A program made the translations under genes and the position numbers. From the NCBI RefSeq assembly GCF_009902005.1, contig NZ_WUTT01000001.1, positions 1,576,541 to 1,640,540 on the forward strand: a stretch of DNA of 64,000 nucleotides, in the 5' to 3' direction. Of this stretch, positions 1 through 64,000 are shown piece by piece (positions within the stretch are counted from its first letter, which is position 1; every line of letters starts with the position of its first letter). The DNA comes from Halomonas alimentaria. Its GTDB lineage: Bacteria; Pseudomonadota; Gammaproteobacteria; Pseudomonadales; Halomonadaceae. The notes beneath the pieces were generated by a model. The model searched no databases. It worked only from the letters and a program-made list of their open reading frames with translations, and was not told the DNA's origin.

Positions 1-349
1 CCTGGTCTTCGGGCTTCACGCGATCGACGCCCTGGGCGATATCCACGCTCTGCTTGCCGATCAGGTTGAGCACGCCGCAGGTCTGGCCATCGAAGCCGAC
101 GTCCGAGGAGGTGTAGCCGATGCCGGTGATCACCTCGCGCACGATGGCCTCGAGATCGACCCAGGCGGAGGTGGTGATCTCGCCGGCGACGATCGCCACG
201 CCCGTCTTGACCAGGGTCTCGCAGGCCACCCGGGCCTGCTTGTCGCGGGCGATGATGGCGTCGAGCACGGCATCGGAGATCTGGTCGGCGATCTTGTCCG
301 GATGCCCCTCGGAGACGGATTCGGAGGTAAACAGGGAGTATTCGCTCAT
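1..349 (-). CDS. metK: S-adenosylmethionine synthetase, N-terminal part (runs off the window)
   Basis: MetK makes S-adenosylmethionine from methionine and ATP in the cytoplasm. Only the first 116 codons are inside the window. The protein starts [19 protein letters not shown], and the GHPDK motif of the ATP/methionine site sits at residues 15-19, followed by the family-typical stretch around [11 protein letters not shown]. The start codon is at 349-347; the first codon of the family consensus is present, so the start is secure. It is divergent from tkt with about 270 bp between them, an arrangement familiar from Pseudomonas and Halomonas. The 5' leader carries three GTGACAT repeats. The C-terminus lies beyond coordinate 1. 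Confidence 0.97.
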
Positions 350-360
350 GGCGTCCTCGA

Positions 361-391
361 CCGTGATGTCACGGATGTCACAACATGTCAC
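361..391 (-). promoter_or_regulatory. Tandem GTGACAT repeats and a small hairpin just upstream of metK
   Basis: The heptamer ATGTCAC (GTGACAT on the metK strand) occurs at 366-372, 375-381 and 385-391, i.e. at 9- and 10-bp steps, about one DNA helical turn. The copy nearest the gene lies inside a palindrome, CCGTGATGTCACGG (361-374). The block ends 12 nt before the metK start codon, so it is either an operator or part of the mRNA leader. No known riboswitch or MetJ box matches it. Its function is inferred only from position. Confidence 0.4.
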
Positions 392-464
392 AAAAACAGG
401 CCGCGGCGGCCCTCATATCGGGGCCAAGAGTCTACACGCTGGGCCTGCACCCGGCACCCACGAT

Positions 465-493
465 TTGAAGCACGCCGTCAAGTCGGCGACAAT
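465..493 (+). promoter_or_regulatory. Candidate sigma70 promoter of tkt
   Basis: TTGAAG (465-470) and GACAAT (488-493) are spaced by 17 bp and point towards tkt, whose start codon is about 125 nt downstream. The match is fair rather than strong. Confidence 0.35.
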
Positions 494-618
494 ACGCCAC
501 CGACTTCGACCGTGTCGCGCCCGTCCCGCGCGGCACCCGATCCAGCCAGACAGCCCGTCCCCGCCGCCTCCCGGCGTGGGTCGCACGCATAATCATGCCG
601 CAGGCGAGGAGCTAGCCC

Positions 619-2613
619 ATGCCGTCCCGATTCGAACTGGCCAATGCCATTCGCGCCCTTTCCATGGATGCCGTCCAGAAGGCCAACTCCGGCCACCCCG
701 GCGCGCCCATGGGCATGGCCGATATCGCCGAGGTGCTGTGGAACGATTATCTCAAGCACAACCCGGCCGACCCCAAGTGGGCCGATCGTGACCGCTTCGT
801 GCTCTCCAATGGCCACGGCTCGATGCTGCTCTACTCGCTGCTGCACCTGACCGGCTACGAGCTCGGCCTGGAGGAGCTGCAGAACTTCCGCCAGCTCCAC
901 GCCAAGACCGCCGGCCATCCCGAGTACGGCTATGCGCCGGGTATCGAGACCACCACCGGCCCGCTGGGCCAGGGCCTGGCCAACGCCGTGGGCATGGCAC
1001 TCGCCGAGAAGACCCTGGCGGCCCAGTTCAACCGCCCCGGTCACGCCATCGTCGACCACCACACCTATGTGTTCGTGGGCGACGGCTGCCTGATGGAGGG
1101 CATCTCCCACGAGGCCTGCTCCCTGGCCGGGACCCAGCAACTCGGCAAGTTGATCGCCTTCTATGACGACAACGGCATCTCCATCGACGGCGAAGTCGAG
1201 GGCTGGTTCACCGACGATACCGCCAAGCGCTTCGAGGCCTACGGCTGGCACGTGGTGCCCAATGTCGACGGCCACAAGCCCGAGGAGATCCGCGCCGCCA
1301 TCGAGATGGCTCGCAGCCAGGATGACCGGCCCAGCCTGATCATCTGCAAGACGGTGATCGGCTTCGGTGCCCCCAACAAGCAGGGCAAGGAGGAGTGCCA
1401 CGGCGCCGCGCTGGGCGATGACGAAGTCGCCGCCGCGCGCAAGCAGCTCGACTGGCCCCACGCGCCCTTCCATGTGCCCGAGGCGATCTATCAGGGCTGG
1501 GACGCCAGCGAAGCCGGCCAGACCCGCCAGCAGGCGTGGCAGGCCCGATTCGAGCGTTACGCCGAGGCCCACCCGGAACTGGCCCGCGAGTTCGCCCGCC
1601 GCATGGAGTGCAAGCTGCCCGCCGAATTCACCAGCGAGGCCATGGTGCAGCGCGCCCAGGAGCAGGGCGAGTCCATCGCTTCCCGCAAGGCCTCGCTCAA
1701 CTGCCTCAACGAGCTGGGCCCGCAACTTCCCGAACTGCTCGGCGGCAGCGCCGACCTGGCACCCTCCAACCTGACCTTCTGGGAAGGGGCGAAGGCGATC
1801 ACCCCGCAGACGCCGGACGGCAACTACCTGCACTACGGGGTGCGCGAGTTCGGCATGGGCGCGATCATGAACGGCATCGCCCTGCATCGCGGCTTCATCC
1901 CCTACGGCGCCACCTTCCTGATCTTCATGGAGTACATGCGCAACGCGGTGCGCATGGCGGCGCTGATGGGCAAGCGGGCCATCTATGTGTTCACCCACGA
2001 CTCCATCGGCCTGGGCGAGGATGGCCCCACCCACCAGCCGATCGAGCAGCTCACCAACCTGCGCACCACCCCCAACCTGGCCACCTGGCGCCCCTGTGAC
2101 GCCACCGAGACCGCCGCCGCCTGGGACGCCGCGCTGAAGCGCAACTCCGGCCCCACGGCGCTAGTGTTCTCCCGCCAGGGCCTGCCCCACCAGGCGCGCA
2201 CCAAGCAGCAGCTGGCCAATATCCAGCGCGGCGGCTACGTGCTGAGGGACAGCGAAGGCACCCCGGAGCTGATCCTGATCGCCACCGGCTCCGAGGTAGG
2301 CCTGGCCATGGATGCCGCCGCCGAGCTCGAAGCCCAGGGCCGCGCCGTACGCGTTGTCTCCATGCCCTCCACTTACCGCTTCGACGGCCAGGACGCCGAG
2401 TACCGCGAGAGCGTGCTGCCGAAGGCCGTGACCAGGCGCATCGCCATCGAGGCCGCCCACGCCGACTTCTGGTTCAAGTACGTCGGCCTCGACGGCCGCG
2501 TCATCGGCCTGAAGAGCTACGGTGAATCCGCCCCGGCGGGCGATCTCTTCAAGCACTTCGGCTTCACCGTGGAGAACGTGGTCAAGCAGGCCACCGAACT
2601 GCTCGAGGGCTGA
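619..2613 (+). CDS. tkt: Transketolase
   Basis: Cytoplasmic thiamine-diphosphate enzyme of the non-oxidative pentose phosphate pathway, moving two-carbon ketol units between sugar phosphates. The 664-residue length is normal. The TPP-binding GDG motif is in GDGCLMEG (about residue 154). The pyrimidine-domain stretch [13 protein letters not shown] and the following [14 protein letters not shown] are both intact. An AGGAG-type ribosome site precedes the ATG at 619. The epd, pgk and fba genes follow downstream, a cluster that supplies and drains triose and tetrose phosphates, with lrgA/lrgB between. A T-tailed hairpin follows the stop, so tkt is probably a separate transcription unit. Confidence 0.97.
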
Positions 2614-2637
2614 TGCCGCGGGAGCCGATGACGAAGA

Positions 2638-2667
2638 GGGGCACGCCCGGCTGGTCGTGCCCTTTTT
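2638..2667 (+). terminator. Rho-independent terminator after tkt
   Basis: GGGCACG (2639-2645) pairs with CGTGCCC (2656-2662), followed directly by five T residues. Confidence 0.7.
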
Positions 2668-2768
2668 CGTTGCCCGGCCACCGCCTCAGGCCGAGGCCGC
2701 GGCGGCCGGCACACGAGTAGCGTGCTAACATACACCCCTTCTGCTGTCGCGACTCACGAGGCTACCCG

Positions 2769-3143
2769 ATGCCCGCATTGCGCGGTTTCCTCTGGCTGAT
2801 CGGCTTCCTGCTGCTCGGCGAGGTACTGATCACCCTCACCGGCCTGCCGGTCTCCGCCGGGGTTGTCGGCATGCTCTCGCTCACGGCCTGGCTTGTTCTC
2901 CACAGTGGCGGCTTCGATGATATCGCCGCCGCGGCACGACCGCTGATCGCCGCCCTGGCGCTGCTGATCATGCCCGGGGTGGTAGGGATCTTCTTCATGC
3001 TCGACGAACTGGCCGGGCAGCTGGTGGCCATCCTCACTGCCCTGCTGCTGGGTACCCTGCTGAGTGTCTTCACCACCCTTTGGCTGCTGCGCCGACTGGT
3101 CGGCGATGACGATGCAGGCACCCGGGAGGCGATCAATGAGTGA
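2769..3143 (+). CDS. CidA/LrgA family membrane protein
   Basis: Small polytopic inner-membrane protein of the CidA/LrgA (holin-like) family, 124 residues with about four hydrophobic segments and the central MLDELAGQLVAILTALLLGT stretch. Family members work with a CidB/LrgB partner. Proposed roles are control of murein hydrolase activity and, in several bacteria, pyruvate or related overflow-metabolite transport. Its stop overlaps the start of the lrgB-like gene by 8 bp, so the two are translationally coupled. The start is the ATG at 2769. Substrate and physiological role cannot be read from sequence. Confidence 0.85.
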   Translation: MPALRGFLWLIGFLLLGEVLITLTGLPVSAGVVGMLSLTAWLVLHSGGFDDIAAAARPLIAALALLIMPGVVGIFFMLDELAGQLVAILTALLLGTLLSVFTTLWLLRRLVGDDDAGTREAINE

Positions 3144-3852
3144 TCTGATCACGCACCTGATGGCCAATCCCCTTGCCGCCGTGGCGCTGACCCTGGCCGC
3201 CTACTTCGCTGGCGAGCGTCTGTTCCGTGCCGTCCGGGCCCCCGCCTGGTGCCCACCGATCCTGGTCGCTGCCCTGCTGCTGGCTGCCGCGCTGTGGCTG
3301 CTCGGCATCGACTACGCCGACTACCACGCGGGGGCGGGCTGGCTGATGCTGCTGCTGGGTCCGGCCACGGTGGCGCTGGGCCTGCCGCTATACCAACAGA
3401 TGGGGCATATCCGCGCGCTATGGCGGCCGCTGCTGCTGTGCCTGCCGATCGCCGCCGGCATGGCCGCCCTCTACGCGGTGGGTATCGCCTGGCTGCTGGG
3501 CGCGCCACCCGAGATCCTCGCCTCACTGGCTCCCAAGTCGGTCACCGCGCCCATCGCCATCGGCATCACCGAGCGGCTCGGGGGCTCGGTGGCGCTGATG
3601 ATGGGCGGCCTGCTGGTCACCGGCGTGGCAGCCATCGGCTGCGTCGGCCTGGTGGCACGCTGGCTCGACATCCGCGACGAGCGCCTGCTGGGCCTGGCAC
3701 TGGGCATCAACGGCCACGCCCTGGGCACGGTGCGCGCCTTCGAGATCGGCCCCACCGCCGGCGCCTTCGCCTCGCTGGGGATGAGCCTCACCGGGATTAT
3801 CACCGCCCTGCTGCTGCCGCTGGCCTGGCGCCTGCCGGGACTCATCGGCTGA
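3136..3852 (+). CDS. LrgB/CidB family membrane protein
   Basis: Polytopic inner-membrane partner of the preceding CidA/LrgA protein, 238 residues with some seven hydrophobic segments. The family signature LAPKSVTAPIAIGITERLGG is intact, as is the C-terminal INGHALGTVRAFE motif. The frame is open further upstream, but the ATG at 3136 (MSDLITHL) gives the usual family N-terminus and the typical 8-bp overlap with the upstream gene. LrgB proteins are linked to murein-hydrolase control and to glycolate/pyruvate export in other organisms. Position between tkt and epd would fit overflow of central carbon metabolites, which is inference. Confidence 0.88.
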   Translation: MSDLITHLMANPLAAVALTLAAYFAGERLFRAVRAPAWCPPILVAALLLAAALWLLGIDYADYHAGAGWLMLLLGPATVALGLPLYQQMGHIRALWRPLLLCLPIAAGMAALYAVGIAWLLGAPPEILASLAPKSVTAPIAIGITERLGGSVALMMGGLLVTGVAAIGCVGLVARWLDIRDERLLGLALGINGHALGTVRAFEIGPTAGAFASLGMSLTGIITALLLPLAWRLPGLIG

Positions 3853-3904
3853 AATACGCTAGAATCGCCGGTCCTCGATGCCCGCAGAAGAGACTCCCAG
3901 CGCC

Positions 3905-4999
3905 ATGGCCCATCGCATCGCCATCAACGGTTACGGCCGCATCGGCCAGTGCGTGCTGCGCGCCCTGATCGAGCAAAACAGAGCCGAGAAACACAGAGCC
4001 GAGCAACAAGAGGGCGCCGCGCAACGCCGGACAGGGCCTCTCGACCACGAGCCTGAGCTCGAGATCGTGGCGATCAACGAGCTCTCCGACCTGGCCACCA
4101 TTGCCTACCTGACCCGCTACGACACCACCCACGGCCGCTTTCCCGGCGAGGTAAGTGCCCGCGACGGCCAGCTGGTGGTCGATGGCCGGGCGATTCGCGT
4201 GCTCAGCGAACCCGACCCCGACCGCCTGCCCTGGGCGGAGCTCGGCATCGATCTGGTACTGGAGTGTTCCGGCAGCTTCAAGGAACGTGCCACCGCCGAG
4301 CGCCACCTGGCCGCCGGCGCCGGCCGCCTGCTGTTCTCCCAGCCGGCGGAAGCTGATGTCGACGCCACCATCGTCAGCGGCATCAACGACCACGAACTGG
4401 CACCGACTCAACGCATCGTCTCGGCGGCCTCCTGTACCACCAACTGCCTGGTGCCGGTACTCACCGTGCTCGACGAGGCGCTGGGCATCGAGCACGGCGT
4501 CACCACCACCATCCACTCGGCAATGAACGACCAGCCGGTGATCGACGCCTACCACCAGACCGACCTGCGTCTGACCCGCTCGGCGATGCACTCCATCGTG
4601 CCGGTGGATACCGGCCTGGCGCGCGGCATCAATCGCCTGATGCCCCACCTGGCCGGACGCTTCGAGTGTCTGCACGTGCGCGTGCCGACCATCAACGTCT
4701 CGGTCATGGACCTGGCCATCACGGTGCGCCGCGATACCAGTGCCGCCGAGGTCAACGCCCTGCTCGCCGAGGCTAGCCGCGGACGCCTGGCCGGGCTGCT
4801 GGGCTACACCGAGGAGCCCATGGCCTCGGTCGACTTCAACCACGATCCGCGCTCCGGTATCGTGGACGCCACCCAGACCCGGGTGGCCGGCGGCCGCCTG
4901 ATCAAGCTGCTGTGCTGGTTCGACAACGAGTGGGGCTTCGCCAACCGCATGCTCGACGTCGCCCGGCGCCTGGCCGCCATGCCCCTCGACACCCCCTGA
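3905..4999 (+). CDS. epd: Erythrose-4-phosphate dehydrogenase / GAPDH-family enzyme
   Basis: NAD-dependent aldehyde dehydrogenase of the glyceraldehyde-3-phosphate dehydrogenase fold, 364 residues. The N-terminal NAD motif is INGYGRIG, the catalytic cysteine is in [12 protein letters not shown], and the C-terminal [10 protein letters not shown] and [12 protein letters not shown] stretches are more like Epd than GapA. Epd makes 4-phosphoerythronate for pyridoxal phosphate synthesis, but members next to pgk and fba may also act as GAPDH. The start at 3905 gives [11 protein letters not shown]; an upstream ATG at 3878 would add nine unconserved residues. Residues about 25-50 form a charged, Gln/Glu/Arg-rich insertion absent from typical homologues and contain an in-frame 15-nt duplication. 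Confidence 0.88.
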
Positions 5000-5037
5000 T
5001 CCCCTTCCGGTTTCCCCAAGATGAGGAACACGCCCCG

Positions 5038-6207
5038 ATGAACGTGCGCAAGATGACCGACCTCGACCTCAGCGGAAAGCGCGTGCTGATCCGCGAGGAC
5101 CTCAACGTGCCCGTCAAGCACGGCAAGGTGACCAGCGACGCCCGCCTGCGCGCCGCCCTGCCCTCCATCCAGGCCGCCCTGGACGGCGGCGCCCGGGTGC
5201 TGCTGATGAGCCACCTGGGGCGTCCCACCGAGGGCGAGCCCACCGAGGAGTTCTCCCTGGCCCCGGTCGCCACGCACCTCGGCGAGCTGCTGGGCCGTCC
5301 GGTGCGCCTGGTCAAGGAGTATCTGGAAGACGAGGTCGCCAGCGAGGATGGCGAGGTGGTGCTGCTCGAGAACGTGCGCTTCAACCGCGGCGAGAAGAAG
5401 GACGACGAGGCCCTCGCGAAGCAGTATGCCGCGCTCTGCGACGTCTACGTGATGGATGCCTTCGGCACCGCCCACCGCGCCCAGGCCTCCACCCACGGCG
5501 TGGCGCGCTTCGCCCCCGTGGCTTGCGCTGGCCCGCTGCTGGCCGCCGAACTCGACGCCCTGGAGAAGGCACTGGCGACCCCGGCGCGTCCCATGGCGGC
5601 CATCGTCGGCGGCTCCAAGGTCTCCACCAAGCTGGAGGTGCTCAACGCCCTCTCCGAGAAGTGCGACCAGCTGATCGTCGGCGGCGGCATCGCGAACACC
5701 TTCATCGCTGCGGCGGGCCACAACGTCGGCAAGTCGCTGCACGAGGCCGACCTGGTCGACCAGGCGAAGGCGCTGATGGCGAAGGTCGAGATCCCGCTGC
5801 CCTCGGACGTGGTGGTGGCCACCGAGTTCTCCGACGCCGCCGAGGCCATCGTCAAGCCGGTGGACCAGGTAAGCGACGACGAGATGATCCTCGATATCGG
5901 CCCCGAGAGCGCGGCGCGCCTGGCGGCCATGCTCAAGGACGCCGGCACCATCCTGTGGAACGGCCCGGTGGGCGTGTTCGAGATCGACCAGTTCGGCCAC
6001 GGCACCGAGGTGATCGCCCGCGCCATCGCCGAGAGCCCGGCCTTCTCCATCGCCGGCGGCGGCGACACCCTGGCGGCCATCGACAAGTACGGCATCGCCG
6101 AGAAGGTCTCCTACATCTCCACCGGCGGCGGAGCCTTCCTCGAGTACGTCGAGGGCAAGACCCTGCCGGCGGTGGCCGCCCTGGAAGCCGCCGCGGCCCA
6201 GGCCTGA
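5038..6207 (+). CDS. pgk: Phosphoglycerate kinase
   Basis: Cytoplasmic glycolytic/gluconeogenic enzyme that exchanges phosphate between 1,3-bisphosphoglycerate and ADP. It is 389 residues, the normal monomer length. The N-domain substrate motif REDLNVPVK is at residues 18-26, [11 protein letters not shown] at about 60, and the nucleotide-domain glycine-rich stretch near the C-terminus reads [11 protein letters not shown] and [13 protein letters not shown]. The start at 5038 ([11 protein letters not shown]) follows AGGAA at a suitable distance; the frame is open upstream into epd but without conserved sequence. It lies 38 bp after epd and 82 bp before fba, so the three genes form a probable operon. 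Confidence 0.97.
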
Positions 6208-6240
6208 TAGACTAGACGCACCCCGATCACGACTCTCCAC

Positions 6241-6266
6241 GCGGCGGCGCCACACGGTGCCGCCGC
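6241..6266 (+). promoter_or_regulatory. Strong intergenic hairpin between pgk and fba
   Basis: An 11-bp stem (6241-6251 with 6256-6266, one G-U pair, loop ACAC) sits between the pgk stop and the fba ribosome site. There is no T-run, so it is more likely an mRNA-stability or processing structure, or an attenuating hairpin, than a full terminator. Confidence 0.4.
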
Positions 6267-6289
6267 CACCACGAACGACAGGTGAGAAC

Positions 6290-7354
6290 ATGGCACTGAT
6301 CAGCATGCGCCAGCTGCTGGACCACGCCGCCGAACATGGCTACGGCGTGCCGGCCTTCAACGTCAACAACCTCGAGCAGATGCGCGCCATCATGGAGGCA
6401 GCGGATCGCACCGACTCCCCGGTGATCGTCCAGGCCTCCGCCGGTGCCCGCAAGTACGCCGGCGCCCCCTTCCTGCGCCACCTGATCCTGGCCGCGGTGG
6501 AGGAGTTCCCGCACATCCCGGTGGTCATGCACCAGGACCACGGCACCAGCCCCGGGGTGTGCCAGCGCTCCATCCAGCTGGGCTTCTCCTCGGTGATGAT
6601 GGACGGCTCGCTGGGCGAGGATGGCAAGACCCCGACCAGCTACGAGTACAACGTCGACGTCACCCGCCGCACCGTGGAGATGGCCCACGCCTGTGGCGTC
6701 TCCGTGGAGGGCGAGCTGGGCTGCCTGGGTAGCCTGGAAACCGGCATGGCCGGTGAGGAAGACGGCATCGGTGCCGAGGGCAAGCTGGACATGGAGCAGC
6801 TGCTCACCGATCCCGAGGAGGCCGCCGATTTCGTCAAGGCCACCGGCGTGGACGCCCTGGCCATCGCCATCGGCACCAGCCACGGCGCCTACAAGTTCAC
6901 CCGGCCGCCCACCGGCGACACCCTCTCCATCCAGCGCATCAAGGAGATCCACGCCCGCATCCCCGACACCCACCTGGTGATGCACGGCTCTTCCTCGGTG
7001 CCCCAGGAGTGGCTCGAGGTGATCAACGCCCACGGCGGCGAGATCCCCGAGACCTACGGCGTACCCGTCGAGGAGATCATCGAGGGCATCCGCCACGGCG
7101 TGCGCAAGGTCAATATCGACACCGACCTGCGCCTGGCCTCCACCGGCGCGGTACGTCGCTTCCTGGCCGAGAACCCCAGCGAGTTCGACCCGCGCAAGTT
7201 CCTCAAGGAGACCGTCTCCGCCATGCGCGACCTGTGCATCGACCGCTACGAGGCCTTCGGCACCGCCGGCAACGCCTCGAAGATCAAGCCGATCAACCTG
7301 GAAGCGATGTTCGAGCGCTACGCGAGCGGTGAGCTGGACCCCAAGGTCCGCTGA
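6290..7354 (+). CDS. fba: Class II fructose-bisphosphate aldolase
   Basis: Zinc-dependent aldolase of glycolysis/gluconeogenesis, interconverting fructose-1,6-bisphosphate with the two triose phosphates. The 354-residue length is that of the CbbA-type subgroup. Zinc-binding histidines are visible in [10 protein letters not shown] (about residue 80), and the phosphate-binding stretches include [13 protein letters not shown] and [27 protein letters not shown] is the conserved C-terminal active-site segment. The start at 6290 follows AGGTGAGAAC; an upstream in-frame ATG would add eleven proline/arginine-rich residues. A perfect hairpin follows the gene, closing the epd-pgk-fba unit. Confidence 0.97.
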
Positions 7355-7369
7355 TCCTTGTCTCGAGAT

Positions 7370-7397
7370 GAACGGGCGGCCTGCGGGCCGCCCGTTC
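7370..7397 (+). terminator. Hairpin terminator after fba
   Basis: A perfect 12-bp stem GAACGGGCGGCC/GGCCGCCCGTTC with loop TGCG lies 15 bp after the fba stop. It lacks a T-run, so termination may be partial or factor-assisted. Confidence 0.55.
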
Positions 7398-7486
7398 GCA
7401 TGCGAGAGCCACCACGGCCAACACGCACACCCACCGACATGCGCGTCCGAAACACCCCCTCCGCCATGGCGACTTCGAAAACAGTG

Positions 7487-7516
7487 TTCACAAAGTCCGC
7501 AATCTCGGCTTACACT
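7487..7516 (+). promoter_or_regulatory. Candidate sigma70 promoter of the HAD phosphatase gene
   Basis: TTCACA (7487-7492) and TACACT (7511-7516) are separated by 18 bp, about 47 nt before the start codon of the next gene. Confidence 0.35.
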
Positions 7517-7562
7517 GATAGACAGCAATGACGCAACCTGGCCAAACCCGTGAGGATTGGTG

Positions 7563-8249
7563 ATGCCACGCCCCCTCTGCCTGCTCTTCGATTGTGACGG
7601 TACCCTGGTCGACAGCGAGCCGCTGCTCGCCGACGAGATGGCGACCGCACTCAACGCCGTGGGCCTGCCCTTCCAGGCCACCGACTATGTCGGCGAATTT
7701 CGCGGGGCGCGCTTCCGACGCATCGTTGCCGAGCTGGAGGGCCGCCATGGTCGCGTCGATCCCGCGGCACTGGAGCCGCTGGAACGCAACATGCGCGCCA
7801 ACCTCAACCGGCGCCTGGCCACCGAACTCACCCCCATCGAGGGCGCCACCGAGGCGCTGGCGGCCCTGTCCGCCTTCCCCATGGGCGTGGTCTCCAACGG
7901 TCCCGAGAACAAGATCCGTACCTCGCTGGTCGCCACCGGCCTGGATACCCTGTTCGGCGATCACCTGTTCAGCGCCTACACCGCCAACTGCTGGAAGCCC
8001 GACCCCTGCCTCTACGCCCATGCGGCACAGCAGATGGGCTACCCACCGCAGCACTGCCTGGCCATCGAGGATTCGGTGGTCGGCGTCAAGGCGGCCCTCG
8101 GTGCCGGTATGCTGGTGGTCCACCTCAACCGCTACCCGGACGTCGAGCAGACCCCCGAGGGCGCGATCATGATCACCAGCATGTTCCAGCTGCCCACCGT
8201 GGTCAGCCGCCTCGCCCGAGACCTCTCGCCCCGCGCCATCGCCCGCTGA
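7563..8249 (+). CDS. HAD-superfamily phosphatase, YieH-like
   Basis: Soluble 228-residue haloacid-dehalogenase-like hydrolase. Motif I is FDCDGTLVDSE (residues 8-18; the first Asp is the nucleophile), motif II is VVSNGPENK, motif III is the lysine in CWKPDP, and motif IV is IEDSVVGVKAALGAGM. The overall pattern is closest to E. coli YieH, a phosphatase active on 6-phosphogluconate and other sugar phosphates, but the substrate cannot be fixed from sequence. The ATG at 7563 is chosen because a TTG and a GTG just upstream lack conserved sequence and GAGG lies about 9 nt ahead. It is a single gene between fba and yciH. Confidence 0.82.
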   Translation: MPRPLCLLFDCDGTLVDSEPLLADEMATALNAVGLPFQATDYVGEFRGARFRRIVAELEGRHGRVDPAALEPLERNMRANLNRRLATELTPIEGATEALAALSAFPMGVVSNGPENKIRTSLVATGLDTLFGDHLFSAYTANCWKPDPCLYAHAAQQMGYPPQHCLAIEDSVVGVKAALGAGMLVVHLNRYPDVEQTPEGAIMITSMFQLPTVVSRLARDLSPRAIAR

Positions 8250-8344
8250 ACCAGGCCGCTGAGTCGACGCGCCCCCATGCAAGCGGCGTCCACAGCCGCT
8301 ATCATCCCGGCACCTTTTCTTCATCCTTTCCGGGAGTCCTCCCC

Positions 8345-8719
8345 ATGCCATCACTCCAGGACCAGCTGCGAGGCCTAGTCTACTCCACCGAGCACGGCGC
8401 GACCTGCCCCGACTGTCGCCAGCCCGTCGCCGAGTGTCGCTGCGCCGAACAGGCCGAGCAGGCGCGCCTCGCCGCGCTCGACGGCATCGTGCGCATCCGC
8501 CGGGAGACCAGCGGCCGCAAGGGCAAGGGCGTCACCACCATCGACGGCGTGCCGCTGCCCGAGACCGAGCTCAAGAGCCTGGCCAAGGTGCTGAAGAAGC
8601 GCTGCGGCACCGGCGGCGCCGTCAAGGAGGGGGTGATCGAGATCCAGGGCGACCACCGCGAGGTACTCAAGGCGGAACTCGAGTCCCGCGGCTATACGGT
8701 CAAGCTGGCCGGCGGCTGA
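8345..8719 (+). CDS. yciH: YciH, SUI1/eIF1-family translation factor
   Basis: A 124-residue bacterial homologue of eukaryotic initiation factor 1. The N-terminal third is Cys-rich (TCPDCRQPVAECRC, residues 21-34), a pattern that could bind metal. The SUI1 domain follows, with RIRRETSGRKGKGVTTIDG, KRCGTGGAVKEGVIEIQGDH and a C-terminal ESRGYTVKLAGG. YciH has been linked to discrimination of initiation complexes and stress-related repression of translation in E. coli. The 3' end overlaps the convergent sirtuin gene by 20 bp, so the two transcripts share complementary ends. An AGGA-type ribosome site precedes the ATG. Confidence 0.93.
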   Translation: MPSLQDQLRGLVYSTEHGATCPDCRQPVAECRCAEQAEQARLAALDGIVRIRRETSGRKGKGVTTIDGVPLPETELKSLAKVLKKRCGTGGAVKEGVIEIQGDHREVLKAELESRGYTVKLAGG

Positions 8720-9587
8720 GGCGGGCCTCCAGCTGCTCGACCAGCGCACCCAGCGAGGTCTCCAGCGGCGCCGCCACCTTCAGGGAATAGAGTTCGTCGG
8801 CGCGGGTGCGCCCCAGGTTGAGGCAGGCGATGGGCTTGTCGTCGCGGGCGGCGGCCCGCGCGAAGCGGAAACCCGAATAGACCATCAAGGAGGAGCCCAC
8901 CACCAGCAGGGCATCGCACTCCTCGACCAGGGCAAAGGCGCGCTCGACCACGCTACCCGGCACGCTGTCACCGAAGAACACCACGTCGGGCTTCCAGATG
9001 CCGTCGCCGCAGCGCGAGCAGTCGGGCACCCGGAACGCGGAGAAGTCCGCCTCCAGGTCGGCGTCGCCATCCGGCGCCGCGGCGGCACCGGTGGTCGCCC
9101 AGCGCGGATTGAGCGCCTCGAGTTCGGCGTGCAGCGCATGGCGCATGCGACTGGCGCCACACCCCATGCAGCGCACACGATCGGCGCGGCCGTGCAGGTC
9201 GATGACTCGCCGCGAGCCGGCCCGCTGGTGCAGGCCATCCACGTTCTGGGTGATCACCCCGCGCACATGGCCGAGCGCCTCGAGCCGCGCCAGGGCCCGG
9301 TGCGCCGCATTGGGTCGCGCCTCGCCCAGGGCGCGAAAGCCCACCAGGGCGCGGGCCCAGTAGCGCTGCCGGGCGGCGTGACTGCCCATGAACTGGCGAT
9401 GCTGCATGGGCGGCGAGCGCTTCCACTCGCCGGCATCGTCGCGGTAATCGGGAATGCCGCTGGCGGTGCTGATCCCGGCACCGCCGAGAACCGCCAGTCG
9501 CGGATGGCGCAAGACGAACTCGACGAGCGCCTCCAGGTCCGCCTCACTTTCATCGAGTACCGCTGGTGCTGCTGGTGCTGCCGTCAT
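8700..9587 (-). CDS. Sir2-family NAD-dependent protein deacetylase (sirtuin)
   Basis: Cytoplasmic NAD-dependent lysine deacylase, 295 residues. The NAD-binding motif GAGISTASGIPDYRD starts near residue 36, TQNVDGLHQRAGS includes the ribose/nicotinamide contacts, and the catalytic histidine is in VIDLHGR. Two CxxC pairs (CMGCG and CSRCG) make the structural zinc site. GDSVPGSVVERA and VVGSSLMVYSG are the conserved C-terminal NAD contacts. The start at 9587 gives MTAAPAAPAVLDESE; the frame is open further upstream but without conservation. Substrates probably include acetyl-CoA synthetase as for other bacterial sirtuins, which is inference. The 3' end overlaps yciH by 20 bp. Confidence 0.93.
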   Translation of the reverse strand: MTAAPAAPAVLDESEADLEALVEFVLRHPRLAVLGGAGISTASGIPDYRDDAGEWKRSPPMQHRQFMGSHAARQRYWARALVGFRALGEARPNAAHRALARLEALGHVRGVITQNVDGLHQRAGSRRVIDLHGRADRVRCMGCGASRMRHALHAELEALNPRWATTGAAAAPDGDADLEADFSAFRVPDCSRCGDGIWKPDVVFFGDSVPGSVVERAFALVEECDALLVVGSSLMVYSGFRFARAAARDDKPIACLNLGRTRADELYSLKVAAPLETSLGALVEQLEARLSRRPA

Positions 9588-9695
9588 ACTGCTGCCTCGC
9601 TGCCTGCGCCGAACAGAGCATGGCCCCGGAGGGGGCGGGTTGTCTAGAATGGGGCTCTCGACCCCGGCATCCCACCCGATGGGCAAGGAATCCCG

Positions 9696-10592
9696 ATGGC
9701 CTGGCTGGAATACCTGCTCCCCCTGATCTTCCTGTTCCCCCTCGCCGCCATGGGGGTGATCGTGGTGGCGCTGCGCAACCTGCATGATGCTCGGGTGCGC
9801 TCCCCCTTCGACGCCCAGCCGCTGCGCGAACCCGGGCAGCACCTGCGCGACCGCCTCGACGACGCCTTCGCCGGACTCTATCTGAATGGCGCCCTGGGTC
9901 CCCTGGTCACCCTGGTACCGCTGGTCTACGGCATGGGCCGCATGCTGTTCTCCGTGGAGCAGCACTGGGTGGAGTGGGCGTTCTACGGTGCGCTGAGCAC
10001 CCTGCTGGTACTCGCCTACAGCTTCCGACTGATGCGCGACTTCCAGCGCATCAGTCGGCTCAAGCTGGGCCTGGCCTGCGAGCTGGCGGTGGGTCAGGAA
10101 CTCGAACGCCTGGTGCGACCCGAGGCCCACCCCTTCTACGTCTTCCACGATGTGCCGGCGGCCGGTACGCGCATCGACCACGTGGTGGTCACGCCCTGCG
10201 GGGTCTTCGTGGTGGAGACCCGCGCCCGCACTCGCCCCTTCGCGCCTTCCGGAGAAGAGCTCGACCGGCTGGTGGTGGAGAAGGCGCGGCTGCGCTTCCC
10301 GGGCTGGAGCGAGCGCAAGCCGCTGGCCAGGACCCGCGAGCTGGCGCGCTGGATGGCCGAGTGGCTGAGCTCGCGCACCGGCCGCACGGTGCCGGTGATG
10401 GGCGTGCTGACCCTACCCGGCTGGAAGGTGGAGGCTGACCAGGGGCCGGATGACCTGCTGGTGGACAGCGGCGACGACCTGGCCAGCCGCCTGGCCGAGC
10501 TGTGCCCCGGCGAGTTCGATGCCGCCACCCACGACGCCGTCATCGCCACCCTGCTCGAGCATGCCGGTGCCAGCCGGGCCCCGGGCGACTAG
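9696..10592 (+). CDS. Membrane-anchored NERD-domain protein
   Basis: 298-residue protein with an N-terminal transmembrane helix (residues 5-25), a hairpin of two further hydrophobic segments (about 65-110), then a cytoplasmic NERD (nuclease-related) domain from about residue 125. The NERD core is visible as GQELERLV, RIDHVVVTPCGVFVVETRA and the later RTGRTVPVMGVLTLPGW. The domain is related to restriction-endonuclease-like folds, with the Asp of the IDHVVV strand and the Glu of VVETRA at the expected metal-site positions. Its biological role in bacteria is not established. It diverges from the sirtuin gene and converges on dgt. Confidence 0.75.
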   Translation: MAWLEYLLPLIFLFPLAAMGVIVVALRNLHDARVRSPFDAQPLREPGQHLRDRLDDAFAGLYLNGALGPLVTLVPLVYGMGRMLFSVEQHWVEWAFYGALSTLLVLAYSFRLMRDFQRISRLKLGLACELAVGQELERLVRPEAHPFYVFHDVPAAGTRIDHVVVTPCGVFVVETRARTRPFAPSGEELDRLVVEKARLRFPGWSERKPLARTRELARWMAEWLSSRTGRTVPVMGVLTLPGWKVEADQGPDDLLVDSGDDLASRLAELCPGEFDAATHDAVIATLLEHAGASRAPGD

Positions 10593-10620
10593 CCCGACCG
10601 GAATTGCCAGCTGAGCCAAC

Positions 10621-11970
10621 TCAATCGCCACGCAGGCGGCCGCCCATCTCCTGGGCCAGGTCCACGGCGTAGTGGTCGGTCATGCCGCCGATGAAGTCGA
10701 GCATACGCCGGTAGCTATCGTAGAGGCTCCAGGAGGGACGCGGGGTATTCTCGCCGATCAGCGCCAGCACCCGCTGGTGCTTGAAGGTGGAGTGACCGGT
10801 GTGATGCAGCTCATGGGCCGCGCCGATGAAGGCCTCGAGCAGGATGCCCAGGGTGGTATAGGCGCCGATCTCCAGCTTGGCCTTGCGCTCGTTCTGGAAG
10901 ATGCGCTCCCGTGCCAGCTGCTTGGCCGCCTTCACCCCCCAGTCCAGGTCGGGATGACACAGCTCCAGCAGGTCCGACTTCAACCGCCCGGCCAGCAGCT
11001 CCGCCTCGTGCTGCACGAACACCGCCCCCACGTCGTTCACCGCACGCTCCATGGCCGCACCGCGCAGGGCGGCAATGCGCCGCCGCTGGGAGACCCCCTG
11101 GCGCTGCATGGCGGTGTAGTCGCCGGGGGCGCCGCCGGCGATCTGGATCAGGATCTCGGCGACCTCGTCATAGCGCAGGATGCCCATCTCCAGGCCATCT
11201 TCCAGGTCGAGCAGCGCATAGCAGATGTCGTCGGCGGCCTCCACCAGCCAGGCCAGCGGATGACGGCACCAGCGCCCCTCTCCCCTGGGCAGCAGCCCCA
11301 GCCGCTCGACCACCTCGATCAGCAACTCGCGCTCGCTCTGGTAGCAGCCGAACTTGCCCGCCGCGCCGCCGTGCTCCACGGTCCAGGGATACTTGAGCAG
11401 GGTGCCCAGGGTCGCCGTGGTCAGGCGCATGCCGCCGCGGAACTGGTTGTACTCGATCTGGGTGACCACCCGGAAGCCCTGGGCGTTGCCCTCGTAGGTG
11501 AGCAGGTCCTCCCGCTCCAGGGGCGAGAGCCCCTCGAGCAGGCCCTTGCCATCACTTTCGGCGCGCTTGAACCAGTCGCGGATGGCGTACTCGCCGGCAT
11601 GCCCGAAGGGCGGATTGCCGATATCGTGGCCGAGGCAAGCGGCCTGGACGATCACCCCCAGGTCGGCCGGGGTGATCCAGCCGGGCAGACGGCCACTCAG
11701 CCGCTCACCGACGATCATGCCCAGCGAACGCCCCACGCACCCCACCTCCAGAGAGTGGGTGAGCCGGGTGTGGATATGGTCATTGTCGGTCAGCGGATGC
11801 ACCTGGGTCTTGCGTCCCAGGCGCCGGAAGGAACCGGCGAAGACGATGCGGTCGTGATCCTTGTGGAAGGGGCTGCGGCCGATCTCATCACGGCCGTTAC
11901 CGGGGCGCTCGCCGCGCCGGTCATGCAGGCGGCTCGGATCCAGCAGCCGCTCCCAGCTCATCTGCGTCAT
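10621..11970 (-). CDS. dgt: Deoxyguanosinetriphosphate triphosphohydrolase-like protein
   Basis: HD-domain dNTPase of 449 residues that converts dGTP (and probably other dNTPs) to nucleoside plus triphosphate. Metal-binding motifs are visible: HTRLTHSLEVG early, then ACLGHDIGNPPFGHAGE, and later WLVEAADDICYALLDLEDG. Enzymes of this family lower dNTP pools and have been tied to mutation rate and phage defence. The start at 11970 (MTQMSWERLLDP) is chosen because AAGGAG lies about 8 nt upstream; an ATG at 11976 is almost on top of that ribosome site. It is convergent with the NERD gene and divergent from the toxin-antitoxin pair. Confidence 0.93.
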   Translation of the reverse strand: MTQMSWERLLDPSRLHDRRGERPGNGRDEIGRSPFHKDHDRIVFAGSFRRLGRKTQVHPLTDNDHIHTRLTHSLEVGCVGRSLGMIVGERLSGRLPGWITPADLGVIVQAACLGHDIGNPPFGHAGEYAIRDWFKRAESDGKGLLEGLSPLEREDLLTYEGNAQGFRVVTQIEYNQFRGGMRLTTATLGTLLKYPWTVEHGGAAGKFGCYQSERELLIEVVERLGLLPRGEGRWCRHPLAWLVEAADDICYALLDLEDGLEMGILRYDEVAEILIQIAGGAPGDYTAMQRQGVSQRRRIAALRGAAMERAVNDVGAVFVQHEAELLAGRLKSDLLELCHPDLDWGVKAAKQLARERIFQNERKAKLEIGAYTTLGILLEAFIGAAHELHHTGHSTFKHQRVLALIGENTPRPSWSLYDSYRRMLDFIGGMTDHYAVDLAQEMGGRLRGD

Positions 11971-12073
11971 GGGCATCTCTCCTTGAGGCCCCATTCTGGC
12001 AGCCCCCGGCGCCCCCGCCCAGCCCCGGCAAACGGAGTAGACCCACGCTGCCGCTTGCCGGACAACGGAATAA

Positions 12074-12089
12074 GGACTAAATTCAGTCC
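12074..12089 (+). promoter_or_regulatory. Inverted repeat upstream of the toxin-antitoxin operon
   Basis: GGACT (12074-12078) and AGTCC (12085-12089) flank the AT-rich AAATTC, ending 25 bp before the antitoxin start. The position suits an operator for autoregulation by the antitoxin-toxin complex, which is the usual control for this family. No experimental support is visible. Confidence 0.5.
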
Positions 12090-12114
12090 ATATGCCCATG
12101 CGGAACCGAACGCC

Positions 12115-12384
12115 ATGAAGTACTCAGAGAACATCAAGCCCATCAGCTATCTGAAGGCCCATGCCGCCGAAGTTTCCCGCTCGCTCAACGAGCTGCGCGA
12201 GCCCATGGTGATCACCCAGAACGGCGAGGCCAGGATGGTCGTGCAGGACATCCGTAGCTATGAGCAGACCCAGGAAACCCTGGCACTGCTCAAGATCCTG
12301 GCGCTGGGCAGCCAGCAGGTTGAACAGGGCAAGACCCTGGATGCCGCCGAGGCCTTCCAGCGGCTGCGCCGCCAGGATCGCTGA
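12115..12384 (+). CDS. Phd/YefM-family antitoxin
   Basis: 89-residue antitoxin of a type II toxin-antitoxin pair. The N-terminal Phd/YefM DNA-binding fold is visible in SYLKAHAAEVSRSLNELREP followed by MVITQNGEARMVVQDIRSYE. The charged C-terminal tail (TLDAAEAFQRLRRQDR) is the expected toxin-neutralising segment. The first codon at 12115 gives MKYSENIKPISY, the usual family beginning; the frame is open far upstream only because it shadows dgt. The toxin gene starts two bases after its stop. An inverted repeat lies just upstream of the gene. Confidence 0.9.
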   Translation: MKYSENIKPISYLKAHAAEVSRSLNELREPMVITQNGEARMVVQDIRSYEQTQETLALLKILALGSQQVEQGKTLDAAEAFQRLRRQDR

Positions 12385-12386
12385 CC

Positions 12387-12707
12387 GTGGCGCTGCGGGT
12401 CGAGCTCACGGCCTCGGCCTTCGAGGACCTTCGCGAGCTCCACGACTTCATTGCCGAAGACTCTCCCCCTGCAGCCGAGCAGCTGCTCACCGCCATCGAG
12501 GCGCGCATCATGTCGCTGGGGGAGTTCCCCGAGCGTGGCAGCCACCCCCGGGAGCTGCTGGAGCTGGGCATCCGGGAGTATCGCCAGGTCATCGAACCGC
12601 CGGTGCGCATCCTCTACCGCCAGCATGACGAACGCCTCATCGTCTATCTGATCGCCCATAGCCGCCGTGACATGCAGCGGCTGCTGGCTCGGCGACTGCT
12701 CGGTTAG
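12387..12707 (+). CDS. RelE/ParE-family toxin
   Basis: 106-residue toxin partner of the Phd/YefM protein, starting with GTG two bases after the antitoxin stop. ParE/RelE features are ELTASAFEDLRELHDFIAEDSP (two N-terminal helices), the RELLELGIREYRQVI strand, and VRILYRQHDERLIVYLIAHSRRDMQRLL at the C-terminus. ParE members poison gyrase and RelE members cut mRNA on the ribosome. The C-terminal YLIAHSRRD fits the ParE-like branch better, but the target cannot be settled from sequence. The gene converges on ntrC. Confidence 0.88.
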   Translation: MALRVELTASAFEDLRELHDFIAEDSPPAAEQLLTAIEARIMSLGEFPERGSHPRELLELGIREYRQVIEPPVRILYRQHDERLIVYLIAHSRRDMQRLLARRLLG

Positions 12708-12736
12708 CTTCCTCTCATGACTGCTTGGCGACCAGC

Positions 12737-14152
12737 CTACTCCCCATCGGCCAGCGCCGGTAACAGGACCTTGAGCTTGCGGGTGAGGGTGTTGCGCCCC
12801 CAACCCAGCAGTTCGGCGGCTTCCCCCTTGCGCCCCCCGGTGTGGCGCAGGGCGGTCTCGATCAGGATCTTCTCGAAGTCGGGAACCGCCTCCTCCAGCA
12901 GGTGGGTGTGGCCGGCCGCCAGGGCGCGGTCGGCCCAGTCGCGGAAGGCCACCCGCCAGTCGCTGCTGGCGACCAGCCCCTCGTCGCTCGCCTGGCGCAG
13001 CTCTGGCGGCAGGTCCTCCACCAGGACCTCGCGCCCCGAGGCCATCACCGTCAGCCAGCGGCAGGCGTTCTCCAGCTGGCGTACGTTGCCGGGCCAGGGC
13101 AGCCGGGTGAGGTGGCGCTCCGCCTCGGGGGTGAGCACCTTGACATCGGTGGCGAGCTCCTTGGCCGCCTCGGCCAGGAAGTGGCGGGTCAGCCGCGGGA
13201 TATCCTCGCGCCGCTCGGAAAGCCTGGGCAGGTGCACGCGAATCACGTTGAGGCGGTGGAAGAGGTCCTCGCGGAAGCGACCATCCTCCACCAGCCGCTC
13301 CAGGTCCTGGTGGGTGGCGGCGATGATGCGCACATCCACCTTCACCGGGGTGTGGCCGCCCACCCGGTAGAACTCCCCGTCGGCCAGCACCCGCAGCAGG
13401 CGGGTCTGGGTCTCCGCCGGCATGTCGCCGATCTCGTCGAGGAAAAGGGTGCCGCCGTTGGCCTGCTCGAAGCGCCCCTGGCGGCTTGCCGTGGCCCCGG
13501 TGAAGGCGCCCTTCTCGTGGCCGAACAGCTCCGACTCGATCAGATCCCTGGGAATCGCCGCCATGTTGAGGGCGATGAAGGGCTTGCCGGTGCGCGGGCT
13601 GTGCTGGTGCAGGGCCCGTGCGACCCGCTCCTTGCCGGTGCCGGATTCGCCGTTGATCAGCACCGTGATTTGCGAATGCGAGAGCCGGCCGATGGCGCGA
13701 AACACCTCCTGCATCGCCGGCGCCTCACCGATGATCTCGGCATCCAGTCCCTCGGGCACGCTGATCGGGCGCCGGCGCTCCCGAGCGTGGGCCACGGCAC
13801 GGCGCACCAGGGCCAGCGCCTCGTCGACGTCGAAGGGCTTGGGCAGGTACTCGAAGGCGCCGCCCTGGTACGAGGCCACGGCGCTGTCCAGGTCGGAGTG
13901 GGCGGTCATCACGATCACCGGCAGCTCCGGGTGGGCCTCGCGCACCTTGGCCATCAGGTCGAGGCCGTCGATGCCCGGCATGCGGATATCGGTGACCAGC
14001 ACGTCGGGCGGGTCGGCCAGCAGCCGTTCGAGGGCGGTGTCGCCGCGCTCGATGCACTCCACCTCGAGGTCGGGCTGGGCCAGGGCGCGCTCCAGCACCC
14101 AGCGAATGGCGCGATCGTCGTCGACGACCGCCACGCGTGCGACATCATTCAT
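12737..14152 (-). CDS. ntrC: Nitrogen regulation response regulator NtrC
   Basis: 471-residue sigma54 activator. The receiver domain is at residues 1-120 with the phosphorylated Asp in VLVTDIRMPGIDG (about residue 54). The AAA+ domain has Walker A INGESGTGKERVAR, the sigma54-contact loop EKGAFTGA, Walker B GGTLFLDEIGDMP and arginine-finger region RVGGHTPVKVDVRII. The C-terminal Fis-type helix-turn-helix is HTGGRKGEAAELLGWGRNTLTRKL. Under nitrogen limitation NtrB phosphorylates it and it activates glnA. Its start overlaps the ntrB stop by 8 bp. Matching NtrC boxes lie upstream of glnA and ntrB in this window. Confidence 0.97.
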   Translation of the reverse strand: MNDVARVAVVDDDRAIRWVLERALAQPDLEVECIERGDTALERLLADPPDVLVTDIRMPGIDGLDLMAKVREAHPELPVIVMTAHSDLDSAVASYQGGAFEYLPKPFDVDEALALVRRAVAHARERRRPISVPEGLDAEIIGEAPAMQEVFRAIGRLSHSQITVLINGESGTGKERVARALHQHSPRTGKPFIALNMAAIPRDLIESELFGHEKGAFTGATASRQGRFEQANGGTLFLDEIGDMPAETQTRLLRVLADGEFYRVGGHTPVKVDVRIIAATHQDLERLVEDGRFREDLFHRLNVIRVHLPRLSERREDIPRLTRHFLAEAAKELATDVKVLTPEAERHLTRLPWPGNVRQLENACRWLTVMASGREVLVEDLPPELRQASDEGLVASSDWRVAFRDWADRALAAGHTHLLEEAVPDFEKILIETALRHTGGRKGEAAELLGWGRNTLTRKLKVLLPALADGE

Positions 14153-15203
14153 GGCGCGTCTCCAGGGGAATCAGCAGTCGGAATTCGGTATGGCCCGGCA
14201 CGGAATCGCACTCGATCAATCCCTGGTGCTGGTGCAGGATGCCTTGTGCAATGGAGAGTCCCAGGCCGCTGCCGTCGGCGCGCCCCGAAACCATGGGGTA
14301 GAAGAGCGTCTCCTGCAGCGCCTCGGGAATGCCCGGGCCGTTGTCGAGGATCGCTACCTCGCACACCAGGCGGTGGCGCTCGGCGCCCAGGGTGAACTGG
14401 CGACGCGCCCGGGTGCGCAGCACCAGGCGCGGCTCGGGGGTGGCCGCCTCGTGCATCGCCTCCACGGCGTTGCGTGCCACATTGAGTACCGCCTGGATCA
14501 TCTGCGCCTCGTCGCCGGCGAGATCCGGCAGGCTGGGGTCGTAGTCACGTTCGATGCTCACCCCGGGGTGCTCGGCGAGCACCAGGGTGCGCACCCGCTC
14601 CAGCACCTTGTGGACATTGAGTGGCTGATGGCGCGTCACCCGGTTGGGACCCAACATGGAATCCACCAGATCGCGCAGGCGATCCACCTCCTCGATGATG
14701 ATGCGGGTGAATTCGCGATGCGCCGGGTTCTCCAGATCGCGCTCCAGCAGTTGGGCCGCGCCGCGGATGCCGCCCAGCGGGTTCTTGACCTCGTGGGCCA
14801 GGCCCCGAGTCAGCACCTTGACGGTCTCCTGGCGAGTCATCAGCGCCTCCTCCCGGGAGATGCGAATCAGCCGGTCGCGGGGCTCAACCTCCAGCAACAG
14901 TTCATCGCGGGAGAGGGGGGTGGCGGTATAGTCCACGGTCAGCGGCTCACCGCCCAGCATCACCAAACGCGCCTCGCGGCGGGTGAAGGGATGGCAGGCC
15001 TCCAGCGCCTTGGTCAGCACCGCTGCCATCCCGTCCTCCTGCTCCATCAGCGAGCACAGTGCCACTCCCTGCACGCGGCTCAGGCTCACCGAGAGCAACG
15101 CCTCGGCGGCGGGATTCATCCACGCCACCCTGAGCTCGCCATCCAGCTGCAGCACGGCGGTGGAGAGGTGTTCCATCAGGCGTTGGTACATCGAAGCAGC
15201 CAT
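14145..15203 (-). CDS. ntrB: Nitrogen regulation sensor kinase NtrB
   Basis: Soluble 352-residue histidine kinase partner of NtrC. A PAS domain occupies about residues 1-115 (LMEHLSTAVLQLDGELRVAWMNPAAE). The phospho-acceptor histidine is in LTRGLAHEVKNPLGGIRGAAQLL (about residue 137). The catalytic ATPase boxes follow: N box NVARNAVEAM, G1 VAILDNGPGIPE and G2 GSGLGLSIAQGILHQH. PII protein tells it the nitrogen status. The ATG at 15203 gives MAASMYQRL; ATG 15191 is an alternative. No strong ribosome site is visible before either. It is separated from the upstream DUF4124 gene by 364 bp that include an NtrC box. Confidence 0.95.
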   Translation of the reverse strand: MAASMYQRLMEHLSTAVLQLDGELRVAWMNPAAEALLSVSLSRVQGVALCSLMEQEDGMAAVLTKALEACHPFTRREARLVMLGGEPLTVDYTATPLSRDELLLEVEPRDRLIRISREEALMTRQETVKVLTRGLAHEVKNPLGGIRGAAQLLERDLENPAHREFTRIIIEEVDRLRDLVDSMLGPNRVTRHQPLNVHKVLERVRTLVLAEHPGVSIERDYDPSLPDLAGDEAQMIQAVLNVARNAVEAMHEAATPEPRLVLRTRARRQFTLGAERHRLVCEVAILDNGPGIPEALQETLFYPMVSGRADGSGLGLSIAQGILHQHQGLIECDSVPGHTEFRLLIPLETRHE

Positions 15204-15307
15204 ATCGGGTCCGGGTATACTTGCTCTGGAGAGGAAAGCTGCAAGAAACGGGCCAGGACGGCGAAGCCCATGACAGCACGCCCTGCAACGTCTGACGGTG
15301 CAATACA

Positions 15308-15324
15308 TGCACCAAAATAGTGCA
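15308..15324 (-). promoter_or_regulatory. NtrC-binding box upstream of ntrB
   Basis: TGCACCAAAATAGTGCA matches the NtrC consensus TGCACC-N5-GGTGCA with a single mismatch. It is about 105 bp upstream of the ntrB start, and a further GGTGCA half-site lies at 15297-15302. No sigma54 promoter with correct spacing follows it, so it more likely mediates repression or autoregulation of ntrBC from a sigma70 promoter, as known for glnL in enterics. Confidence 0.65.
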
Positions 15325-15363
15325 TACGGGAGATGCCTGCACCATCTCCAGACTCGAACCGGA

Positions 15364-15567
15364 TCAAGGCGCCGGACGCGTTTGTCGTTCGGCCCGGCGG
15401 CGCTGCACCGGCTCATCCTCGGGCAGGCGTCGAGAGGGAGCGTCAGACGGAGGCGGCTGGTAGGGCGGATACTCGGAATGAGGAGGCCAGTGCCCGCCAT
15501 GCGGTGGGCGACAGGGCCTGGGGCTGCCGTCCGGGCACCACGGCCAGGGTGCCCAGCGAGGGGGAAG
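15364..15567 (-). other. In-frame open extension after the DUF4124 stop codon
   Basis: Directly after the TAG stop of the DUF4124 gene the same frame stays open for 67 more codons to a TGA at 15364-15366. It reads as a Pro/Trp-rich then Pro/Arg-rich tail, including EYPPYQPPPSDAPSRRLPED and QRRRAERQTRPAP. This composition looks like a genuine disordered protein tail. It may be the detached C-terminus of the DUF4124 protein after a nonsense mutation, or a read-through product. The same bases hold no other recognisable gene. Confidence 0.45.
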
Positions 15568-16128
15568 CTAACCGGCTGGCTGGCGATTCACGTTGGCACG
15601 CAGCACATAGATGGTCACCGGCGAGGTGCGGTGGCGCACCTCGCCGCCGGCATCCAGCAGCTCGGCCTGCAGTACATGCTCCCCGGGGTTCATGTTGGGG
15701 ACCATGAACGCCGAAGTGTGCATCGCCGACTGGCTGACCTGGCCATCCACCAGCAACCTGACGCGATGGTCCTCGCGCAGGCCGGGCTCGATCCCCAGAT
15801 CCACGGCGATGTTGCCGGCCGCTCCCACCGGAAAGGCCTGCTCGTGGGTCGGCGAGACGATGCGAAAGCTGTCGTAGGGCATGAACGGCTGGCCCGGCGA
15901 GGCCGCCGCCGGGGCACTCTCGAGGCGCGGCGCGGCCTGACCGGTGCGCACCTCGCCACTGGACGGCACTACCGTGACCGGCGCCAGCTCCATCTGCTCG
16001 CCACCACGGTCGGGGTTGTCGGTGAACACCACATTGCCCTGGGCATCCGTGGTGCGGTAGATCTTCTGGGCCTCGGCGGCCACGCCGAAGGTCATGACCA
16101 GCACCAGCGTCAGCACTGCCTTGTTCAT
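15568..16128 (-). CDS. DUF4124-domain exported protein
   Basis: 186-residue protein with a Sec signal peptide (MNKAVLTLVLVMTFGVAAEA, cleavage near residue 20) and a DUF4124 domain right after it (KIYRTTDAQGNVVFTDNPD). The second half contains SYDSFRIVSPTHEQAFPVG and resembles a beta-sandwich carbohydrate- or protein-interaction module. Function is unknown; proteins of this type are often found next to glnA-ntrBC in related gammaproteobacteria. It acts in the periplasm by prediction. Its reading frame ends at a TAG, beyond which the same frame continues for 67 codons. It is preceded by glnA and that gene's terminator. Confidence 0.8.
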   Translation of the reverse strand: MNKAVLTLVLVMTFGVAAEAQKIYRTTDAQGNVVFTDNPDRGGEQMELAPVTVVPSSGEVRTGQAAPRLESAPAAASPGQPFMPYDSFRIVSPTHEQAFPVGAAGNIAVDLGIEPGLREDHRVRLLVDGQVSQSAMHTSAFMVPNMNPGEHVLQAELLDAGGEVRHRTSPVTIYVLRANVNRQPAG

Positions 16129-16204
16129 GGATCGCCCCCTGCGTGTCGCTGCGTGAGCCAGGATGGCTCGGCATCATCACTGTGCGTTGGATAGTGTAGA
16201 GAAG

Positions 16205-16235
16205 AAAGGGGTTCCGCCGGTAGCGGAACCCCTTT
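16205..16235 (-). terminator. Rho-independent terminator of glnA
   Basis: AAAGGGGTTCCGC (16205-16217) pairs with GCGGAACCCCTTT (16223-16235), a perfect 13-bp stem with a 5-nt loop. It stands 57 bp beyond the glnA stop and separates glnA from the DUF4124 gene. Confidence 0.85.
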
Positions 16236-16292
16236 TCTGGTTCAACGAGTGCTGGTTCAACGTGACGCGCCGCCCCGCCGGGGCGGCGATCA

Positions 16293-17699
16293 TCAGCAGC
16301 TGTAGTACATGTCGAACTCGACCGGGTGCGTGGCCATGCGCAGGCGGTCCACGTCTTCCATCTTCAGCTCGATGTAGGCGTCGATCATGTCGTCGGTGAA
16401 CACGCCACCCTCGGTCAGGAAGGCACGATCCTTGTCCAGTGCCTCCAGGGCCTGGTCGAGGCTATGCGCCACGGTCGGCACCTTCTTGCCCTCTTCCGGC
16501 GGCAGGTCATAGAGGTTCTTGTCCATGGCATCGCCGGGGTGGATCTTGTTCTTGATGCCGTCGATGCCGGCCATCAGCATCGCCGCGAAGCACAGGTAGG
16601 GGTTGGCGGTCGGGTCGGGGAAACGCAGCTCGACGCGCTTGCCCTTGGGGCTCGCGGTGTAGGGGATACGGATCGAGGCCGAACGGTTGCGAGCCGAATA
16701 GGCCAGCATCACCGGCGCCTCGAAGCCCGGCACCAGGCGCTTGTAGGAGTTGGTGGAGGCGTTGGCGAAGGCGTTCAGGGCACGCGCATGCTTGATGATG
16801 CCGCCGATGTAGTAGATGGCCATCTCGGAGAGGCCGGCGTACTCGTCACCCGCGAACTGGTTGGTGCCCTCCTTCCAGAAGGACTGGTGCACGTGCATGC
16901 CGCTGCCGTTGTCGCCCACGACAGGCTTGGGCATGAAGGTGGCGGTCTTGCCGTAGGCGTGAGCCACGTTGTGGATCACATACTTCATCTCCTGGACCTC
17001 ATCGGCCTTCTTGACCAGGGTGTTGAACTTGACCCCGATCTCGTTCTGGCCGGCGTTGGCCACCTCGTGGTGGTGCACCTCGACGCTCTGGCCGATCGCC
17101 TCCAGGGTGTTGCACATGGCGCCACGGATGTCGTGGAAGCTGTCTACCGGGGGCACCGGGAAGTAGCCGCCCTTGACCCGTGGACGGTGGGCCAGGTTGC
17201 CGCCCTCGATGGGACGGTCGGTGGCCCAGGCGCCCTCCTCGGAGGTGATCCGGTACATGGCGCCTTCGGGATCGGCCTTCCAGTGCACCTCGTCGAAGAT
17301 GAAGAACTCCGGCTCCGGGCCGAAGAAGGCGGTGTCGCCCAGGCCAGTGGACTGCAGGTAGGCCTCGGCACGCTTGGCGATGGAGCGCGGATCACGCTCA
17401 TAGCCCTGCATGGTGGCCGGCTCGATGACATCGCAGCGCAGCACCAGGGTGGAATCCTCGGTGAAGGGATCCAGGAAGGCGGTGCCATCCTCAGGGCGCA
17501 GGATCATGTCGGATTCGTTGATGCCCTTCCAGCCGGACATGGAAGAGCCGTCGAACATCTGTCCGTTCTCGAAGAACTCCTCATCCACCTCCCGGGCGGG
17601 GATGGTGACGTGCTGCTCCTTGCCGATGGTATCGGTGAAGCGCAGGTCGACCCACTTGACGTCATGTTCTTCGATCAGGGCGAGCGTCTTGGCAGACAT
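16293..17699 (-). CDS. glnA: Type I glutamine synthetase
   Basis: Dodecameric cytoplasmic enzyme that makes glutamine from glutamate, ammonia and ATP. The 468-residue length fits GSI-beta. Signatures are [17 protein letters not shown] (residues about 48-64), [13 protein letters not shown], the ATP-binding [16 protein letters not shown], and [12 protein letters not shown]. The adenylylation tyrosine is in [10 protein letters not shown], so it should be controlled by GlnE. The start at 17699 gives [21 protein letters not shown]. Upstream are a sigma54 promoter, an IHF-like site and an NtrC box, and downstream is a strong terminator followed by ntrB and ntrC on the same strand. Confidence 0.98.
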
Positions 17700-17837
17700 G
17701 GTGTCCTCCGGTTGAGCAGGGCTCGATGGTTGAGGTGATTCAGGCATCACGATGCTGGAACCCCAGCAAGCTGTTGTAGCACGCCGCAGGCGCACTGCCC
17801 ACGACGGCCCGGCATCCCGGGCGCTGACCATAACAAT

Positions 17838-17852
17838 GCAGGCAGCGTGCCA
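17838..17852 (-). promoter_or_regulatory. Sigma54 (-24/-12) promoter of glnA
   Basis: On the glnA strand the sequence is TGGCACG-CTGC-CTGC, with the GG and GC dinucleotides exactly 12 bp apart as the sigma54 consensus requires. Transcription would start near 17826, giving a leader of about 127 nt before the glnA start. Confidence 0.85.
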
Positions 17853-17882
17853 ACCCTGCACTCCATGCTCGCATGTATTCCG

Positions 17883-17895
17883 CAACCCATTGAAT
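17883..17895 (+). promoter_or_regulatory. IHF-like site between the NtrC enhancer and the glnA promoter
   Basis: CAACCCATTGAAT matches the reverse-orientation IHF consensus YAANNNNTTGATW with one mismatch. It lies between the NtrC box and the sigma54 promoter within an AT-rich patch, the expected place for a DNA bend. Confidence 0.35.
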
Positions 17896-17973
17896 AAATT
17901 ATCTATTACCCGATATGCCGGCTGCACTCCAATGACGCACCGGCTCGCTGGTCGAGATCGCCTGACATAAACC

Positions 17974-17988
17974 GCACCACAACGGTGC
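17974..17988 (-). promoter_or_regulatory. NtrC enhancer box upstream of glnA
   Basis: GCACC-ACAAC-GGTGC is a perfect 5+5+5 core of the NtrC site, with a further A on the right giving GGTGCA. It is about 120 bp upstream of the sigma54 promoter, a usual enhancer distance. Confidence 0.8.
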
Positions 17989-18044
17989 AAAACCCGGGCG
18001 GTACGCACCATTACGAACCACCAGCCAGTGCCGGCAACGCGCCT

Positions 18045-18074
18045 TTGATACATTCAATAACTTCACGCTACACT
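18045..18074 (+). promoter_or_regulatory. Candidate sigma70 promoter of the glycosyltransferase-like gene
   Basis: TTGATA (18045-18050) and TACACT (18069-18074) are 18 bp apart, some 70 nt before the next start codon. The rest of the glnA upstream region (17700-18146) holds the NtrC, IHF-like and sigma54 elements and no visible gene. Confidence 0.4.
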
Positions 18075-18146
18075 TGATTACAACACTCCCCGCCGGCCGC
18101 GTCTCCTGGCCGCCACACGGAGCCTCCTCCTGGCCTCGGAGAACTT

Positions 18147-18698
18147 ATGGCCGCTCCTCACGGCACTCTACTGATCGATGCACGCAGTGCCGGCGCCAGG
18201 CTCCCCCGAGAACTGGCACTGGTGGCCAGCCTCGCCGTCGACCAATCCTTCGAGCTCGTTATTGTCGACGATACCCAGGATCCACGGGTCACCGGCATCG
18301 CGCGCCGCCATGGGGCACGCCACCTGCGCCTGCCCGGAGCCCCTCTGGGCCAGCGGCTCGCCACCGCCATCCCCAAGACCAGTGGCCCGGTGCTGGTGTT
18401 TCCCGTGCTTGGCTCTCTCTCCTCTACCCGCAGCCTACTGCAACTGGCCCAACGCGTCAGCGTCGGCGAGGTCGACGCCGTGATCCTGCCCGGCAGCACG
18501 CCGGGGCTGTTCGCCCGCCTGCTGGGACGCCGGAAGCCCACCTCCATCGCCGGCATCTGCCTGACACGCCACTGGTACGAGCGCCTTGGCGGCTGCGACC
18601 CGGATCTCGACCAAGAGGCCCTCACCGACCTGGTGGCGCGCCTGCGCCTCTGCGGGGCTCACCTGGAGCTGGCCGCCCCACATCAGCGGGGCAGCTAA
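18147..18698 (+). CDS. Small glycosyltransferase-like protein of unknown role
   Basis: 183-residue soluble protein. The order ELVIVDDTQDP, then GARHLRLPGAPLGQRLATAIPKTSG, VLVFPVLGSLSSTRSLLQL and a C-terminal WYERLGGCDPDLDQEALTDL resembles a shortened family-2 glycosyltransferase (GT-A) fold, where the last motif would follow the acceptor site. The usual DxD is not evident, so catalytic activity is doubtful. The start at 18147 follows GGAGAACTT. It is a single gene between divergent glnA and typA. The identification is by fold-like pattern only; it could be an uncharacterised lineage-specific protein. Confidence 0.5.
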   Translation: MAAPHGTLLIDARSAGARLPRELALVASLAVDQSFELVIVDDTQDPRVTGIARRHGARHLRLPGAPLGQRLATAIPKTSGPVLVFPVLGSLSSTRSLLQLAQRVSVGEVDAVILPGSTPGLFARLLGRRKPTSIAGICLTRHWYERLGGCDPDLDQEALTDLVARLRLCGAHLELAAPHQRGS

Positions 18699-18899
18699 CC
18701 ACAGCCAAACGGTGTAACGGGACCAGAACAAGGATGAGGCGAGCGTGCCAGGCTCGAGGGCACGCCATGGCAAGTCGGCAAACTTGCTACTCCTGGGCGC
18801 CGCTAGTCTGTACAATGCGCGTCCCACATCCCTGCCCCGCGCCTAGGGTACTTACCAGAACGTGTACATAGGTGCGTACATATCAGCGAGTCACACCTT

Positions 18900-20750
18900 A
18901 TGAGCACGACCGTAAGTCCTTCAAATATCGAAAGTCTCAGGAACATTGCGATTATCGCGCACGTCGACCACGGCAAGACCACCCTGGTCGACAAGCTTCT
19001 CCAGCAGTCCGGCACCCTCGATCGCAAGGCCGAGGGGCAAGAGCGCGTCATGGACTCCAATGACCAGGAGAAAGAGCGCGGCATCACCATCCTGGCCAAG
19101 AACACCGCCATCCGCTGGCAGTCGCCGGATGGCCAGGCCTATCACATCAACATCGTCGACACCCCCGGACACGCCGACTTCGGTGGCGAGGTCGAGCGCG
19201 TCATGTCCATGGTCGACTCGGTACTGCTGCTGGTCGATGCGGTCGACGGCCCCATGCCGCAGACTCGCTTCGTGACCCAGAAGGCCTTCGATCAGGGCCT
19301 CAAGCCGATCGTGGTGGTCAACAAGATCGACCGTCCCGGCGCCCGCCCCGACTGGGTTATCGACCAGATCTTCGACCTGTTCGACAACCTCGGTGCCTCC
19401 GATGAGCAGCTCGACTTCCCGATCATCTACTGCTCGGCGCTCAACGGCATCGCCGGCCCCGATCCCGACGAGCTGGCCGAGGACATGACCCCCATGTTCC
19501 AGTCCATCGTCGACATCGTGGAGCCGCCCAAGGTCGAGCTGGACGGCCCCTTCCAGATGCAGATCTCCGCGCTGGACTACAACAGCTACGTCGGCGTCAT
19601 CGGCCTGGGCCGCATCACCCGCGGCTCGGTCAAGCCCAACCAGCAGGTCACCGTCATCACCAAGGAAGGCGCCACCCGCAAGGGCAAGATCGGCCAGGTG
19701 ATGACCCACATGGGCCTGGAGCGCGTGCAGACCGACGAGGCCACCGCCGGCGATATCGTCTGCATCACCGGCATCGATGCCCTGGCGATCTCCGACACCC
19801 TGTGTGACCCGGCCAACGTCGAGGCGCTGCCGCCGCTCTCCGTGGACGAGCCCACCGTCTCCATGACCTTCCAGGTCAACGACTCGCCCTTCGCGGGCAA
19901 GGACGGCAAGTTCGTCACCAGCCGCAACATCAAGGATCGCCTCGAGCAGGAATTGATCCACAACGTGGCGCTGCGCGTCGAGCAGGGCGAGACTCCGGAG
20001 AAGTTCAAGGTCTCCGGTCGCGGCGAGCTGCACCTCTCGGTGCTGATCGAGACCATGCGCCGCGAGGGCTTCGAGCTCGCCGTGGGCCGCCCCGAGGTGA
20101 TCATCCGCGAGATCGACGGCGAGAAGCAGGAGCCCTACGAAGAAGTCATCATCGACTGCGAGGAGCAGCACCAGGGCGCCATCATGGAAGAGATCGGCTA
20201 CCGCAAGGGCGAGCTCAAGAACATGAACCCCGACGGCAAGGGCCGGGTGCGCCTGGACTTCATCATCCCGGCACGCGGGCTGATCGGCTTCCGAGGCCAG
20301 TTCATGACCCTGACCTCGGGTACCGGCATCCTCACCAGCCGCTTCGACCACTACGGCCCGCTCAAGCCCGATGCCGCCATCGAGCGTCGCAACGGCGTGC
20401 TGGTCTCCATGGTCTCCGGCAAGGCCCTGGCCTACGCCCTCTACGCCCTGCAGGAGCGCGGCAAGCTGATCATCGACCACGGCACCGAGGTCTACGAAGG
20501 CATGCTGATCGGCATCAACAACCGCGCCAACGACATGGTGGTCAACCCCACCAAGGGCAAGAAGCTCGACAACATGCGTGCCTCGGGCAACGACGAGAAC
20601 ATCGTGCTGACCCCGCCGGTCAAGTTCAGCCTCGAGCAGGCCATCGAGTTCCTCGATGACGACGAGCTGGTGGAGATCACTCCCAACTTCATCCGTCTGC
20701 GCAAGAAGCACCTCACCGAGAACGAGCGCAAGCGCGCCGGCAAGAAGTAA
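18900..20750 (+). CDS. typA: Ribosome-associated GTPase TypA/BipA
   Basis: 616-residue translational GTPase of the EF-G-like family, acting on the ribosome in large-subunit assembly and stress or low-temperature growth. G1 is [11 protein letters not shown]2/G3 are [11 protein letters not shown] and [13 protein letters not shown], and G4 is [12 protein letters not shown]. The C-terminal BipA-specific region includes [20 protein letters not shown] and [20 protein letters not shown]. The ATG at 18900 gives [22 protein letters not shown] possible -10 (TACAAT, 18811-18816) lies upstream, without a good -35. A T-tailed terminator follows. Confidence 0.97.
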
Positions 20751-20770
20751 GCGCCGCGCCCGCCTCGACA

Positions 20771-20796
20771 AGGCCCGCCGACCGGCGGGCCTTTTT
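20771..20796 (+). terminator. Rho-independent terminator after typA
   Basis: AGGCCCGCC (20771-20779) pairs with GGCGGGCCT (20784-20792), loop GACC, followed by a T-run to 20796. Confidence 0.9.
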
Positions 20797-20894
20797 CATG
20801 CCTGTCCGCCGGCAACGGCTTTCCCCCCTGCTTCGTGACCCTCTATGCTGCAGGTATGCCCAGCGAGCATGACCCTCACAAGAGGAGAGCCAAG

Positions 20895-21218
20895 ATGCAC
20901 AAGCACGTGGAGTGGGACGACCCCGGCGCCGACAGCGTGATGCGCCACTTCCAGCAGGACGACAGCAGCCATTCCGAGCCTGGCCCCGGTGATATCCTCT
21001 CGGCGCGCCATGAAGGTGCCGTGGTGCGGGTGAAGGTGGAGGCCTACGTGGAGGGCACCAGCATCGGCGAGGTCGCGGCGATCATCTCCGTGGACAACGG
21101 CCGTCGGCTCAAGTCCCACGGCAAGCTCGCCCTGGGCGACACCGTGCGCCTGCCCGACGAATTCCGGGCGCTGGAGCCGATCCTCGGCGACCCCAACGAC
21201 AGGCGCGAGGATGACTAG
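20895..21218 (+). CDS. Small hypothetical acidic protein
   Basis: 107-residue protein with no recognised family. The N-terminal 35 residues are His/Asp/Ser-rich (MHKHVEWDDPGADSVMRHF); the rest looks like a small beta-rich domain (GAVVRVKVEAYVEGTSIGEVAAI, then LALGDTVRLPDEFRALEP). No signal peptide or membrane segment is present. The start at 20895 is chosen because AGAGGAGAG lies 6-13 nt upstream; an ATG at 20835 in the same frame has no ribosome site. It stands alone between typA and the symporter gene. Confidence 0.65.
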   Translation: MHKHVEWDDPGADSVMRHFQQDDSSHSEPGPGDILSARHEGAVVRVKVEAYVEGTSIGEVAAIISVDNGRRLKSHGKLALGDTVRLPDEFRALEPILGDPNDRREDD

Positions 21219-21344
21219 TCGACAGCCTGTCCTCCCAGGACGTTAACGCGGCGTAAACGCGCACCACTGGCTCCCGACGGGCTTTTGTCGCAAAGTGGCG
21301 AGCTGGGCCCACAAGGCCAACGAACTCGAGTCGCGGGAGCACCG

Positions 21345-22790
21345 ATGAGCACGCACAACGTCTGGACCCACAAGGGCACCTTCCTGCTGGCCGCGGTCGG
21401 CTCTGCGGTAGGGCTCGGGAACCTGTGGCGTTTCCCCTACCTGGCCGGCGAGAACGGCGGCGGGGCCTTCATCCTCGTCTACGTCCTGACCATCTTCGCC
21501 GTGGGCATTCCGATCCTGATCGCCGAGACCATGCTGGGCCGCGCCAGCCGACGCAGCCCGATCATGGGCATGCGCTTCCTGACACGCACCCATCACACCT
21601 CGCGCAGCTGGGAGACCATCGGCTGGCTGGGGGGCATCTCGGCCTTCCTGATACTGAGCTTCTATTCGGTAATCGCCGGCTGGGCGATCCACTACACCTG
21701 GCAGATGTTTACCGGCGCCCTGGTCGGGGCCGACGCCGCAACCATCGCCGCCGGTTTCGACGCCCTGCTCGCCTCGCCCTCGCTGCTCACCCTCTACCAC
21801 ACCCTGTTCATCGTCGCCTCGGGGCTGATCGTCGGCCTCGGCGTCCACCAGGGCATCGAACGCGGGCTGCGGGTGATCATGCCGGCTCTCTTCGTGATCC
21901 TGCTGGTGGTGCTCGCCTACGGCGTGACCAACGGCGACTTCGCCGCCGCCGCCAGTTTCCTGTTCACCTTCAATGTTGCCGACCTCAGCCTGGAAGGCTG
22001 GCTCGAGGCCATGGGCCAGTCGTTCTTCACCCTGAGTCTGGGCATGGGCGCCATCATGGCCTACGGCGCGTACATGTCCAGCGAGGTCTCGCTGACCCGC
22101 ACCGCCATCGCCATCGCCGTGATCGATACCGCGGTGGCCATCGTCGCCGGCCTGGCGATCTTCTCGCTTGTCTTCGGTGCCGGCCTCGACGCCGGCCAGG
22201 GCCCCGGGTTGATGTTCGTCACCCTGCCGCTGGCCTTCGCCGAGATGCCAGGCGGGGCGCTGGTCGGCGGAGTCTTCTTCATCCTGGTGCTGGGTGCGGC
22301 GATCAGCTCCTCCATCTCGCTGATCGAGCCGGTAGCCGCCTTCCTGGTCGAACGCTTCGACCTCACCCGTCCCCAGGCGGTATTCGCCATGGTGGTAGCC
22401 GCCTGGGCACTGGGCCTGCTCACCGTGGCCAGCTTCAACCTGTGGGCCGAGGGCAGCATCTTCCACAGCCTGTTCGGGCGCAGCGCCTTCGACCTCTTCG
22501 AGCTGCTCACCAACATCTTCATGCCGCTGGGTGGCCTGTTGATCGCGCTGTTCGCCGGCTGGGCGCTGACCCACTCCGAGGTGATGAAGGAGATGCGCAC
22601 CAACGAGACCTGGTTCGCCATCTGGCGTTTTCTGGTGCGCTTCGTCGCCCCGGCGGCGGTCTCCTTCGTGTTCCTTCGCGCCATTCCCCAGGTGGATGGC
22701 TATCTGAGTCCGGCCATCGGCGCGGTAGTGATCGTCGGCGCCTTCGCCGCCGGCCGCACCTTCCTGATGGATGACCGCCAGGAACAGTGA
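21345..22790 (+). CDS. Sodium-dependent transporter, SNF/NSS family
   Basis: Inner-membrane Na+-coupled symporter of the neurotransmitter:sodium symporter family, 481 residues with about 11-12 transmembrane helices (LeuT fold). The family signature near the N-terminus is GSAVGLGNLWRFPYLAGENGGGAF, containing the unwound helix 1 that binds Na+ and substrate. Helix 6 motif is SLGMGAIMAYGAY. Substrate is probably an amino acid or related small amine; it cannot be assigned. The start at 21345 gives MSTHNVWTHKGTFLLAAVGSA; a GGGAG box lies ahead of it. Na+ coupling fits a halophile. Confidence 0.93.
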   Translation: MSTHNVWTHKGTFLLAAVGSAVGLGNLWRFPYLAGENGGGAFILVYVLTIFAVGIPILIAETMLGRASRRSPIMGMRFLTRTHHTSRSWETIGWLGGISAFLILSFYSVIAGWAIHYTWQMFTGALVGADAATIAAGFDALLASPSLLTLYHTLFIVASGLIVGLGVHQGIERGLRVIMPALFVILLVVLAYGVTNGDFAAAASFLFTFNVADLSLEGWLEAMGQSFFTLSLGMGAIMAYGAYMSSEVSLTRTAIAIAVIDTAVAIVAGLAIFSLVFGAGLDAGQGPGLMFVTLPLAFAEMPGGALVGGVFFILVLGAAISSSISLIEPVAAFLVERFDLTRPQAVFAMVVAAWALGLLTVASFNLWAEGSIFHSLFGRSAFDLFELLTNIFMPLGGLLIALFAGWALTHSEVMKEMRTNETWFAIWRFLVRFVAPAAVSFVFLRAIPQVDGYLSPAIGAVVIVGAFAAGRTFLMDDRQEQ

Positions 22791-22794
22791 CCCA

Positions 22795-22820
22795 CGCTGC
22801 CGCCTCGAGGGGCGGCGGCG
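22795..22820 (+). terminator. Possible hairpin terminator after the NSS symporter
   Basis: CGCTGCCGCC (22795-22804) pairs with GGCGGCGGCG (22811-22820), one G-U pair, loop TCGAGG. No T-run follows, so the role is uncertain. Confidence 0.35.
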
Positions 22821-22884
22821 TCGTGGCGGCGTGACATAGCAAGCAGATACATCAAACCAGCACAACAACAACGAGACATAGCGC

Positions 22885-23664
22885 ATGGCATCCATGATCG
22901 ACGTGCAGCACGTCAACAAGGCCTTCGGGGGCCTCAAGGTGATCAACGACTGCTCGCTCTCGGTGGAGTCGGGCTCGATCACCGGCCTGATCGGCCCCAA
23001 TGGCGCCGGCAAGTCGACCCTCTTCAACATCATCGCCGGCGCCCTGCCGCTGGACAGCGGCCAGGTGCTGCTCGAGGGCGAGGAGATCACCAACCGCCCC
23101 GCCAACGAACTGTTCCACAAGGGGCTGCTGCGCACCTTCCAGATCGCCCACGAGTTCTCTCACATGACCGCACTGGAGAACCTGATGATGGTGCCGCCGG
23201 CCCAGGCCGGCGAGAGCCTGTTCAACGCCTGGATGAAACCCGGCCTGGTACGCTCCCAGGAGGCCGAGGTACGTCGCCGCGCACTGGAGGTGATCGACTT
23301 CATCGGCCTGCATCACGTGCGCAACGAGCTGGCCGGCAACCTCTCCGGGGGCCAGAAGAAGCTCCTCGAACTCGGCCGCACCATGATGACCGACGCCCGT
23401 GTGGTACTGCTCGATGAGATCGCCGCCGGGGTCAACCGCACCCTGCTCGGCGACCTGGTGGAGAACATCGAGCGGCTCAACCGCGAGATGGGCTACACCT
23501 TCCTGGTCATCGAGCACGACATGGACATGATCACCCGGCTCTGCGACCCGGTGATCGTGCTCGCCCAGGGCAGCGTGATGGTCGAGGGCTCCATCGAGGA
23601 GATCCAGAACAACCCCGAGGTCATCGAGGCCTACTTCGGAGCGACTCACGATGCCACTGCTTGA
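22885..23664 (+). CDS. livG: Branched-chain amino acid ABC transporter ATPase, LivG-type
   Basis: 259-residue cytoplasmic ATPase of a Liv-type importer. Walker A is GPNGAGKST, the signature is LSGGQKKLLELGR, and the switch histidine is in LVIEHDMDMI. Walker B reads VVLLDEIAAGVN, where the family norm is LLDEPAAGLN; the catalytic Glu is kept but Pro is replaced by Ile. It is first in a livG-livF-livH-livM operon and overlaps livF by 14 bp. ATG 22885 gives MASMIDVQHVNKAFGG; ATG 22894 is an alternative. The transported compound may be an amino acid, urea or amide; it is not fixed by sequence. Confidence 0.92.
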   Translation: MASMIDVQHVNKAFGGLKVINDCSLSVESGSITGLIGPNGAGKSTLFNIIAGALPLDSGQVLLEGEEITNRPANELFHKGLLRTFQIAHEFSHMTALENLMMVPPAQAGESLFNAWMKPGLVRSQEAEVRRRALEVIDFIGLHHVRNELAGNLSGGQKKLLELGRTMMTDARVVLLDEIAAGVNRTLLGDLVENIERLNREMGYTFLVIEHDMDMITRLCDPVIVLAQGSVMVEGSIEEIQNNPEVIEAYFGATHDATA

Positions 23665-24355
23665 AGCACGCGACGTCTATGGCGGCTACGGCGGCATGAA
23701 CATCCTCAACGGGGTGAACATGACCCTCGAGGCCGACCAGATCGGCGTCATCGTCGGTCCCAACGGCGCCGGCAAGTCCACCATGCTCAAGGCCATCTTC
23801 GGCCTGCTTGTGGTTACCCAGGGCGAGATCCTGCTGCGCGGCGAACCCATCCACAACCTGCCGCCCCACCGGCTGGTGCAGCAGGGCATGGGCTTCGTGC
23901 CCCAGGAGCACAACGTTTTCCCGAGCCTGACGGTGAAGGAGAACCTGCAGATGGGGGCCTTCCTCAAGCCGGGCAATGTCAAGCGCATGCTGAAGCAGAT
24001 CTACGACTTCTTCCCGCCTCTCTACGACAAGCGCCACCAGCCCGCCGGCGAGCTCTCCGGCGGCCAGCGCCAGATGGTAGCCATGGGCCGCGCGCTGATG
24101 GCGGAGCCCAGCGTGCTGCTGCTCGACGAGCCTACGGCCGGCCTCTCACCGCTCTACATGAACGAGATCTTCGAGCAGGTAAAGCAGGTCAACGCTGCCG
24201 GCGTCGGCATCCTGATGGTGGAGCAGAACGCCAAGCAGGCGCTGGCTATCGCCGACAAAGGCTTCGTGCTGGCCGCCGGCCAGAACCGTTTCACCGATAC
24301 CGGGGCCGCCCTGCTGGCGGACCCGGAAGTGGCCAGGAGCTTCCTGGGCGGCTGA
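23651..24355 (+). CDS. livF: Branched-chain amino acid ABC transporter ATPase, LivF-type
   Basis: Second ATPase of the Liv-type importer, 234 residues. Walker A is GPNGAGKSTMLKAIFG, Q-loop region GFVPQEHNVFPSLTVKENL, signature ELSGGQRQMVAMGRALM and Walker B VLLLDEPTAGLSP, all complete. The start at 23651 lies inside the end of livG, a typical coupled overlap. It should dimerise with LivG under the LivH/LivM membrane pair. The next gene, livH, begins 26 bp after its stop. Confidence 0.94.
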   Translation: MPLLEARDVYGGYGGMNILNGVNMTLEADQIGVIVGPNGAGKSTMLKAIFGLLVVTQGEILLRGEPIHNLPPHRLVQQGMGFVPQEHNVFPSLTVKENLQMGAFLKPGNVKRMLKQIYDFFPPLYDKRHQPAGELSGGQRQMVAMGRALMAEPSVLLLDEPTAGLSPLYMNEIFEQVKQVNAAGVGILMVEQNAKQALAIADKGFVLAAGQNRFTDTGAALLADPEVARSFLGG

Positions 24356-24381
24356 GCCTCGGAGCAGGGAGAACCAATCTC

Positions 24382-25386
24382 GTGAATGAACTCGTCTTCT
24401 TCTTCAACTACGTGGTCGTCGCCGGCAGCGTCACCGGCTCGATCTACGCCATCGGTGCGGTGGGCGTCACCCTGGTGTTCAGCATCATGCGTTTCGCCCA
24501 CTTCGCCCACGCCGACATGATGACCTTCGGTGCCTTCACGGTGCTGCTGCTGACCACCGCCTTCCCCGGGGCGGGTGCCGCCCTGGGGCTGCCCACGGCG
24601 GTGGTCATGCTGCCGCTGGCCATGCTGCTCACCGCGGCCCTGGCGGTGGGCATCGACAAGACGTTCTACAAGCCGCTGCGCGCCCACGGCGTGAAGCCCA
24701 TCGTCATGGTGATCGCCTCGCTGGGCGTCACCCTGATGCTGCAGGGGCTGATCCGGCTGTTCGCCGGCACCAGCGGCGAGAGCCTCTATGTCGACGACCG
24801 CAAGGAGATCTTCCGCCTCGCCCTGCCCTTCGAGGGCGCCCGAGCCCCCATCGTGGTCACCGAGCCCCAGGTGATCCTCTTCGTGCTGACCATCGTCTGC
24901 GTGGTGGGGCTGCATCTGTTCCTGTCGCGCTCGCGGCTGGGCAAGGCGATGCGCGCCATGTCCGACAACCCCGACCTGGCCCGCGCCTCGGGCATCAACA
25001 CCAACCTGATCGTGGCCGTGACCTGGGTGATCGTCGGCGCCCTGGCTGCCATCGCCGGCACCTTGCTGTCGCTGGACGTCACCTTCAAGCCCGACCTCAG
25101 CTTCTTCCTGCTGTTGCCGATCTTCGCCGCGGCCATCGTCGGCGGCGTGGGCCACCCCTACGGTGCCATCGCCGGTGGCTTCGTGGTGGGCTTCGCCGAG
25201 ACCCTGGCGGTGTTCAACTGGAGCGTGCTGCTACGGCCCTTCCACGACCGTCTGCCGGAGTGGCTGGCCAGCGCCGATAACCTCGCCTTCGTCGGCACGG
25301 AGTACAAGATCGTGGTGCCCTTCGTCCTACTGGTCGCCATCCTGGTGTGGCGACCCACCGGCATCTTCAAGGGGAAGGTGATCTGA
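24382..25386 (+). CDS. livH: Branched-chain amino acid ABC transporter permease, LivH-type
   Basis: Polytopic permease of 334 residues with about eight helices. Family features are the N-terminal SIYAIGAVGVTLVFSIMRFAHFAHADM motif region, the cytoplasmic EAA-like loop SRLGKAMRAMSDNPDLARASGIN (contacts the ATPase) and AAIVGGVGHPYGAIAGGFVVG. Translation starts at a GTG (24382), supported by GGAGAACC 12-5 nt upstream and by the lack of an in-frame ATG. The stop codon overlaps the livM start (TGATG). It pairs with LivM to form the channel. Confidence 0.93.
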   Translation: MNELVFFFNYVVVAGSVTGSIYAIGAVGVTLVFSIMRFAHFAHADMMTFGAFTVLLLTTAFPGAGAALGLPTAVVMLPLAMLLTAALAVGIDKTFYKPLRAHGVKPIVMVIASLGVTLMLQGLIRLFAGTSGESLYVDDRKEIFRLALPFEGARAPIVVTEPQVILFVLTIVCVVGLHLFLSRSRLGKAMRAMSDNPDLARASGINTNLIVAVTWVIVGALAAIAGTLLSLDVTFKPDLSFFLLLPIFAAAIVGGVGHPYGAIAGGFVVGFAETLAVFNWSVLLRPFHDRLPEWLASADNLAFVGTEYKIVVPFVLLVAILVWRPTGIFKGKVI

Positions 25387-26711
25387 TGAGCACACAACAG
25401 CAACAAGGACAACACGAGCATCGAGAGGACCTGGTCGCCGCCCCGTCGCGCTTCCCGCTGCGTGAGGTGGTGCTGTTCGCCATCCTGATGGCCGCCATCC
25501 TCGGCGTCTATGCGGCCATGGGCGCCGCCTACAGCACGCGCATGCTGGTGGAGGCGGCCTGCTACGCCATCCTCGCCCTGGGCCTGACCATCCAGTGGGG
25601 CTATGCCGGCCAGTTCAACGCCGGGGTGATGGGCTTCGTGGCGCTGGGCGGTTACAGCGCCATGGCCTTCAGCATGCCGGTCAACAGCGAGTTCTGGGCA
25701 AGCCCCCTCTCGGGCGAACTGGGCATGGTGGTGCTGATGGCCCTGGGCGGCGTGATGGTGGTGGTCGGCGCCAGCCGCCTGCACCACCTGGGCGTGCCCC
25801 GGCGCCTGCGTACCGGCCTGGCGGTGGCCCTGGCGCTACTTTTCTACCTGCTGGTCTCGGCCCGCCTGGGCGTGGTCACCGAGCAGATCGAATCGCAGTT
25901 CGGCTATATCGGCGGGCTGGGCCTGCCGCCCTGGCTGGGCTGGATCGTCGGCGGCGCGCTGGCCGGCATGGTCGGCTACTTCATCGGCAAGGTGTGCCTG
26001 GGCCTGCGCAGCGACTACCTGGCCATCGCCACCCTGGGCATCGCCGAGATCATCAAGGCGGTGCTCAAGAACGCCGACTGGCTGACCCGCGGCACCGCCA
26101 CCGTCTCGCCGCTGCCCTGGCCGGTGCCGGGTCCCGGCGAGGTGGGCTTCACGCTGGCCCGGGCGCTCTACTTCTCGGTCACCGCGGTAATGATTGTGGC
26201 GATCTTCTTGCTGCTCACCCGCGCCTACCACGCTCCCTGGGGGCGCATGATTCGCGCCATCCGCGACAACGAGATCTCCGCCGCCGCCATGGGCAAGGAC
26301 ATCAACCGCCGGCGCCTGGAGATCTTCGTGCTGGGCTGCATCCTGATGGGCATCGGCGGCGCCGCCCTGGGCAGCTTCAACGGCCTCTTCGACCCTCAGG
26401 GCTACCTGCCCCTCAACCACACCTTCCTGGTGCTGGTGATGGTGATCCTCGGTGGCCCGGGCAACAATCTGGGCACCATCTTCGGCGCCTTCGCGGTGTA
26501 TATCATCTGGGTGATGTCCGAGCCCCTGGCGCTGGCGGTACTCGAGCTGGCGATCACCTTCGGCGAGGGCAGCTTCGGCTGGGACGCCCCCACCAACCTC
26601 GACAGCCGCGCGCTGCAGGCCCGGGTGTTCGTGATCGGCCTGCTGATCTCCCTGGTGCTGCGCTTCGCGCCCAAGGGGCTGTTGCCCGAGAAGGTCAAGC
26701 ACCATGGATAG
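25386..26711 (+). CDS. livM: Branched-chain amino acid ABC transporter permease, LivM-type
   Basis: Second permease of the importer, 441 residues with about ten helices. Characteristic stretches are GYAGQFNAGVMGFVALGGYSAM, SDYLAIATLGIAEIIKAVLKN and the cytoplasmic RMIRAIRDNEISAAAMGKDINRRRLEIF coupling loop, with GGPGNNLGTIFGAF near the C-terminus. The start at 25386 overlaps the livH stop by one base; the first 25 residues are Gln/His-rich and cytoplasmic. It ends the operon; livK is convergent, 232 bp away, with an inverted-repeat element and a terminator between them. Confidence 0.92.
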   Translation: MSTQQQQGQHEHREDLVAAPSRFPLREVVLFAILMAAILGVYAAMGAAYSTRMLVEAACYAILALGLTIQWGYAGQFNAGVMGFVALGGYSAMAFSMPVNSEFWASPLSGELGMVVLMALGGVMVVVGASRLHHLGVPRRLRTGLAVALALLFYLLVSARLGVVTEQIESQFGYIGGLGLPPWLGWIVGGALAGMVGYFIGKVCLGLRSDYLAIATLGIAEIIKAVLKNADWLTRGTATVSPLPWPVPGPGEVGFTLARALYFSVTAVMIVAIFLLLTRAYHAPWGRMIRAIRDNEISAAAMGKDINRRRLEIFVLGCILMGIGGAALGSFNGLFDPQGYLPLNHTFLVLVMVILGGPGNNLGTIFGAFAVYIIWVMSEPLALAVLELAITFGEGSFGWDAPTNLDSRALQARVFVIGLLISLVLRFAPKGLLPEKVKHHG

Positions 26712-26848
26712 AGAGCGCCGATTTATTACTGCGCTCGATATCCTGGCCGCCGGCGGTGCTCGCTCTCCTCATGTAGCGAGCTACACTCCGGGAGCTCCGC
26801 TCCGGCGTCGACCAGCCTCTCATCGCTCGTGACATAAATCCGCACTCT
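26712..26848. repeat. 137-bp intergenic element with terminal inverted repeats
   Basis: The 15-bp ends AGAGCGCCGATTTAT (26712-26726) and, inverted, ATAAATCCGCACTCT (26834-26848) match at 12 of 15 positions. The interior has a GTAGC-GA-GCTAC hairpin and a CCGG/GGAGCTCC-rich core and no credible gene. It begins immediately after the livM stop. The structure suggests a MITE- or REP-like element; whether other copies exist cannot be tested from this window. Confidence 0.5.
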
Positions 26849-26871
26849 CTACTGACATCATGGATTGCAAA

Positions 26872-26907
26872 GCATCGGCCCCGGCGGGAATCCGCCGGGG
26901 CCGATGC
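26872..26907 (-). terminator. Strong hairpin terminator between livM and livK
   Basis: A perfect 16-bp stem (26872-26887 with 26892-26907, loop GAAT) lies between the convergent livM and livK genes. It can serve both strands, with weak T-tracts; it is 37 bp beyond the livK stop. Confidence 0.75.
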
Positions 26908-26943
26908 GTTTCAGGGTGTGGAATCAGCGCAGTGAGAGCGGGA

Positions 26944-28149
26944 TTACTTGTCCAGGAAGCCCTTGCTGACGAACTCGCCGCCTTCGACCGCCATCTCCTC
27001 GACGATGCCGGGCACGTCGCCCTTGTCGTCGAACTCGTGACTGCCGGAGGCACCCTCGTAGTTGATCTCCTCACCGGCGGCGATCAGCTCCAGGGCCTTC
27101 TCCCACTCGCCGGGCAGGATCACCTCGCCCGGGGCGGAGGAGACGCTGCGCAGTGCCTCGGAGAGGCCCTCACGCTCGGCGCTGCCGTTCTGCTCGATGG
27201 CCAGCGCCAGCAGGAAGGCGGCGTCATAGCCCTGCCCCGCGAACACCGCCTCGTGGGAGATGCCGCCCGCCTCGGCCAGCTCGACGAAGCGTTCGGTGCC
27301 GGGGCTGTCCGGGTTGCCCGGGCGCGTGGCGATGAAGTTGTCGTTGAGCACCTCCTCGCCTACGCCATCGAGCAGGCCCGAGATCACCATGCCGTCGGCA
27401 CCGATATAGCGGGTGAACATGCCGCTCTCGTAGGCCTGGCGCACCACCGTCTGCCCGGAGGTATCGCCATAGGCCAGCACCACCAGATCGGGAACGCCGG
27501 TCGCCGAGAGGGTGCCCAGCTCGGAACGGTAGTCGGCGCGGTTATCCTCGTGGGCCAGGTTCTCGGCCACCGTGCCGCCCTCGGCCTCGTAGGTGGCCAC
27601 GAAGGCATCAGCCAGGCCACGGCCGTAATCGTTGTTCACGTAGGTGACCGCTACCTCGTCGATGCCCTTCTCCAGCAGCATCTTGGCCAGGGCCTCGCCC
27701 TGGAAGGCGTCGGAAGGCACGGTGCGGAACACCAGGTCGTTGTCGTCCAGTTCGCTCACCGCCGGTGCCGTGGAGGCCGGCGAGACCATCACCACACCCC
27801 CGGGAATGGCGGCGTTGTTGGCCGCGGCGATGGTCGCCCCGGTGCACAGCGCACCGACGATCGCCGTGACCTGCTCGCTGTTGACCAGGCGGTCGGCGGC
27901 ATTGGAGGCCGCCGAGGCGTCGGAACAGGTGGTATCGCCGCTGGGCATGGCGACCTGCTCGCCGCCCAGCACACCGCCCTGCTCGTTGACGTGCTGCATG
28001 GCCAGCTGCGCCGCATCGTAGACCGGCGGCGTCAGCGTCTCTATCGGGCCGGTAAAGCCGCCCAGGAAGCCCACCTTTACCTCGGCCTGGGCCGCGCCCA
28101 CGGCCAGGGTGGAGGCTGCGACCGCCATCGCTACTAGACTCTTCTTCAT
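26944..28149 (-). CDS. livK: ABC transporter periplasmic substrate-binding protein, LivK-type
   Basis: 401-residue periplasmic binding protein (type 1 fold) with a clear Sec signal (MKKSLVAMAVAASTLAVGAAQA). The family beginning VKVGFLGGFTGPIETLTPPV follows. The two cysteines of CSDASAASNAA and IVGALCTG form the conserved N-lobe disulfide. YVNNDYGRGLADAF and GYDAAFLLALA mark the second lobe. It surely feeds the adjacent livGFHM system but is on the opposite strand, convergent with livM. The mature protein is rich in Asp/Glu, as expected for a periplasm exposed to high salt. Ligand is unknown; amino acids are most likely. Confidence 0.93.
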   Translation of the reverse strand: MKKSLVAMAVAASTLAVGAAQAEVKVGFLGGFTGPIETLTPPVYDAAQLAMQHVNEQGGVLGGEQVAMPSGDTTCSDASAASNAADRLVNSEQVTAIVGALCTGATIAAANNAAIPGGVVMVSPASTAPAVSELDDNDLVFRTVPSDAFQGEALAKMLLEKGIDEVAVTYVNNDYGRGLADAFVATYEAEGGTVAENLAHEDNRADYRSELGTLSATGVPDLVVLAYGDTSGQTVVRQAYESGMFTRYIGADGMVISGLLDGVGEEVLNDNFIATRPGNPDSPGTERFVELAEAGGISHEAVFAGQGYDAAFLLALAIEQNGSAEREGLSEALRSVSSAPGEVILPGEWEKALELIAAGEEINYEGASGSHEFDDKGDVPGIVEEMAVEGGEFVSKGFLDK

Positions 28150-28303
28150 GTTGTTCGTCTCGCTTGGTTGCTGGGATCACACACCCCCTAAATCTGGAAG
28201 GGCAAAGGGAAAAACTCAAGTCGGCTTCGCCAACGCTCGGGGGCTCACGCCGCCGCCATGGCGCCTATACTGAGCCGGGCAACCCCACCAACGAGAGCTC
28301 CCC

Positions 28304-29065
28304 ATGACGACTCGCTATTCCCTGATCCCTTCCGCCCTCGCCCTGGCACTGGCCGCCGGTGGTGCCCACGCCTTCGAGCCCGCCGGCGAGGAGATCACCT
28401 ACCAGGTCGACGGCGAAGCCTTCGAAGGCTATCTCTCCCGGGCCGAGGGTGAGTCCCGCGGCAGCGTGCTGATCATCCACGACTGGGACGGCCTCGACGA
28501 CTACGAGCGGCGCCGCGCCGACATGCTCGCCGACCTCGGCTACGACGCCTTCGCCGCCGACCTCTACGGCCAGGGCAATCGCCCGGCCGAGACCGAGGCC
28601 AAGAAGGCCGAGACCGCGCGCCTCTACGAGGATCGCGAGCGCATGCGTGCCCTCACCCTGGCCGGCCTGGCAGAGGCCCGCGCCCAGGGCGCCGCGAGTA
28701 ACGCCGTGATCATGGGCTACTGCTTCGGCGGTGCGGTAGTACTGGAGATGGCCCGCTCCGGCGAGGCCGACGACGTGCACGGCTTCGCCAGCTTCCACGG
28801 CGGCCTGACCACCCCCGAAGGGCAGAGCTGGTCCGAAGACGCCGGCCCCCTCCTGATCGCCCACGGCGGGGCCGACGCCTCGATCTCCCTGGACGATGTC
28901 GCCACCCTGGGCAAGGAGCTCGAGGACGCCGGTACCACCTACCAGATCGAGGTCTACTCCGGCGCGCCCCACGCCTTCACCGTGTTCGGCAGCGACGCCT
29001 ACCAGCAACGTGCCGATGAACACTCCTGGAGTGCCTTCCTGGACCTGCTCGACGAGGTACTGTAA
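28304..29065 (+). CDS. Exported dienelactone-hydrolase-family protein
   Basis: 253-residue alpha/beta hydrolase with a signal peptide (residues 1-23, ending GGAHA). The dienelactone hydrolase family uses a Cys-Asp-His triad: Cys140 in MGYCFGGAV, Asp in AHGGADASIS and His in GAPHAFTVFG are all present. The oxyanion side has VLIIHDWDGLDDYE. The substrate is unknown; family members open cyclic lactones or cleave esters. Export to the periplasm is predicted and is less usual for this family. It diverges from livK and precedes the C45 peptidase-like gene on the same strand, 80 bp apart. Confidence 0.88.
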   Translation: MTTRYSLIPSALALALAAGGAHAFEPAGEEITYQVDGEAFEGYLSRAEGESRGSVLIIHDWDGLDDYERRRADMLADLGYDAFAADLYGQGNRPAETEAKKAETARLYEDRERMRALTLAGLAEARAQGAASNAVIMGYCFGGAVVLEMARSGEADDVHGFASFHGGLTTPEGQSWSEDAGPLLIAHGGADASISLDDVATLGKELEDAGTTYQIEVYSGAPHAFTVFGSDAYQQRADEHSWSAFLDLLDEVL

Positions 29066-29145
29066 TCCCCCGGGGCTGGCGTCCTGCCGGCCCCACACTG
29101 CCTGCGTGCTAGAGTGATCCGAAAGGACACCACACGGAGGTCACC

Positions 29146-30198
29146 ATGCAACTGACTTATCTCACCGGCAGCCGGCGCGACATCGGCCTGGGGCACGGCC
29201 GCGCCCATGCGGCTCCGATCCGCGCCAGCATCGCCGTCTACGACCGCCTCTTCCAGGACTTCGTTGGCCTCGACTGGGGCCAGGCACGCCGTGAGGCCGA
29301 ACGCTTCGGCGCCATGATCGAGCAACGCTTCCCCGCCATTCTCGAGGAGATGGCCGGCATCGCCGAGGGCGCCGAACTGGAACTCGCCGATATCCTGACC
29401 CTCAACTGCCGCAGCGAGATCTCGTTGACCCAGGCCAGCGGCGGCTGCTCCGCCTTTGCCCTCGAACGCGCTGGAACACAGTGGCTGGCCCAGAACTGGG
29501 ACTGGCGCGCCGATCAGCTCGACAATGTGGTAGTACTGCATATCGAGGGCGACGATGCCCCGCCGCTGGTCAGCCTCGGCGAGGCCGGCATGGTGGCCAA
29601 GATCGGCATGAACGCCCACGGCATCGGCGTCTGTCTCAACGCCATCCGCTCCCGCACCTGCGGCGAGGGGCTGCCCATCCATATGGCGCTACGCAAGATT
29701 CTCGAGAGTCCCGATCTGGCCACCGCCCGGGCGGTGGCAACCGATAGCCGGGTCTGCTCGCCGGCACACTTCCTGGTGGCGAGTGCCGACGGCCAGGCGG
29801 CGGGCCTTGAGGTACATCCCGGCGAGCCCGGCACACTCTCCCCCCGCGGCGGCGCGGTGACTCACACCAACCATCTCTATGACGCCGCCGTCACCTGCCA
29901 GGTCGAGGACTTCCCGCGGGCCGACTCGCGTCCGCGTCTGGAGCGCCTTGATACGCTGCTGGGCGACCTGGCAGAAGACGCCCCGGTGAATGAAGCCCGG
30001 CTGTTCGAGGTTCTCTCCGATCACCATCATCATCCGCTATCGATCTGTCGCCACTTCAACCCCGACCAGCCCGCCGAGGAGCGCATGGAGACGCTGTTCG
30101 GCGTGGTCATGAATCTTACCGAGCGGCGTCTAACGCTACGCCACGGCAAGCCTTGCGAAAGCAGGGACAGCCTGACCCTGACGCTGCCTCTCGGCTGA
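29146..30198 (+). CDS. C45-family peptidase / acyltransferase-like Ntn hydrolase
   Basis: 350-residue protein resembling the acyl-CoA:6-aminopenicillanate acyltransferase family (MEROPS C45). The Gly100-Cys101 dyad in ASGGCSAFALE matches the autocleavage site that exposes the N-terminal Cys nucleophile. NWDWRADQLDNVVVL follows, as in the family, then GMNAHGIGVCLNAIRS and the C-terminal DHHHHPLSICRHFNP. No signal peptide is present, so it should act in the cytoplasm. Natural substrates of bacterial homologues are mostly unknown. The ATG at 29146 has GGAGG about 8 nt upstream. Confidence 0.85.
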   Translation: MQLTYLTGSRRDIGLGHGRAHAAPIRASIAVYDRLFQDFVGLDWGQARREAERFGAMIEQRFPAILEEMAGIAEGAELELADILTLNCRSEISLTQASGGCSAFALERAGTQWLAQNWDWRADQLDNVVVLHIEGDDAPPLVSLGEAGMVAKIGMNAHGIGVCLNAIRSRTCGEGLPIHMALRKILESPDLATARAVATDSRVCSPAHFLVASADGQAAGLEVHPGEPGTLSPRGGAVTHTNHLYDAAVTCQVEDFPRADSRPRLERLDTLLGDLAEDAPVNEARLFEVLSDHHHHPLSICRHFNPDQPAEERMETLFGVVMNLTERRLTLRHGKPCESRDSLTLTLPLG

Positions 30199-30239
30199 AC
30201 CATTTGAGCGGAGAAAAAACGACTCTCAAAAACAAACAA

Positions 30240-30254
30240 TAATGCTTGTCATTA
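30240..30254 (+). promoter_or_regulatory. Fur-box-like inverted repeat
   Basis: TAATG-CTTGT-CATTA is a perfect inverted repeat inside an AT-rich stretch and resembles half of the classic Fur box (AATGATAATCATT). It lies 60 bp before the start of the small exported protein gene, so iron control is plausible. Confidence 0.45.
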
Positions 30255-30313
30255 AAATCGGAGGGGAGTAGAGTTCTCGCCGTAAACGATTCTCATCAAC
30301 AGCGAGAGCTCCC

Positions 30314-30688
30314 ATGAAGAAACTGCTGTTCACCGCCATCTGCCTGGGCCTGCTGGGTACCACCGCCAATGCCGACGACCAGGAGCGAGGCGACCACTTC
30401 GAGGGCGAGAGCGCCGAGACTCTCGACCAGGCGGTCACCAACTTTACCGAGACCAACCGCCAGCTGGCCGAGCTGCTGGCTCAGGAGGAGCTCAGCAACA
30501 GCGACCTGGGCACCATTCACGAGCTCACCTACACCCTCGAGAACGCCCTGGCGAAGATCGACGAGGAGCTCGAGACCATGGCCGTGGATCTCGAAGAGGT
30601 ACACCTGGGCTCCGAGACCCTCGACTATGAACGCGTCAGCAGCCATGGTGCCGCCTACCTCGAGGCCGCCCAGACCCTGACCGAGTAA
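30314..30688 (+). CDS. Small exported DUF6746-like protein
   Basis: 124-residue periplasmic protein with a signal peptide (MKKLLFTAICLGLLGTTANA). The mature part is strongly acidic and predicted helical: HFEGESAETLDQAVTNFTE, ELLAQEELSNSDLGTIHELT and ALAKIDEELETMAVDLEEV. It resembles the DUF6746 family, whose function is not known. A Fur-like inverted repeat lies upstream and a strong hairpin lies downstream, so it appears to be a single-gene unit possibly induced by iron shortage. The family call is tentative; the presence of an exported helical protein is clear. Confidence 0.7.
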   Translation: MKKLLFTAICLGLLGTTANADDQERGDHFEGESAETLDQAVTNFTETNRQLAELLAQEELSNSDLGTIHELTYTLENALAKIDEELETMAVDLEEVHLGSETLDYERVSSHGAAYLEAAQTLTE

Positions 30689-30735
30689 CATCTTTTCGGG
30701 CAGCCTCGGCCCCCCCTCCCACGGCTCCGAACGCA

Positions 30736-30770
30736 CGACGGGCGAGCCATCCTCTATGGCTCGCCCGTCG
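30736..30770. terminator. Bidirectional terminator
   Basis: A perfect 15-bp stem (30736-30750 with 30756-30770, loop CCTCT) separates the convergent DUF6746-like and DUF4202 genes. Confidence 0.75.
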
Positions 30771-30798
30771 TCGTATCGGCTGACCGGTCACGGCATGG

Positions 30799-31386
30799 CT
30801 ATCCCGCCAGCGCCTCCTCCACCAGGGCCCGGGCCTGGTCGGTCATCGGCAGTGTCAGCGCCAGCTCGTGGGCCCGCGGCGACATCTTCTTCCAGGTCAT
30901 CTGCACGATGCGGATCAGATGGTCATGGTCGATCTGCCTGGAGAAGTCGGCAAAGTAGTTCTCCAGAAACACCAGACAGGCGCAATCCTCCACCGCCTGG
31001 GTGCCTGCCTCTCGCCCTAACCCCTGCTTGCGGATCATCCGCGATACCGCTTCGGCGTCCTCGTCGTCATAGCCCGCCTCGCGCATCAGCCGTGCAGTGG
31101 TCTCGCCGGCGCGCTGCCCCTGGTCGCGCCGCCAGGTCAGGTAGCCCACGCGGCCCTCGGGATACTCGCTGCGCGACAGCTCCCAGCGCTGCAGGTGCTG
31201 GCCACGCACCGCCAGCTGGACCAGCTCATCGGGGTGCTCGTGCAGCCGCTCCAGCCAGGCACTCATGCGCCCGGCATGCCACAGCTCATGAGGTACGCTC
31301 TCGCCCTCCACGCTGGCATGGCGCGGATCCTGTGCATGCAGCGCATCCAGCGCGGCCAGGGTCCGCTCGAAAGGGGAAAGGGGCAT
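30799..31386 (-). CDS. DUF4202 family protein
   Basis: 195-residue soluble protein of the DUF4202 family, predicted all-helical. Conserved segments include RTLAALDALHAQDPRH, HELWHAGRMSAWLERL, VRGQHLQRWELSRSEYPEGR and GYLTWRRDQGQR; EDCACLVFLENYF lies in the second half. The repeated His/Asp/Glu pattern recalls HD-type metal-binding helices, but no function is established. It faces the DUF6746-like gene tail to tail across the terminator. The start at 31386 gives MPLSPFERTLAALD. Confidence 0.82.
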   Translation of the reverse strand: MPLSPFERTLAALDALHAQDPRHASVEGESVPHELWHAGRMSAWLERLHEHPDELVQLAVRGQHLQRWELSRSEYPEGRVGYLTWRRDQGQRAGETTARLMREAGYDDEDAEAVSRMIRKQGLGREAGTQAVEDCACLVFLENYFADFSRQIDHDHLIRIVQMTWKKMSPRAHELALTLPMTDQARALVEEALAG

Positions 31387-31483
31387 CGCTCAAGACTCCT
31401 TGCTGATCAGACAGAACGGCCCGGCAGCCATCACGCCACCGGGCCGAGATATCAGCCTGTTCTGAAGCAAAACCCCATACAGG

Positions 31484-32548
31484 TCAACCTTGTTCGCCGC
31501 CACACAGCAGGCCGCTGCCACGGATCGCCGCCAGGCGCCCCTCGCCGATGCCGGAGATGCGCGTCAGCTCGCCCGGTGCACGCCACGGCCGGCCCGAGAT
31601 AATGGCCTCGGCGCGTGCCGGCCCCACGTGGGGCAGCTCGGCCAGGCGCTCGGCGCCGCTGGCGTTGAGGTCGATGCAACCCGGCCCACCCCGGCTGGCC
31701 ATCAGCTCACCCCCATCGGCGGCCTGGCGCTCCAGCGTCGCCCCGTTCAGCGCCACATACACCGGCACATGGTCCGAGATGCGCTCGCGGGCCTCCTGGT
31801 GGGCCATCGGCAGCAGCTCGGGGAAGCGCAGCACACCCTGATCGTCCGGCGCGAGGCGTTCGGCGTCGTACCACAGGTTGTCGTAGAGGTTGGCATAGCG
31901 GCCCGCCGTGGTCGCCAAGGTAGAGGCACCCTCGGTCACCGCCGGCACCGCGCCCCGCTCGCGCAGCGGCGCCCAGCCGGCATGGTCCGGTGCCAGGTTG
32001 AAGTCGCCCATCAGCAGGCGCGGGGTATCGGCATGCACCTCGCCGAGCCACTGCCAGTAGTCGGCCAGGGCCGCAATCTCCGGCAGGCGGTCGCCGACGC
32101 TATCGCCATAGACCACATGCACCGTGGCCGCGGTGAAGAGCGTATCGTTCTCTACATCGCGGAAGCGCGCCGAGTAGGGCTCGCGGGAGAAGACGTCGCC
32201 GTGGTCGATGAACACCACCGCGCCATCCTCGTAGGCCACCTCGCTCTCGCGCCACAGGAAGCCGTAGTGCTCCTCGTAGGAGCTGCGGCCCAGGGCATGG
32301 CTGGCCATGGAGGACCACGCCTCGCCGGAGAGCGCCTCCAGCTCCACCTCGAGTGACTCGAGTGCCGCCGGGTCCATCAGCTCCTGGATCGCCAGCAGGT
32401 CGAAGTGGTCGGCCACATGGGCCACCTGCCCCACCGCCTTGTCGTTGTTCCACCCCAGGTGCTTGATGTTCCAGCTGCCCACGATGACATCCCCCTGGGC
32501 CGCCAGGGGAGCGAGGGCCAGCAGCCCGGCCAGCAGAGAGCGGCGCAT
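31484..32548 (-). CDS. Exported endonuclease/exonuclease/phosphatase-family nuclease with helix-hairpin-helix tail
   Basis: 354-residue protein with a signal peptide (MRRSLLAGLLALAPLAAQG). The EEP catalytic core is visible as VGSWNIKHLG (residues 22-31), LLAIQELMD, PRLLMGDFNLAPDHAG and ISDHVPVYVAL, giving the metal Asn/Glu and catalytic Asp/His set. Residues about 295-350 form a ComEA-like helix-hairpin-helix region (IDLNASGAERLAELPHVGPA, GIGEGRLAAIRG). The combination suggests a secreted or periplasmic DNase. The start at 32548 has a clear GGAGG; an upstream in-frame start adds five residues only. It is not linked to a competence gene here. Confidence 0.85.
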   Translation of the reverse strand: MRRSLLAGLLALAPLAAQGDVIVGSWNIKHLGWNNDKAVGQVAHVADHFDLLAIQELMDPAALESLEVELEALSGEAWSSMASHALGRSSYEEHYGFLWRESEVAYEDGAVVFIDHGDVFSREPYSARFRDVENDTLFTAATVHVVYGDSVGDRLPEIAALADYWQWLGEVHADTPRLLMGDFNLAPDHAGWAPLRERGAVPAVTEGASTLATTAGRYANLYDNLWYDAERLAPDDQGVLRFPELLPMAHQEARERISDHVPVYVALNGATLERQAADGGELMASRGGPGCIDLNASGAERLAELPHVGPARAEAIISGRPWRAPGELTRISGIGEGRLAAIRGSGLLCGGEQG

Positions 32549-32625
32549 GAATCCTCCACGCAAAAGGCCGCCATGCTGCCGGCTCCGCGCAGAATCATCA
32601 ATGGCTTAACAAGGAAATTCAGTAA

Positions 32626-33093
32626 CTACCCCTGCAGGTAGATAAACAGGGCAAACCCCACCATCGCCAGCAGGAACAGCGTCAGGCCGATGCGCCGGGT
32701 GGGGATGCGCGACGGGCCGAACTGGGCGAGTTTCGGGTCGTGCGGATCGTAGCGAACCTCCAGCGTCTTGCCGGTGGGGTAGTCCCGCAGCCAGGCCTCG
32801 GCCGCCTCACGCTCAGGGAAGGAGGGCGGCGCATCGAAGCGGCGGTTATCGGTGACGACCGGCCCGCCCGCCACCTCGAAGCGCACTTTCACCCGCGGCA
32901 GGTAGCGCGCCTGCTGCTCGAAGTGCTCACGCCGCTGGGAGTGCTGACGGCGCTCGATGACCTCGGTGGCCACCACCTCGGCCATGGCCCGGGGCCAGGC
33001 GCTGACCGCGCGGCGCCGCCATACGCCGTAACCGGAAAATGCCGCCCCGGCCAGGGCGGCGATGGCGATCAGCAGGGGAACCTGCGACATCAT
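32626..33093 (-). CDS. DUF3592 membrane protein
   Basis: 155-residue protein with transmembrane helices at both ends (residues about 5-22 and 133-152) and a beta-rich periplasmic or extracytoplasmic domain between them, typical of DUF3592: EVVATEVIERRQHSQ, LPRVKVRFEVAGG and PTGKTLEVRYDPHDPKLAQFG. Function is unknown. The MetMet start at 33093/33090 follows AAAGGA. It sits between the nuclease gene and the carboxylate transporter on the same strand, 10 bp after the transporter stop, so co-transcription with the transporter is likely. Confidence 0.75.
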   Translation of the reverse strand: MMSQVPLLIAIAALAGAAFSGYGVWRRRAVSAWPRAMAEVVATEVIERRQHSQRREHFEQQARYLPRVKVRFEVAGGPVVTDNRRFDAPPSFPEREAAEAWLRDYPTGKTLEVRYDPHDPKLAQFGPSRIPTRRIGLTLFLLAMVGFALFIYLQG

Positions 33094-33103
33094 GGAGCAT
33101 CCT

Positions 33104-34582
33104 TTACCAGTAGCCGAGCAGCTTCCACCATAGACCGCCCACCACGACCCAGACCAGCAGGTTGACCACACTCATGATGAAGCCGGCCCGCCACCACTCA
33201 CCGAGCGGTACATAGCCCGAACCGAAGATGACCGGGGAGGTGCCCGTGGCGTAGTGGGTCAGGGTCATCATGATCGAGGAGGCCGCCGCCATGCTCAGCA
33301 CGAACGGCATCGCCGGCGCCCCCATGGCCAGGCCCACGGCCAGAAAGGCTCCCATCATCGCCGTGATATGCGCCGTGGTGCTGGCAAAGAAGTAGTGAGA
33401 GTAGAGAAATACCAGGATCAGCAAGGAGCTCGCGCCAAGCCAGCCCACGCCGGTCTGGGTAATCAGGCCCTCGATAGTGGAGGAGAACCAGGCCACCACA
33501 CCAAGCTGATTAAGCTGCGAGGCCATCATCACCAAGGCACCGAACCACACCAGGGTGTCCCAGGCACTCTTTTCGTTCAGCACGTCCTTCCAGGTCAGCA
33601 CCCCGGTCAGCAGCAGAACGGCGAGGCCGATCAGCGCGGCCGTGGCCGAATGCAACGCAAAGGCATCACCCAGCAGCCAGGCCGGTACCCCTGCCCACAG
33701 CAGCAGCAGCATCACGAACACACCCAGGGTGATCTTCTCATCTCGCTGCATGCGGCCCAGATCGGAGAGCTGCTGGCGGGCAAAGCTCGCCGCGTCTTCG
33801 GTCTTCTTGATCTCGGGGGGATAGAGCAGGTAGAGCACCAGCGGCATCAGCGCGATCGCCGCCAGGCCCGGCAGCAGCATGGCCAGCGCCCAGGTGGTCC
33901 AGCTCAGCGTAATCGCGGCACCGGTGGCTTCGGCAATCAGCTTGACGGTCAGCGGGTTGGGGGCCGTGGCGGTCACGAACATCGCCGAGGTAATGGGGTT
34001 GCTGTGGTAGTTGACCAGTGCCAGGTACTTGCCGATCTTGCCGGTATTCCCGTTCTCGGGGGTCGAACCGAAGCTATGGGCGATCGACTGCATGATGGGG
34101 TGCATGATGCCGCCCCCGCGCGCCGTGTTGCTGGGTGTGACCGGGGCGATCGTCAGCTCGGAGAGCGCCAGGGCATAGCCGATGCCGAGCGTACGCTTGC
34201 CGAATACCGAGATGAAATAGTAGCCGATACGCGAGCCCAGGCCGGTCTTGATCAGGCTGCGGGATATCATGATGGCCACGGCAATCAGCCAGATCAGCGG
34301 GCTGGTGAAGCTGCCCAGCGCATCGCGGATCGCCGTGCCCGGCTGGTCACTGGTGACGCCCGACGCCGCAACCATCGCGATGGCGACGATCGAGAGCGCA
34401 CCGATCGGCATCGCCTTGCCGATGATGGCGGCGATCGTGCCGATGAACATGGCCAGCATCAGCCATCCTTGATCGGAGACTTCGGCAGGCTGGGGCAAAA
34501 GCCAGACCACCAGGCCGACCACGACAGCCACCAGCGCGGGAACCAGCCGCAGGTCCGAGGCGCCTTCGTGAGTTTGGGACAT
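33104..34582 (-). CDS. DASS-family anion (di/tricarboxylate) transporter
   Basis: Inner-membrane carrier of 492 residues with about 12-14 helices, of the divalent anion:Na+ symporter family. The duplicated substrate/Na+ signatures are visible as PVTPSNTARGGGIMHPIMQS and the Ser-Asn-Pro-like YHSNPITSAMFVTATAPNP in the first half, and HYATGTSPVIFGSGYVPLGEWW in the second. This resembles the 2-oxoglutarate/malate or citrate/succinate antiporter subgroup. The ATG at 34582 (MSQTHEGASD) is chosen over 34603 because AGGGAAA lies just ahead. A palindrome AAACT-AA-AGTTT is at 34681-34692. Confidence 0.9.
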   Translation of the reverse strand: MSQTHEGASDLRLVPALVAVVVGLVVWLLPQPAEVSDQGWLMLAMFIGTIAAIIGKAMPIGALSIVAIAMVAASGVTSDQPGTAIRDALGSFTSPLIWLIAVAIMISRSLIKTGLGSRIGYYFISVFGKRTLGIGYALALSELTIAPVTPSNTARGGGIMHPIMQSIAHSFGSTPENGNTGKIGKYLALVNYHSNPITSAMFVTATAPNPLTVKLIAEATGAAITLSWTTWALAMLLPGLAAIALMPLVLYLLYPPEIKKTEDAASFARQQLSDLGRMQRDEKITLGVFVMLLLLWAGVPAWLLGDAFALHSATAALIGLAVLLLTGVLTWKDVLNEKSAWDTLVWFGALVMMASQLNQLGVVAWFSSTIEGLITQTGVGWLGASSLLILVFLYSHYFFASTTAHITAMMGAFLAVGLAMGAPAMPFVLSMAAASSIMMTLTHYATGTSPVIFGSGYVPLGEWWRAGFIMSVVNLLVWVVVGGLWWKLLGYW

Positions 34583-34680
34583 GAACGATTTCCCTGTGAA
34601 CATTGAAAGGAGTCGCCAGGTCGATGGCCTCGCAGGACACTGGTCCTCAACCGAAGCGACACGGCCAAGGTACCAGCATT

Positions 34681-34692
34681 AAACTAAAGTTT
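34681..34692. promoter_or_regulatory. Palindrome in the divergent transporter/ABM-domain promoter region
   Basis: AAACT-AA-AGTTT is an exact 12-bp palindrome in an AT-rich patch between two divergent genes (34583-34805). It may be an operator or the core of a promoter. Nothing else is visible in this gap. Confidence 0.25.
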
Positions 34693-34805
34693 TATTGATG
34701 CAGGTGGGTGTCATAGCGCCAACACCCTGTCCACACAGGGAATCAATGTGGGAGATCGTCGCCCTCGCGCCGTGACGCCCGATTCACTGCCGACAGGAGA
34801 AAGCC

Positions 34806-35126
34806 ATGAAGTACATCTTCGAAGTGCATATCCGCGACGGCTACACCGCCGAGGACTACGCCGACGCCTGGGTGCGCGCCAGCAAGCTGATCCAGCAGGC
34901 GCCGGGCGCACGGGGCACCGAGCTGCACCGCAAGATCGACGACCCCGCCACCCTTATCGCCATCGCCCACTGGGACAGCAAGGCCAGCCGCGACGCCATG
35001 GAAGCTCAGCCGGCGCCCAAGGTGAAGGAGATCATCAGGAGCGCCGCCCCCTTCTGCGAGATCCGCGTGATCGGCGAGTTCGAGGAGCCGGAGTGGGTGG
35101 TGATGCCGCCCCCGGCAAGGTCTTAA
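34806..35126 (+). CDS. ABM-like (antibiotic biosynthesis monooxygenase/dimeric ferredoxin-like) protein
   Basis: 106-residue protein with the small alpha-beta-barrel fold pattern of the ABM/NIPSNAP group: MKYIFEVHIRDGYTAEDYADAW, GARGTELHRKIDDPATLIAIAHWDS and ASRDAME followed by a final strand FCEIRVIGEFEEPEW. Such proteins dimerise; some are monooxygenases or heme-degrading enzymes and many have no known activity. AGGAGAAAGCC precedes the ATG. It lies immediately before the distal end of the CRISPR array and is transcribed towards it, with no obvious functional link. Confidence 0.75.
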   Translation: MKYIFEVHIRDGYTAEDYADAWVRASKLIQQAPGARGTELHRKIDDPATLIAIAHWDSKASRDAMEAQPAPKVKEIIRSAAPFCEIRVIGEFEEPEWVVMPPPARS

Positions 35127-35177
35127 GCCATTCCTACGGTGGCTATTGAGACGCTACTCACGGTATAGCCGCGCAAA

Positions 35178-36853
35178 TGGCTCATCCCCGCGCCTGCGGG
35201 GACCGGCGCACTTGCCATTCCGGAGAGATATACTTATTCGGATCATCCCCGCGCCTGCGAGGACCGGCCGTCAGGCCCGGTCGTCAAGTCGCTGATGGAC
35301 GGATCATCCCCGCTCCTGCGGGGACCGGGGCGGTTGTGGTGGTCATGTATCGCCTCCGGCCGGATCATCCCCGCGCCTGCGGGGACCGGAGCTCCTCCCA
35401 TTGCTTCTGTTCGTCGTAAACAGGATCATCCCCGCGCCTGCGGGGACCGGGCCCGGGCACCACGTCCAGAGTTCCCGAGACACGGATCATCCCCGCGCCT
35501 GCGGGGACCGGAAACAAGCACTTAAAGCGGGGAAGTGCCGAAACGGATCATCCCCGCGCCTGCGGGGACCGGTGGCTCATCATCCCCAGCCGCTGGGCGG
35601 CGCCCGGATCATCCCCGCGCCTGCGGGGACCGGGCGACAAGCTGGCGGCGAGCCGTCATCTGCTGCGGATCATCCCCGCGCCTGCGGGGACCGGCAGCGC
35701 CTGAGTGGGTGGATATTGACGGGGAGCGGATCATCCCCGCGCCTGCGGGGACCGGTTCATCTGGCGCTCTTTGCGCTCGACGTTCTGCGGATCATCCCCG
35801 CGCCTGCGGGGACCGGCGCCATCTCCTCCTGCCCTGGCGGCATACCCGCGGATCATCCCCGCGCCTGCGGGGACCGGACCGATGAGGCGGTGAAACGCCT
35901 GGAGGGTCGCGGATCATCCCCGCGCCTGCGGGGACCGGCGTTCCAGCTTGCCGCGCAGGCCCTCGATGATCGGATCATCCCCGCGCCTGCGGGGACCGGT
36001 CGCAGTCTCAGTCTGCGCCGATCGTCTCACGCGGATCATCCCCGCGCCTGCGGGGACCGGTCCTGCAGGGCCGCGTGATGAGGTGGGGTGGCCGGATCAT
36101 CCCCGCGCCTGCGGGGACCGGGTTCAGACGTTGGCGAGGTCTTGGGTATCGACCGGATCATCCCCGCGCCTGCGGGGACCGGTTTTCTTGCGATCTACAA
36201 GTTTTGTTTGTAGTCGGATCATCCCCGCGCCTGCGGGGACCGGTATTCGGTGATGCCGTCCGTGTAGGTGGCTTGCGGATCATCCCCGCGCCTGCGGGGA
36301 CCGGACTCAGGCGAAGCCACTTTCAAGCGCCTGGTGCGGATCATCCCCGCGCCTGCGGGGACCGGAAGGTGATCAACCGGCAAGGCCGTGGCTACACCGG
36401 ATCATCCCCGCGCCTGCGGGGACCGGGGCATCCGTGATCACAGCACCTCCCTGTGCGCCGGATCATCCCCGCGCCTGCGGGGACCGGTCTTCGCGCTTGG
36501 CGAGGGTGTCGGCAGTGCGCGGATCATCCCCGCGCCTGCGGGGACCGGGATGCGGACGCGGCTTGAACTTGCCATAAGGAAGGATCATCCCCGCGCCTGC
36601 GGGGACCGGCGCACCCCCTGCTTCTTCAGATCGGCAGCCGTCGGATCATCCCCGCGCCTGCGGGGACCGGTGCGTTGGCCTGCTCCTGGGCCTGCTGCTG
36701 GGCGGATCATCCCCGCGCCTGCGGGGACCGGAACAGCGGGGTATAGCCGCGGGCATGCACCTGCGGGTCATCCCCGCGCCTGCGGGGACCGGTTGGCATG
36801 ATCGCGATGCACCGATCCGCAATGCGGGTCATCCCCGCGCCTGCGGGGACCGG
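35178..36853 (-). CRISPR. Type I-E CRISPR array, 28 repeats and 27 spacers
   Basis: Repeats of 29 bp begin at 35178 and recur every 61 bp without exception to 36825-36853; every spacer is 32 bp. The plus strand reads CGGATCATCCCCGC then GCCTGCGGGGACCGG, which is the reverse complement of the crRNA. The crRNA strand is therefore minus, with a CCCCGC...GCGGGG stem and an ATGATCCG handle, as in E. coli type I-E. The leader is at the right end beside cas2. The three leader-distal repeats (35179, 35240, 35301) each carry a different substitution; the two leader-proximal ones (36765, 36826) share GGGTCAT instead of GGATCAT. The base before the 28-bp core is C in 25 of 28 copies. Spacer targets are not identifiable here. 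Confidence 0.99.
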
Positions 36854-36959
36854 ACTAATTGTAGCCACTTGTTTAAAAAGAAGAAAATCTCCAGAGGAAA
36901 CTCCACCAGCGATTTTGCTTACTTTTTAACCAGACCTTCTTGTTAAAGATCTAATAAAA
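36854..36959 (-). promoter_or_regulatory. CRISPR leader
   Basis: A 106-bp AT-rich stretch, in sharp contrast to its surroundings, joins the cas2 stop to the first repeat. It should contain the array promoter and the integration signals. No canonical IHF site (WATCAANNNNTTR) is present within 60 bp of the first repeat, where E. coli has one. The closest match (36958-36970, one mismatch) is about 105 bp away. Promoter elements are not clear enough to place. Confidence 0.75.
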
Positions 36960-38178
<1,219 letters not shown>

Positions 38179-38204
38179 CTCGGCCTCCCTGCCTTGAGGT
38201 AGCG

Positions 38205-38897
38205 CTATGGACGCCGCAGCAGCAGCAGACCACAGCCGAACGCCTTGGCGCGCCCCACCCCTTGCGCCAGAGTCTCGATCAGCCGGCCCGGTTCGGTGAC
38301 TTCCAGCAGGCCCTCGTAGTCGACGCTGGAGAAGCGAATCGGGCGGCCCTTCTCTTTCGACAGGGCGTGCTGGCGATAGGCCCCCACTTCCGGGGCTACC
38401 GGCAGGCGGAAGCCCCAGGCCCCGGCACGCTCCTCGAGCCAGCCTCGCGCGGCGGCATCCATCGCGTCGGCGCACGCCTGACTTTTCCTGTCTCCGCCCG
38501 ACTCGAAGGGGTACTTGGCGGCCATCAGGACATCGGCGCGCCGCCCTCGCTGGCCCGCCACCGGTTTCGCTACCGTGGGATTGGCCCGAAGACGAAAGGC
38601 GAGCCTCTCTCCAGCCTCCAGCACCGGAGAAAACGGCTTGCACTGTGCCTCGAGCAGCCCATCCACCGGTCGAGGCTCGCGATCAGACAGCACGTAGAAC
38701 AGCGGCAGTCCTTTCGGCGCTCTATCGTCGCTGATCTCCTCCATTTCCTGTCGAAACAGGAACGGACGCGCGCCCTGGTGTCCCGGAAACAACCGCCAGA
38801 GCAACTGGTGGGCGGCATAGGCCCGACCATCCATGATGTCGAACAAGTCCCCTCGCGAGAGGCCATTGAGATCGACACGCACTCGAGAAAGGTACAT
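38205..38897 (-). CDS. cas6e: Type I-E pre-crRNA endoribonuclease Cas6e
   Basis: 230-residue Cas6e/CasE that cuts the repeat hairpin and stays on the crRNA 3' end. Tandem ferredoxin-like folds are suggested by MYLSRVRVDLNGL and a C-terminal glycine-rich loop, GVGRAKAFGCGLLLLRR. The candidate catalytic histidine is in AYAAHQLLWRLFP (His29/30 region), equivalent to His20 of E. coli. Its ATG overlaps the cas5e stop in a TGATG. The array repeat shows the hairpin this enzyme expects. Confidence 0.95.
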   Translation of the reverse strand: MYLSRVRVDLNGLSRGDLFDIMDGRAYAAHQLLWRLFPGHQGARPFLFRQEMEEISDDRAPKGLPLFYVLSDREPRPVDGLLEAQCKPFSPVLEAGERLAFRLRANPTVAKPVAGQRGRRADVLMAAKYPFESGGDRKSQACADAMDAAARGWLEERAGAWGFRLPVAPEVGAYRQHALSKEKGRPIRFSSVDYEGLLEVTEPGRLIETLAQGVGRAKAFGCGLLLLRRP

Positions 38898-39652
38898 CAG
38901 CGCTCCTCCCCTGCTCGGGTCACGCGGCGATACTCGGTACGTGGGCCAAACTGCCAGCGGCGGCGATTGAGTGGATCATCCCAGGCTTCACTGGACTCCA
39001 CGCCGCGACCATTGCCGTCCAGAAGCTCCGCCGCGCCCTCCCAGGCATAGAGCACGTTTTCCGGCAGCCTCAAGACCCTGCGCTCCTCGCCCGGCTCCTT
39101 GCCGGATAGCGATGGAAAGTCGACATCCAGGGCGTCTCGCAATCGAGCGAACGTCCGCCGACTCGGTGCAAGGGGCGCTCCCGGCGGGCACGCCTTGCGC
39201 CCCAGGTAGAGCGGGAAGTACGGCGTCTTGAGTGCTTGTTCCAGGTCCTCCAGCGCCACCTCCGCCTGTGGTGTCAGCCAGAGGGCGACGGTCCACAGGC
39301 CGTCACAGCGGTAGTCGCGGCTGGAGAGGATGGTGTGGATGACCTTCGTCGGAGCATTCAATTCGTCTCGCCGCGTGCGGTAGGTCACCTTGGACTGCGA
39401 CGCCGGGACCTGCACCGTGTGGTAGTCGCGCAGCAGGCTGCCGGGAGAGCGTTGCTTGATGGCGATGCCGAGGCTGTCGCGCAGGCGACGCTGCCCTTCG
39501 TCGTCATCGCGGCGCACCCCCAGCGCCGCGCCGAGCAGCCCGATGATGGCGCTTCGCCCCGGGTAGGAAGCGGTCGGGCGCGACTCGCCCACCGCCGCCT
39601 CGCCCCAGCTGGCGAGCGGCGCATAGAGCCGAAAGACCAGATACTCCGTCAT
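38897..39652 (-). CDS. cas5e: Type I-E Cascade subunit Cas5e
   Basis: 251-residue Cas5e/CasD, which binds the 5' handle of the crRNA in Cascade. Typical beginning MTEYLVFRLYAPLASWGEAA and glycine-rich RPTASYPGRSAIIGLLGAALG are present; DYHTVQVP and TYRTRRDELNAPTKVIH follow, and FPLYLGRKACPPGAPL is the later signature. AAGGAG precedes the ATG at 39652 at good distance; a GTG at 39658 is possible. It lies 9 bp after cas7e and overlaps cas6e by one base. Confidence 0.95.
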   Translation of the reverse strand: MTEYLVFRLYAPLASWGEAAVGESRPTASYPGRSAIIGLLGAALGVRRDDDEGQRRLRDSLGIAIKQRSPGSLLRDYHTVQVPASQSKVTYRTRRDELNAPTKVIHTILSSRDYRCDGLWTVALWLTPQAEVALEDLEQALKTPYFPLYLGRKACPPGAPLAPSRRTFARLRDALDVDFPSLSGKEPGEERRVLRLPENVLYAWEGAAELLDGNGRGVESSEAWDDPLNRRRWQFGPRTEYRRVTRAGEER

Positions 39653-39661
39653 GACCACTCC

Positions 39662-40735
39662 TTACTGCTCGCTGGACAGGAACTCGACCAGCTCGGCAAG
39701 GCTGCCCATGCGCACGCCGCCGGCCAGCTGTGGTTCCCGATAGTCGGGGTCGGCCGCCACGACGAAACGCTGATCGGCACCGGGGCCATAGGCTTCGTCG
39801 AAGGCCCGTGCCTGTCGCTCCAGGCGGGCGATGGCATCCAGTGCCTGATCCTGTCCGGCCACGGGGCGCAGGAAGGCAGCCGAGAGTGAGCGCGGCTGCT
39901 GCTCACCCGTCTCGGCCAGCACATAACTGGCGTGGGCGCGAGAGCCGAAGCTGTTCTGCTTGCCCTTTGGCGAGGTCTTCACGGCGGCCTCCACCAGGGC
40001 CGCGATAGCTCGATCGGCCAGCGCCTCGTCACCGCCCAGGTTCTCGATCAGCTGGCGGCGATCGATGCAGACATACCCGTAGAAGAGACCGGCACCGAAG
40101 CCGGCCTCGCCGACGTGAGCCGCGCCGCGATGCTCATCGCCACTGTTCAGATCGTCCACGGCAGTGAAGTAATCATCCTCTACCTCGGCGGCATGCACCG
40201 TGATGGCATGAGCCACTTGGCAGGCGGCCTCGACGTTATAGGCCGGCGACGCCGCCAGCATGCGGCCGAACAGTGCAATATCCACGGCCGAGGGATTGTG
40301 GCGCAGCAGGTCAAGGTCTTCCTTCTCCGGCGCCCGCTGCTCGTCGGCCAGCCTCTCGACCAGAGCATCGACGGCCGCCTGCTCCTCGGGGCCGACGTGG
40401 ACCAGTTGGCTGGTTTCCAGCTCACCCTTGGCCACGTCGCCGAAGACCTTGGCAATCTCCACGGCCCACGCCTTGGCGTCTTTCTCCTTCACGCCCTTTT
40501 CCTGCAGGCGCGCGGCAGCCTGGACGCCCACCTGTTTGGTACGCATGCCGCGGTGCTGACCCACGGCGTCCTCGAACAGGGCCGAGGTTCGCCAAGTACG
40601 CTTGAGGCTCTGCGACGAGACGCGCAGGCGCTTGGCGCCGCCCATGATGGCGGTCTTGGGCCGACCCAGGTCGTCGCGGTTAAGGTTGGCCGGCGGATAG
40701 GCGGTGAGCAGGTGCAGTTGGATGAAGTGGCTCAT
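39662..40735 (-). CDS. cas7e: Type I-E Cascade backbone subunit Cas7e
   Basis: 357-residue Cas7e/CasC, six copies of which form the crRNA-binding backbone. The beginning MSHFIQLHLLTAYPPANLNRDD is diagnostic, followed by KTAIMGGAKRLRVSSQSLKRTWR. The palm/thumb segments HVGEAGFGAGLFYGYVCIDR and KTSPKGKQNSFGSRAHASYVLAE are conserved in type I-E. The start at 40735 is chosen from this N-terminus; the upstream open frame overlaps cse2. The gap to cse2 is 29 bp. Confidence 0.96.
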   Translation of the reverse strand: MSHFIQLHLLTAYPPANLNRDDLGRPKTAIMGGAKRLRVSSQSLKRTWRTSALFEDAVGQHRGMRTKQVGVQAAARLQEKGVKEKDAKAWAVEIAKVFGDVAKGELETSQLVHVGPEEQAAVDALVERLADEQRAPEKEDLDLLRHNPSAVDIALFGRMLAASPAYNVEAACQVAHAITVHAAEVEDDYFTAVDDLNSGDEHRGAAHVGEAGFGAGLFYGYVCIDRRQLIENLGGDEALADRAIAALVEAAVKTSPKGKQNSFGSRAHASYVLAETGEQQPRSLSAAFLRPVAGQDQALDAIARLERQARAFDEAYGPGADQRFVVAADPDYREPQLAGGVRMGSLAELVEFLSSEQ

Positions 40736-40764
40736 GGAATTTGCTCCCTGTCGTGGTTGACGGC

Positions 40765-41421
40765 TCATGGGGTGTCTTGCCGGTAGCCGGCGGCGGCACC
40801 GAAGTAGTCGTTGGCCCAGATGAAACCGAGTCGCTGTGTCGGCTTGGGTGACACTCCACCCTGGTACTCCTGCCACCACAGTGCGATGTCGTCGGCCAGA
40901 TGAACGACGCTAACACCGCGCTTGTCGATCAGCGCGAGAGCACGGCGCAGGCGCTGAACCAGCTCCTCCGGCGTGCGTGACGTCATCAGTTGCTGAAAGC
41001 GCAGCTCGCTCATGCAAGGCTTGCCGGTTTCACGCTTCTGCTGGCCGAGAGCAGTCCCTAGCGGCATCCTGGGGCGCTCTTCACGCAGCTCGGCTACCAC
41101 CAGAGCGATGCAGGACCAGGCCTGAAGCCGCCGATTGCGCCGCCATTCGGGCTCGCCCCCCGTGTCCGGAAGCTGATGCCAGAGGTGGCGAAACGCCTCT
41201 GTCAGCATCGCCGCCTCGTTGGTGTCGCACCGCCTCAGCGTCGCCCTCAGGCCCTTTGGCCAGGGCGGAAGGGAAATGTGCGCCTTGAGCGCCTCTGCCG
41301 GCAGCGTCAGGCGCTGCCACCAGCGCCGCAGGGCATCGGCCTCGCTGCGCTCGATGGCATGGAGCCGTTCCGGCACGCGCGGTGGCGCCTCGGCTTCGGG
41401 GGCAAGTTGCGATTCACTCAC
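40765..41421 (-). CDS. cse2: Type I-E Cascade small subunit Cse2
   Basis: 218-residue Cse2/CasB, predicted all-helical, present as a dimer along the Cascade belly. Conserved stretches are AEALKAHISLPPWPKGLRATLRRC, WSCIALVVAELREERPRMPLG and MSELRFQQLMTSRTPEELVQRLRRAL, with DIALWWQEYQ near the C-terminus. It starts with GTG (41421), overlapping the cse1 stop in a 4-bp GTGA. No ATG gives a better start. Confidence 0.93.
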   Translation of the reverse strand: MSESQLAPEAEAPPRVPERLHAIERSEADALRRWWQRLTLPAEALKAHISLPPWPKGLRATLRRCDTNEAAMLTEAFRHLWHQLPDTGGEPEWRRNRRLQAWSCIALVVAELREERPRMPLGTALGQQKRETGKPCMSELRFQQLMTSRTPEELVQRLRRALALIDKRGVSVVHLADDIALWWQEYQGGVSPKPTQRLGFIWANDYFGAAAGYRQDTP

Positions 41422-43100
41422 GGCACGCTCTCCTCGGTGGCTGCCGGCGCGGCGGTCAGGCTAAAGCCGCCGCTCTCGGCAAATTCACGAATGGCTTTGC
41501 TGCCCTTACTGCGCCCGGCCAGAAAGCCCTGCAACTGACGTCGCGCCGAGGTGGCACGCTTGAGGTCCGCCGCCTCCAGCGCCCCGCTCAGCGCCTGCTC
41601 CTCGAACAGCGCCATCCCCTCTCGCCTGAGCGTGCGATACCAGCGCTTGGCCACCTCGGAAGGCGGATGCAAGGCATCTTCATCGGCCGCCAACGCCGCC
41701 TGGAAACTCTGCAGGACGTGAAAGAAGGCGCCCTGCGTCGCATCAAAGAACGCCAGATCGAGGTGGCTCATGTCGCCCTTGGCATCGGCAGGCCGATCGA
41801 ACCAGGCATTCTTGATCTGGGTGCGCACCATCCAGGCAATCTGCCGGGACAGGTCGGTGAACTGCTGGACCCAGGCGCGCAGCCGCTCCTGCTGTGTGGG
41901 CGGCACCGCCACCAGCGGCATCTCGACGCCGTACCAGCCGCGGGGCTTCATGTTGTCCATGTCGTAACCGAAGGCCCAGAGCCGAGCGTGCTTGAGCAGC
42001 ACCACTACCTCCTCTCCGGCACGGCGCTCCTCATCGACGGTCTGCACCTTGCGGGAGACGTAGTCCTGAACGGCCAGGGCGGGGAGCGCACCGCTGCCAT
42101 CGGCGTCCTGCAGCACCAGGTTGGGCCAATGCTGATACCCCAGGCCGCCGGGCTGGCCCTTGGTGGACAGCGGCGGCTCACTGGGCTTCTTGGGATCGCG
42201 GCGATAGGGCGTCAGCGGATGCAGCCAGGGGCCGTCATAGTTGAGGCCCTGCTTCTTGGCACGGATGCGGCGCACGGCGCGCGCGGTGTCGCGACCACAG
42301 AGGTCACAGCGGCACGATTCGTCCTCGAAGAGCAGCCGGAAGCGTCGAGGCATCGACCAAAAAGGGTGCAGCGGATGCATGCTCTCGGGCAGGGTCTCGC
42401 TTCCCTTCCTGTCGCTGACACGGGTCGGCGCCATCCACGGAAAAAGTCTGTCGTAATCGGCTCGTGGAAGCTGCCAGGACTGCCCGGAACGGGTCAGCGC
42501 CCTGGGTGTGACGACGTTCAGCCACAGCCGAGACCATAGGCTGGCATCGGCCGAGTCCGGCAATACCAGCGTGGTCAGCGGACCGCCGCCGCGCAGGCCG
42601 ACGCGAATGCCCGCTCCGCCCGCCGGGGCATTGATCTGCATGGTGAACAGGGCAAGCGCCGCACAGTCTTCGCACATCGCCGCGACGCGCCCGCGCTTCA
42701 CGAAGAAGTCGGTGTTGTTCTTGATGCCGTTGGCGCCCGGCGCATCGATCAGCAGGCCGCTGACCGTGGCCTCCTTGACGTCCTCGAGCGGATCGAGATC
42801 CTGCATAAAGCGCGGCCCGTCGCCATCCAGCTCGAAGGCGGTGGCGAAGGGCGCAAAGGCGGCCTCAAGATCAGCGACGCCAGGCGGCTCGATAAAACGA
42901 TCCAACCAGTCGCCGTGGTCTTCCGGCGGCAACGCCGTCTGCAGCAGGCCGATCAGGAACTGGTAGGCCGCGCCCTGGAAGTCGGCCCGAGGCAGGGCGA
43001 GATCGACGATCTCGGGATCAGCCACCGCGCTGGACGGCCGGTAGACGATAGCGCCGCCCCTGGTGCGAAAAGGCAGCCACGGATCATTGAGCAGGTTCAC
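41418..43100 (-). CDS. cse1: Type I-E Cascade large subunit Cse1
   Basis: 560-residue Cse1/CasA, the subunit that recognises PAM and recruits Cas3. The beginning MNLLNDPWLPFRTRGG is diagnostic. Further conserved parts are FMQDLDPLEDVKEATVSGLLIDAPGANGIKNNTDFF (which bears the L1 loop) and a CxxC pair in CRCDLCGRDTARAV. HLDLAFFDATQGAFFHVLQ and the four-helix C-terminal bundle follow. The start at 43100 lies 17 bp inside the end of cas3. The protein is full length and shows no damage, unlike cas3. Confidence 0.95.
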   Translation of the reverse strand: MNLLNDPWLPFRTRGGAIVYRPSSAVADPEIVDLALPRADFQGAAYQFLIGLLQTALPPEDHGDWLDRFIEPPGVADLEAAFAPFATAFELDGDGPRFMQDLDPLEDVKEATVSGLLIDAPGANGIKNNTDFFVKRGRVAAMCEDCAALALFTMQINAPAGGAGIRVGLRGGGPLTTLVLPDSADASLWSRLWLNVVTPRALTRSGQSWQLPRADYDRLFPWMAPTRVSDRKGSETLPESMHPLHPFWSMPRRFRLLFEDESCRCDLCGRDTARAVRRIRAKKQGLNYDGPWLHPLTPYRRDPKKPSEPPLSTKGQPGGLGYQHWPNLVLQDADGSGALPALAVQDYVSRKVQTVDEERRAGEEVVVLLKHARLWAFGYDMDNMKPRGWYGVEMPLVAVPPTQQERLRAWVQQFTDLSRQIAWMVRTQIKNAWFDRPADAKGDMSHLDLAFFDATQGAFFHVLQSFQAALAADEDALHPPSEVAKRWYRTLRREGMALFEEQALSGALEAADLKRATSARRQLQGFLAGRSKGSKAIREFAESGGFSLTAAPAATEESVP

Positions 43101-45791
43101 ATCCCTCTCCCTGATTTTCCGTTGTCATGGAGAACCGCACGCCCCACAGGGCGTCGTAGGCGCAGACAGGGTCGTCCTCGACCAGCCAGGGGCGGGTGAA
43201 GCGCAGCGCCTTGTGGCGCTCCTGAAGAGCCTCCCAGCGGGCCTGGTCGCCGGCCGGCAGGTCCGCCAGCTTCTCTGCCTGGCTCTGGCGCAGTTTTACC
43301 TGGCTAAGCATGGCCGCGTAGCGCTCGCCTTCGGCCCATAGCGCCAGCTCATCGTCGGCATCACGTTTCAGCAACACGACGTTCACCGTCGGCTCGTCGA
43401 CCAGCCGCGTGCCGATCTCTCGCTCCTCCTGCCACTGGTCGATCTCGGGCTGGCGAAGATAGCCCTGCTCGAGCGACAGGGCGTTGAAGTGAGCCATGGA
43501 GACGGCCACCCCCTGCATGCCGCGCTGCTCCCACCTGGCTTCCTGGAGGCCATCCGGCACCAGCTCGGCGACACTGCCGTAGACGCCCTCGATCAGCGCC
43601 CGCGCCTCCTCGGGCATGCGGATCGCCCCAAGCTCACGCAGCACGCGCTGGGTCAGCCACAGCAGGGAGGTATCGCGATAGACCGCCTGGGTGCCTGGAA
43701 GGGCACGCTTCAGCCACTGGGCATCCGGCGCTTCGCTCCACTCTGGCGCCAACACGGACAGCACAGGCGCACGGCGCGGGCCGCGTACATGGCGCTGCAG
43801 GCGCCCGGCGCGCTGAATCAGCAAGTCGATGGGCGCCAGATCGCTGATCAGGAGATCCACGTCGCAGTCGAGCGATTCCTGGAAGACCTGGGTACTGACC
43901 AGCACCTGACCGCGACGCCTATCGGGCGTGGAGGCCTTGCCCAGCCGCTCGAGGACGTCCGATTCGATACGCTGTCGATCCACCATCGCGAAGCGGCTAT
44001 GGAACAGCAGGCAGCGTTCGGGATCGGGGTGGCTTTGGCGTAGCTGCTCATAGGCGCGAATGGCGTCGTCCACGGTGTTGCGCACCCAGGCGACGCACTC
44101 CCCCGCCTCGACCGCCGCCATTACGATCTCGAGCGCTTGCTTCTCCGCGGTCAGCCAGTCGATGCCCACCGTTCGGGTCACTTCGGGACGTGTTGCCAGA
44201 GGGACTTCTCTCTGGGTAGCGCGACCGACCTGGGTCAACAACGGGAATGCGTCCTCCTCCAGGGTGGCCGGCGCCAGCTCCAACCCCTGGCGCCATGCCG
44301 CAACGAGCTCTTCGCGCATGCTATACGGCAATGTGGCCGTCAGCAGGATGGCACTGCCGCCCTGACGGGCATGGTGGGCAAGCAGCTGATTGAGCAGGGT
44401 CTGCATGTAGTGGTCGTAGGCATGTACCTCATCGACGATCAACACCTTGCGCGCCAGGCCGAACAGGCGCAGCGACTGGTGCCGAAACGGCAGCAACCCC
44501 ATCAGCGCTTGGTCGATGGTTCCATCCCGACATCGGCCAGCAGCGACTTCTTGCGAGAGTCGGCCAGCCAGCGGTTGCAGCGCGTGGTCGCGGTCATGTC
44601 GTCGGCTGCGTAGTCACGGTCTTCCGGCTGCGCCGACGCCACGGCCTGCATGAAGACGTCGTTCAGTTCCCGGGCCCCGTGGGCCAGCACGCAGGAGGGA
44701 CGCGAAGCCTCAGTATAGAAGCGATGATGCAAGCGGCCGAGACGCTCATACATGGCGTTGGAGGTCGCCATGGTGGGCAGAGCGAAGTAGAGCCCATCGC
44801 CATGCCCGCCGGCGAGCAACCGCTGATTGAGAATGCAGGCTGCCTCGGTCTTGCCGGAACCGGTGATGTCTTCGCAAATGAACAGCTGAGGACCTTCACC
44901 GATGGGTAGGGTTTCGGCCTCTCGCTGCAGTGGAGTTGGCGTAACCGACTCGCCACCGAACCAACTGGCCAGACCGCCATAGGGTATAGGCTCGGGAGGG
45001 TGCGCGAACCCGGTGTCCTGTAGTGCTCGCTCGGCGCGCCCGAGCGCTAGAGGCCAGTAATCGGCCAGCGGCATCACTTCTTGACAGTAGATGAAATAAT
45101 CCCGATTCGACCCCAGCCAGTCACTGAGGGTAGCCCAGCCAGCCACCGTCCAGCTCATGGCCAGAAAAGCATCCCGCCACTGCGGGGAGACCAGCTTGTC
45201 GACCGGCCAGTCAAGTTCGATCAGAGCAGCCCAGTCGGCAGTGAATTGCCGCGCGGCCTCACAATCAGAGGCATCGTCGTCTTGGCCGAAGAACTGGGAC
45301 AGACCCAGTTTTCCGGCTTCCACCGGCTGGCCGTGATGGCCAAACATCGGCGCCAGAACCACGCGGAGCGTCTCGCTGAGCTCCCGTCGTGCCTTGTGGT
45401 CGAGGTCACCACCGGGCCAACGCAGCGTGTCGTCTCGTAGCCACTCGATCCAGGATGCCTGCCAGAGCAGAGCGCCAAGGCGGTCATGGCGCTCGGTATA
45501 GGCCAGTCGCTCGATAGGTGCCACCAGTTCGACTCCTTCCGGACGAGCCAGCCCCTGGAAGGCGCGCGCGAACTTGCCCATGTCATGCAGGCCCAGCAGA
45601 AACACGAGGAATTGCCGCAAGGAGTCGGGAGACAGGCCGAGCTGGGACGCCAATCGCTGGGACAGGGGCCGCTCCGGGGCAAGCAAGTGCCAGCCCACTG
45701 CCGCCACATCCAGGCTGTGATAAGGCAGCAGATGGCAGCTATCGCCTTCATCCGATGGTTGGGCCTTGCCCCAATAGAGGTAATACGACAT
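43084..45791 (-). pseudogene. cas3: cas3 helicase-nuclease, split by a one-base frameshift
   Basis: Cas3 is the HD-nuclease/SF2-helicase that degrades DNA marked by Cascade. The two parts are 429 codons (45791-44502: HD motif LLGLHDMGKFARAFQ, Walker A DITGSGKTEAA) and 472 codons (44502-43084: DEVHAYD, SAILLTATLP, LLIQRAGRLQR). Together they give about 901 residues, normal for type I-E. The break is at 44522-44523. The frame reads LLADVG then MEPSTKR and stops, where homologues continue VGTxDQ; adding one base (for example restoring GGG) gives VG(M/I)GTIDQALMG. The first part ends in TGA that overlaps the ATG of the second (TGATG), so reinitiation could make two polypeptides. It may be a mutation, a sequencing error or a coupled split protein. 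Confidence 0.85.
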
Positions 45792-45941
45792 CCCTGTCTC
45801 TCTTCTTTATGGTGTCGGTACATCCATACAAGCACCCTTAACCTTACTTCGCCACCTACTGGCCATCCGACCAGCGTACTCTTCAACCCGGTTGTGACTT
45901 TCGTCATGCTGAGTCTTCACCACGGAAGGAAGGAAGCCTCC
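45792..45941. promoter_or_regulatory. Divergent promoter region of cas3 and the WYL regulator
   Basis: This 150-bp gap separates the two divergent starts. An inverted pair CTGG (45859-45862) and CCAG (45871-45874) spaced by 8 bp, and GGTG (45811-45814) with CACC (45833-45836), are the only candidate operator elements seen; both are weak. No clear sigma70 elements can be assigned. Confidence 0.35.
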
Positions 45942-46811
45942 ATGTCAGCGACCACCGCACTCCCCTGGGACACCCTGGCCCGCTATCGGCTGATCGAAAT
46001 TCTGGCGCTGTGGGAGGGTCGTGTGGTGGCCGCGCAGATCGGTGAGGCCTTCGACATCGGGCGCCAGCAGGCACAGAAGGTACTGCGTCGCTATCGGGAA
46101 CTGGTCCCCGGGAATCTGGCCTATGACGAGTCGCGTAAGGGCTTCCTGCCGACCACACGGTTCGCACCGTCCTTCACCCAAGGTCGGGTCGAGGAGTACC
46201 TTCATCTACTGGGCGTCCACCGGCAGCTGGCATCGCCGTTCACGGGACTGGGACTCGGCGCGGCGAACACGGAAGCACTGCCGCTGCCGAGCCGCATGGT
46301 GTCGCCGCAGGTGGTGCGGGAAGTGGTCAAGGCCGCCCGCGGTGCTCAGCGCCTGGAGGTCACCTACGCCTCCTTCACCAGCCCCACCGGTGAGGAGCGG
46401 ATCATCGTGCCGCATACGCTGGTGTTCGCGGCGGGGCGCTGGCATGTGCGGGCCTTCTGCGAGAAGCATCGCGACTATCGGGATTTCGTTCTGAGCCGCT
46501 TCCGCGGCATACCGGAGTCGTGTGGCGATATGCTCGGCGAGCACGGGATCGCCGAGGACTCGGCCTGGCATACCCGGGTAGACGTGTGCCTGATACCCGA
46601 CAGGCGGCTGCCACCCCGGGAAAGGGCCCTGATCGCCACGGACTATGGGATGGACGACGGTGAACTCAATCTGTCATGCCGGGGCCCGCTGGTGCTCTAC
46701 GCGCTGCGCGAATTGGGCGTGAATCCCCATCATGTGGAAACCGAACCACGGGCCCAGCAGGTCGAGATAGCCAATGCCCAGACACTGGCACCCTGGATCC
46801 ACTGGAGCTAG
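45942..46811 (+). CDS. WYL-domain transcriptional regulator next to the cas operon
   Basis: 289-residue regulator. A winged helix-turn-helix occupies about residues 1-85 (LARYRLIEILALWEGRVVAAQI, DIGRQQAQKVLRRYRE). The central WYL domain runs from about 120 to 200, with VTYASFTSPTGEERIIVPHTLVFAAGRWHVRAFCEKHRDYRDFVLSRF; the name motif is here WHV. A WCX-like C-terminal region follows (LIATDYGMDDGELNLSCRG). WYL proteins bind nucleic acids or nucleotides and often repress neighbouring defence genes; divergent placement from cas3 suggests that role here. The start at 45942 follows GGAAGGAAG. Confidence 0.88.
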   Translation: MSATTALPWDTLARYRLIEILALWEGRVVAAQIGEAFDIGRQQAQKVLRRYRELVPGNLAYDESRKGFLPTTRFAPSFTQGRVEEYLHLLGVHRQLASPFTGLGLGAANTEALPLPSRMVSPQVVREVVKAARGAQRLEVTYASFTSPTGEERIIVPHTLVFAAGRWHVRAFCEKHRDYRDFVLSRFRGIPESCGDMLGEHGIAEDSAWHTRVDVCLIPDRRLPPRERALIATDYGMDDGELNLSCRGPLVLYALRELGVNPHHVETEPRAQQVEIANAQTLAPWIHWS

Positions 46812-46859
46812 ATGATACGGCAGGGTGCCTTGGCCCGCCCGTGAGGCTAGAGTAGCTCC

Positions 46860-47999
46860 ATGACCTCCCCTCCCGATAAACCGCCTCGCCGCCGCGCCCT
46901 GGTGGCGCTGAGTGGTGATATCTCCGGTGCCTTCGGCGACCTTGGCACCCTGCTGCCCTATGTGATCGCCGGTATCGGGCTGGGCGTGCTGGCGCCCGGG
47001 GCGGTGTTTCTGGGCTTCGCGGCGGGCTACCTGCTGGTGGCACTCGTCTATCGCGCGCCCATCGCCGTGCAGCCGATGAAGGCGCTGGGCGCGGTGATCC
47101 TTACCGGCGGGCTCACCGCCGCCGAGACGGCCCTGGCCGGTGCCCTGCTGGGCCTGGTGCTGCTGGCGCTGTCTGCCACACCACTGCTGGGGCGCGCCGC
47201 CCGTGCCCTGCCGCAATCGGTGGTCACCGGACTGCAGGCCGGCCTGGGGCTGATGCTCGCCGCGTTGGCGCTGGAGATGATGGCCACCGGCTGGTGGCTG
47301 GCCCTGCCGGCCATGGCAGTGCTCGCCCTCTCCTGGGTCTGGCCTCGCGGGCCCTGGGCACTGGGAGTGATCCTCGCGGCCATCTGGCTGGCACCGACTG
47401 ACGGCCAACCACTGGTATCGGAAACGGCCATTATCGCCGATGGGCTATCGCTGACCGCGGTGGCTGGCGGAATGCTGGCCCAGTTGCCGCTGACCCTGCT
47501 CAACGCCGTGGTGGTGGCCACCGCCGTGTCCCATTCGCTGTTTCCGGACGCCGTTCCCCGCGTCAGCGAGCGCCGCCTGGCCGCCTCCAGCGGCCTGCTC
47601 AACCTGGTGCTGGCGCCGTTGGGTGCCATGCCGATGTGCCACGGCGCCGGCGGCCTGGCCGCTCACTACCGCTTCGGTGCCCGCAGCTGGGTCGCTCCGC
47701 TGACCATGGCCGCGGCCTGCGCCCTGGCCGCGCTGCAGGGCGAGGCGGTGGTCGCCTGGCTGGCGGCGATTCCCGTCCCGGTGGTGGGCGCCCTGCTGGC
47801 CTTCGCCGGGGTGGAGCTGATGCTGGGCAAGCGCCTCTTCGACGCCCGGCCCGACTGTCGGCCGGTGATCGCGGTCACCGCGGTGGCCACCCTGTTCGGT
47901 AGCGTCCTGATCGGGCTGACGGCGGGCCTTGCCAGCGAGCAGCTGCGCCGGCATCTTGTACGCAGGCGTGCCCGCGGCACGCCCCACGACAGGGGCTGA
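46860..47999 (+). CDS. Molybdate/sulfate transporter, MOT1 family
   Basis: 379-residue inner-membrane transporter with 10-12 hydrophobic helices. Two MOT1 signatures are present: SGDISGAFGDLGTLLPYVIAG near the N-terminus and LGAMPMCHGAGGLAAHYRFGA in the second half. MOT1 proteins take up molybdate at low concentration, and a molybdate-binding molbindin gene follows 33 bp later, supporting molybdate rather than sulfate. The start at 46860 gives MTSPPDKPPRRRALVAL; the gap to the WYL gene is 48 bp on the same strand, but no functional link to CRISPR is apparent. Confidence 0.85.
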   Translation: MTSPPDKPPRRRALVALSGDISGAFGDLGTLLPYVIAGIGLGVLAPGAVFLGFAAGYLLVALVYRAPIAVQPMKALGAVILTGGLTAAETALAGALLGLVLLALSATPLLGRAARALPQSVVTGLQAGLGLMLAALALEMMATGWWLALPAMAVLALSWVWPRGPWALGVILAAIWLAPTDGQPLVSETAIIADGLSLTAVAGGMLAQLPLTLLNAVVVATAVSHSLFPDAVPRVSERRLAASSGLLNLVLAPLGAMPMCHGAGGLAAHYRFGARSWVAPLTMAAACALAALQGEAVVAWLAAIPVPVVGALLAFAGVELMLGKRLFDARPDCRPVIAVTAVATLFGSVLIGLTAGLASEQLRRHLVRRRARGTPHDRG

Positions 48000-48032
48000 C
48001 GCCCCACCCACTAAAAGGACAGGAGAGCAGGG

Positions 48033-48242
48033 ATGAAGATCAGTGCACGCAACGTGATCAAGGGCACCGTGCTGGAAGTGAAGGAAGGCCCGGTGAACAG
48101 CCAGGTCCGCGTCGACATCGGCGGCGGCAACACCATCAAGTCGATGATCACCAGCGATGCCATCGAGGAGCTCGGCATCGCCGTGGGCAGCGAGGTTCAG
48201 GTGGTCATCAAGGCCTCGGATGTGATGCTCGGCATCGACTGA
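48033..48242 (+). CDS. Molbindin (Mop-domain molybdate-binding protein)
   Basis: 69-residue single Mop/TOBE domain: MKISARNVIKGTVLEVKEGP, VNSQVRVDIGGGNTIKSMIT and SEVQVVIKASDVMLGID. Molbindins form hexamers that store or buffer molybdate in the cytoplasm. AGGAGAGCAGGG precedes the ATG at good distance. It is 33 bp downstream of the MOT1 transporter gene and very probably co-transcribed with it. Confidence 0.92.
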   Translation: MKISARNVIKGTVLEVKEGPVNSQVRVDIGGGNTIKSMITSDAIEELGIAVGSEVQVVIKASDVMLGID

Positions 48243-48405
48243 ATCCACTGGTGCGTCGGCACTCGCCGGCGCCCATTTCGTTAGCCGCCTCTGTTTTCTC
48301 GCTTCCTGCACCCTTGCTGCACATTCCCCACAGATAATCCCCGCATAACAGAACACGCCTCCCCCTCCCCGACGTCATCGTGACCGTCATCCAAGGAGGC
48401 AAGAC

Positions 48406-49674
48406 ATGAAAGTGCTGAAACCCGGGCAGGCCGTGGGCATCACGGTCGCCATCAGTTTCCTGCTGGTGCTGTGGGAAGTACCCGTATCCACCTGGGCCAC
48501 GTCGGCCACCCTGAGCCTGGCGGCGGGGGTGGCTGCCCTGGCGTTGATGGCCACCTCGGCCATTCTGGCCAGCCGATGGGCCTGGGTCGAGCGGCTGCTG
48601 GGCGGGCTGGACCGGGTCTACCTCGCCCATAAGTGGATGGGTGTGTGGGCGCTGGGCCTGGCCTCGTACCACCTGGTGTTCAAGGCCGGTCTCGACGCCT
48701 GGGACGTGGCGCCGATCCTCGAGGTCAGCAAGTACTGGACCCGCCTGCTGCGCCAACTTAGCTTCGTGGCGCTGATGTTCATCATCCTGCTGGCGCTCAA
48801 CCGCAAGATTCCCTACCACCTGTGGCGGAGCTGGCACAAGCTCTCCGGCCCGCTGTTCGTGGTGGTTATCCTGCACTGGCTGACCTTCGAGTCACCCATC
48901 GCCCTGAGCGAGCCCGCCGGCCTCTGGCTGGGTATCCTCTCGGTGCTCGGCGTGGCGGCGGCCGCCTGGAAGCTGCTGCTCTATCCGCGCCTCGCCCGCC
49001 ATGGCGAATATGAGGTGGTAGAGGTTTCGCCCGGCGCCGGAGCGGTTCGCCTGCGCCTGGCACCGGTGGGCAGCGGCGTGGCCTTCCAGCCCGGCCAGTT
49101 CGGCTTCCTGCGGCTGAAGGAGGAGGGACTGCGCGAGCCGCACCCCTTCACCATCGCCTCGGCCAGCCAGGAGAACGGCGCGGTGGAGTTCTTCATCCGC
49201 GGGCTGGGCGACTTCACCCGCAAGCTGGTCAGCGAGAGCCGGGTGGGCATGCGCGCGGATATCTACGCACCTCACGGGCACTTCACGCGGCCCGAGCGGG
49301 CCGGCCATGAAGTGTGGGTCGCCGGCGGGGTGGGGATCTCGCCGTTCATCTCCTGGCTGCAGGATCCCGAGGCCGAGTCGCTGGAGCGGGTCACGCTCTT
49401 CTACTGCTACACCCCGGGGCGGGAGTTCCCCGACGTCGAAGCCCTGCAGGCCCAGGCCGACGCGCGCGGCGTGGAGTTGGTGCCGGTACCCGCCGGGCCG
49501 AACAGTGTCGCCTTCCGCGAGCGCCTGGCCGAGATCGCCCGCGAAGTGCCGGCCGACAGCGTGGAGATCCGCTTCTGCGGTCCCCAGGGGTTGAAGGAAG
49601 CGGTGCGCCAGCAGATGGAGGCGCTGGATATTCCGCGCCACAACCTGGCCTACGAGTACTTCGATTTTCGCTAG
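48406..49674 (+). CDS. Ferric-reductase-like transmembrane flavoprotein
   Basis: 422-residue membrane oxidoreductase of the ferric reductase/NADPH-oxidase superfamily. Residues about 8-195 form five to six helices with histidines in DRVYLAHKWMGVWALGLASYHLVF and LWRSWHKLSGPLFVVVILHW that could hold two b-hemes. The FAD domain has REPHPFTIAS and FIRGLGDFTRKL; the NAD(P) domain has VAGGVGISPFISWL and the C-terminal FCGPQGLKEAVRQQM. It would pass electrons from NAD(P)H across the membrane; the acceptor is unknown. A GGAGG box precedes the ATG at 48406. Confidence 0.88.
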   Translation: MKVLKPGQAVGITVAISFLLVLWEVPVSTWATSATLSLAAGVAALALMATSAILASRWAWVERLLGGLDRVYLAHKWMGVWALGLASYHLVFKAGLDAWDVAPILEVSKYWTRLLRQLSFVALMFIILLALNRKIPYHLWRSWHKLSGPLFVVVILHWLTFESPIALSEPAGLWLGILSVLGVAAAAWKLLLYPRLARHGEYEVVEVSPGAGAVRLRLAPVGSGVAFQPGQFGFLRLKEEGLREPHPFTIASASQENGAVEFFIRGLGDFTRKLVSESRVGMRADIYAPHGHFTRPERAGHEVWVAGGVGISPFISWLQDPEAESLERVTLFYCYTPGREFPDVEALQAQADARGVELVPVPAGPNSVAFRERLAEIAREVPADSVEIRFCGPQGLKEAVRQQMEALDIPRHNLAYEYFDFR

Positions 49675-49684
49675 TCTGACTACC

Positions 49685-49703
49685 GCCCGGGCCTGGCCCG
49701 GGC
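49685..49703. terminator. GC-rich hairpin between convergent genes
   Basis: GCCCGGG (49685-49691) pairs with CCCGGGC (49697-49703). It lies between the convergent flavoprotein and MFS genes but has no T-run. Confidence 0.35.
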
Positions 49704-49724
49704 CGAGGACGGCGCTGCCGGGGC

Positions 49725-50945
49725 TCAACCGGTCGGAGCCGCCTTCGCTTCGGCATCCAGCCGCTGGGCGGTCTGGTCCACCCCGCGCAGCCAGACCAGC
49801 AGCACCGCCCCCAGGGCGACGAAGCCGCCGGCCAGCCACAGGCCGATGTCGTAGTGGCCGGTGGACTCGGCGAGCATGCCGGTGAGTGCCGGGGCGATGA
49901 TCTGGGCGGCACCATAGGCCAGCGTCATGCGCCCCATCATGCGTGCCGGGCTCTGCGGATAGAGCCGACCGGCCATGGTCAGCACCAGGCTGACGCAGCC
50001 CAGGAAGGTGCTGCCGTAGAGCACGGCGCTGGCCAGCACGCCGGCTAGGTTGTCGGTGACCGCCGGCAGCACGATCCCCACCACCTGCAGGCCCATGGCG
50101 GCAATCAGCGCGCCGAGGTAGCCGATCCAGCGCGCGATCAGGTCCCACAGCATTACCGCCGGCGCTGCGGCCAGGCCCACCAGGGCGAAGGTCCAGTTGC
50201 CGGCGCCGGCCAGCAGCGGCTCACGCTCGACGATGGCGACGATAAAGGTGGCGCTGATCACATAGCCGTAGCCGGCACAGAAGTAGGCGGCCAGCATCAG
50301 CCGCATGAAAGTGCGGCTGGGCGGCTGGGCCGGGCGTTGCCCGCCGCCGCCGCCCTCGAGCGGCTTGGCGGGCCGCGGCAACCAGGTCCAGGCGGGTACC
50401 AGCAATGCCACGGCCAGGGCTGCGAAGCCCCACCACTGGGCCTGCCAGTCGAGGGAGAGGCGCAGCATCAGCTCCACCGCCAGGGCGGCCAGCAGCATGC
50501 CCAGGCCCACCCCGGCGAAGTGGATGCCGAGTTCGCCGCGCTGCCGGTGGCTGATCAGCCAGTGCAGGATCAGCCCGGAGGCGAGCAGCATGGCGCCGCT
50601 GCTCGAGAAGCCGGCCACGAAGCGCATCGACGCCCATAGCCAGAAGCTGTCGGCCAGCGCCATGCCGGCGGTGGAGACGAGCGCCAGTACCAGGGTGAGG
50701 CGGTAGAGGGTGTCCTTGAGCCGGATGCTGCTGATGGAGGCGGCCGTCAGCGCGCCAAGCATGTAGCCGGCGTAGTTGAGGGCGGCCAGCCAGCCGCCCT
50801 GGGCATCGCTCAGCCAGGTCTGCTGCTGCATCAGCGGCAGCAGCGGGGTGTAAGCAAAACGTGCCACGCCGATGCACAGCAGCTGGCTGAACAGCCCGGC
50901 CAGCAGCACGCGGTAGCGCGGAGAGAGAAGAATGGGCTTGGCCAT
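49725..50945 (-). CDS. YbfB/YjiJ-family MFS transporter
   Basis: 406-residue inner-membrane carrier with about 12 helices. The family beginning CIGVARFAYTPLLPLMQQQ is typical of YbfB/YjiJ; GGWLAALNYAGYMLGALTAA and MRFVAGFSSSGAMLLASGLIL follow, and SFTLAYGAAQ-like GRMTLAYGAAQIIAPALTGML is in the second half. The substrate is unknown. The start at 50945 (MAKPILLSPRYRVL) is chosen by the family N-terminus; the frame is open upstream. The cytoplasmic loop between halves is Gly/Pro-rich. Confidence 0.86.
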   Translation of the reverse strand: MAKPILLSPRYRVLLAGLFSQLLCIGVARFAYTPLLPLMQQQTWLSDAQGGWLAALNYAGYMLGALTAASISSIRLKDTLYRLTLVLALVSTAGMALADSFWLWASMRFVAGFSSSGAMLLASGLILHWLISHRQRGELGIHFAGVGLGMLLAALAVELMLRLSLDWQAQWWGFAALAVALLVPAWTWLPRPAKPLEGGGGGQRPAQPPSRTFMRLMLAAYFCAGYGYVISATFIVAIVEREPLLAGAGNWTFALVGLAAAPAVMLWDLIARWIGYLGALIAAMGLQVVGIVLPAVTDNLAGVLASAVLYGSTFLGCVSLVLTMAGRLYPQSPARMMGRMTLAYGAAQIIAPALTGMLAESTGHYDIGLWLAGGFVALGAVLLVWLRGVDQTAQRLDAEAKAAPTG

Positions 50946-51078
50946 GCCTGGCGCTCCGTGGTCCCTGTTATGGTTGTTTTTCCTGCCGTTATCCGTGGTG
51001 CGGCAGATTACCGGCCTACCATACAGCACGCCTGGGTCAATAGATGAGGTCGTTCGACCAAAAGGGCAGGGGCGACAC

Positions 51079-51117
51079 AAAAAGGGGCCCGCCCCCGGGA
51101 AGCCAGGGTGCGGACCC
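51079..51117 (-). terminator. Rho-independent terminator of the porin gene
   Basis: On the minus strand a GC-rich stem (GGGTCCGCACCC paired with GGGGGCGGGCCC, one or two mismatches) is followed by a T-run (plus-strand AAAAA at 51079-51083). It is about 40 bp beyond the porin stop. Confidence 0.75.
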
Positions 51118-51155
51118 AATAAACAGATCTGCTGCTGAAGGACGCGCGACCGTCC

Positions 51156-52133
51156 TTAGAACTTGATGCGCATGCCGGCCAGGTAGCCTACGTCGGCGTT
51201 TTCCTCGTCGGTATCGGCGATCTCGGCGAACACGGTGACGTTCTTGTGGGCCGGGAAGGCGTAGGTGACGTTGGCGTACCACTCGGTCACGTCCTCGTCG
51301 CCGACCAGGTCGTCGTAGCTGGTTTCGGTCATGCCGATGGCAATATCGGTAGTCTCGGCGGCGGCGAACACGGCGGCCAGGTTGTACTGGTCGGCGTTAT
51401 GCTCTGAGGCGTCAAAGTTGGAGTCAGACTCGCTGTAGTCGGCGGCCAGGGTGGCGATGCCGAAGTCATAGGCGGCGCTGACGCCCCAAGTGTCGACAGT
51501 CTCGTCGGAGCCGCCGCTCTGGACGTCGACGTCGTTCCACTCCTGGTAGGCCGCAGCCAGTTCCAGGCCACCGAATTCGGTGGAGGCGAACAGGTCGACG
51601 TACTCGCCGTTCTCGCTGCTGTTGCCATCGGACTCCAGCTCGTAGGAGGCCACCAGGTAGACGTTGCCGAGATCGGAATCGATGCGGATGACATCGTCGC
51701 CGTCGGTTGCACCTACCGCGTCGAAGCGATCCTCGTCGGTGTGAGTCTCGATGGCCTCCTCGATGCCGAATTCGTCACCGGCGGTGTTCTGCTTGCCGAA
51801 GGAGATGGAGGTGCCGCCGAAGGCCAGGCCTACATAGGCCTCTTCCAGCGAGGCACCGTCATCGTCGCCATCATCGTTGGCAGCATCCTTGAAGCCGAAG
51901 TCGACGCGACCGAAGGCGGTCATGTCATCGTTGAGCTGGTAGCTGACGTAGTTCTTCAGCTCCAGGTCATCGAACTCGATATCCGGGTTCTTGTCGTCAC
52001 CGGATTTCTGACGCAGCTGGACCTGAAGATCACCATTGACCTTGTACTCGAAGCCACCGTTCTCGTAGATGGTGGCGGCGTTGGCAGAACCGGAAGCTAC
52101 GGCCACGGCGGCGGCCAGGAGAAGCTTTTTCAT
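51156..52133 (-). CDS. Acidic gram-negative outer-membrane porin
   Basis: 325-residue porin with a Sec signal peptide (MKKLLLAAAVAVASGSANA). The mature protein starts ATIYENGGFEYKVNGDLQVQ and ends in a C-terminal Phe (AGMRIKF), the signature for outer-membrane barrel assembly. Alternating strands such as YVSYQLNDDMTAFGRVDFGF and TSISFGKQNTAGDEFG suit a 16-strand general porin. It is exceptionally rich in Asp and Glu (loops DAANDDGDDDGAS and ETHTDEDRFDAVGATDGDD), typical of halophile surface proteins. It has its own terminator. The gene downstream of a 34-bp gap on the same strand is the YccT-like gene, which reads into it. Confidence 0.9.
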   Translation of the reverse strand: MKKLLLAAAVAVASGSANAATIYENGGFEYKVNGDLQVQLRQKSGDDKNPDIEFDDLELKNYVSYQLNDDMTAFGRVDFGFKDAANDDGDDDGASLEEAYVGLAFGGTSISFGKQNTAGDEFGIEEAIETHTDEDRFDAVGATDGDDVIRIDSDLGNVYLVASYELESDGNSSENGEYVDLFASTEFGGLELAAAYQEWNDVDVQSGGSDETVDTWGVSAAYDFGIATLAADYSESDSNFDASEHNADQYNLAAVFAAAETTDIAIGMTETSYDDLVGDEDVTEWYANVTYAFPAHKNVTVFAEIADTDEENADVGYLAGMRIKF

Positions 52134-52167
52134 GATCTATGTTCCCTTTTTGAATGGAGTCAAAGGT

Positions 52168-52863
52168 TCACTGGCTCTCGCTGAGCCAGCGCTTGAAGTC
52201 GTTTCTTGTTGTTGAGCTGGCTTGCTGGTACCAGAACTTGAGCATCTTCCCGACCATCTGCTGGTCGGACATGCCGCTGGCATTGGTTCCCTCTGGCACG
52301 GTGGATGGCACCGATTGCGTAGCGACATTGACTGCCACGGGGGAGTCGAAGGCGAAACTTTCTTCGCCCAGGATCGCCATGGCAGCGGGAGAGGCGGATT
52401 GATTGAAGCGCCTTAACTCGGCTTCATAGTCCCTGCCGAACTGCAGTCCCTGCTTCTCCAGCACTGCAGACTCATAGGGAACCGGCTCGCCTTTGGCATC
52501 CACCAGGTGCCACTGGCCGCCCTCGTCGAAGGTGCGCATCTCATGGCGACTGCCAATCTCCGGGGCCATCAGGCGCAGGCGCGAATCCTGGGCCTCAAAC
52601 AGCACGACCTGGGCCGAGCTGGTATCAAGAATCGACTCATTCCCGGTGTCCCGGATTTCCGCGGCATAGGTAACGAGCAGCTGGTTTCTTCCATCATCCA
52701 GCTGGATGTCTCCCGAGAACGACGGGTGACTTTCGCTATCCACTTCCTGGCCATTGATGGCCAGTACCTCCACCCCATCAGCTGGAACAACCAGGACATC
52801 CGCCACGCAAAAAGACGATGACATCGCCACCAAAAAACCCAGGAACACGGGGGTAAACTTCAT
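52168..52863 (-). CDS. YccT/DUF2057-family exported protein
   Basis: 231-residue protein with a signal peptide (MKFTPVFLGFLVAMSSSFCVA). The DUF2057 pattern follows: VLVVPADGVEVLAINGQEV, DDGRNQLLVTYAAEIRDTGN and SSAQVVLFEAQDSRLRLMAPEI. The E. coli relative YccT (CsgI) has been reported to inhibit curli assembly; the role here is unknown. The C-terminus SDQQMVGKMLKFWYQQASS is helical. The ATG at 52863 is chosen; a GTG three codons upstream is possible. It is 34 bp before the porin start on the same strand, so co-transcription is possible. Confidence 0.75.
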   Translation of the reverse strand: MKFTPVFLGFLVAMSSSFCVADVLVVPADGVEVLAINGQEVDSESHPSFSGDIQLDDGRNQLLVTYAAEIRDTGNESILDTSSAQVVLFEAQDSRLRLMAPEIGSRHEMRTFDEGGQWHLVDAKGEPVPYESAVLEKQGLQFGRDYEAELRRFNQSASPAAMAILGEESFAFDSPVAVNVATQSVPSTVPEGTNASGMSDQQMVGKMLKFWYQQASSTTRNDFKRWLSESQ

Positions 52864-52958
52864 CAGGAACACTCATCATGAATAGTCGGCATGGCGGCAC
52901 ATTAGTGGCTCATTGCTACAGATAGATGACCAAAATATTGAACACACGGCTTTCTTAT

Positions 52959-52974
52959 TTTCATGCTAATGAAA
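52959..52974. promoter_or_regulatory. AT-rich inverted repeat upstream of the phytase-like esterase gene
   Basis: TTTCAT-GCTA-ATGAAA is a perfect 6+4+6 inverted repeat in the AT-rich 52873-53074 gap between divergent genes. A possible operator; nothing links it to a known regulator. Confidence 0.25.
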
Positions 52975-53074
52975 TAAAAATTTGCTAGAGGGAGCGCATC
53001 ACTTTTCTGTAACAACCCACCATTACCGTGCCTCTCTCACTCCGAGCTTTCTGTTCCCGATGGGAGATCACCAC

Positions 53075-55255
53075 ATGACCTGCCGTACTCTCCGCCTTTC
53101 CGGCCTGGCCCTGGCCATCGCCGCGGCGTCGGTTGCCACCGCGGCGTCTGCCGCCAGCTTCAACCGCATTCACAGCGTCTCTACCGCCGATAACCTGCCG
53201 GCATCCGAGCGTAACCAGGAGACGTCGGCGGAGATCATCACCGCCACCGCCAGCGGCGACATGCTGGTCTACAGCGATAGCCCGCGCGGTGGCATCGGCT
53301 ACATCGCCATCGAGGAAGACGGCTCACCCCGTGCGGCAGGCTTCACGGCGCTGGAAGGCGAGCCTACGGCGGTCAGCGCCGTGGGTGAGGATGTTGTGGT
53401 GGGCGTAAACACCTCGGCCAGCTTCACCGAGCCTTCGGGCTTCGTGACCCTGGTCTCCGGCGCGACCCAGCAGGTACTGGGCCAGTGCGACCTGGGCGGC
53501 CAACCGGATTCGGTGGCGGTCTCCCCCGACCAGGCGTGGGTCGCCGTGGCGATCGAGAACGAGCGCGACGAGGACCTCAACGACGGTGCAATTCCGCAGC
53601 TGCCGGCGGGCGACCTGGTGCTGGTGCCGATGAGCAACGGCTCGCTGAACTGCGAAGGGCTCAAGCGCGTAGATCTGACCGGACTGGCCGAGATTGCCCC
53701 CAGCGACCCGGAGCCAGAGTTTGTCGACTTCAATGCGCTGGGCGAGGTCGTGGTCACGCTCCAGGAGAACAACCATCTGGTCATCGTCGATGCGGCCAGT
53801 GGCGAGATCGGCCACCACTTCCCGGCGGGCACGGTCGACCTGGCACAGATCGACACCGAGAAGGACGGCGCCCTGTCGTTCACCGATGAGCAGAAGGACG
53901 TGCTGCGTGAACCCGATGCCGCCCAGTGGCTGGATGACGAACGCTTCGTGATCGCCAACGAGGGTGACTACCAGGGCGGCGCTCGCGGCTTCAGCATCTT
54001 CCACAAGAGTGGCGAGCTGCTGTTCGAATCCGGGGCCACTTTCGAGCACGAAGTGGCTCGCGCTGGCCACTATCCGGACAAGCGCTCCGGCAAGAAGGGA
54101 GCCGAACCCGAAGGCCTGGAGGTCGGCAAGTTCGGCGAGGATACCTACATCTTCGTGCTCTCTGAGCGTGGCTCCGTGATCGGCGTCTATCGCGATACCG
54201 GCGCAGATCCGGAGTTTCTGCAGCTGCTGCCCTCAGGTATCGCACCGGAGTCCGCCGTGGCGATACCTCAGCAGAATCTGCTGGTCAGTGCCAACGAAAA
54301 AGACCTGGTGGAAGACGGCGGCCCGCGTGCCCACGTGATGTTCTATCAACTCGGTGATGACGCGCCCGCCTATCCGCAGCTGGTGTCCGACAACGATGCC
54401 CAGGGTGCCCCGATCGGGTGGGGGGCTCTCTCGGGGCTGACCGCCGACCCGCAACAGGCGGGCATGCTCTACGCCGTCAATGACAGCTTCTACGCCGGCC
54501 AGCCGCGCATCTTCACCATCGATGCCAACCAGCACCCGGCGCGTATCACCGCGGCACTGGAGATCACTCGCAACGGCCAGCCGGCCGAGGCGCTGGACCT
54601 GGAGGGCATCACCACCGACGGAGAGGGCGGATTCTGGGTCGCCTCCGAAGGCGACGCTGACAAGCAGGTGCCGCATGCCCTCCATCACGTGAACGCGGAG
54701 GGCGCCATCGAGCGTACGGTGACGCTGCCGGAGGCGCTGCTTGAGCACCAGACCCGCTTCGGCGCCGAGGGCATCGCCCTGCACGAAAATGCACTGTGGG
54801 TGGCCATGCAGCGTCCCTGGCAGGACGATCCCGCTGGCCATGCGAAGCTGCTGCGCTTCGACCTCTCAAGCGCCGAGTGGACGGCGGCCCATTATCCGCT
54901 GGAAGAGAGCGCGCGCGGCTGGGTCGGCCTCTCCGATATCGAGATCGCCAACGACACGCTCTTCGTGGTCGAGCGCGATAATCAGATCGGCGAGCACGCC
55001 GCCATCAAGCGTCTTTATGCCCTTGACATGGCAAGCGTGGAGACCGCTCCCCTGGGCAGCGAGCTGCCGGTGCTGGAGAAGATGCTGGAGCGTGACCTGA
55101 TGGCCGACCTCAAGGCCCTGAACGGCGTTGTCACCGACAAGGTGGAAGGCTTCGCCATCGATGCCGCGGGTAACGGCTACTTCGTCACCGACAACGACGG
55201 CGTCGACGACAGCTCCGGCGAGACGCTGTGGTGGTCGATCGGCCAGGTGAAATAG
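53075..55255 (+). CDS. Large exported phytase-like esterase / beta-propeller protein
   Basis: 726-residue exported protein with a signal peptide (about residues 1-29, ending ATAASA). The C-terminal half matches the 'esterase-like activity of phytase' family: WGALSGLTADPQQAGMLYAVND, LDLEGITTDGEGGFWVASEGD, RFGAEGIALHENALWVAMQRP and KVEGFAIDAAGNGYFVTDNDG, the repeated acidic loops being calcium-binding in phytases. The N-terminal half has further propeller-like blades (QPDSVAVSPDQAWVAVAIENE). It should act in the periplasm or outside. The ATG at 53075 follows GGGAGATC; ATGs at 53060 and 52982 are less likely. A strong terminator follows. Confidence 0.82.
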   Translation: MTCRTLRLSGLALAIAAASVATAASAASFNRIHSVSTADNLPASERNQETSAEIITATASGDMLVYSDSPRGGIGYIAIEEDGSPRAAGFTALEGEPTAVSAVGEDVVVGVNTSASFTEPSGFVTLVSGATQQVLGQCDLGGQPDSVAVSPDQAWVAVAIENERDEDLNDGAIPQLPAGDLVLVPMSNGSLNCEGLKRVDLTGLAEIAPSDPEPEFVDFNALGEVVVTLQENNHLVIVDAASGEIGHHFPAGTVDLAQIDTEKDGALSFTDEQKDVLREPDAAQWLDDERFVIANEGDYQGGARGFSIFHKSGELLFESGATFEHEVARAGHYPDKRSGKKGAEPEGLEVGKFGEDTYIFVLSERGSVIGVYRDTGADPEFLQLLPSGIAPESAVAIPQQNLLVSANEKDLVEDGGPRAHVMFYQLGDDAPAYPQLVSDNDAQGAPIGWGALSGLTADPQQAGMLYAVNDSFYAGQPRIFTIDANQHPARITAALEITRNGQPAEALDLEGITTDGEGGFWVASEGDADKQVPHALHHVNAEGAIERTVTLPEALLEHQTRFGAEGIALHENALWVAMQRPWQDDPAGHAKLLRFDLSSAEWTAAHYPLEESARGWVGLSDIEIANDTLFVVERDNQIGEHAAIKRLYALDMASVETAPLGSELPVLEKMLERDLMADLKALNGVVTDKVEGFAIDAAGNGYFVTDNDGVDDSSGETLWWSIGQVK

Positions 55256-55286
55256 GCCTGACGCACCTTCCCAACAGGGGCGGGAA

Positions 55287-55325
55287 AAGCAAGAGGGGGA
55301 GGCATCTGGCCTCCCCCTCTTGCTT
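55287..55325 (+). terminator. Strong terminator after the phytase-like gene
   Basis: A 17-bp perfect stem (55287-55303 with 55309-55325, loop ATCTG). It probably serves both this gene and the convergent cytochrome b561 gene. Confidence 0.85.
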
Positions 55326-55365
55326 GTGGTGTCGCCCTGGGCGGGGCGTGAGCCGAACCGGCTCC

Positions 55366-55917
55366 TCAGCGTCCCCCCGTGTCAGGATGAGTGCCGAGCC
55401 GCGGCAACATGCGCACCAGCACATCCTCGCCGGCCATGCGGCGATGCAGGAGCGCCATGCCCACGTGGCCGACGATCAGCGCCAGCAGCACCCAGCCGAG
55501 CAGGCCGTGGAAGATGCCACCGACGGCTGTCATCCACTCGATCTCGCCCTCGAAGCCCGGCATCAGCAGGATGCCGAAGGGGGCGAAGGCACGGCCGGAG
55601 CCATACTGGCGCAGCAGGGCGACCAGCGGCACCGCCACCATCAGGGCATACAGCGCCAGGTGGCCAAGGCTGGCGGCGAGGTTGACCGAGGCCGGACGCC
55701 GGGTCCGGTCCACCACCGCCCACACCAGGCGAAGCACGATCAACAGCATCAGCAGTGCCCCCAGCGGCTTGTGGGTGCCCCACACGGCGGCCTCCAGGGC
55801 GGTATCCGGGAAGGCGAAATGGGCGATGGCGGTGATGAACTGGACGCCAAAGAGCGCCGCCATGCCCCAGTGGAGCAGGCGGCTGACGCGGCCATAGTGT
55901 GGGATGTGGGACGGCAT
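55366..55917 (-). CDS. Cytochrome b561-family protein
   Basis: 183-residue inner-membrane cytochrome with four helices. Heme-ligand histidines are in RVSRLLHWGMAALFG (helix 1), VWGTHKPLGALLMLLI (helix 2) and IFHGLLGWVLLALIVGHVGMALLHRRM (helices 3-4). Members of this family oxidise superoxide (CybB) or pass electrons between quinones and periplasmic partners. The start at 55917 gives MPSHIPHYGRVSRLLHW. It is convergent with the phytase-like gene and divergent from the methyltransferase gene. Confidence 0.9.
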   Translation of the reverse strand: MPSHIPHYGRVSRLLHWGMAALFGVQFITAIAHFAFPDTALEAAVWGTHKPLGALLMLLIVLRLVWAVVDRTRRPASVNLAASLGHLALYALMVAVPLVALLRQYGSGRAFAPFGILLMPGFEGEIEWMTAVGGIFHGLLGWVLLALIVGHVGMALLHRRMAGEDVLVRMLPRLGTHPDTGGR

Positions 55918-56085
55918 GGCGGGGCTCCTGTGCGATGAGAATGCTTTGCATGCTAGCGACCCTTAGCGCAGGAATTGTGAAGGTCCCGTGCAGCTACCCG
56001 TCACAAGTGGGAGGCAGGATAGGCCAACAGGGCCCCGGAACTTGGTACTCTCGGGGTTCGATCGATGACACTGCGAGGATGCCCC

Positions 56086-56679
56086 ATGTGGGATGAGCGC
56101 TACAGCACGGACGACTACGTCTACGGCACCGAACCCAACGACTTCCTGCGCGAGCAGGCCGCGCTGATCGGCGAGGCACCCAAGCGCGTGCTCTGCCTGG
56201 CGGATGGCGAGGGGCGCAACGGGGTCTACCTGGCCGGCCTCGGCCACTGGGTGACCTCGGTGGATGCCTCCTCGGTGGGCCTGCGCAAGGCCGCCCGACT
56301 GGCCGAACACAAGGGCGTAGCGCTGACCACCCTGAACGCGGACCTCACCGAGCATGAGTTCGTGCCGGCCTCCTTCGATGCCGTGGTGTCGATCTTCTGC
56401 CACGTGCCGGCGGCTGGCCGCCCCCATCTGCACCGCCAGGTGATCCGCGCGCTGAAGCCCGGCGGCGTGCTGATCCTGGAGGCCTACACGCCGGAGCAGG
56501 TGCATCGCAATACCGGCGGCCCGGATACCCCGGATCGCACCCCCACCGCCGCGGAGCTCGACGCGGCGTTCGCCGAACTGGATATCGAGCTCAGCCGGGA
56601 GTGCGAACGCGAGGTGATCGAGGGTCGCGGCCACACCGGCCCGGGCTGCGTGGTGCAGTTCATCGCCCGCAAGCGCTGA
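56086..56679 (+). CDS. Class I SAM-dependent methyltransferase
   Basis: 197-residue cytoplasmic methyltransferase. Motif I is VLCLADGEGRNGVYLAGLGH (with the usual GxGxG modified to DGEGRNG, as in TehB-like and related proteins), motif II VTSVDASSVGL, motif III NADLTEHEF and motif IV FDAVVSIFCHVP. The TehB-like tellurite-resistance or thiopurine-type subgroup is the closest look-alike; substrate unknown. The start at 56086 (MWDERYSTDDYVYG) has GAGGA 7 nt upstream. It is 32 bp before the aldo/keto reductase gene on the same strand. Confidence 0.88.
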   Translation: MWDERYSTDDYVYGTEPNDFLREQAALIGEAPKRVLCLADGEGRNGVYLAGLGHWVTSVDASSVGLRKAARLAEHKGVALTTLNADLTEHEFVPASFDAVVSIFCHVPAAGRPHLHRQVIRALKPGGVLILEAYTPEQVHRNTGGPDTPDRTPTAAELDAAFAELDIELSRECEREVIEGRGHTGPGCVVQFIARKR

Positions 56680-56711
56680 GGATACGGCTCGATAATATGC
56701 AAGGAGACACC

Positions 56712-57713
56712 ATGAATTCCGTGACCGCCCGCCTGAAGGCCGTGGCCTCCCCCACCATCGGCCTGGGCTGCATGAACCTCTCCCATGGCTACGGCCAGCC
56801 GGTCTCCGAGGCCGAGGGGCTGCGCGCCCTGGAAGAGGCCTTCGAGATGGGCTATCGCCACTTCGATACCGCCACCCTGTACGGCGCCACCGCCAACGAA
56901 CGCCTGGTGGGCAAGGCACTTGCCGGCAAGCGTGACGAGTTCCTGCTGGCCAGCAAGTGCGGCATGGCCATGGACCCGGCGCTGGGCAAGAAGGTGATCG
57001 ACGGTCGCCCGGCCACGCTGCGCGGCCAGTGCGAGGCGAGCCTCGAGCGCCTGAAGACCGACCATATCGACCTCTACTATCTGCATCGCTGGGACAAGGG
57101 CGTGCCCATCGAGGAGAGCGTGGGCGAGCTGGCCCGGCTGGTGGCGGAGGGCAAGATCGGCGCCATCGGGCTCTCCGAGGTCTCGGCGGCCACCCTGCGC
57201 CGCGCCCGGGCCGAGCACCCCATCGCCGCGGTACAGACGGAGTACTCGCTGTGGACCCGCAACCCCGAGATCGCGGTGCTCGAGGCGTGCCGCGAGGCGG
57301 ACACCCTGTTCGTGGCCTTCAGCCCGCTGGGACGCGGCTTCCTGGCCGGCGCGGTACGCGACAGCGAGGGCCTGGTCGAGGGCGACGTGCGCGTCGGCAT
57401 GCCACGCTTCAGCGCCGAGAACCTGTCGCGCAACCTGGGGCTGCTGGCCGAGCTCGAGGCCGTGGCCGGCGAGCTCGAGGTGACCAGCGGGCAGCTGGCG
57501 CTGGCCTGGCTGCGGGCCAGGGGCGACGACATCATCCCGATCCCCGGTACCCGCTCCATCGCGCATATGCGCGAGAACCTGGCCGCCGATGCCGTGACGC
57601 TGGACGCTGCCAGCGTGGCGCGTCTCGACGCCCTCTTCACTCCCGAGCGCATCGCCGGCGCACGCTACGGCGAGGCGCTGCAGGCCGAGATCGACACCGA
57701 GGAGTTCGCCTGA
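56712..57713 (+). CDS. Aldo/keto reductase
   Basis: 333-residue NADPH-dependent reductase of the AKR superfamily. The tetrad is visible: Asp and Tyr in HFDTATLYGAT, Lys in LLASKCGMAM and His in LYYLHRWDKG. The (beta/alpha)8 barrel core contains IGLSEVSAATLRRA and AVQTEYSLWTRNPE; FSPLGRGFLAG and IPIPGTRSIAHMRENL bind the cofactor. This resembles the AKR13-like YajO/Tas-type group. Substrates are unknown aldehydes or ketones. AAGGAG precedes the ATG at 56712 with ideal spacing. Confidence 0.93.
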   Translation: MNSVTARLKAVASPTIGLGCMNLSHGYGQPVSEAEGLRALEEAFEMGYRHFDTATLYGATANERLVGKALAGKRDEFLLASKCGMAMDPALGKKVIDGRPATLRGQCEASLERLKTDHIDLYYLHRWDKGVPIEESVGELARLVAEGKIGAIGLSEVSAATLRRARAEHPIAAVQTEYSLWTRNPEIAVLEACREADTLFVAFSPLGRGFLAGAVRDSEGLVEGDVRVGMPRFSAENLSRNLGLLAELEAVAGELEVTSGQLALAWLRARGDDIIPIPGTRSIAHMRENLAADAVTLDAASVARLDALFTPERIAGARYGEALQAEIDTEEFA

Positions 57714-57729
57714 CGGCGGGCCCGTGGCC

Positions 57730-58200
57730 TCAGCCGTTCAGCCACCAGATGCTGGTATTGAGATAGGCGGCCAGGCTGACCCAGGCCAGATAGGGCGCCA
57801 GCAGCCAGGCGGCCAGCGGCGAGACCCCGGCGAAGCGGCGGATGGTGAACACGATCAGCCCCCACAGCAGCAGCAGGTCGACCAGCGCCACCAGCATCCA
57901 GTGCAGGCCGAAGAACAGGATCGACCACAGGGCGTTGGCGGCCAGCTGGACCACGAAGGGCCAGAGGGTGTGCCAGCGCATTGCCGGCGGCGCGGCCAGG
58001 GTGGCCCGCCAGGCGGCCAGGGCCATCAGCAGGTAGAGCAGCGTCCAGGCGATGGGGAAGGCCAGGCTCGGCGGGGTGAACGGCGGCTTGTCGAGGCCGG
58101 CGTACCACTCGCCGGGCGGGGTGAAGATGCCGGTCAGCGCGGTCAGCGTCACCAGTGCCAGCCAGCCCAGCAGGATCAGCGCGGATCGTGTCGCGGTCAT
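57730..58200 (-). CDS. TspO/MBR-family membrane protein
   Basis: 156-residue protein with five helices. TspO signatures are TGIFTPPGEWYAGLDKPPF, TPPSLAFPIAWTLLYLLMALA and WSILFFGLHWMLVALVDLLLLW, with APYLAWVSLAAYLNTSIWWLN at the C-terminus. TspO binds porphyrins and is linked to tetrapyrrole and stress responses. It is convergent with the aldo/keto reductase gene and divergent from the hydroxylase gene. The start at 58200 is supported by an AAGGAGCGACC sequence ahead. Confidence 0.95.
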   Translation of the reverse strand: MTATRSALILLGWLALVTLTALTGIFTPPGEWYAGLDKPPFTPPSLAFPIAWTLLYLLMALAAWRATLAAPPAMRWHTLWPFVVQLAANALWSILFFGLHWMLVALVDLLLLWGLIVFTIRRFAGVSPLAAWLLAPYLAWVSLAAYLNTSIWWLNG

Positions 58201-58316
58201 GGTCGCTCCTTGGGTCGTCGAGTTTCGGTATCCTAGGCGGTAGCGACCGCGACCCGAAAGGGATTTCGCGCGTCGCCCGGTAATCGGCAGTTGGAGATGG
58301 CCACTTGGAGAAAGGC

Positions 58317-59501
58317 ATGGACGAGACCCTGGATGCGATCATCGTCGGTGGCGGCATGGTCGGTGCGGCCGTGGCGGCGGCGCTGGGCCAGGCCGGCATG
58401 AGCGTGGCGCTGGTGGAGGGCGGCGGTCCGCCGGCGGCGATACCCGACGATGCGCCCTTCGACCTGCGGGTGTCGTCGCTCAACCTGGCCTCCCAGCGCT
58501 TGCTGGAGGAGGTAGGCGCCTGGTCATACATTCCCGCGGCGCGGCGCTGCCCCTTCCTCCATATCGAGGCCAGCGACGCGGCCGAGAAGCGCCATATCCG
58601 CTTCAACGCCGCCGAGCTCGAGTTGCCAGGCTTCGGCCACTTCGTCGAGAACCGGGTGATTCGCCGCGCCCTGTGGCAGCGCCTGGCCGAGCTGCCCGGG
58701 GTGACCACAATCTGCCATGCCGGGCCGGTGGCCTGGGTCCCCGGCGGGCACCGCAGCCTGCTGGAGCTCGACGACGGCCGGATGCTGGCCGCACGGCTGG
58801 TGGTGGGCGCCGACGGTGCCGCCTCGCATACCCGGGAACTGGCCGGCATCGCCACCCGCGACGAGGACTATGGCCAGCGTGCGCTGATCATCAACGTGCG
58901 CACCCGGCTGCCCCAGCAGGACGTCAGCTGGCAGCGCTTCACCCCCGCCGGCCCCCAGGCGATGCTGCCGCTGCCCGGCCAGCATGCCTCGCTGGTGTGG
59001 TACGACAGCGCCGAGGCCACCCTGGCCCGGGAGGCGCTGGACGACGACACGCTGCGCCGCGCCATCGAGCACGACTTCCCCGCCCGGCTGGGCGGCGTGG
59101 AAGCGGTGCTGGGCCGCGCCAGCTTCCCCATTCGCCGGCGTCATGCCGAGCGCTACGTGCGCCCACGCCTGGCGCTGGTGGGCGATGCCGCCCATGTGAT
59201 CCATCCGCTGGCCGGCCAGGGGCTCAACCTGGGACTCCAGGATGCCGAGGCGCTGAGCCGGCGGGTGATCGCCGCCTTCCGTGCCGGCCAGGACCCGGGC
59301 AGCCGCGCGGTCCTCGCCGGCTATGCCCGCGAGCGGCGCCCCCAGACCCTGGCGATGATCGCCGCCATGGAGACCTTCCATCACGTCTTCACCGGGGCCG
59401 CCCCGCTGCGCTTCGCCGGCGCCGCCGGACTGGCCCTGGCCGAGCGCCTGGAGGGCGCCAAGCGCCAGGTGATGCGCCACGCCCTGGGGCTCCAGCGATA
59501 A
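58317..59501 (+). CDS. UbiH/UbiF-family FAD-dependent hydroxylase
   Basis: 394-residue flavin monooxygenase of the UbiH/UbiF/Coq6 family used in ubiquinone ring hydroxylation. The FAD Rossmann motif is DAIIVGGGMVGAAVAAALGQ (residues 6-25), the second FAD motif DG is in LVVGADGAASHTRELAGI, and the family signature GDAAHVIHPLAGQGLNLGLQ is near residue 290. Which ring position it acts on cannot be fixed. GGAGAAAGG precedes the ATG at 58317. Its stop is one base from that of the convergent hydrolase gene, with no terminator between them. Confidence 0.9.
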   Translation: MDETLDAIIVGGGMVGAAVAAALGQAGMSVALVEGGGPPAAIPDDAPFDLRVSSLNLASQRLLEEVGAWSYIPAARRCPFLHIEASDAAEKRHIRFNAAELELPGFGHFVENRVIRRALWQRLAELPGVTTICHAGPVAWVPGGHRSLLELDDGRMLAARLVVGADGAASHTRELAGIATRDEDYGQRALIINVRTRLPQQDVSWQRFTPAGPQAMLPLPGQHASLVWYDSAEATLAREALDDDTLRRAIEHDFPARLGGVEAVLGRASFPIRRRHAERYVRPRLALVGDAAHVIHPLAGQGLNLGLQDAEALSRRVIAAFRAGQDPGSRAVLAGYARERRPQTLAMIAAMETFHHVFTGAAPLRFAGAAGLALAERLEGAKRQVMRHALGLQR

Positions 59502-59502
59502 A

Positions 59503-60396
59503 TCAGGCCGACTCGACCGTCGTCTCGGCCAGAGCCTCGGCGAGGAACGCCAGCAGCTCGGGCAGCTCGCCCTCGATATGCTGGCTGAGGTCGTGGTCGC
59601 CGGGCAGCAGGTGCAGCCGGGTCGGCGTCTCGCCACGGCTGGCGTAGAGTCGCTCGGCATCGCTGGGCGGGATCACGCGGTCGTCGCGTCCATGGACCAG
59701 CAGCACCGGGCAGCGCACCCGCGGCAGGGTATTGACGGGGGCGATGGCCTCGAAGCGGTGGCCGATCACCCGCTCCACGTAGCGCAGCACATACCAGCCC
59801 AGCGGAAAGAAGGGCAGCCCCTTCTCCGCCAGCCAGCGGCGCATCATGCCATCGGGGTGGGCGAAGGCCGAGAGGCTGACCACGGCACCGATATCGTCGC
59901 GCCGCGAGGCGGCCAGCAGCACCGCCGCGGCGCCCACCGAGTGGCCGAGCAGCGCCACCGGTGCCTCCGCCATGCCGGGGCGGGCACGCAGCCAGGCCAG
60001 CGCCGCCTCGCTGTCCTCGGCGAAGCGCGGCATGGAGGAGAAGCTGTCGGCATCGCTCTCACCGTGGTTGCGGGCATCGAACAGCAGCACGTTCCAGCCG
60101 GCGGCCTGCAGTGGCCTGGCCAGCGGCAGCATCAGTTCCCGGTTGGCGCCCCAGCCATGGGTGATTACCACCGTGCCGCGCCCTCCGCCGGGAAGCCACC
60201 AGCCGGCCAGCATCCTGCCTCGCCGCGTTGGGAAGGTCACCGTCTCCCCCGTCACGCCGTGCGCTTCGAGCGTGCCCGTCACCGCCACCCGGGGTGCGGC
60301 CAGGCTGATCCGGAGGCGCCGATGGAAGAGGTGCAGCAGCCCGCCGCTCACACTCGCCACGCCCAGGGGCACTGCCCACCACCATGCCGCTGCCAT
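59503..60396 (-). CDS. Membrane-anchored alpha/beta hydrolase
   Basis: 297-residue serine hydrolase. An N-terminal hydrophobic segment (MAAAWWWAVPLGVASVSGG) may anchor it. The fold is shown by VVITHGWGANRELM (oxyanion turn), the nucleophile elbow LLGHSVGAAAVLLAAS, the acid in LLVHGRDDRVIPPSDA and the histidine in LPGDHDLSQH. The substrate is unknown. The ATG at 60396 follows AGGGAGAG; an upstream ATG at 60429 lacks a ribosome site. Its promoter region, shared with the zinc uptake operon, contains a Zur-like box. Confidence 0.85.
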   Translation of the reverse strand: MAAAWWWAVPLGVASVSGGLLHLFHRRLRISLAAPRVAVTGTLEAHGVTGETVTFPTRRGRMLAGWWLPGGGRGTVVITHGWGANRELMLPLARPLQAAGWNVLLFDARNHGESDADSFSSMPRFAEDSEAALAWLRARPGMAEAPVALLGHSVGAAAVLLAASRRDDIGAVVSLSAFAHPDGMMRRWLAEKGLPFFPLGWYVLRYVERVIGHRFEAIAPVNTLPRVRCPVLLVHGRDDRVIPPSDAERLYASRGETPTRLHLLPGDHDLSQHIEGELPELLAFLAEALAETTVESA

Positions 60397-60520
60397 CCCG
60401 CTCTCCCTGTTCGCTGGATTCACCCTCATTCTCCGCGATGGCCGACATCGCGTCAGCTACCGCCGCCTTGCCGAGACGCTGTCGCGTCGAACACCACAGG
60501 CGCTGGCCAGCCGTCGTTTT

Positions 60521-60533
60521 GTTATGTTATAAC
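60521..60533 (+). promoter_or_regulatory. Zur-box-like operator of the zinc uptake operon
   Basis: GTTAT-GTT-ATAAC is a perfect inverted repeat and matches the core of gammaproteobacterial Zur boxes. It lies 39 bp before the first gene of the zinc uptake operon and about 125 bp from the divergent hydrolase start. Zinc-dependent repression is inferred. Confidence 0.75.
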
Positions 60534-60571
60534 CTATTCCGCTTTTCGCAGGACACCGCTCAGAGGAACCC

Positions 60572-60721
60572 ATGGCACACCGCAGACACCGGCACCGCCC
60601 GGAAGGGCCCTGCCACTTCTCGCTGATGTCGCTCTCGGCGACCCGGCGCCTGCTGCTGGCGGCGCTGCCGCTGGCGGCACTCTGGCTGGCGGTGGCCTGG
60701 GCCACCGGCTGGGGGGCATGA
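60572..60721 (+). CDS. Small His-rich single-pass membrane protein at the head of the znu operon
   Basis: A 49-codon gene starting at ATG 60572, with AGAGGAA 5-11 nt upstream. The N-terminal 16 residues are basic and His/Cys-containing (MAHRRHRHRPEGPCHF); residues about 25-47 form one hydrophobic helix (LLLAALPLAALWLAVAWATG). Its TGA overlaps the znuC ATG (TGATG), so it should be translated with znuC. It is the first gene after the Zur-like box. No family is recognised. Histidines facing the cytoplasm or periplasm could bind zinc, but this is a guess from composition. Confidence 0.6.
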   Translation: MAHRRHRHRPEGPCHFSLMSLSATRRLLLAALPLAALWLAVAWATGWGA

Positions 60722-61455
60722 TGTCGCGCCTGCAGCTGGAGGACCTGACCCTGGCCCGCGGTGGGCGCACCGTGCTGGAGCACCTCGAGGGACGCTTCCA
60801 GGACGGTGCCGTGACCGCCCTGGTGGGCGCCAACGGCGCCGGCAAGAGCACCCTGATCAGCGCCATCATGGGCATGCTGCGGCCGATCTCGGGCCGCGTG
60901 GCCTGCCAGGTGCCCAAGGAACGTCGCGCCTGGCTGCCCCAGCAGCTGGCCCTGGATCTCACCTTCCCGATGAGCGTGGAAGAGCTGATCATGACCGGCA
61001 CCTGGCCCAGCCACGGCGCCACCCGGGGTTACTGCGCGGCCCACTACCGCCGTGGCCGCGAGATCATGGCCCGGCTGGGCATCTCGCACCTGGCCCACCG
61101 CCAGTTGGGTGAGCTCTCCGGCGGCCAGCGCCAGCGCGCATTGATCGGCCGCACCCTGATGCAGGAGGCCGAGCTGCTGCTGCTCGACGAGCCCTTCGCC
61201 AACGTCGACGTCGAGACGGTGGATGTGCTCATGGACGTGCTGCGCGACATGGCCCGCGACGGCGCCACCATCGTGGTGGTGCTCCACGATCTGGAGCAGC
61301 TCTCGCGCCTGGCCGATGACGTGCTGATACTGGCCGGCGGCCACGGCCGCTGGGCGAGCCCCGAATCGCTGCTCGACCGCTACGCCGGGCAGCCGCCCCG
61401 CGCACCGCGCCTGCCCCTCACCTTCCCGGATACCTTCGATGCTGGAACTGCTTGA
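60721..61455 (+). CDS. znuC: Zinc ABC transporter ATPase ZnuC
   Basis: 244-residue ATPase of the high-affinity zinc importer. Walker A GANGAGKSTLI, Q-loop RAWLPQQLALDLTFP, signature ELSGGQRQRALIGRTL, Walker B LLLLDEPFANVD and H-loop VVVLHDLEQL are complete. The start at 60721 overlaps the stop of the small membrane gene; an ATG at 60718 also exists. The C-terminal residues overlap the znuB start by 17 bp. It is in a Zur-box-led operon with znuB and znuA, which is the reason for choosing zinc over manganese. Confidence 0.9.
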   Translation: MSRLQLEDLTLARGGRTVLEHLEGRFQDGAVTALVGANGAGKSTLISAIMGMLRPISGRVACQVPKERRAWLPQQLALDLTFPMSVEELIMTGTWPSHGATRGYCAAHYRRGREIMARLGISHLAHRQLGELSGGQRQRALIGRTLMQEAELLLLDEPFANVDVETVDVLMDVLRDMARDGATIVVVLHDLEQLSRLADDVLILAGGHGRWASPESLLDRYAGQPPRAPRLPLTFPDTFDAGTA

Positions 61456-62329
61456 CGCCTGGCTGCTCGCCCCCCTCGACTACGGCTTCATGAAGCGCGC
61501 CCTGGTGGCCGGCCTGGCGCTGTCGCTGGCCGCCCCGCCGCTAGGGGTGTTCCTGATGCTGCGCGGCATGAGCCTGATCGGCGACGCCATGGCCCACGCC
61601 ATCCTCCCCGGGGTGGCGCTGGGCTTCCTGGCCGCCGGCTTCTCGCTGCCGATCATGAGCCTCGGCGGCATTCTCTCGGGGCTGCTGGTGGCGGTGCTCG
61701 CCGGCAGCGTGTCGCAGATGACCGGCCATCGCGAGGACTCCGCCATGGCCAGCTTCTTCCTGATCTCGCTGGCCGCGGGAGTAATGCTCGTCTCGCTGGG
61801 CGGCAGCAGCGTCGACCTCACCCATGTGCTGTTCGGCTCGATCCTCGCGGTCGACACCACCGCCCTGCTGCTGATCGCCGCCATCAGCAGCCTGATCGTG
61901 GTGATCCTGGCGGTGATCTTCCGCGCCCTGGTGGTGGAGTGTCTCGACCCGCTGTTCCTGCGCGGCCAGGGCAGTCCGGTGGGGCTGGTCCACGGGATCT
62001 TCCTGGGGCTGGTGGTGCTCAACCTGACCGCCGGTTTCCAGACCCTGGGCACCCTGATGGCGGTGGGACTGATGATGCTGCCGGCCACCACCGCACGCTT
62101 CTGGAGCCAGCGCCTCGAGGGGCTGATCGGCATCGCCATCCTGGTGGCCCTGGTGGCCAGCAGCGGCGGGCTGCTGCTCTCCTACCACCTCAACCTGCCC
62201 TCGGGCCCGGCGATCATCCTGCTGGCCGGAGCCGGCTACCTGCTCTCGGCCCTGGTGGGCCGCCACCACAGCCTGCTCGCCCGGCTGCGCCGCCGTGCCA
62301 CGCCGCTGGGCGCCCCGGAACACGACTGA
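61439..62329 (+). CDS. znuB: Zinc ABC transporter permease ZnuB
   Basis: 296-residue permease with about eight to nine helices, of the ABC-3 metal family. Typical segments are PLGVFLMLRGMSLIGDAMAHAILPGVALGF near the N-terminus and TAGFQTLGTLMAVGLMMLPATTARF towards the C-terminus, with HREDSAMASFFLISLA between. The ATPase-contact loop follows ECLDPLFLRGQGSPVG. The start at 61439 overlaps znuC by 17 bp. The histidines near the C-terminus (GRHHSLLARL) may face the cytoplasm. It passes zinc delivered by ZnuA. Confidence 0.92.
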   Translation: MLELLDAWLLAPLDYGFMKRALVAGLALSLAAPPLGVFLMLRGMSLIGDAMAHAILPGVALGFLAAGFSLPIMSLGGILSGLLVAVLAGSVSQMTGHREDSAMASFFLISLAAGVMLVSLGGSSVDLTHVLFGSILAVDTTALLLIAAISSLIVVILAVIFRALVVECLDPLFLRGQGSPVGLVHGIFLGLVVLNLTAGFQTLGTLMAVGLMMLPATTARFWSQRLEGLIGIAILVALVASSGGLLLSYHLNLPSGPAIILLAGAGYLLSALVGRHHSLLARLRRRATPLGAPEHD

Positions 62330-62349
62330 CCCCACGGAGACCCCAATTC

Positions 62350-63321
62350 ATGCGTCCACCGATCCCCGCCTCCATCGCCCTGGGCCTGGCCGCCCTGCTT
62401 GCCCTGCCCACCGCCCACGCCGATGAGCGCGTGCAGGTGCTGGCCAGCTTCAGCATCCTCGCCGACATGGTCGAGAACGTCGGTGGCGAGCATATCGCCG
62501 TCACCGCCCTGGTGGGTCCCGACAGCGACGCCCATGTCTATTCGCCGCGCCCCACCGACGCCCGCGCCCTGGCCGAAGCCGACCTGGTGGTCTTCAATGG
62601 CCTGCAGTTCGAGGGCTGGATGGAGCGCCTGGTAGAGGCCAGCGACTATGCCGGCCCGCTGGTGGTGGCCAGCGACGGCCTCGCCGCGATGCGCGACGAG
62701 CAGGTAGCGCCCGCCGAGGACGACCATGAAGAGCATGACGGCCACGACCATGGCGACCTGGACCCCCACGGCTGGCAGAACCTGAATGCCGGCAAGCGCT
62801 ACGTGACCAATATCCGCGACGGCCTGATCGAGGCCGACCCCGACAACGCCGAGGCCTACGAGGCCAACGCGGCGCGCTACATCAACGAGATCGATGCCAC
62901 CGACGCCGAGATCCGTACCCTGCTCGCCGAGATCCCCGCCGCCACCAGCGTGATCACCGGCCACGACTCCTTCGGCCACTTCGCCCACGCCTACGGGCTG
63001 CGCTTCCTCTCGCCCCAGGGCCTCTCCACCGAGGCCGACCCCAGCGCCGCCGACATGGCCGCGCTGATCGAGGTGATCCGCGAGCAGGAGGTGCGCGCCC
63101 TGTTCCACGAGAACATGACCAGCCCCGCCCTGCTCGAGCAGCTCGCCGAGGAGACCAGCCTGCCCATCGCCGGCACCCTCTACGCCGACGCCCTGGCCAG
63201 CGAAGGCGAGGCCAGCACCTGGCTGGGCATGATGCGCCACAACGCCAATACCCTCCACGACGCCCTGGCCGAGCCGGGCCATCAGGAGCACGACGCCGAG
63301 GAGCATGCTCACGACCACTGA
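62350..63321 (+). CDS. znuA: Zinc ABC transporter substrate-binding protein ZnuA
   Basis: 323-residue periplasmic zinc-binding protein with a signal peptide (about residues 1-24, ending PTAHA). Metal ligands fit the cluster A-I family: His in GPDSDAHVYSPRP, His in LDPHGWQN, His in ITGHDSFGHFAHAYGL. A charged His loop (DDHEEHDGHDHGD, near residue 125) and a His-rich C-terminal end (HQEHDAEEHAHDH) mark it as a zinc rather than manganese protein. The start at 62350 is 20 bp after znuB. A terminator follows at once. Confidence 0.93.
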   Translation: MRPPIPASIALGLAALLALPTAHADERVQVLASFSILADMVENVGGEHIAVTALVGPDSDAHVYSPRPTDARALAEADLVVFNGLQFEGWMERLVEASDYAGPLVVASDGLAAMRDEQVAPAEDDHEEHDGHDHGDLDPHGWQNLNAGKRYVTNIRDGLIEADPDNAEAYEANAARYINEIDATDAEIRTLLAEIPAATSVITGHDSFGHFAHAYGLRFLSPQGLSTEADPSAADMAALIEVIREQEVRALFHENMTSPALLEQLAEETSLPIAGTLYADALASEGEASTWLGMMRHNANTLHDALAEPGHQEHDAEEHAHDH

Positions 63322-63341
63322 GCCAAGTACGTGATGCTGAG

Positions 63342-63367
63342 AAAGAGGCGCCTTCGGGCGCCTCTTT
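63342..63367 (+). terminator. Rho-independent terminator of the znu operon
   Basis: AAAGAGGCGCC-TTCG-GGCGCCTCTTT: an 11-bp perfect stem with a UUCG tetraloop and a short T-run, 20 bp after znuA. Confidence 0.9.
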
Positions 63368-63449
63368 ACGTTGAGGGAAGCTTCTCTACTACCTTGGCCG
63401 TATATGTCGCCAAGTCGCACTATTAGTTCGCAAGCTTGGCAAATCTGCC

Positions 63450-63461
63450 GCCAAATTTGGC
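63450..63461. promoter_or_regulatory. Palindrome in the promoter region of the terminal gene
   Basis: GCCAAATTTGGC is an exact 12-bp palindrome, with related TTGGCAAAT at 63436-63444, in the 258-bp gap before the next gene. A regulator site is possible; none is recognised. Confidence 0.3.
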
Positions 63462-63579
63462 ACGAAATGCAAACACCCTGGCTCAATAGGTCAACCCTGC
63501 TCTCGCCTTTGCTCCTACCATGAATCCGGGCGCTCCCGTGGCGCCAACCAACGGACAACAACAACGCAAAGGCATCTCC

Positions 63580-64000
63580 ATGATCCCAACCCGTCAGTTT
63601 GCTTTGGGCACTCTCGCTGCCTCCATGCTGCTCGCCTCCCAGGCCGCTACCGCCGAGATCACCGACAACGAGATCCGTATCGGCTACCTGGCCGACATGA
63701 CTGGCGCCTACCGCGACCCCATCGGACCGCTGGGCGAGGACGCCATCCGGATGGCCATCGAGGACATGGGCGGCAGCGTGGCCGGTGCCGAGGTGGTGCT
63801 GTTCAGCGCCGATGACCGCAACAGCCCCGACGTGGGCTCCAGCGTGGTTCGCGAGTGGATCGACGAGCGCAACGTCGACATGGTCACCGGCCTGGTAGCC
63901 TCCTCGGTGACCCTCGCCTCGGTCAAACTGCTGGAGGAAGAGAATCGCCTGGGCCTGGTCAACGGCGCCGTCTCCTCCGGCGTGACCAACGAGAGCTGCT
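63580..64000 (+). CDS. ABC transporter substrate-binding protein, Liv-type (5' part, runs off the window)
   Basis: The first 140 codons of a periplasmic binding protein of the branched-chain amino acid/amide group. Signal peptide MIPTRQFALGTLAASMLLAS continues to about residue 25 (ATA). The mature part begins IRIGYLADMTGAYRDPIGP and continues with AIEDMGGSVAGAEVVLFSAD and MVTGLVASSVTLASVKL, the type-1 fold. It is distinct from the livK above. Its cognate permease genes would lie beyond the window. The ATG at 63580 is the family start. Confidence 0.88.
   Translation, partial: MIPTRQFALGTLAASMLLASQAATAEITDNEIRIGYLADMTGAYRDPIGPLGEDAIRMAIEDMGGSVAGAEVVLFSADDRNSPDVGSSVVREWIDERNVDMVTGLVASSVTLASVKLLEEENRLGLVNGAVSSGVTNESC

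What the first reader, a model, noticed from the sequence alone, without database searches (positions are those of the whole stretch)
43084..45791. cas3 split by one base in an otherwise intact type I-E locus
A single missing base at 44522-44523, within the segment that should read VG(x)GTIDQAL, separates HD and Walker A from DEVH and the C-terminal helicase half. All catalytic motifs are present in the two parts and the rest of the operon is undamaged. The stop of the first part and the ATG of the second form TGATG, so reinitiation could produce a two-piece Cas3; alternatively the system still adapts and makes Cascade but cannot cut (a natural CRISPRi-like or decoy state).
Basis: partly seen in the sequence, partly recalled or inferred. 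Interest (0 to 1): 0.65.

Follow-up and report, generated by a model that had tools for sequence, protein, structure and literature searches.

The report
Broken cas3 in a CRISPR locus
A salt-loving bacterium carries an otherwise complete type I-E CRISPR immune system whose DNA-cutting gene, cas3, lacks one base and is most likely dead; this is an ordinary kind of immune-system decay, here seen in one genome only.

Summary
In this Halomonas genome cas3 is two abutting frames, 44502-45791 and 43084-44502 (minus strand), one base short between the blocks homologous to intact Cas3; the exact base within 44518-44531 is ambiguous. The other seven I-E cas genes and a 27-spacer array look sound.

It is best explained as a private, recent loss-of-function mutation. 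In 54 other family genomes with this cas3 none is split here. No second Cas3 was found. dN/dS of the 3' part is close to that of intact relatives, so the lesion looks young. It is the only frameshift I recognised among genes compared over 464 kb, so a sequencing error is less likely but not excluded.

The two-piece idea is weak. TGATG follows automatically from a conserved Leu-Met codon pair (39 of 51 named loci). No slippery site was found. The invariant GTxDQxL segment of RecA1 is in neither piece. cas3 pseudogenes beside nearly intact I-E loci are known from Salmonella.

In passing: the close relative G077 holds an apparently intact type I-F cassette in the same slot.

The parts
44502..45791 (-). 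cas3 5' part: HD nuclease domain, Walker A, to the motif Ic region; 429 aa, last 6 residues out of frame
   Evidence: PF18019 Cas3_HD 2.1e-38; PDB relatives 4q2c, 6c66, 4qqw
43084..44502 (-). cas3 3' part: DEVH box, RecA2 and C-terminal domain; 472 aa from an internal Met
   Evidence: (TIGR01587 cas3_core 5.3e-49)
44518..44531 (-). site of the missing base (position ambiguous inside this stretch), with an adjacent non-synonymous change at an invariant Val
44500..44504 (-). TGATG: stop of the first part overlapping ATG of the second
41418..43100 (-). cse1/cas8e, unbroken
   Evidence: TIGR02547 1.5e-113
40765..41421 (-). cse2/cas11, unbroken
   Evidence: TIGR02548 1.5e-38
39662..40735 (-). cas7e, unbroken
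   Evidence: TIGR01869 6.1e-102
38897..39652 (-). cas5e, unbroken
   Evidence: PF09704 1.9e-42
38205..38897 (-). cas6e, unbroken
   Evidence: TIGR01907 5.9e-43
37258..38178 (-). cas1e, unbroken
   Evidence: TIGR03638 2.8e-113
36960..37256 (-). cas2e, unbroken
   Evidence: TIGR01873 1.6e-38
36854..36959 (-). putative leader between cas2 and the array (position only; not tested)
   Evidence: sequence; inference
35178..36853 (-). CRISPR array: 28 repeats of 29 nt, 27 spacers of 32 nt; the only place in the genome with this repeat at up to 3 mismatches
45852..46811 (+). divergent WYL-domain regulator next to cas3 (host flank, shared with G077)
   Evidence: PF13280

Best explanation
A real, recent, private frameshift has inactivated cas3 in an otherwise intact type I-E CRISPR-Cas locus of a Halomonas. 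Shown: the split, the unbroken neighbours, no other Cas3 found, the integrity of cas3 at this point in all sampled relatives that carry it except one decayed locus, and near-normal dN/dS in the 3' part. Inferred: ribosomes stop a few codons after the lesion, the N-terminal fragment (HD plus half of RecA1) and at most some C-terminal fragment do not form an active helicase-nuclease, so Cascade can still bind targets but DNA is not degraded and primed adaptation is off; naive Cas1-Cas2 acquisition could persist. The loss needs no special selection: it looks like early decay by drift or relief from the cost of immunity.
For: Split confirmed. Unique: among 55 of 275 family genomes with this cas3 at E <= 1e-100, the frame holding the 3' part is 861-992 aa in the 54 others and 509 aa here. 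47 of 51 named loci are strictly uninterrupted, one more (L050) has only an ambiguous base. No second Cas3: the four other cas3_core hits are RecG, Mfd, DbpA and RhlE-type helicases. V423, G424, T425, D427, Q428 and L430 are invariant in 36 of 36 aligned Cas3 and mostly lost from both products; AF2 of the intact H. ventosae Cas3 puts strand 421-425 and helix 426-433 there. No slippery site. Recency: dN/dS of the 3' part is 0.177, 0.144, 0.158 for three G000 pairs against 0.108-0.171 for five intact pairs. Only frameshift recognised in 464 kb. No self target found (with a cap).
Against: One genome only; no second isolate of the species and no reads were available. Nothing was measured on expression. 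Normal sequence on both sides would also be seen if the base were a sequencing error. The cas3 5' part has a long terminal branch (9.4% of tree length against 3.9% for the other genes), which I put down to recombination; its dN/dS is not raised (0.122-0.132). One G000 pair (0.177) slightly exceeds all intact pairs, and three private changes at invariant columns fall in cas3 and none in the other seven genes, so some relaxation is possible.
Confidence: 0.73

Rival explanations
1. Sequencing or assembly error: cas3 is intact in the living strain.
For: A single base in a stretch with short G runs; the 3' part evolves almost normally and HD, Walker A and DEVH are kept; no reads were available.
Against: Of G077 genes with a match of 65% or more in 464 kb, 121 of 128 are full length in one frame, and none of the 8 odd non-cas3 cases inspected (from all three relatives) was a broken G000 gene (8 further partial matches, lacking mainly N-terminal residues, were not inspected). 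No homopolymer longer than 3 at the site. A second, invariant-site change lies beside the deletion, so the error would have to be complex.
Confidence: 0.19
2. Two-piece Cas3: translation ends at TGA, restarts at the overlapping ATG, and the two fragments assemble into a working enzyme.
For: TGATG is a classical coupling geometry (recalled) and coupling does not need a Shine-Dalgarno; both fragments are conserved up to the break.
Against: TGATG pre-exists: the Leu-Met codons are CTG-ATG or TTG-ATG in 39 of 51 named loci and would give TAATG in 6 more. The split is inside RecA1, not between domains; GTxDQxL is in neither product. None of 54 family relatives shares the split.
Confidence: 0.04
3. 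Selected nuclease-free state: Cascade kept as a binding-only repressor or decoy (natural CRISPRi).
For: All Cascade genes unbroken. E. coli with cas3 knocked out and Cascade switched on works as CRISPRi (PMC5109708, abstract).
Against: No spacer with a good match in its own genome was found (best full-length-like matches have 6 and 7 mismatches), though for spacers 1-7 and 15-21 only 40 of 86 and 40 of 100 first-look candidates were scored. Some spacers match prophages of related species, several with AAG PAMs, i.e. ordinary immunity. The lesion looks young, so kept genes need no explanation.
Confidence: 0.04

Closest known systems
cas3 and cse1 pseudogenes beside apparently intact E. coli-subtype (I-E) loci in Salmonella (Touchon and Rocha 2010, PMC2886076, passages seen)
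   Same: Inactivated cas3 with the remaining cas genes apparently intact; both cas3 and cse1 pseudogenes in 9 of 16 Salmonella genomes
   Different: Here a single-base frameshift in one Halomonas, cse1 unbroken
Halomonas eurihalina MS1 cas3 (locus L030)
   Same: cas3 alone broken, rest of I-E operon unbroken
   Different: Nonsense codon at Trp34 instead of a frameshift near codon 423
Type I-A style separate Cas3'' (HD) and Cas3' (helicase) (recalled)
   Same: Cas3 activities on two polypeptides, if both were made
   Different: There the cut is between domains; here inside RecA1
Engineered cas3 knock-out CRISPRi in E. coli (PMC5109708, abstract seen)
   Same: Cascade without Cas3
   Different: Engineered, with chosen spacers; no self-targeting spacer found here

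Membership tests
Type I-E CRISPR-Cas | cas3-cse1-cse2-cas7-cas5-cas6-cas1-cas2 gene set of the I-E subtype | tested here: met
Type I-E CRISPR-Cas | 29-nt repeats, 32-nt spacers, AAG-type PAM at protospacers | tested here: met
   (AAG for spacer 20 in two genomes and for weaker spacer 18 matches in two; AAA for its best match; not AAG for spacers 2, 3, 15, 21, 22). AAG as the I-E PAM is recalled
Type I-E CRISPR-Cas | single-chain Cas3 helicase-nuclease encoded | tested here: not met
Type I-E CRISPR-Cas | target interference in vivo | not testable with these tools
   needs an assay
Decayed I-E locus (cas3 pseudogene) | frame-disrupting lesion in cas3, uninterrupted orthologues in relatives | tested here: met
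Decayed I-E locus (cas3 pseudogene) | no replacement Cas3 in the genome | tested here: met
Functionally split Cas3 | break at a domain boundary | tested here: not met
   AF2 model of intact relative: break in RecA1 strand 421-425 (local pLDDT about 50-63)
Functionally split Cas3 | architecture conserved in relatives | tested here: not met
   0 of 54 other family genomes with the gene
Programmed -1 frameshift gene | slippery heptamer in the overlap | tested here: not met

The most novel reading that the evidence does not exclude
The strain makes a working Cas3 from two polypeptides, coupled by TGATG and joined by fragment complementation inside the RecA1 domain.
Probability: 0.04. Interest if true: 0.6.

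Novelty: new member of a known kind. Interest (0 to 1): 0.22.

Why it matters
As a finding it is a clean example of an early step in loss of a type I CRISPR system: only the nuclease gene is hit, and so recently that the other cas genes are still unbroken. It would make a natural cas3-null for testing whether Cascade alone has any effect. If the two-piece reading were right it would show an unexpected split-tolerant site in Cas3, but the evidence is against it. The apparent exchange of I-E and I-F cassettes in one chromosomal slot, seen beside it, may be the more useful lead.

Tried and rejected
Self-targeting as the driver of cas3 loss: 27 spacers against the whole own genome gave no match near full length besides the array (where 40 of 93 first-look candidates were scored). 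Repeated in four groups: spacers 8-14 (30 of 30 scored) and 22-27 (34 of 34) none; spacers 1-7 (40 of 86) and 15-21 (40 of 100) none among those scored. Best approximate matches have 6 and 7 mismatches; in 464 kb scanned exhaustively only one match at 7 or fewer. Unsupported, with that limit.

Back-up Cas3: the four other cas3_core hits are RecG, Mfd, DbpA and RhlE-type helicases.

Programmed frameshifting: no heptamer, longest run 3.

Shine-Dalgarno argument against reinitiation: dropped. The internal ATG has a 3-nt match, but so has the native cas3 start in the same test.

Recombination at the lesion: DNA identity to H. ventosae is 0.72-0.74 in 45791-44792 and 0.79-0.94 in the 250-nt windows after it; the break is about 260-270 nt from the lesion, so I do not link them.

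Relaxed selection: among 48 sequences three private changes at otherwise invariant columns fall in cas3 and none in the other seven genes, a weak hint; among the 16 closest the split is 9 in cas3 and 16 in the rest, within the range of the others. Four loci were dropped before that count (L027 incomplete, L050 ambiguous base, L072 and L076 decayed).

Phage records: the array against 50,697 phages gave 68 records, 40 of them listed, all at E 0.1; the unlisted 28 include 4 with short matches of 95% or more (not looked at). Plasmids: 123 records, 30 listed, which look like matches to other arrays; the rest not looked at. Spacers 1, 2 and a degenerate spacer 18 have no exact match in viral contigs (3 of 27 spacers tried). 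cas3 has no near match in plasmids.

Literature: searches. I saw no report of this Halomonas lesion or of a split Cas3 of this kind in those listings; only open-licence papers are held. The place of motif Ic is from PMC8001533 (passages); treating GTxDQxL as a conserved segment is my own reading.
Full report
WHERE IT IS. The window is C1:1576541-1640540 of a 3.285-Mb genome in 17 contigs, C1 being 3.267 Mb. By record title 42 of 51 named relatives of its Cas3 are Halomonas or genera I recall as Halomonadaceae, so the host is taken to be a Halomonas; its name is not shown.

THE OBSERVATION. cas3 is two frames on the minus strand, 44502-45791 (429 aa) and 43084-44502 (472 aa), sharing one base in TGATG. 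The first matches the Cas3 HD domain and Walker A region, the second the helicase core from DEVH on. In the named relatives with an uninterrupted cas3 the two homologous blocks are 21 nt apart (GTIDQAL); here 20 nt. One base is missing in 44518-44531. At the same spot an otherwise invariant Val is changed (V423M as read in the first frame). The remaining cas genes are unbroken and of subtype I-E, and the array has 28 repeats and 27 spacers.

HOW UNUSUAL IT IS. Among 275 genomes of the family, 55 including this one have the gene at E <= 1e-100; the open frame holding its 3' part is 861-992 aa in the 54 others and 509 aa here. Five of the 54 show one stop inside the matched stretch; four of these (G040, G076, G091, G113) I take to be named loci whose alignment runs past the natural stop (L063, L065, L031, L059), and G225 was not looked at. 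In the genus set 23 of 90 genomes had a match at E <= 0.001, of which 20, this one included, are orthologues at 64% or more. Of 51 named loci, many from the same genomes, 47 pass a strict test of one open frame; L050 has one ambiguous base; L030 (H. eurihalina MS1) has a stop at codon 34 with the rest of the operon unbroken; L072 (V. lionensis) lacks the cas3 start in frame and has cas7 in three frames; L076 (H. olivaria) has cas3 and several other genes in more than one frame. Some flags are not lesions: L031, L041 and L065 (alignment past the natural stop), L027 (contig end). A partial cas2 match in L069 and the single stops flagged in cse2 and cas1 of L072 were not pursued.

IS IT REAL? The best control available was frame integrity over 464 kb around the window against candidate genes of three relatives. 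Of those with a match of 65% or more, full length in one frame are 121 of 128 for G077, 43 of 49 for G057 and 79 of 83 for G087 (from 190, 138 and 134 candidates). The rest were 5 split-like and 12 partial cases, one of the partial ones being cas3. I inspected the 5 splits and 3 partials: by codon-position GC and reading frame I judge that none is a broken gene of this genome. The other 8 partials lack mainly N-terminal residues and were not inspected. A sequencing error therefore looks unlikely but remains possible.

HOW OLD IS IT? dN/dS of the 3' part is 0.177, 0.144 and 0.158 for this genome against H. ventosae (L026), H. stenophila (L028) and H. beimenensis (L048), and 0.108-0.171 for five pairs of intact relatives; for the 5' part 0.122-0.132 against 0.099-0.182. 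With L048 as outgroup, the values give dN of about 0.033 on this branch and 0.042 on that of H. ventosae (my arithmetic). So the gene has not evolved freely for long, though 0.177 is the highest of the eight values. The 5' part has a longer branch (9.4% of tree length; 3' part 5.0%, other genes 3.9%), but its first kilobase is less like H. ventosae (0.72-0.74) than the next windows (0.89, 0.84), which points to recombination.

CAN TWO PIECES WORK? First, TGATG need not be an adaptation: the Leu-Met pair at this place is CTG-ATG in 28 and TTG-ATG in 11 of 51 named loci, so the same shift would make TGATG in 39 and TAATG in 6 more. Second, there is no slippery heptamer and no run over 3 in the overlap. 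The internal ATG has only a 3-nt Shine-Dalgarno match, but the native cas3 start has no better one in that test, and coupling would not need it. Third, residues V423, G424, T425, D427, Q428 and L430 are invariant in 36 aligned Cas3; the first piece leaves its frame at them and the second starts after them. In an AF2 model of the intact H. ventosae Cas3 (pTM 0.73; Foldseek top hits are solved Cas3) the break lies in strand 421-425 and the next helix of RecA1, though local confidence is only about 50-63. The RKK at 413-415, which I match to motif Ic (NKK 411-413 of E. coli Cas3, PMC8001533, passages), stays in the first piece.

WHAT THE SYSTEM DID. Spacers 15, 20 and 22 match one 10-kb stretch of a lambda-like prophage in G057 with 2, 2 and 4 mismatches; PHROGs names integrase, excisionase, repressor, O-like and P-like proteins there. 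Spacer 20 has AAG next to its target there and in G053; spacers 15 and 22 have AGG and GGT. Spacer 18 matches G022 (AAA, 2 mismatches), G030 and G084 (AAG, 4 and 5 mismatches); whether those lie in prophages was not tested. One search scored only 5 candidates per genome, so more targets may exist. Shuffled spacers gave 0.05 matches at 7 or fewer mismatches per 464 kb on one strand. No comparable match was found in the own genome (all candidates scored for 13 of 27 spacers, 40 of 86 and 40 of 100 for the other two groups). The array thus seems to record ordinary immunity against phages of related Halomonas.

MECHANISM. Most likely Cascade and Cas1-Cas2 are made and Cas3 is not functional. In E. 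[quoted passage not shown] By analogy this strain should bind but not destroy targets. That step is inferred.

KNOWN OR NEW. cas3 and cse1 pseudogenes beside otherwise intact I-E loci are described in Salmonella (PMC2886076, passages), cas gene frameshifts in Corynebacterium striatum I-E loci (cse1, cas7; cas3 'cleaved' in one isolate; PMC9944170, passages) and a truncated cas3 in a Moritella I-F locus (PMC5399434, passage). This is a further member of that kind.

BESIDE IT. Against the close relative G077 (93% at a nearby gene; G069 is nearer at 95%), window 33000-48000 is homologous at 33000-35108 and 45830-46805; between them this genome has the I-E cassette and G077 has 17.4 kb with Cas1f, Cas3f, Csy1-Csy4 of type I-F and repetitive frames that look like an array (not tested). 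The cassette borders therefore agree to within about 65 nt on one side and 12 nt on the other. Whole CRISPR-Cas cassettes seem to be exchanged at this slot; the direction was not resolved.

The probability of the two-piece reading was made the same (0.04) in both places.

Noticed in passing
window 35108-45830; G077:C24:180830-198236 (L111, L112): Close relative G077 carries a type I-F CRISPR-Cas cassette in the slot where this genome has type I-E, with flanks 92-93% identical: apparent whole-cassette exchange.
   Followed up: partly
L030:7810-7812: Halomonas eurihalina MS1 cas3 has a TGA at the conserved Trp34 with the rest of the I-E operon unbroken: a second, independent cas3-only lesion.
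   Followed up: partly
L076 and L072: H. olivaria TYRC17 and V. lionensis RHS90 have several broken I-E cas genes; decay or assembly errors.
   Followed up: no
window 44790-45791: First kilobase of cas3 is less like H. ventosae than the rest of the operon; probable recombination break near 44800.
   Followed up: partly
L175:7645, 9148, 17052 (G057:C5): Three spacers match one lambda-like prophage of a near relative, one of them about 40 nt beyond the end of its integrase gene.
   Followed up: partly
window 36764-36853: The two repeats next to cas2 share a T-to-C variant absent from the other 26, as expected if the newest repeat was copied from a mutated first repeat.
   Followed up: no
window 44874-44876 (Cas3 residue 306): A Leu just before Walker A, invariant in 47 other loci, is Cys here.
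   Followed up: no
window 45852-46811: Divergent WYL-domain regulator beside cas3; a homologue (partial in 3) lies upstream of cas3 in 18 of 51 named loci.
   Followed up: no
L024 (G087:C28): G087 has a second, distant Cas3 homologue (35% identity, 877-aa frame) on another contig.
   Followed up: no
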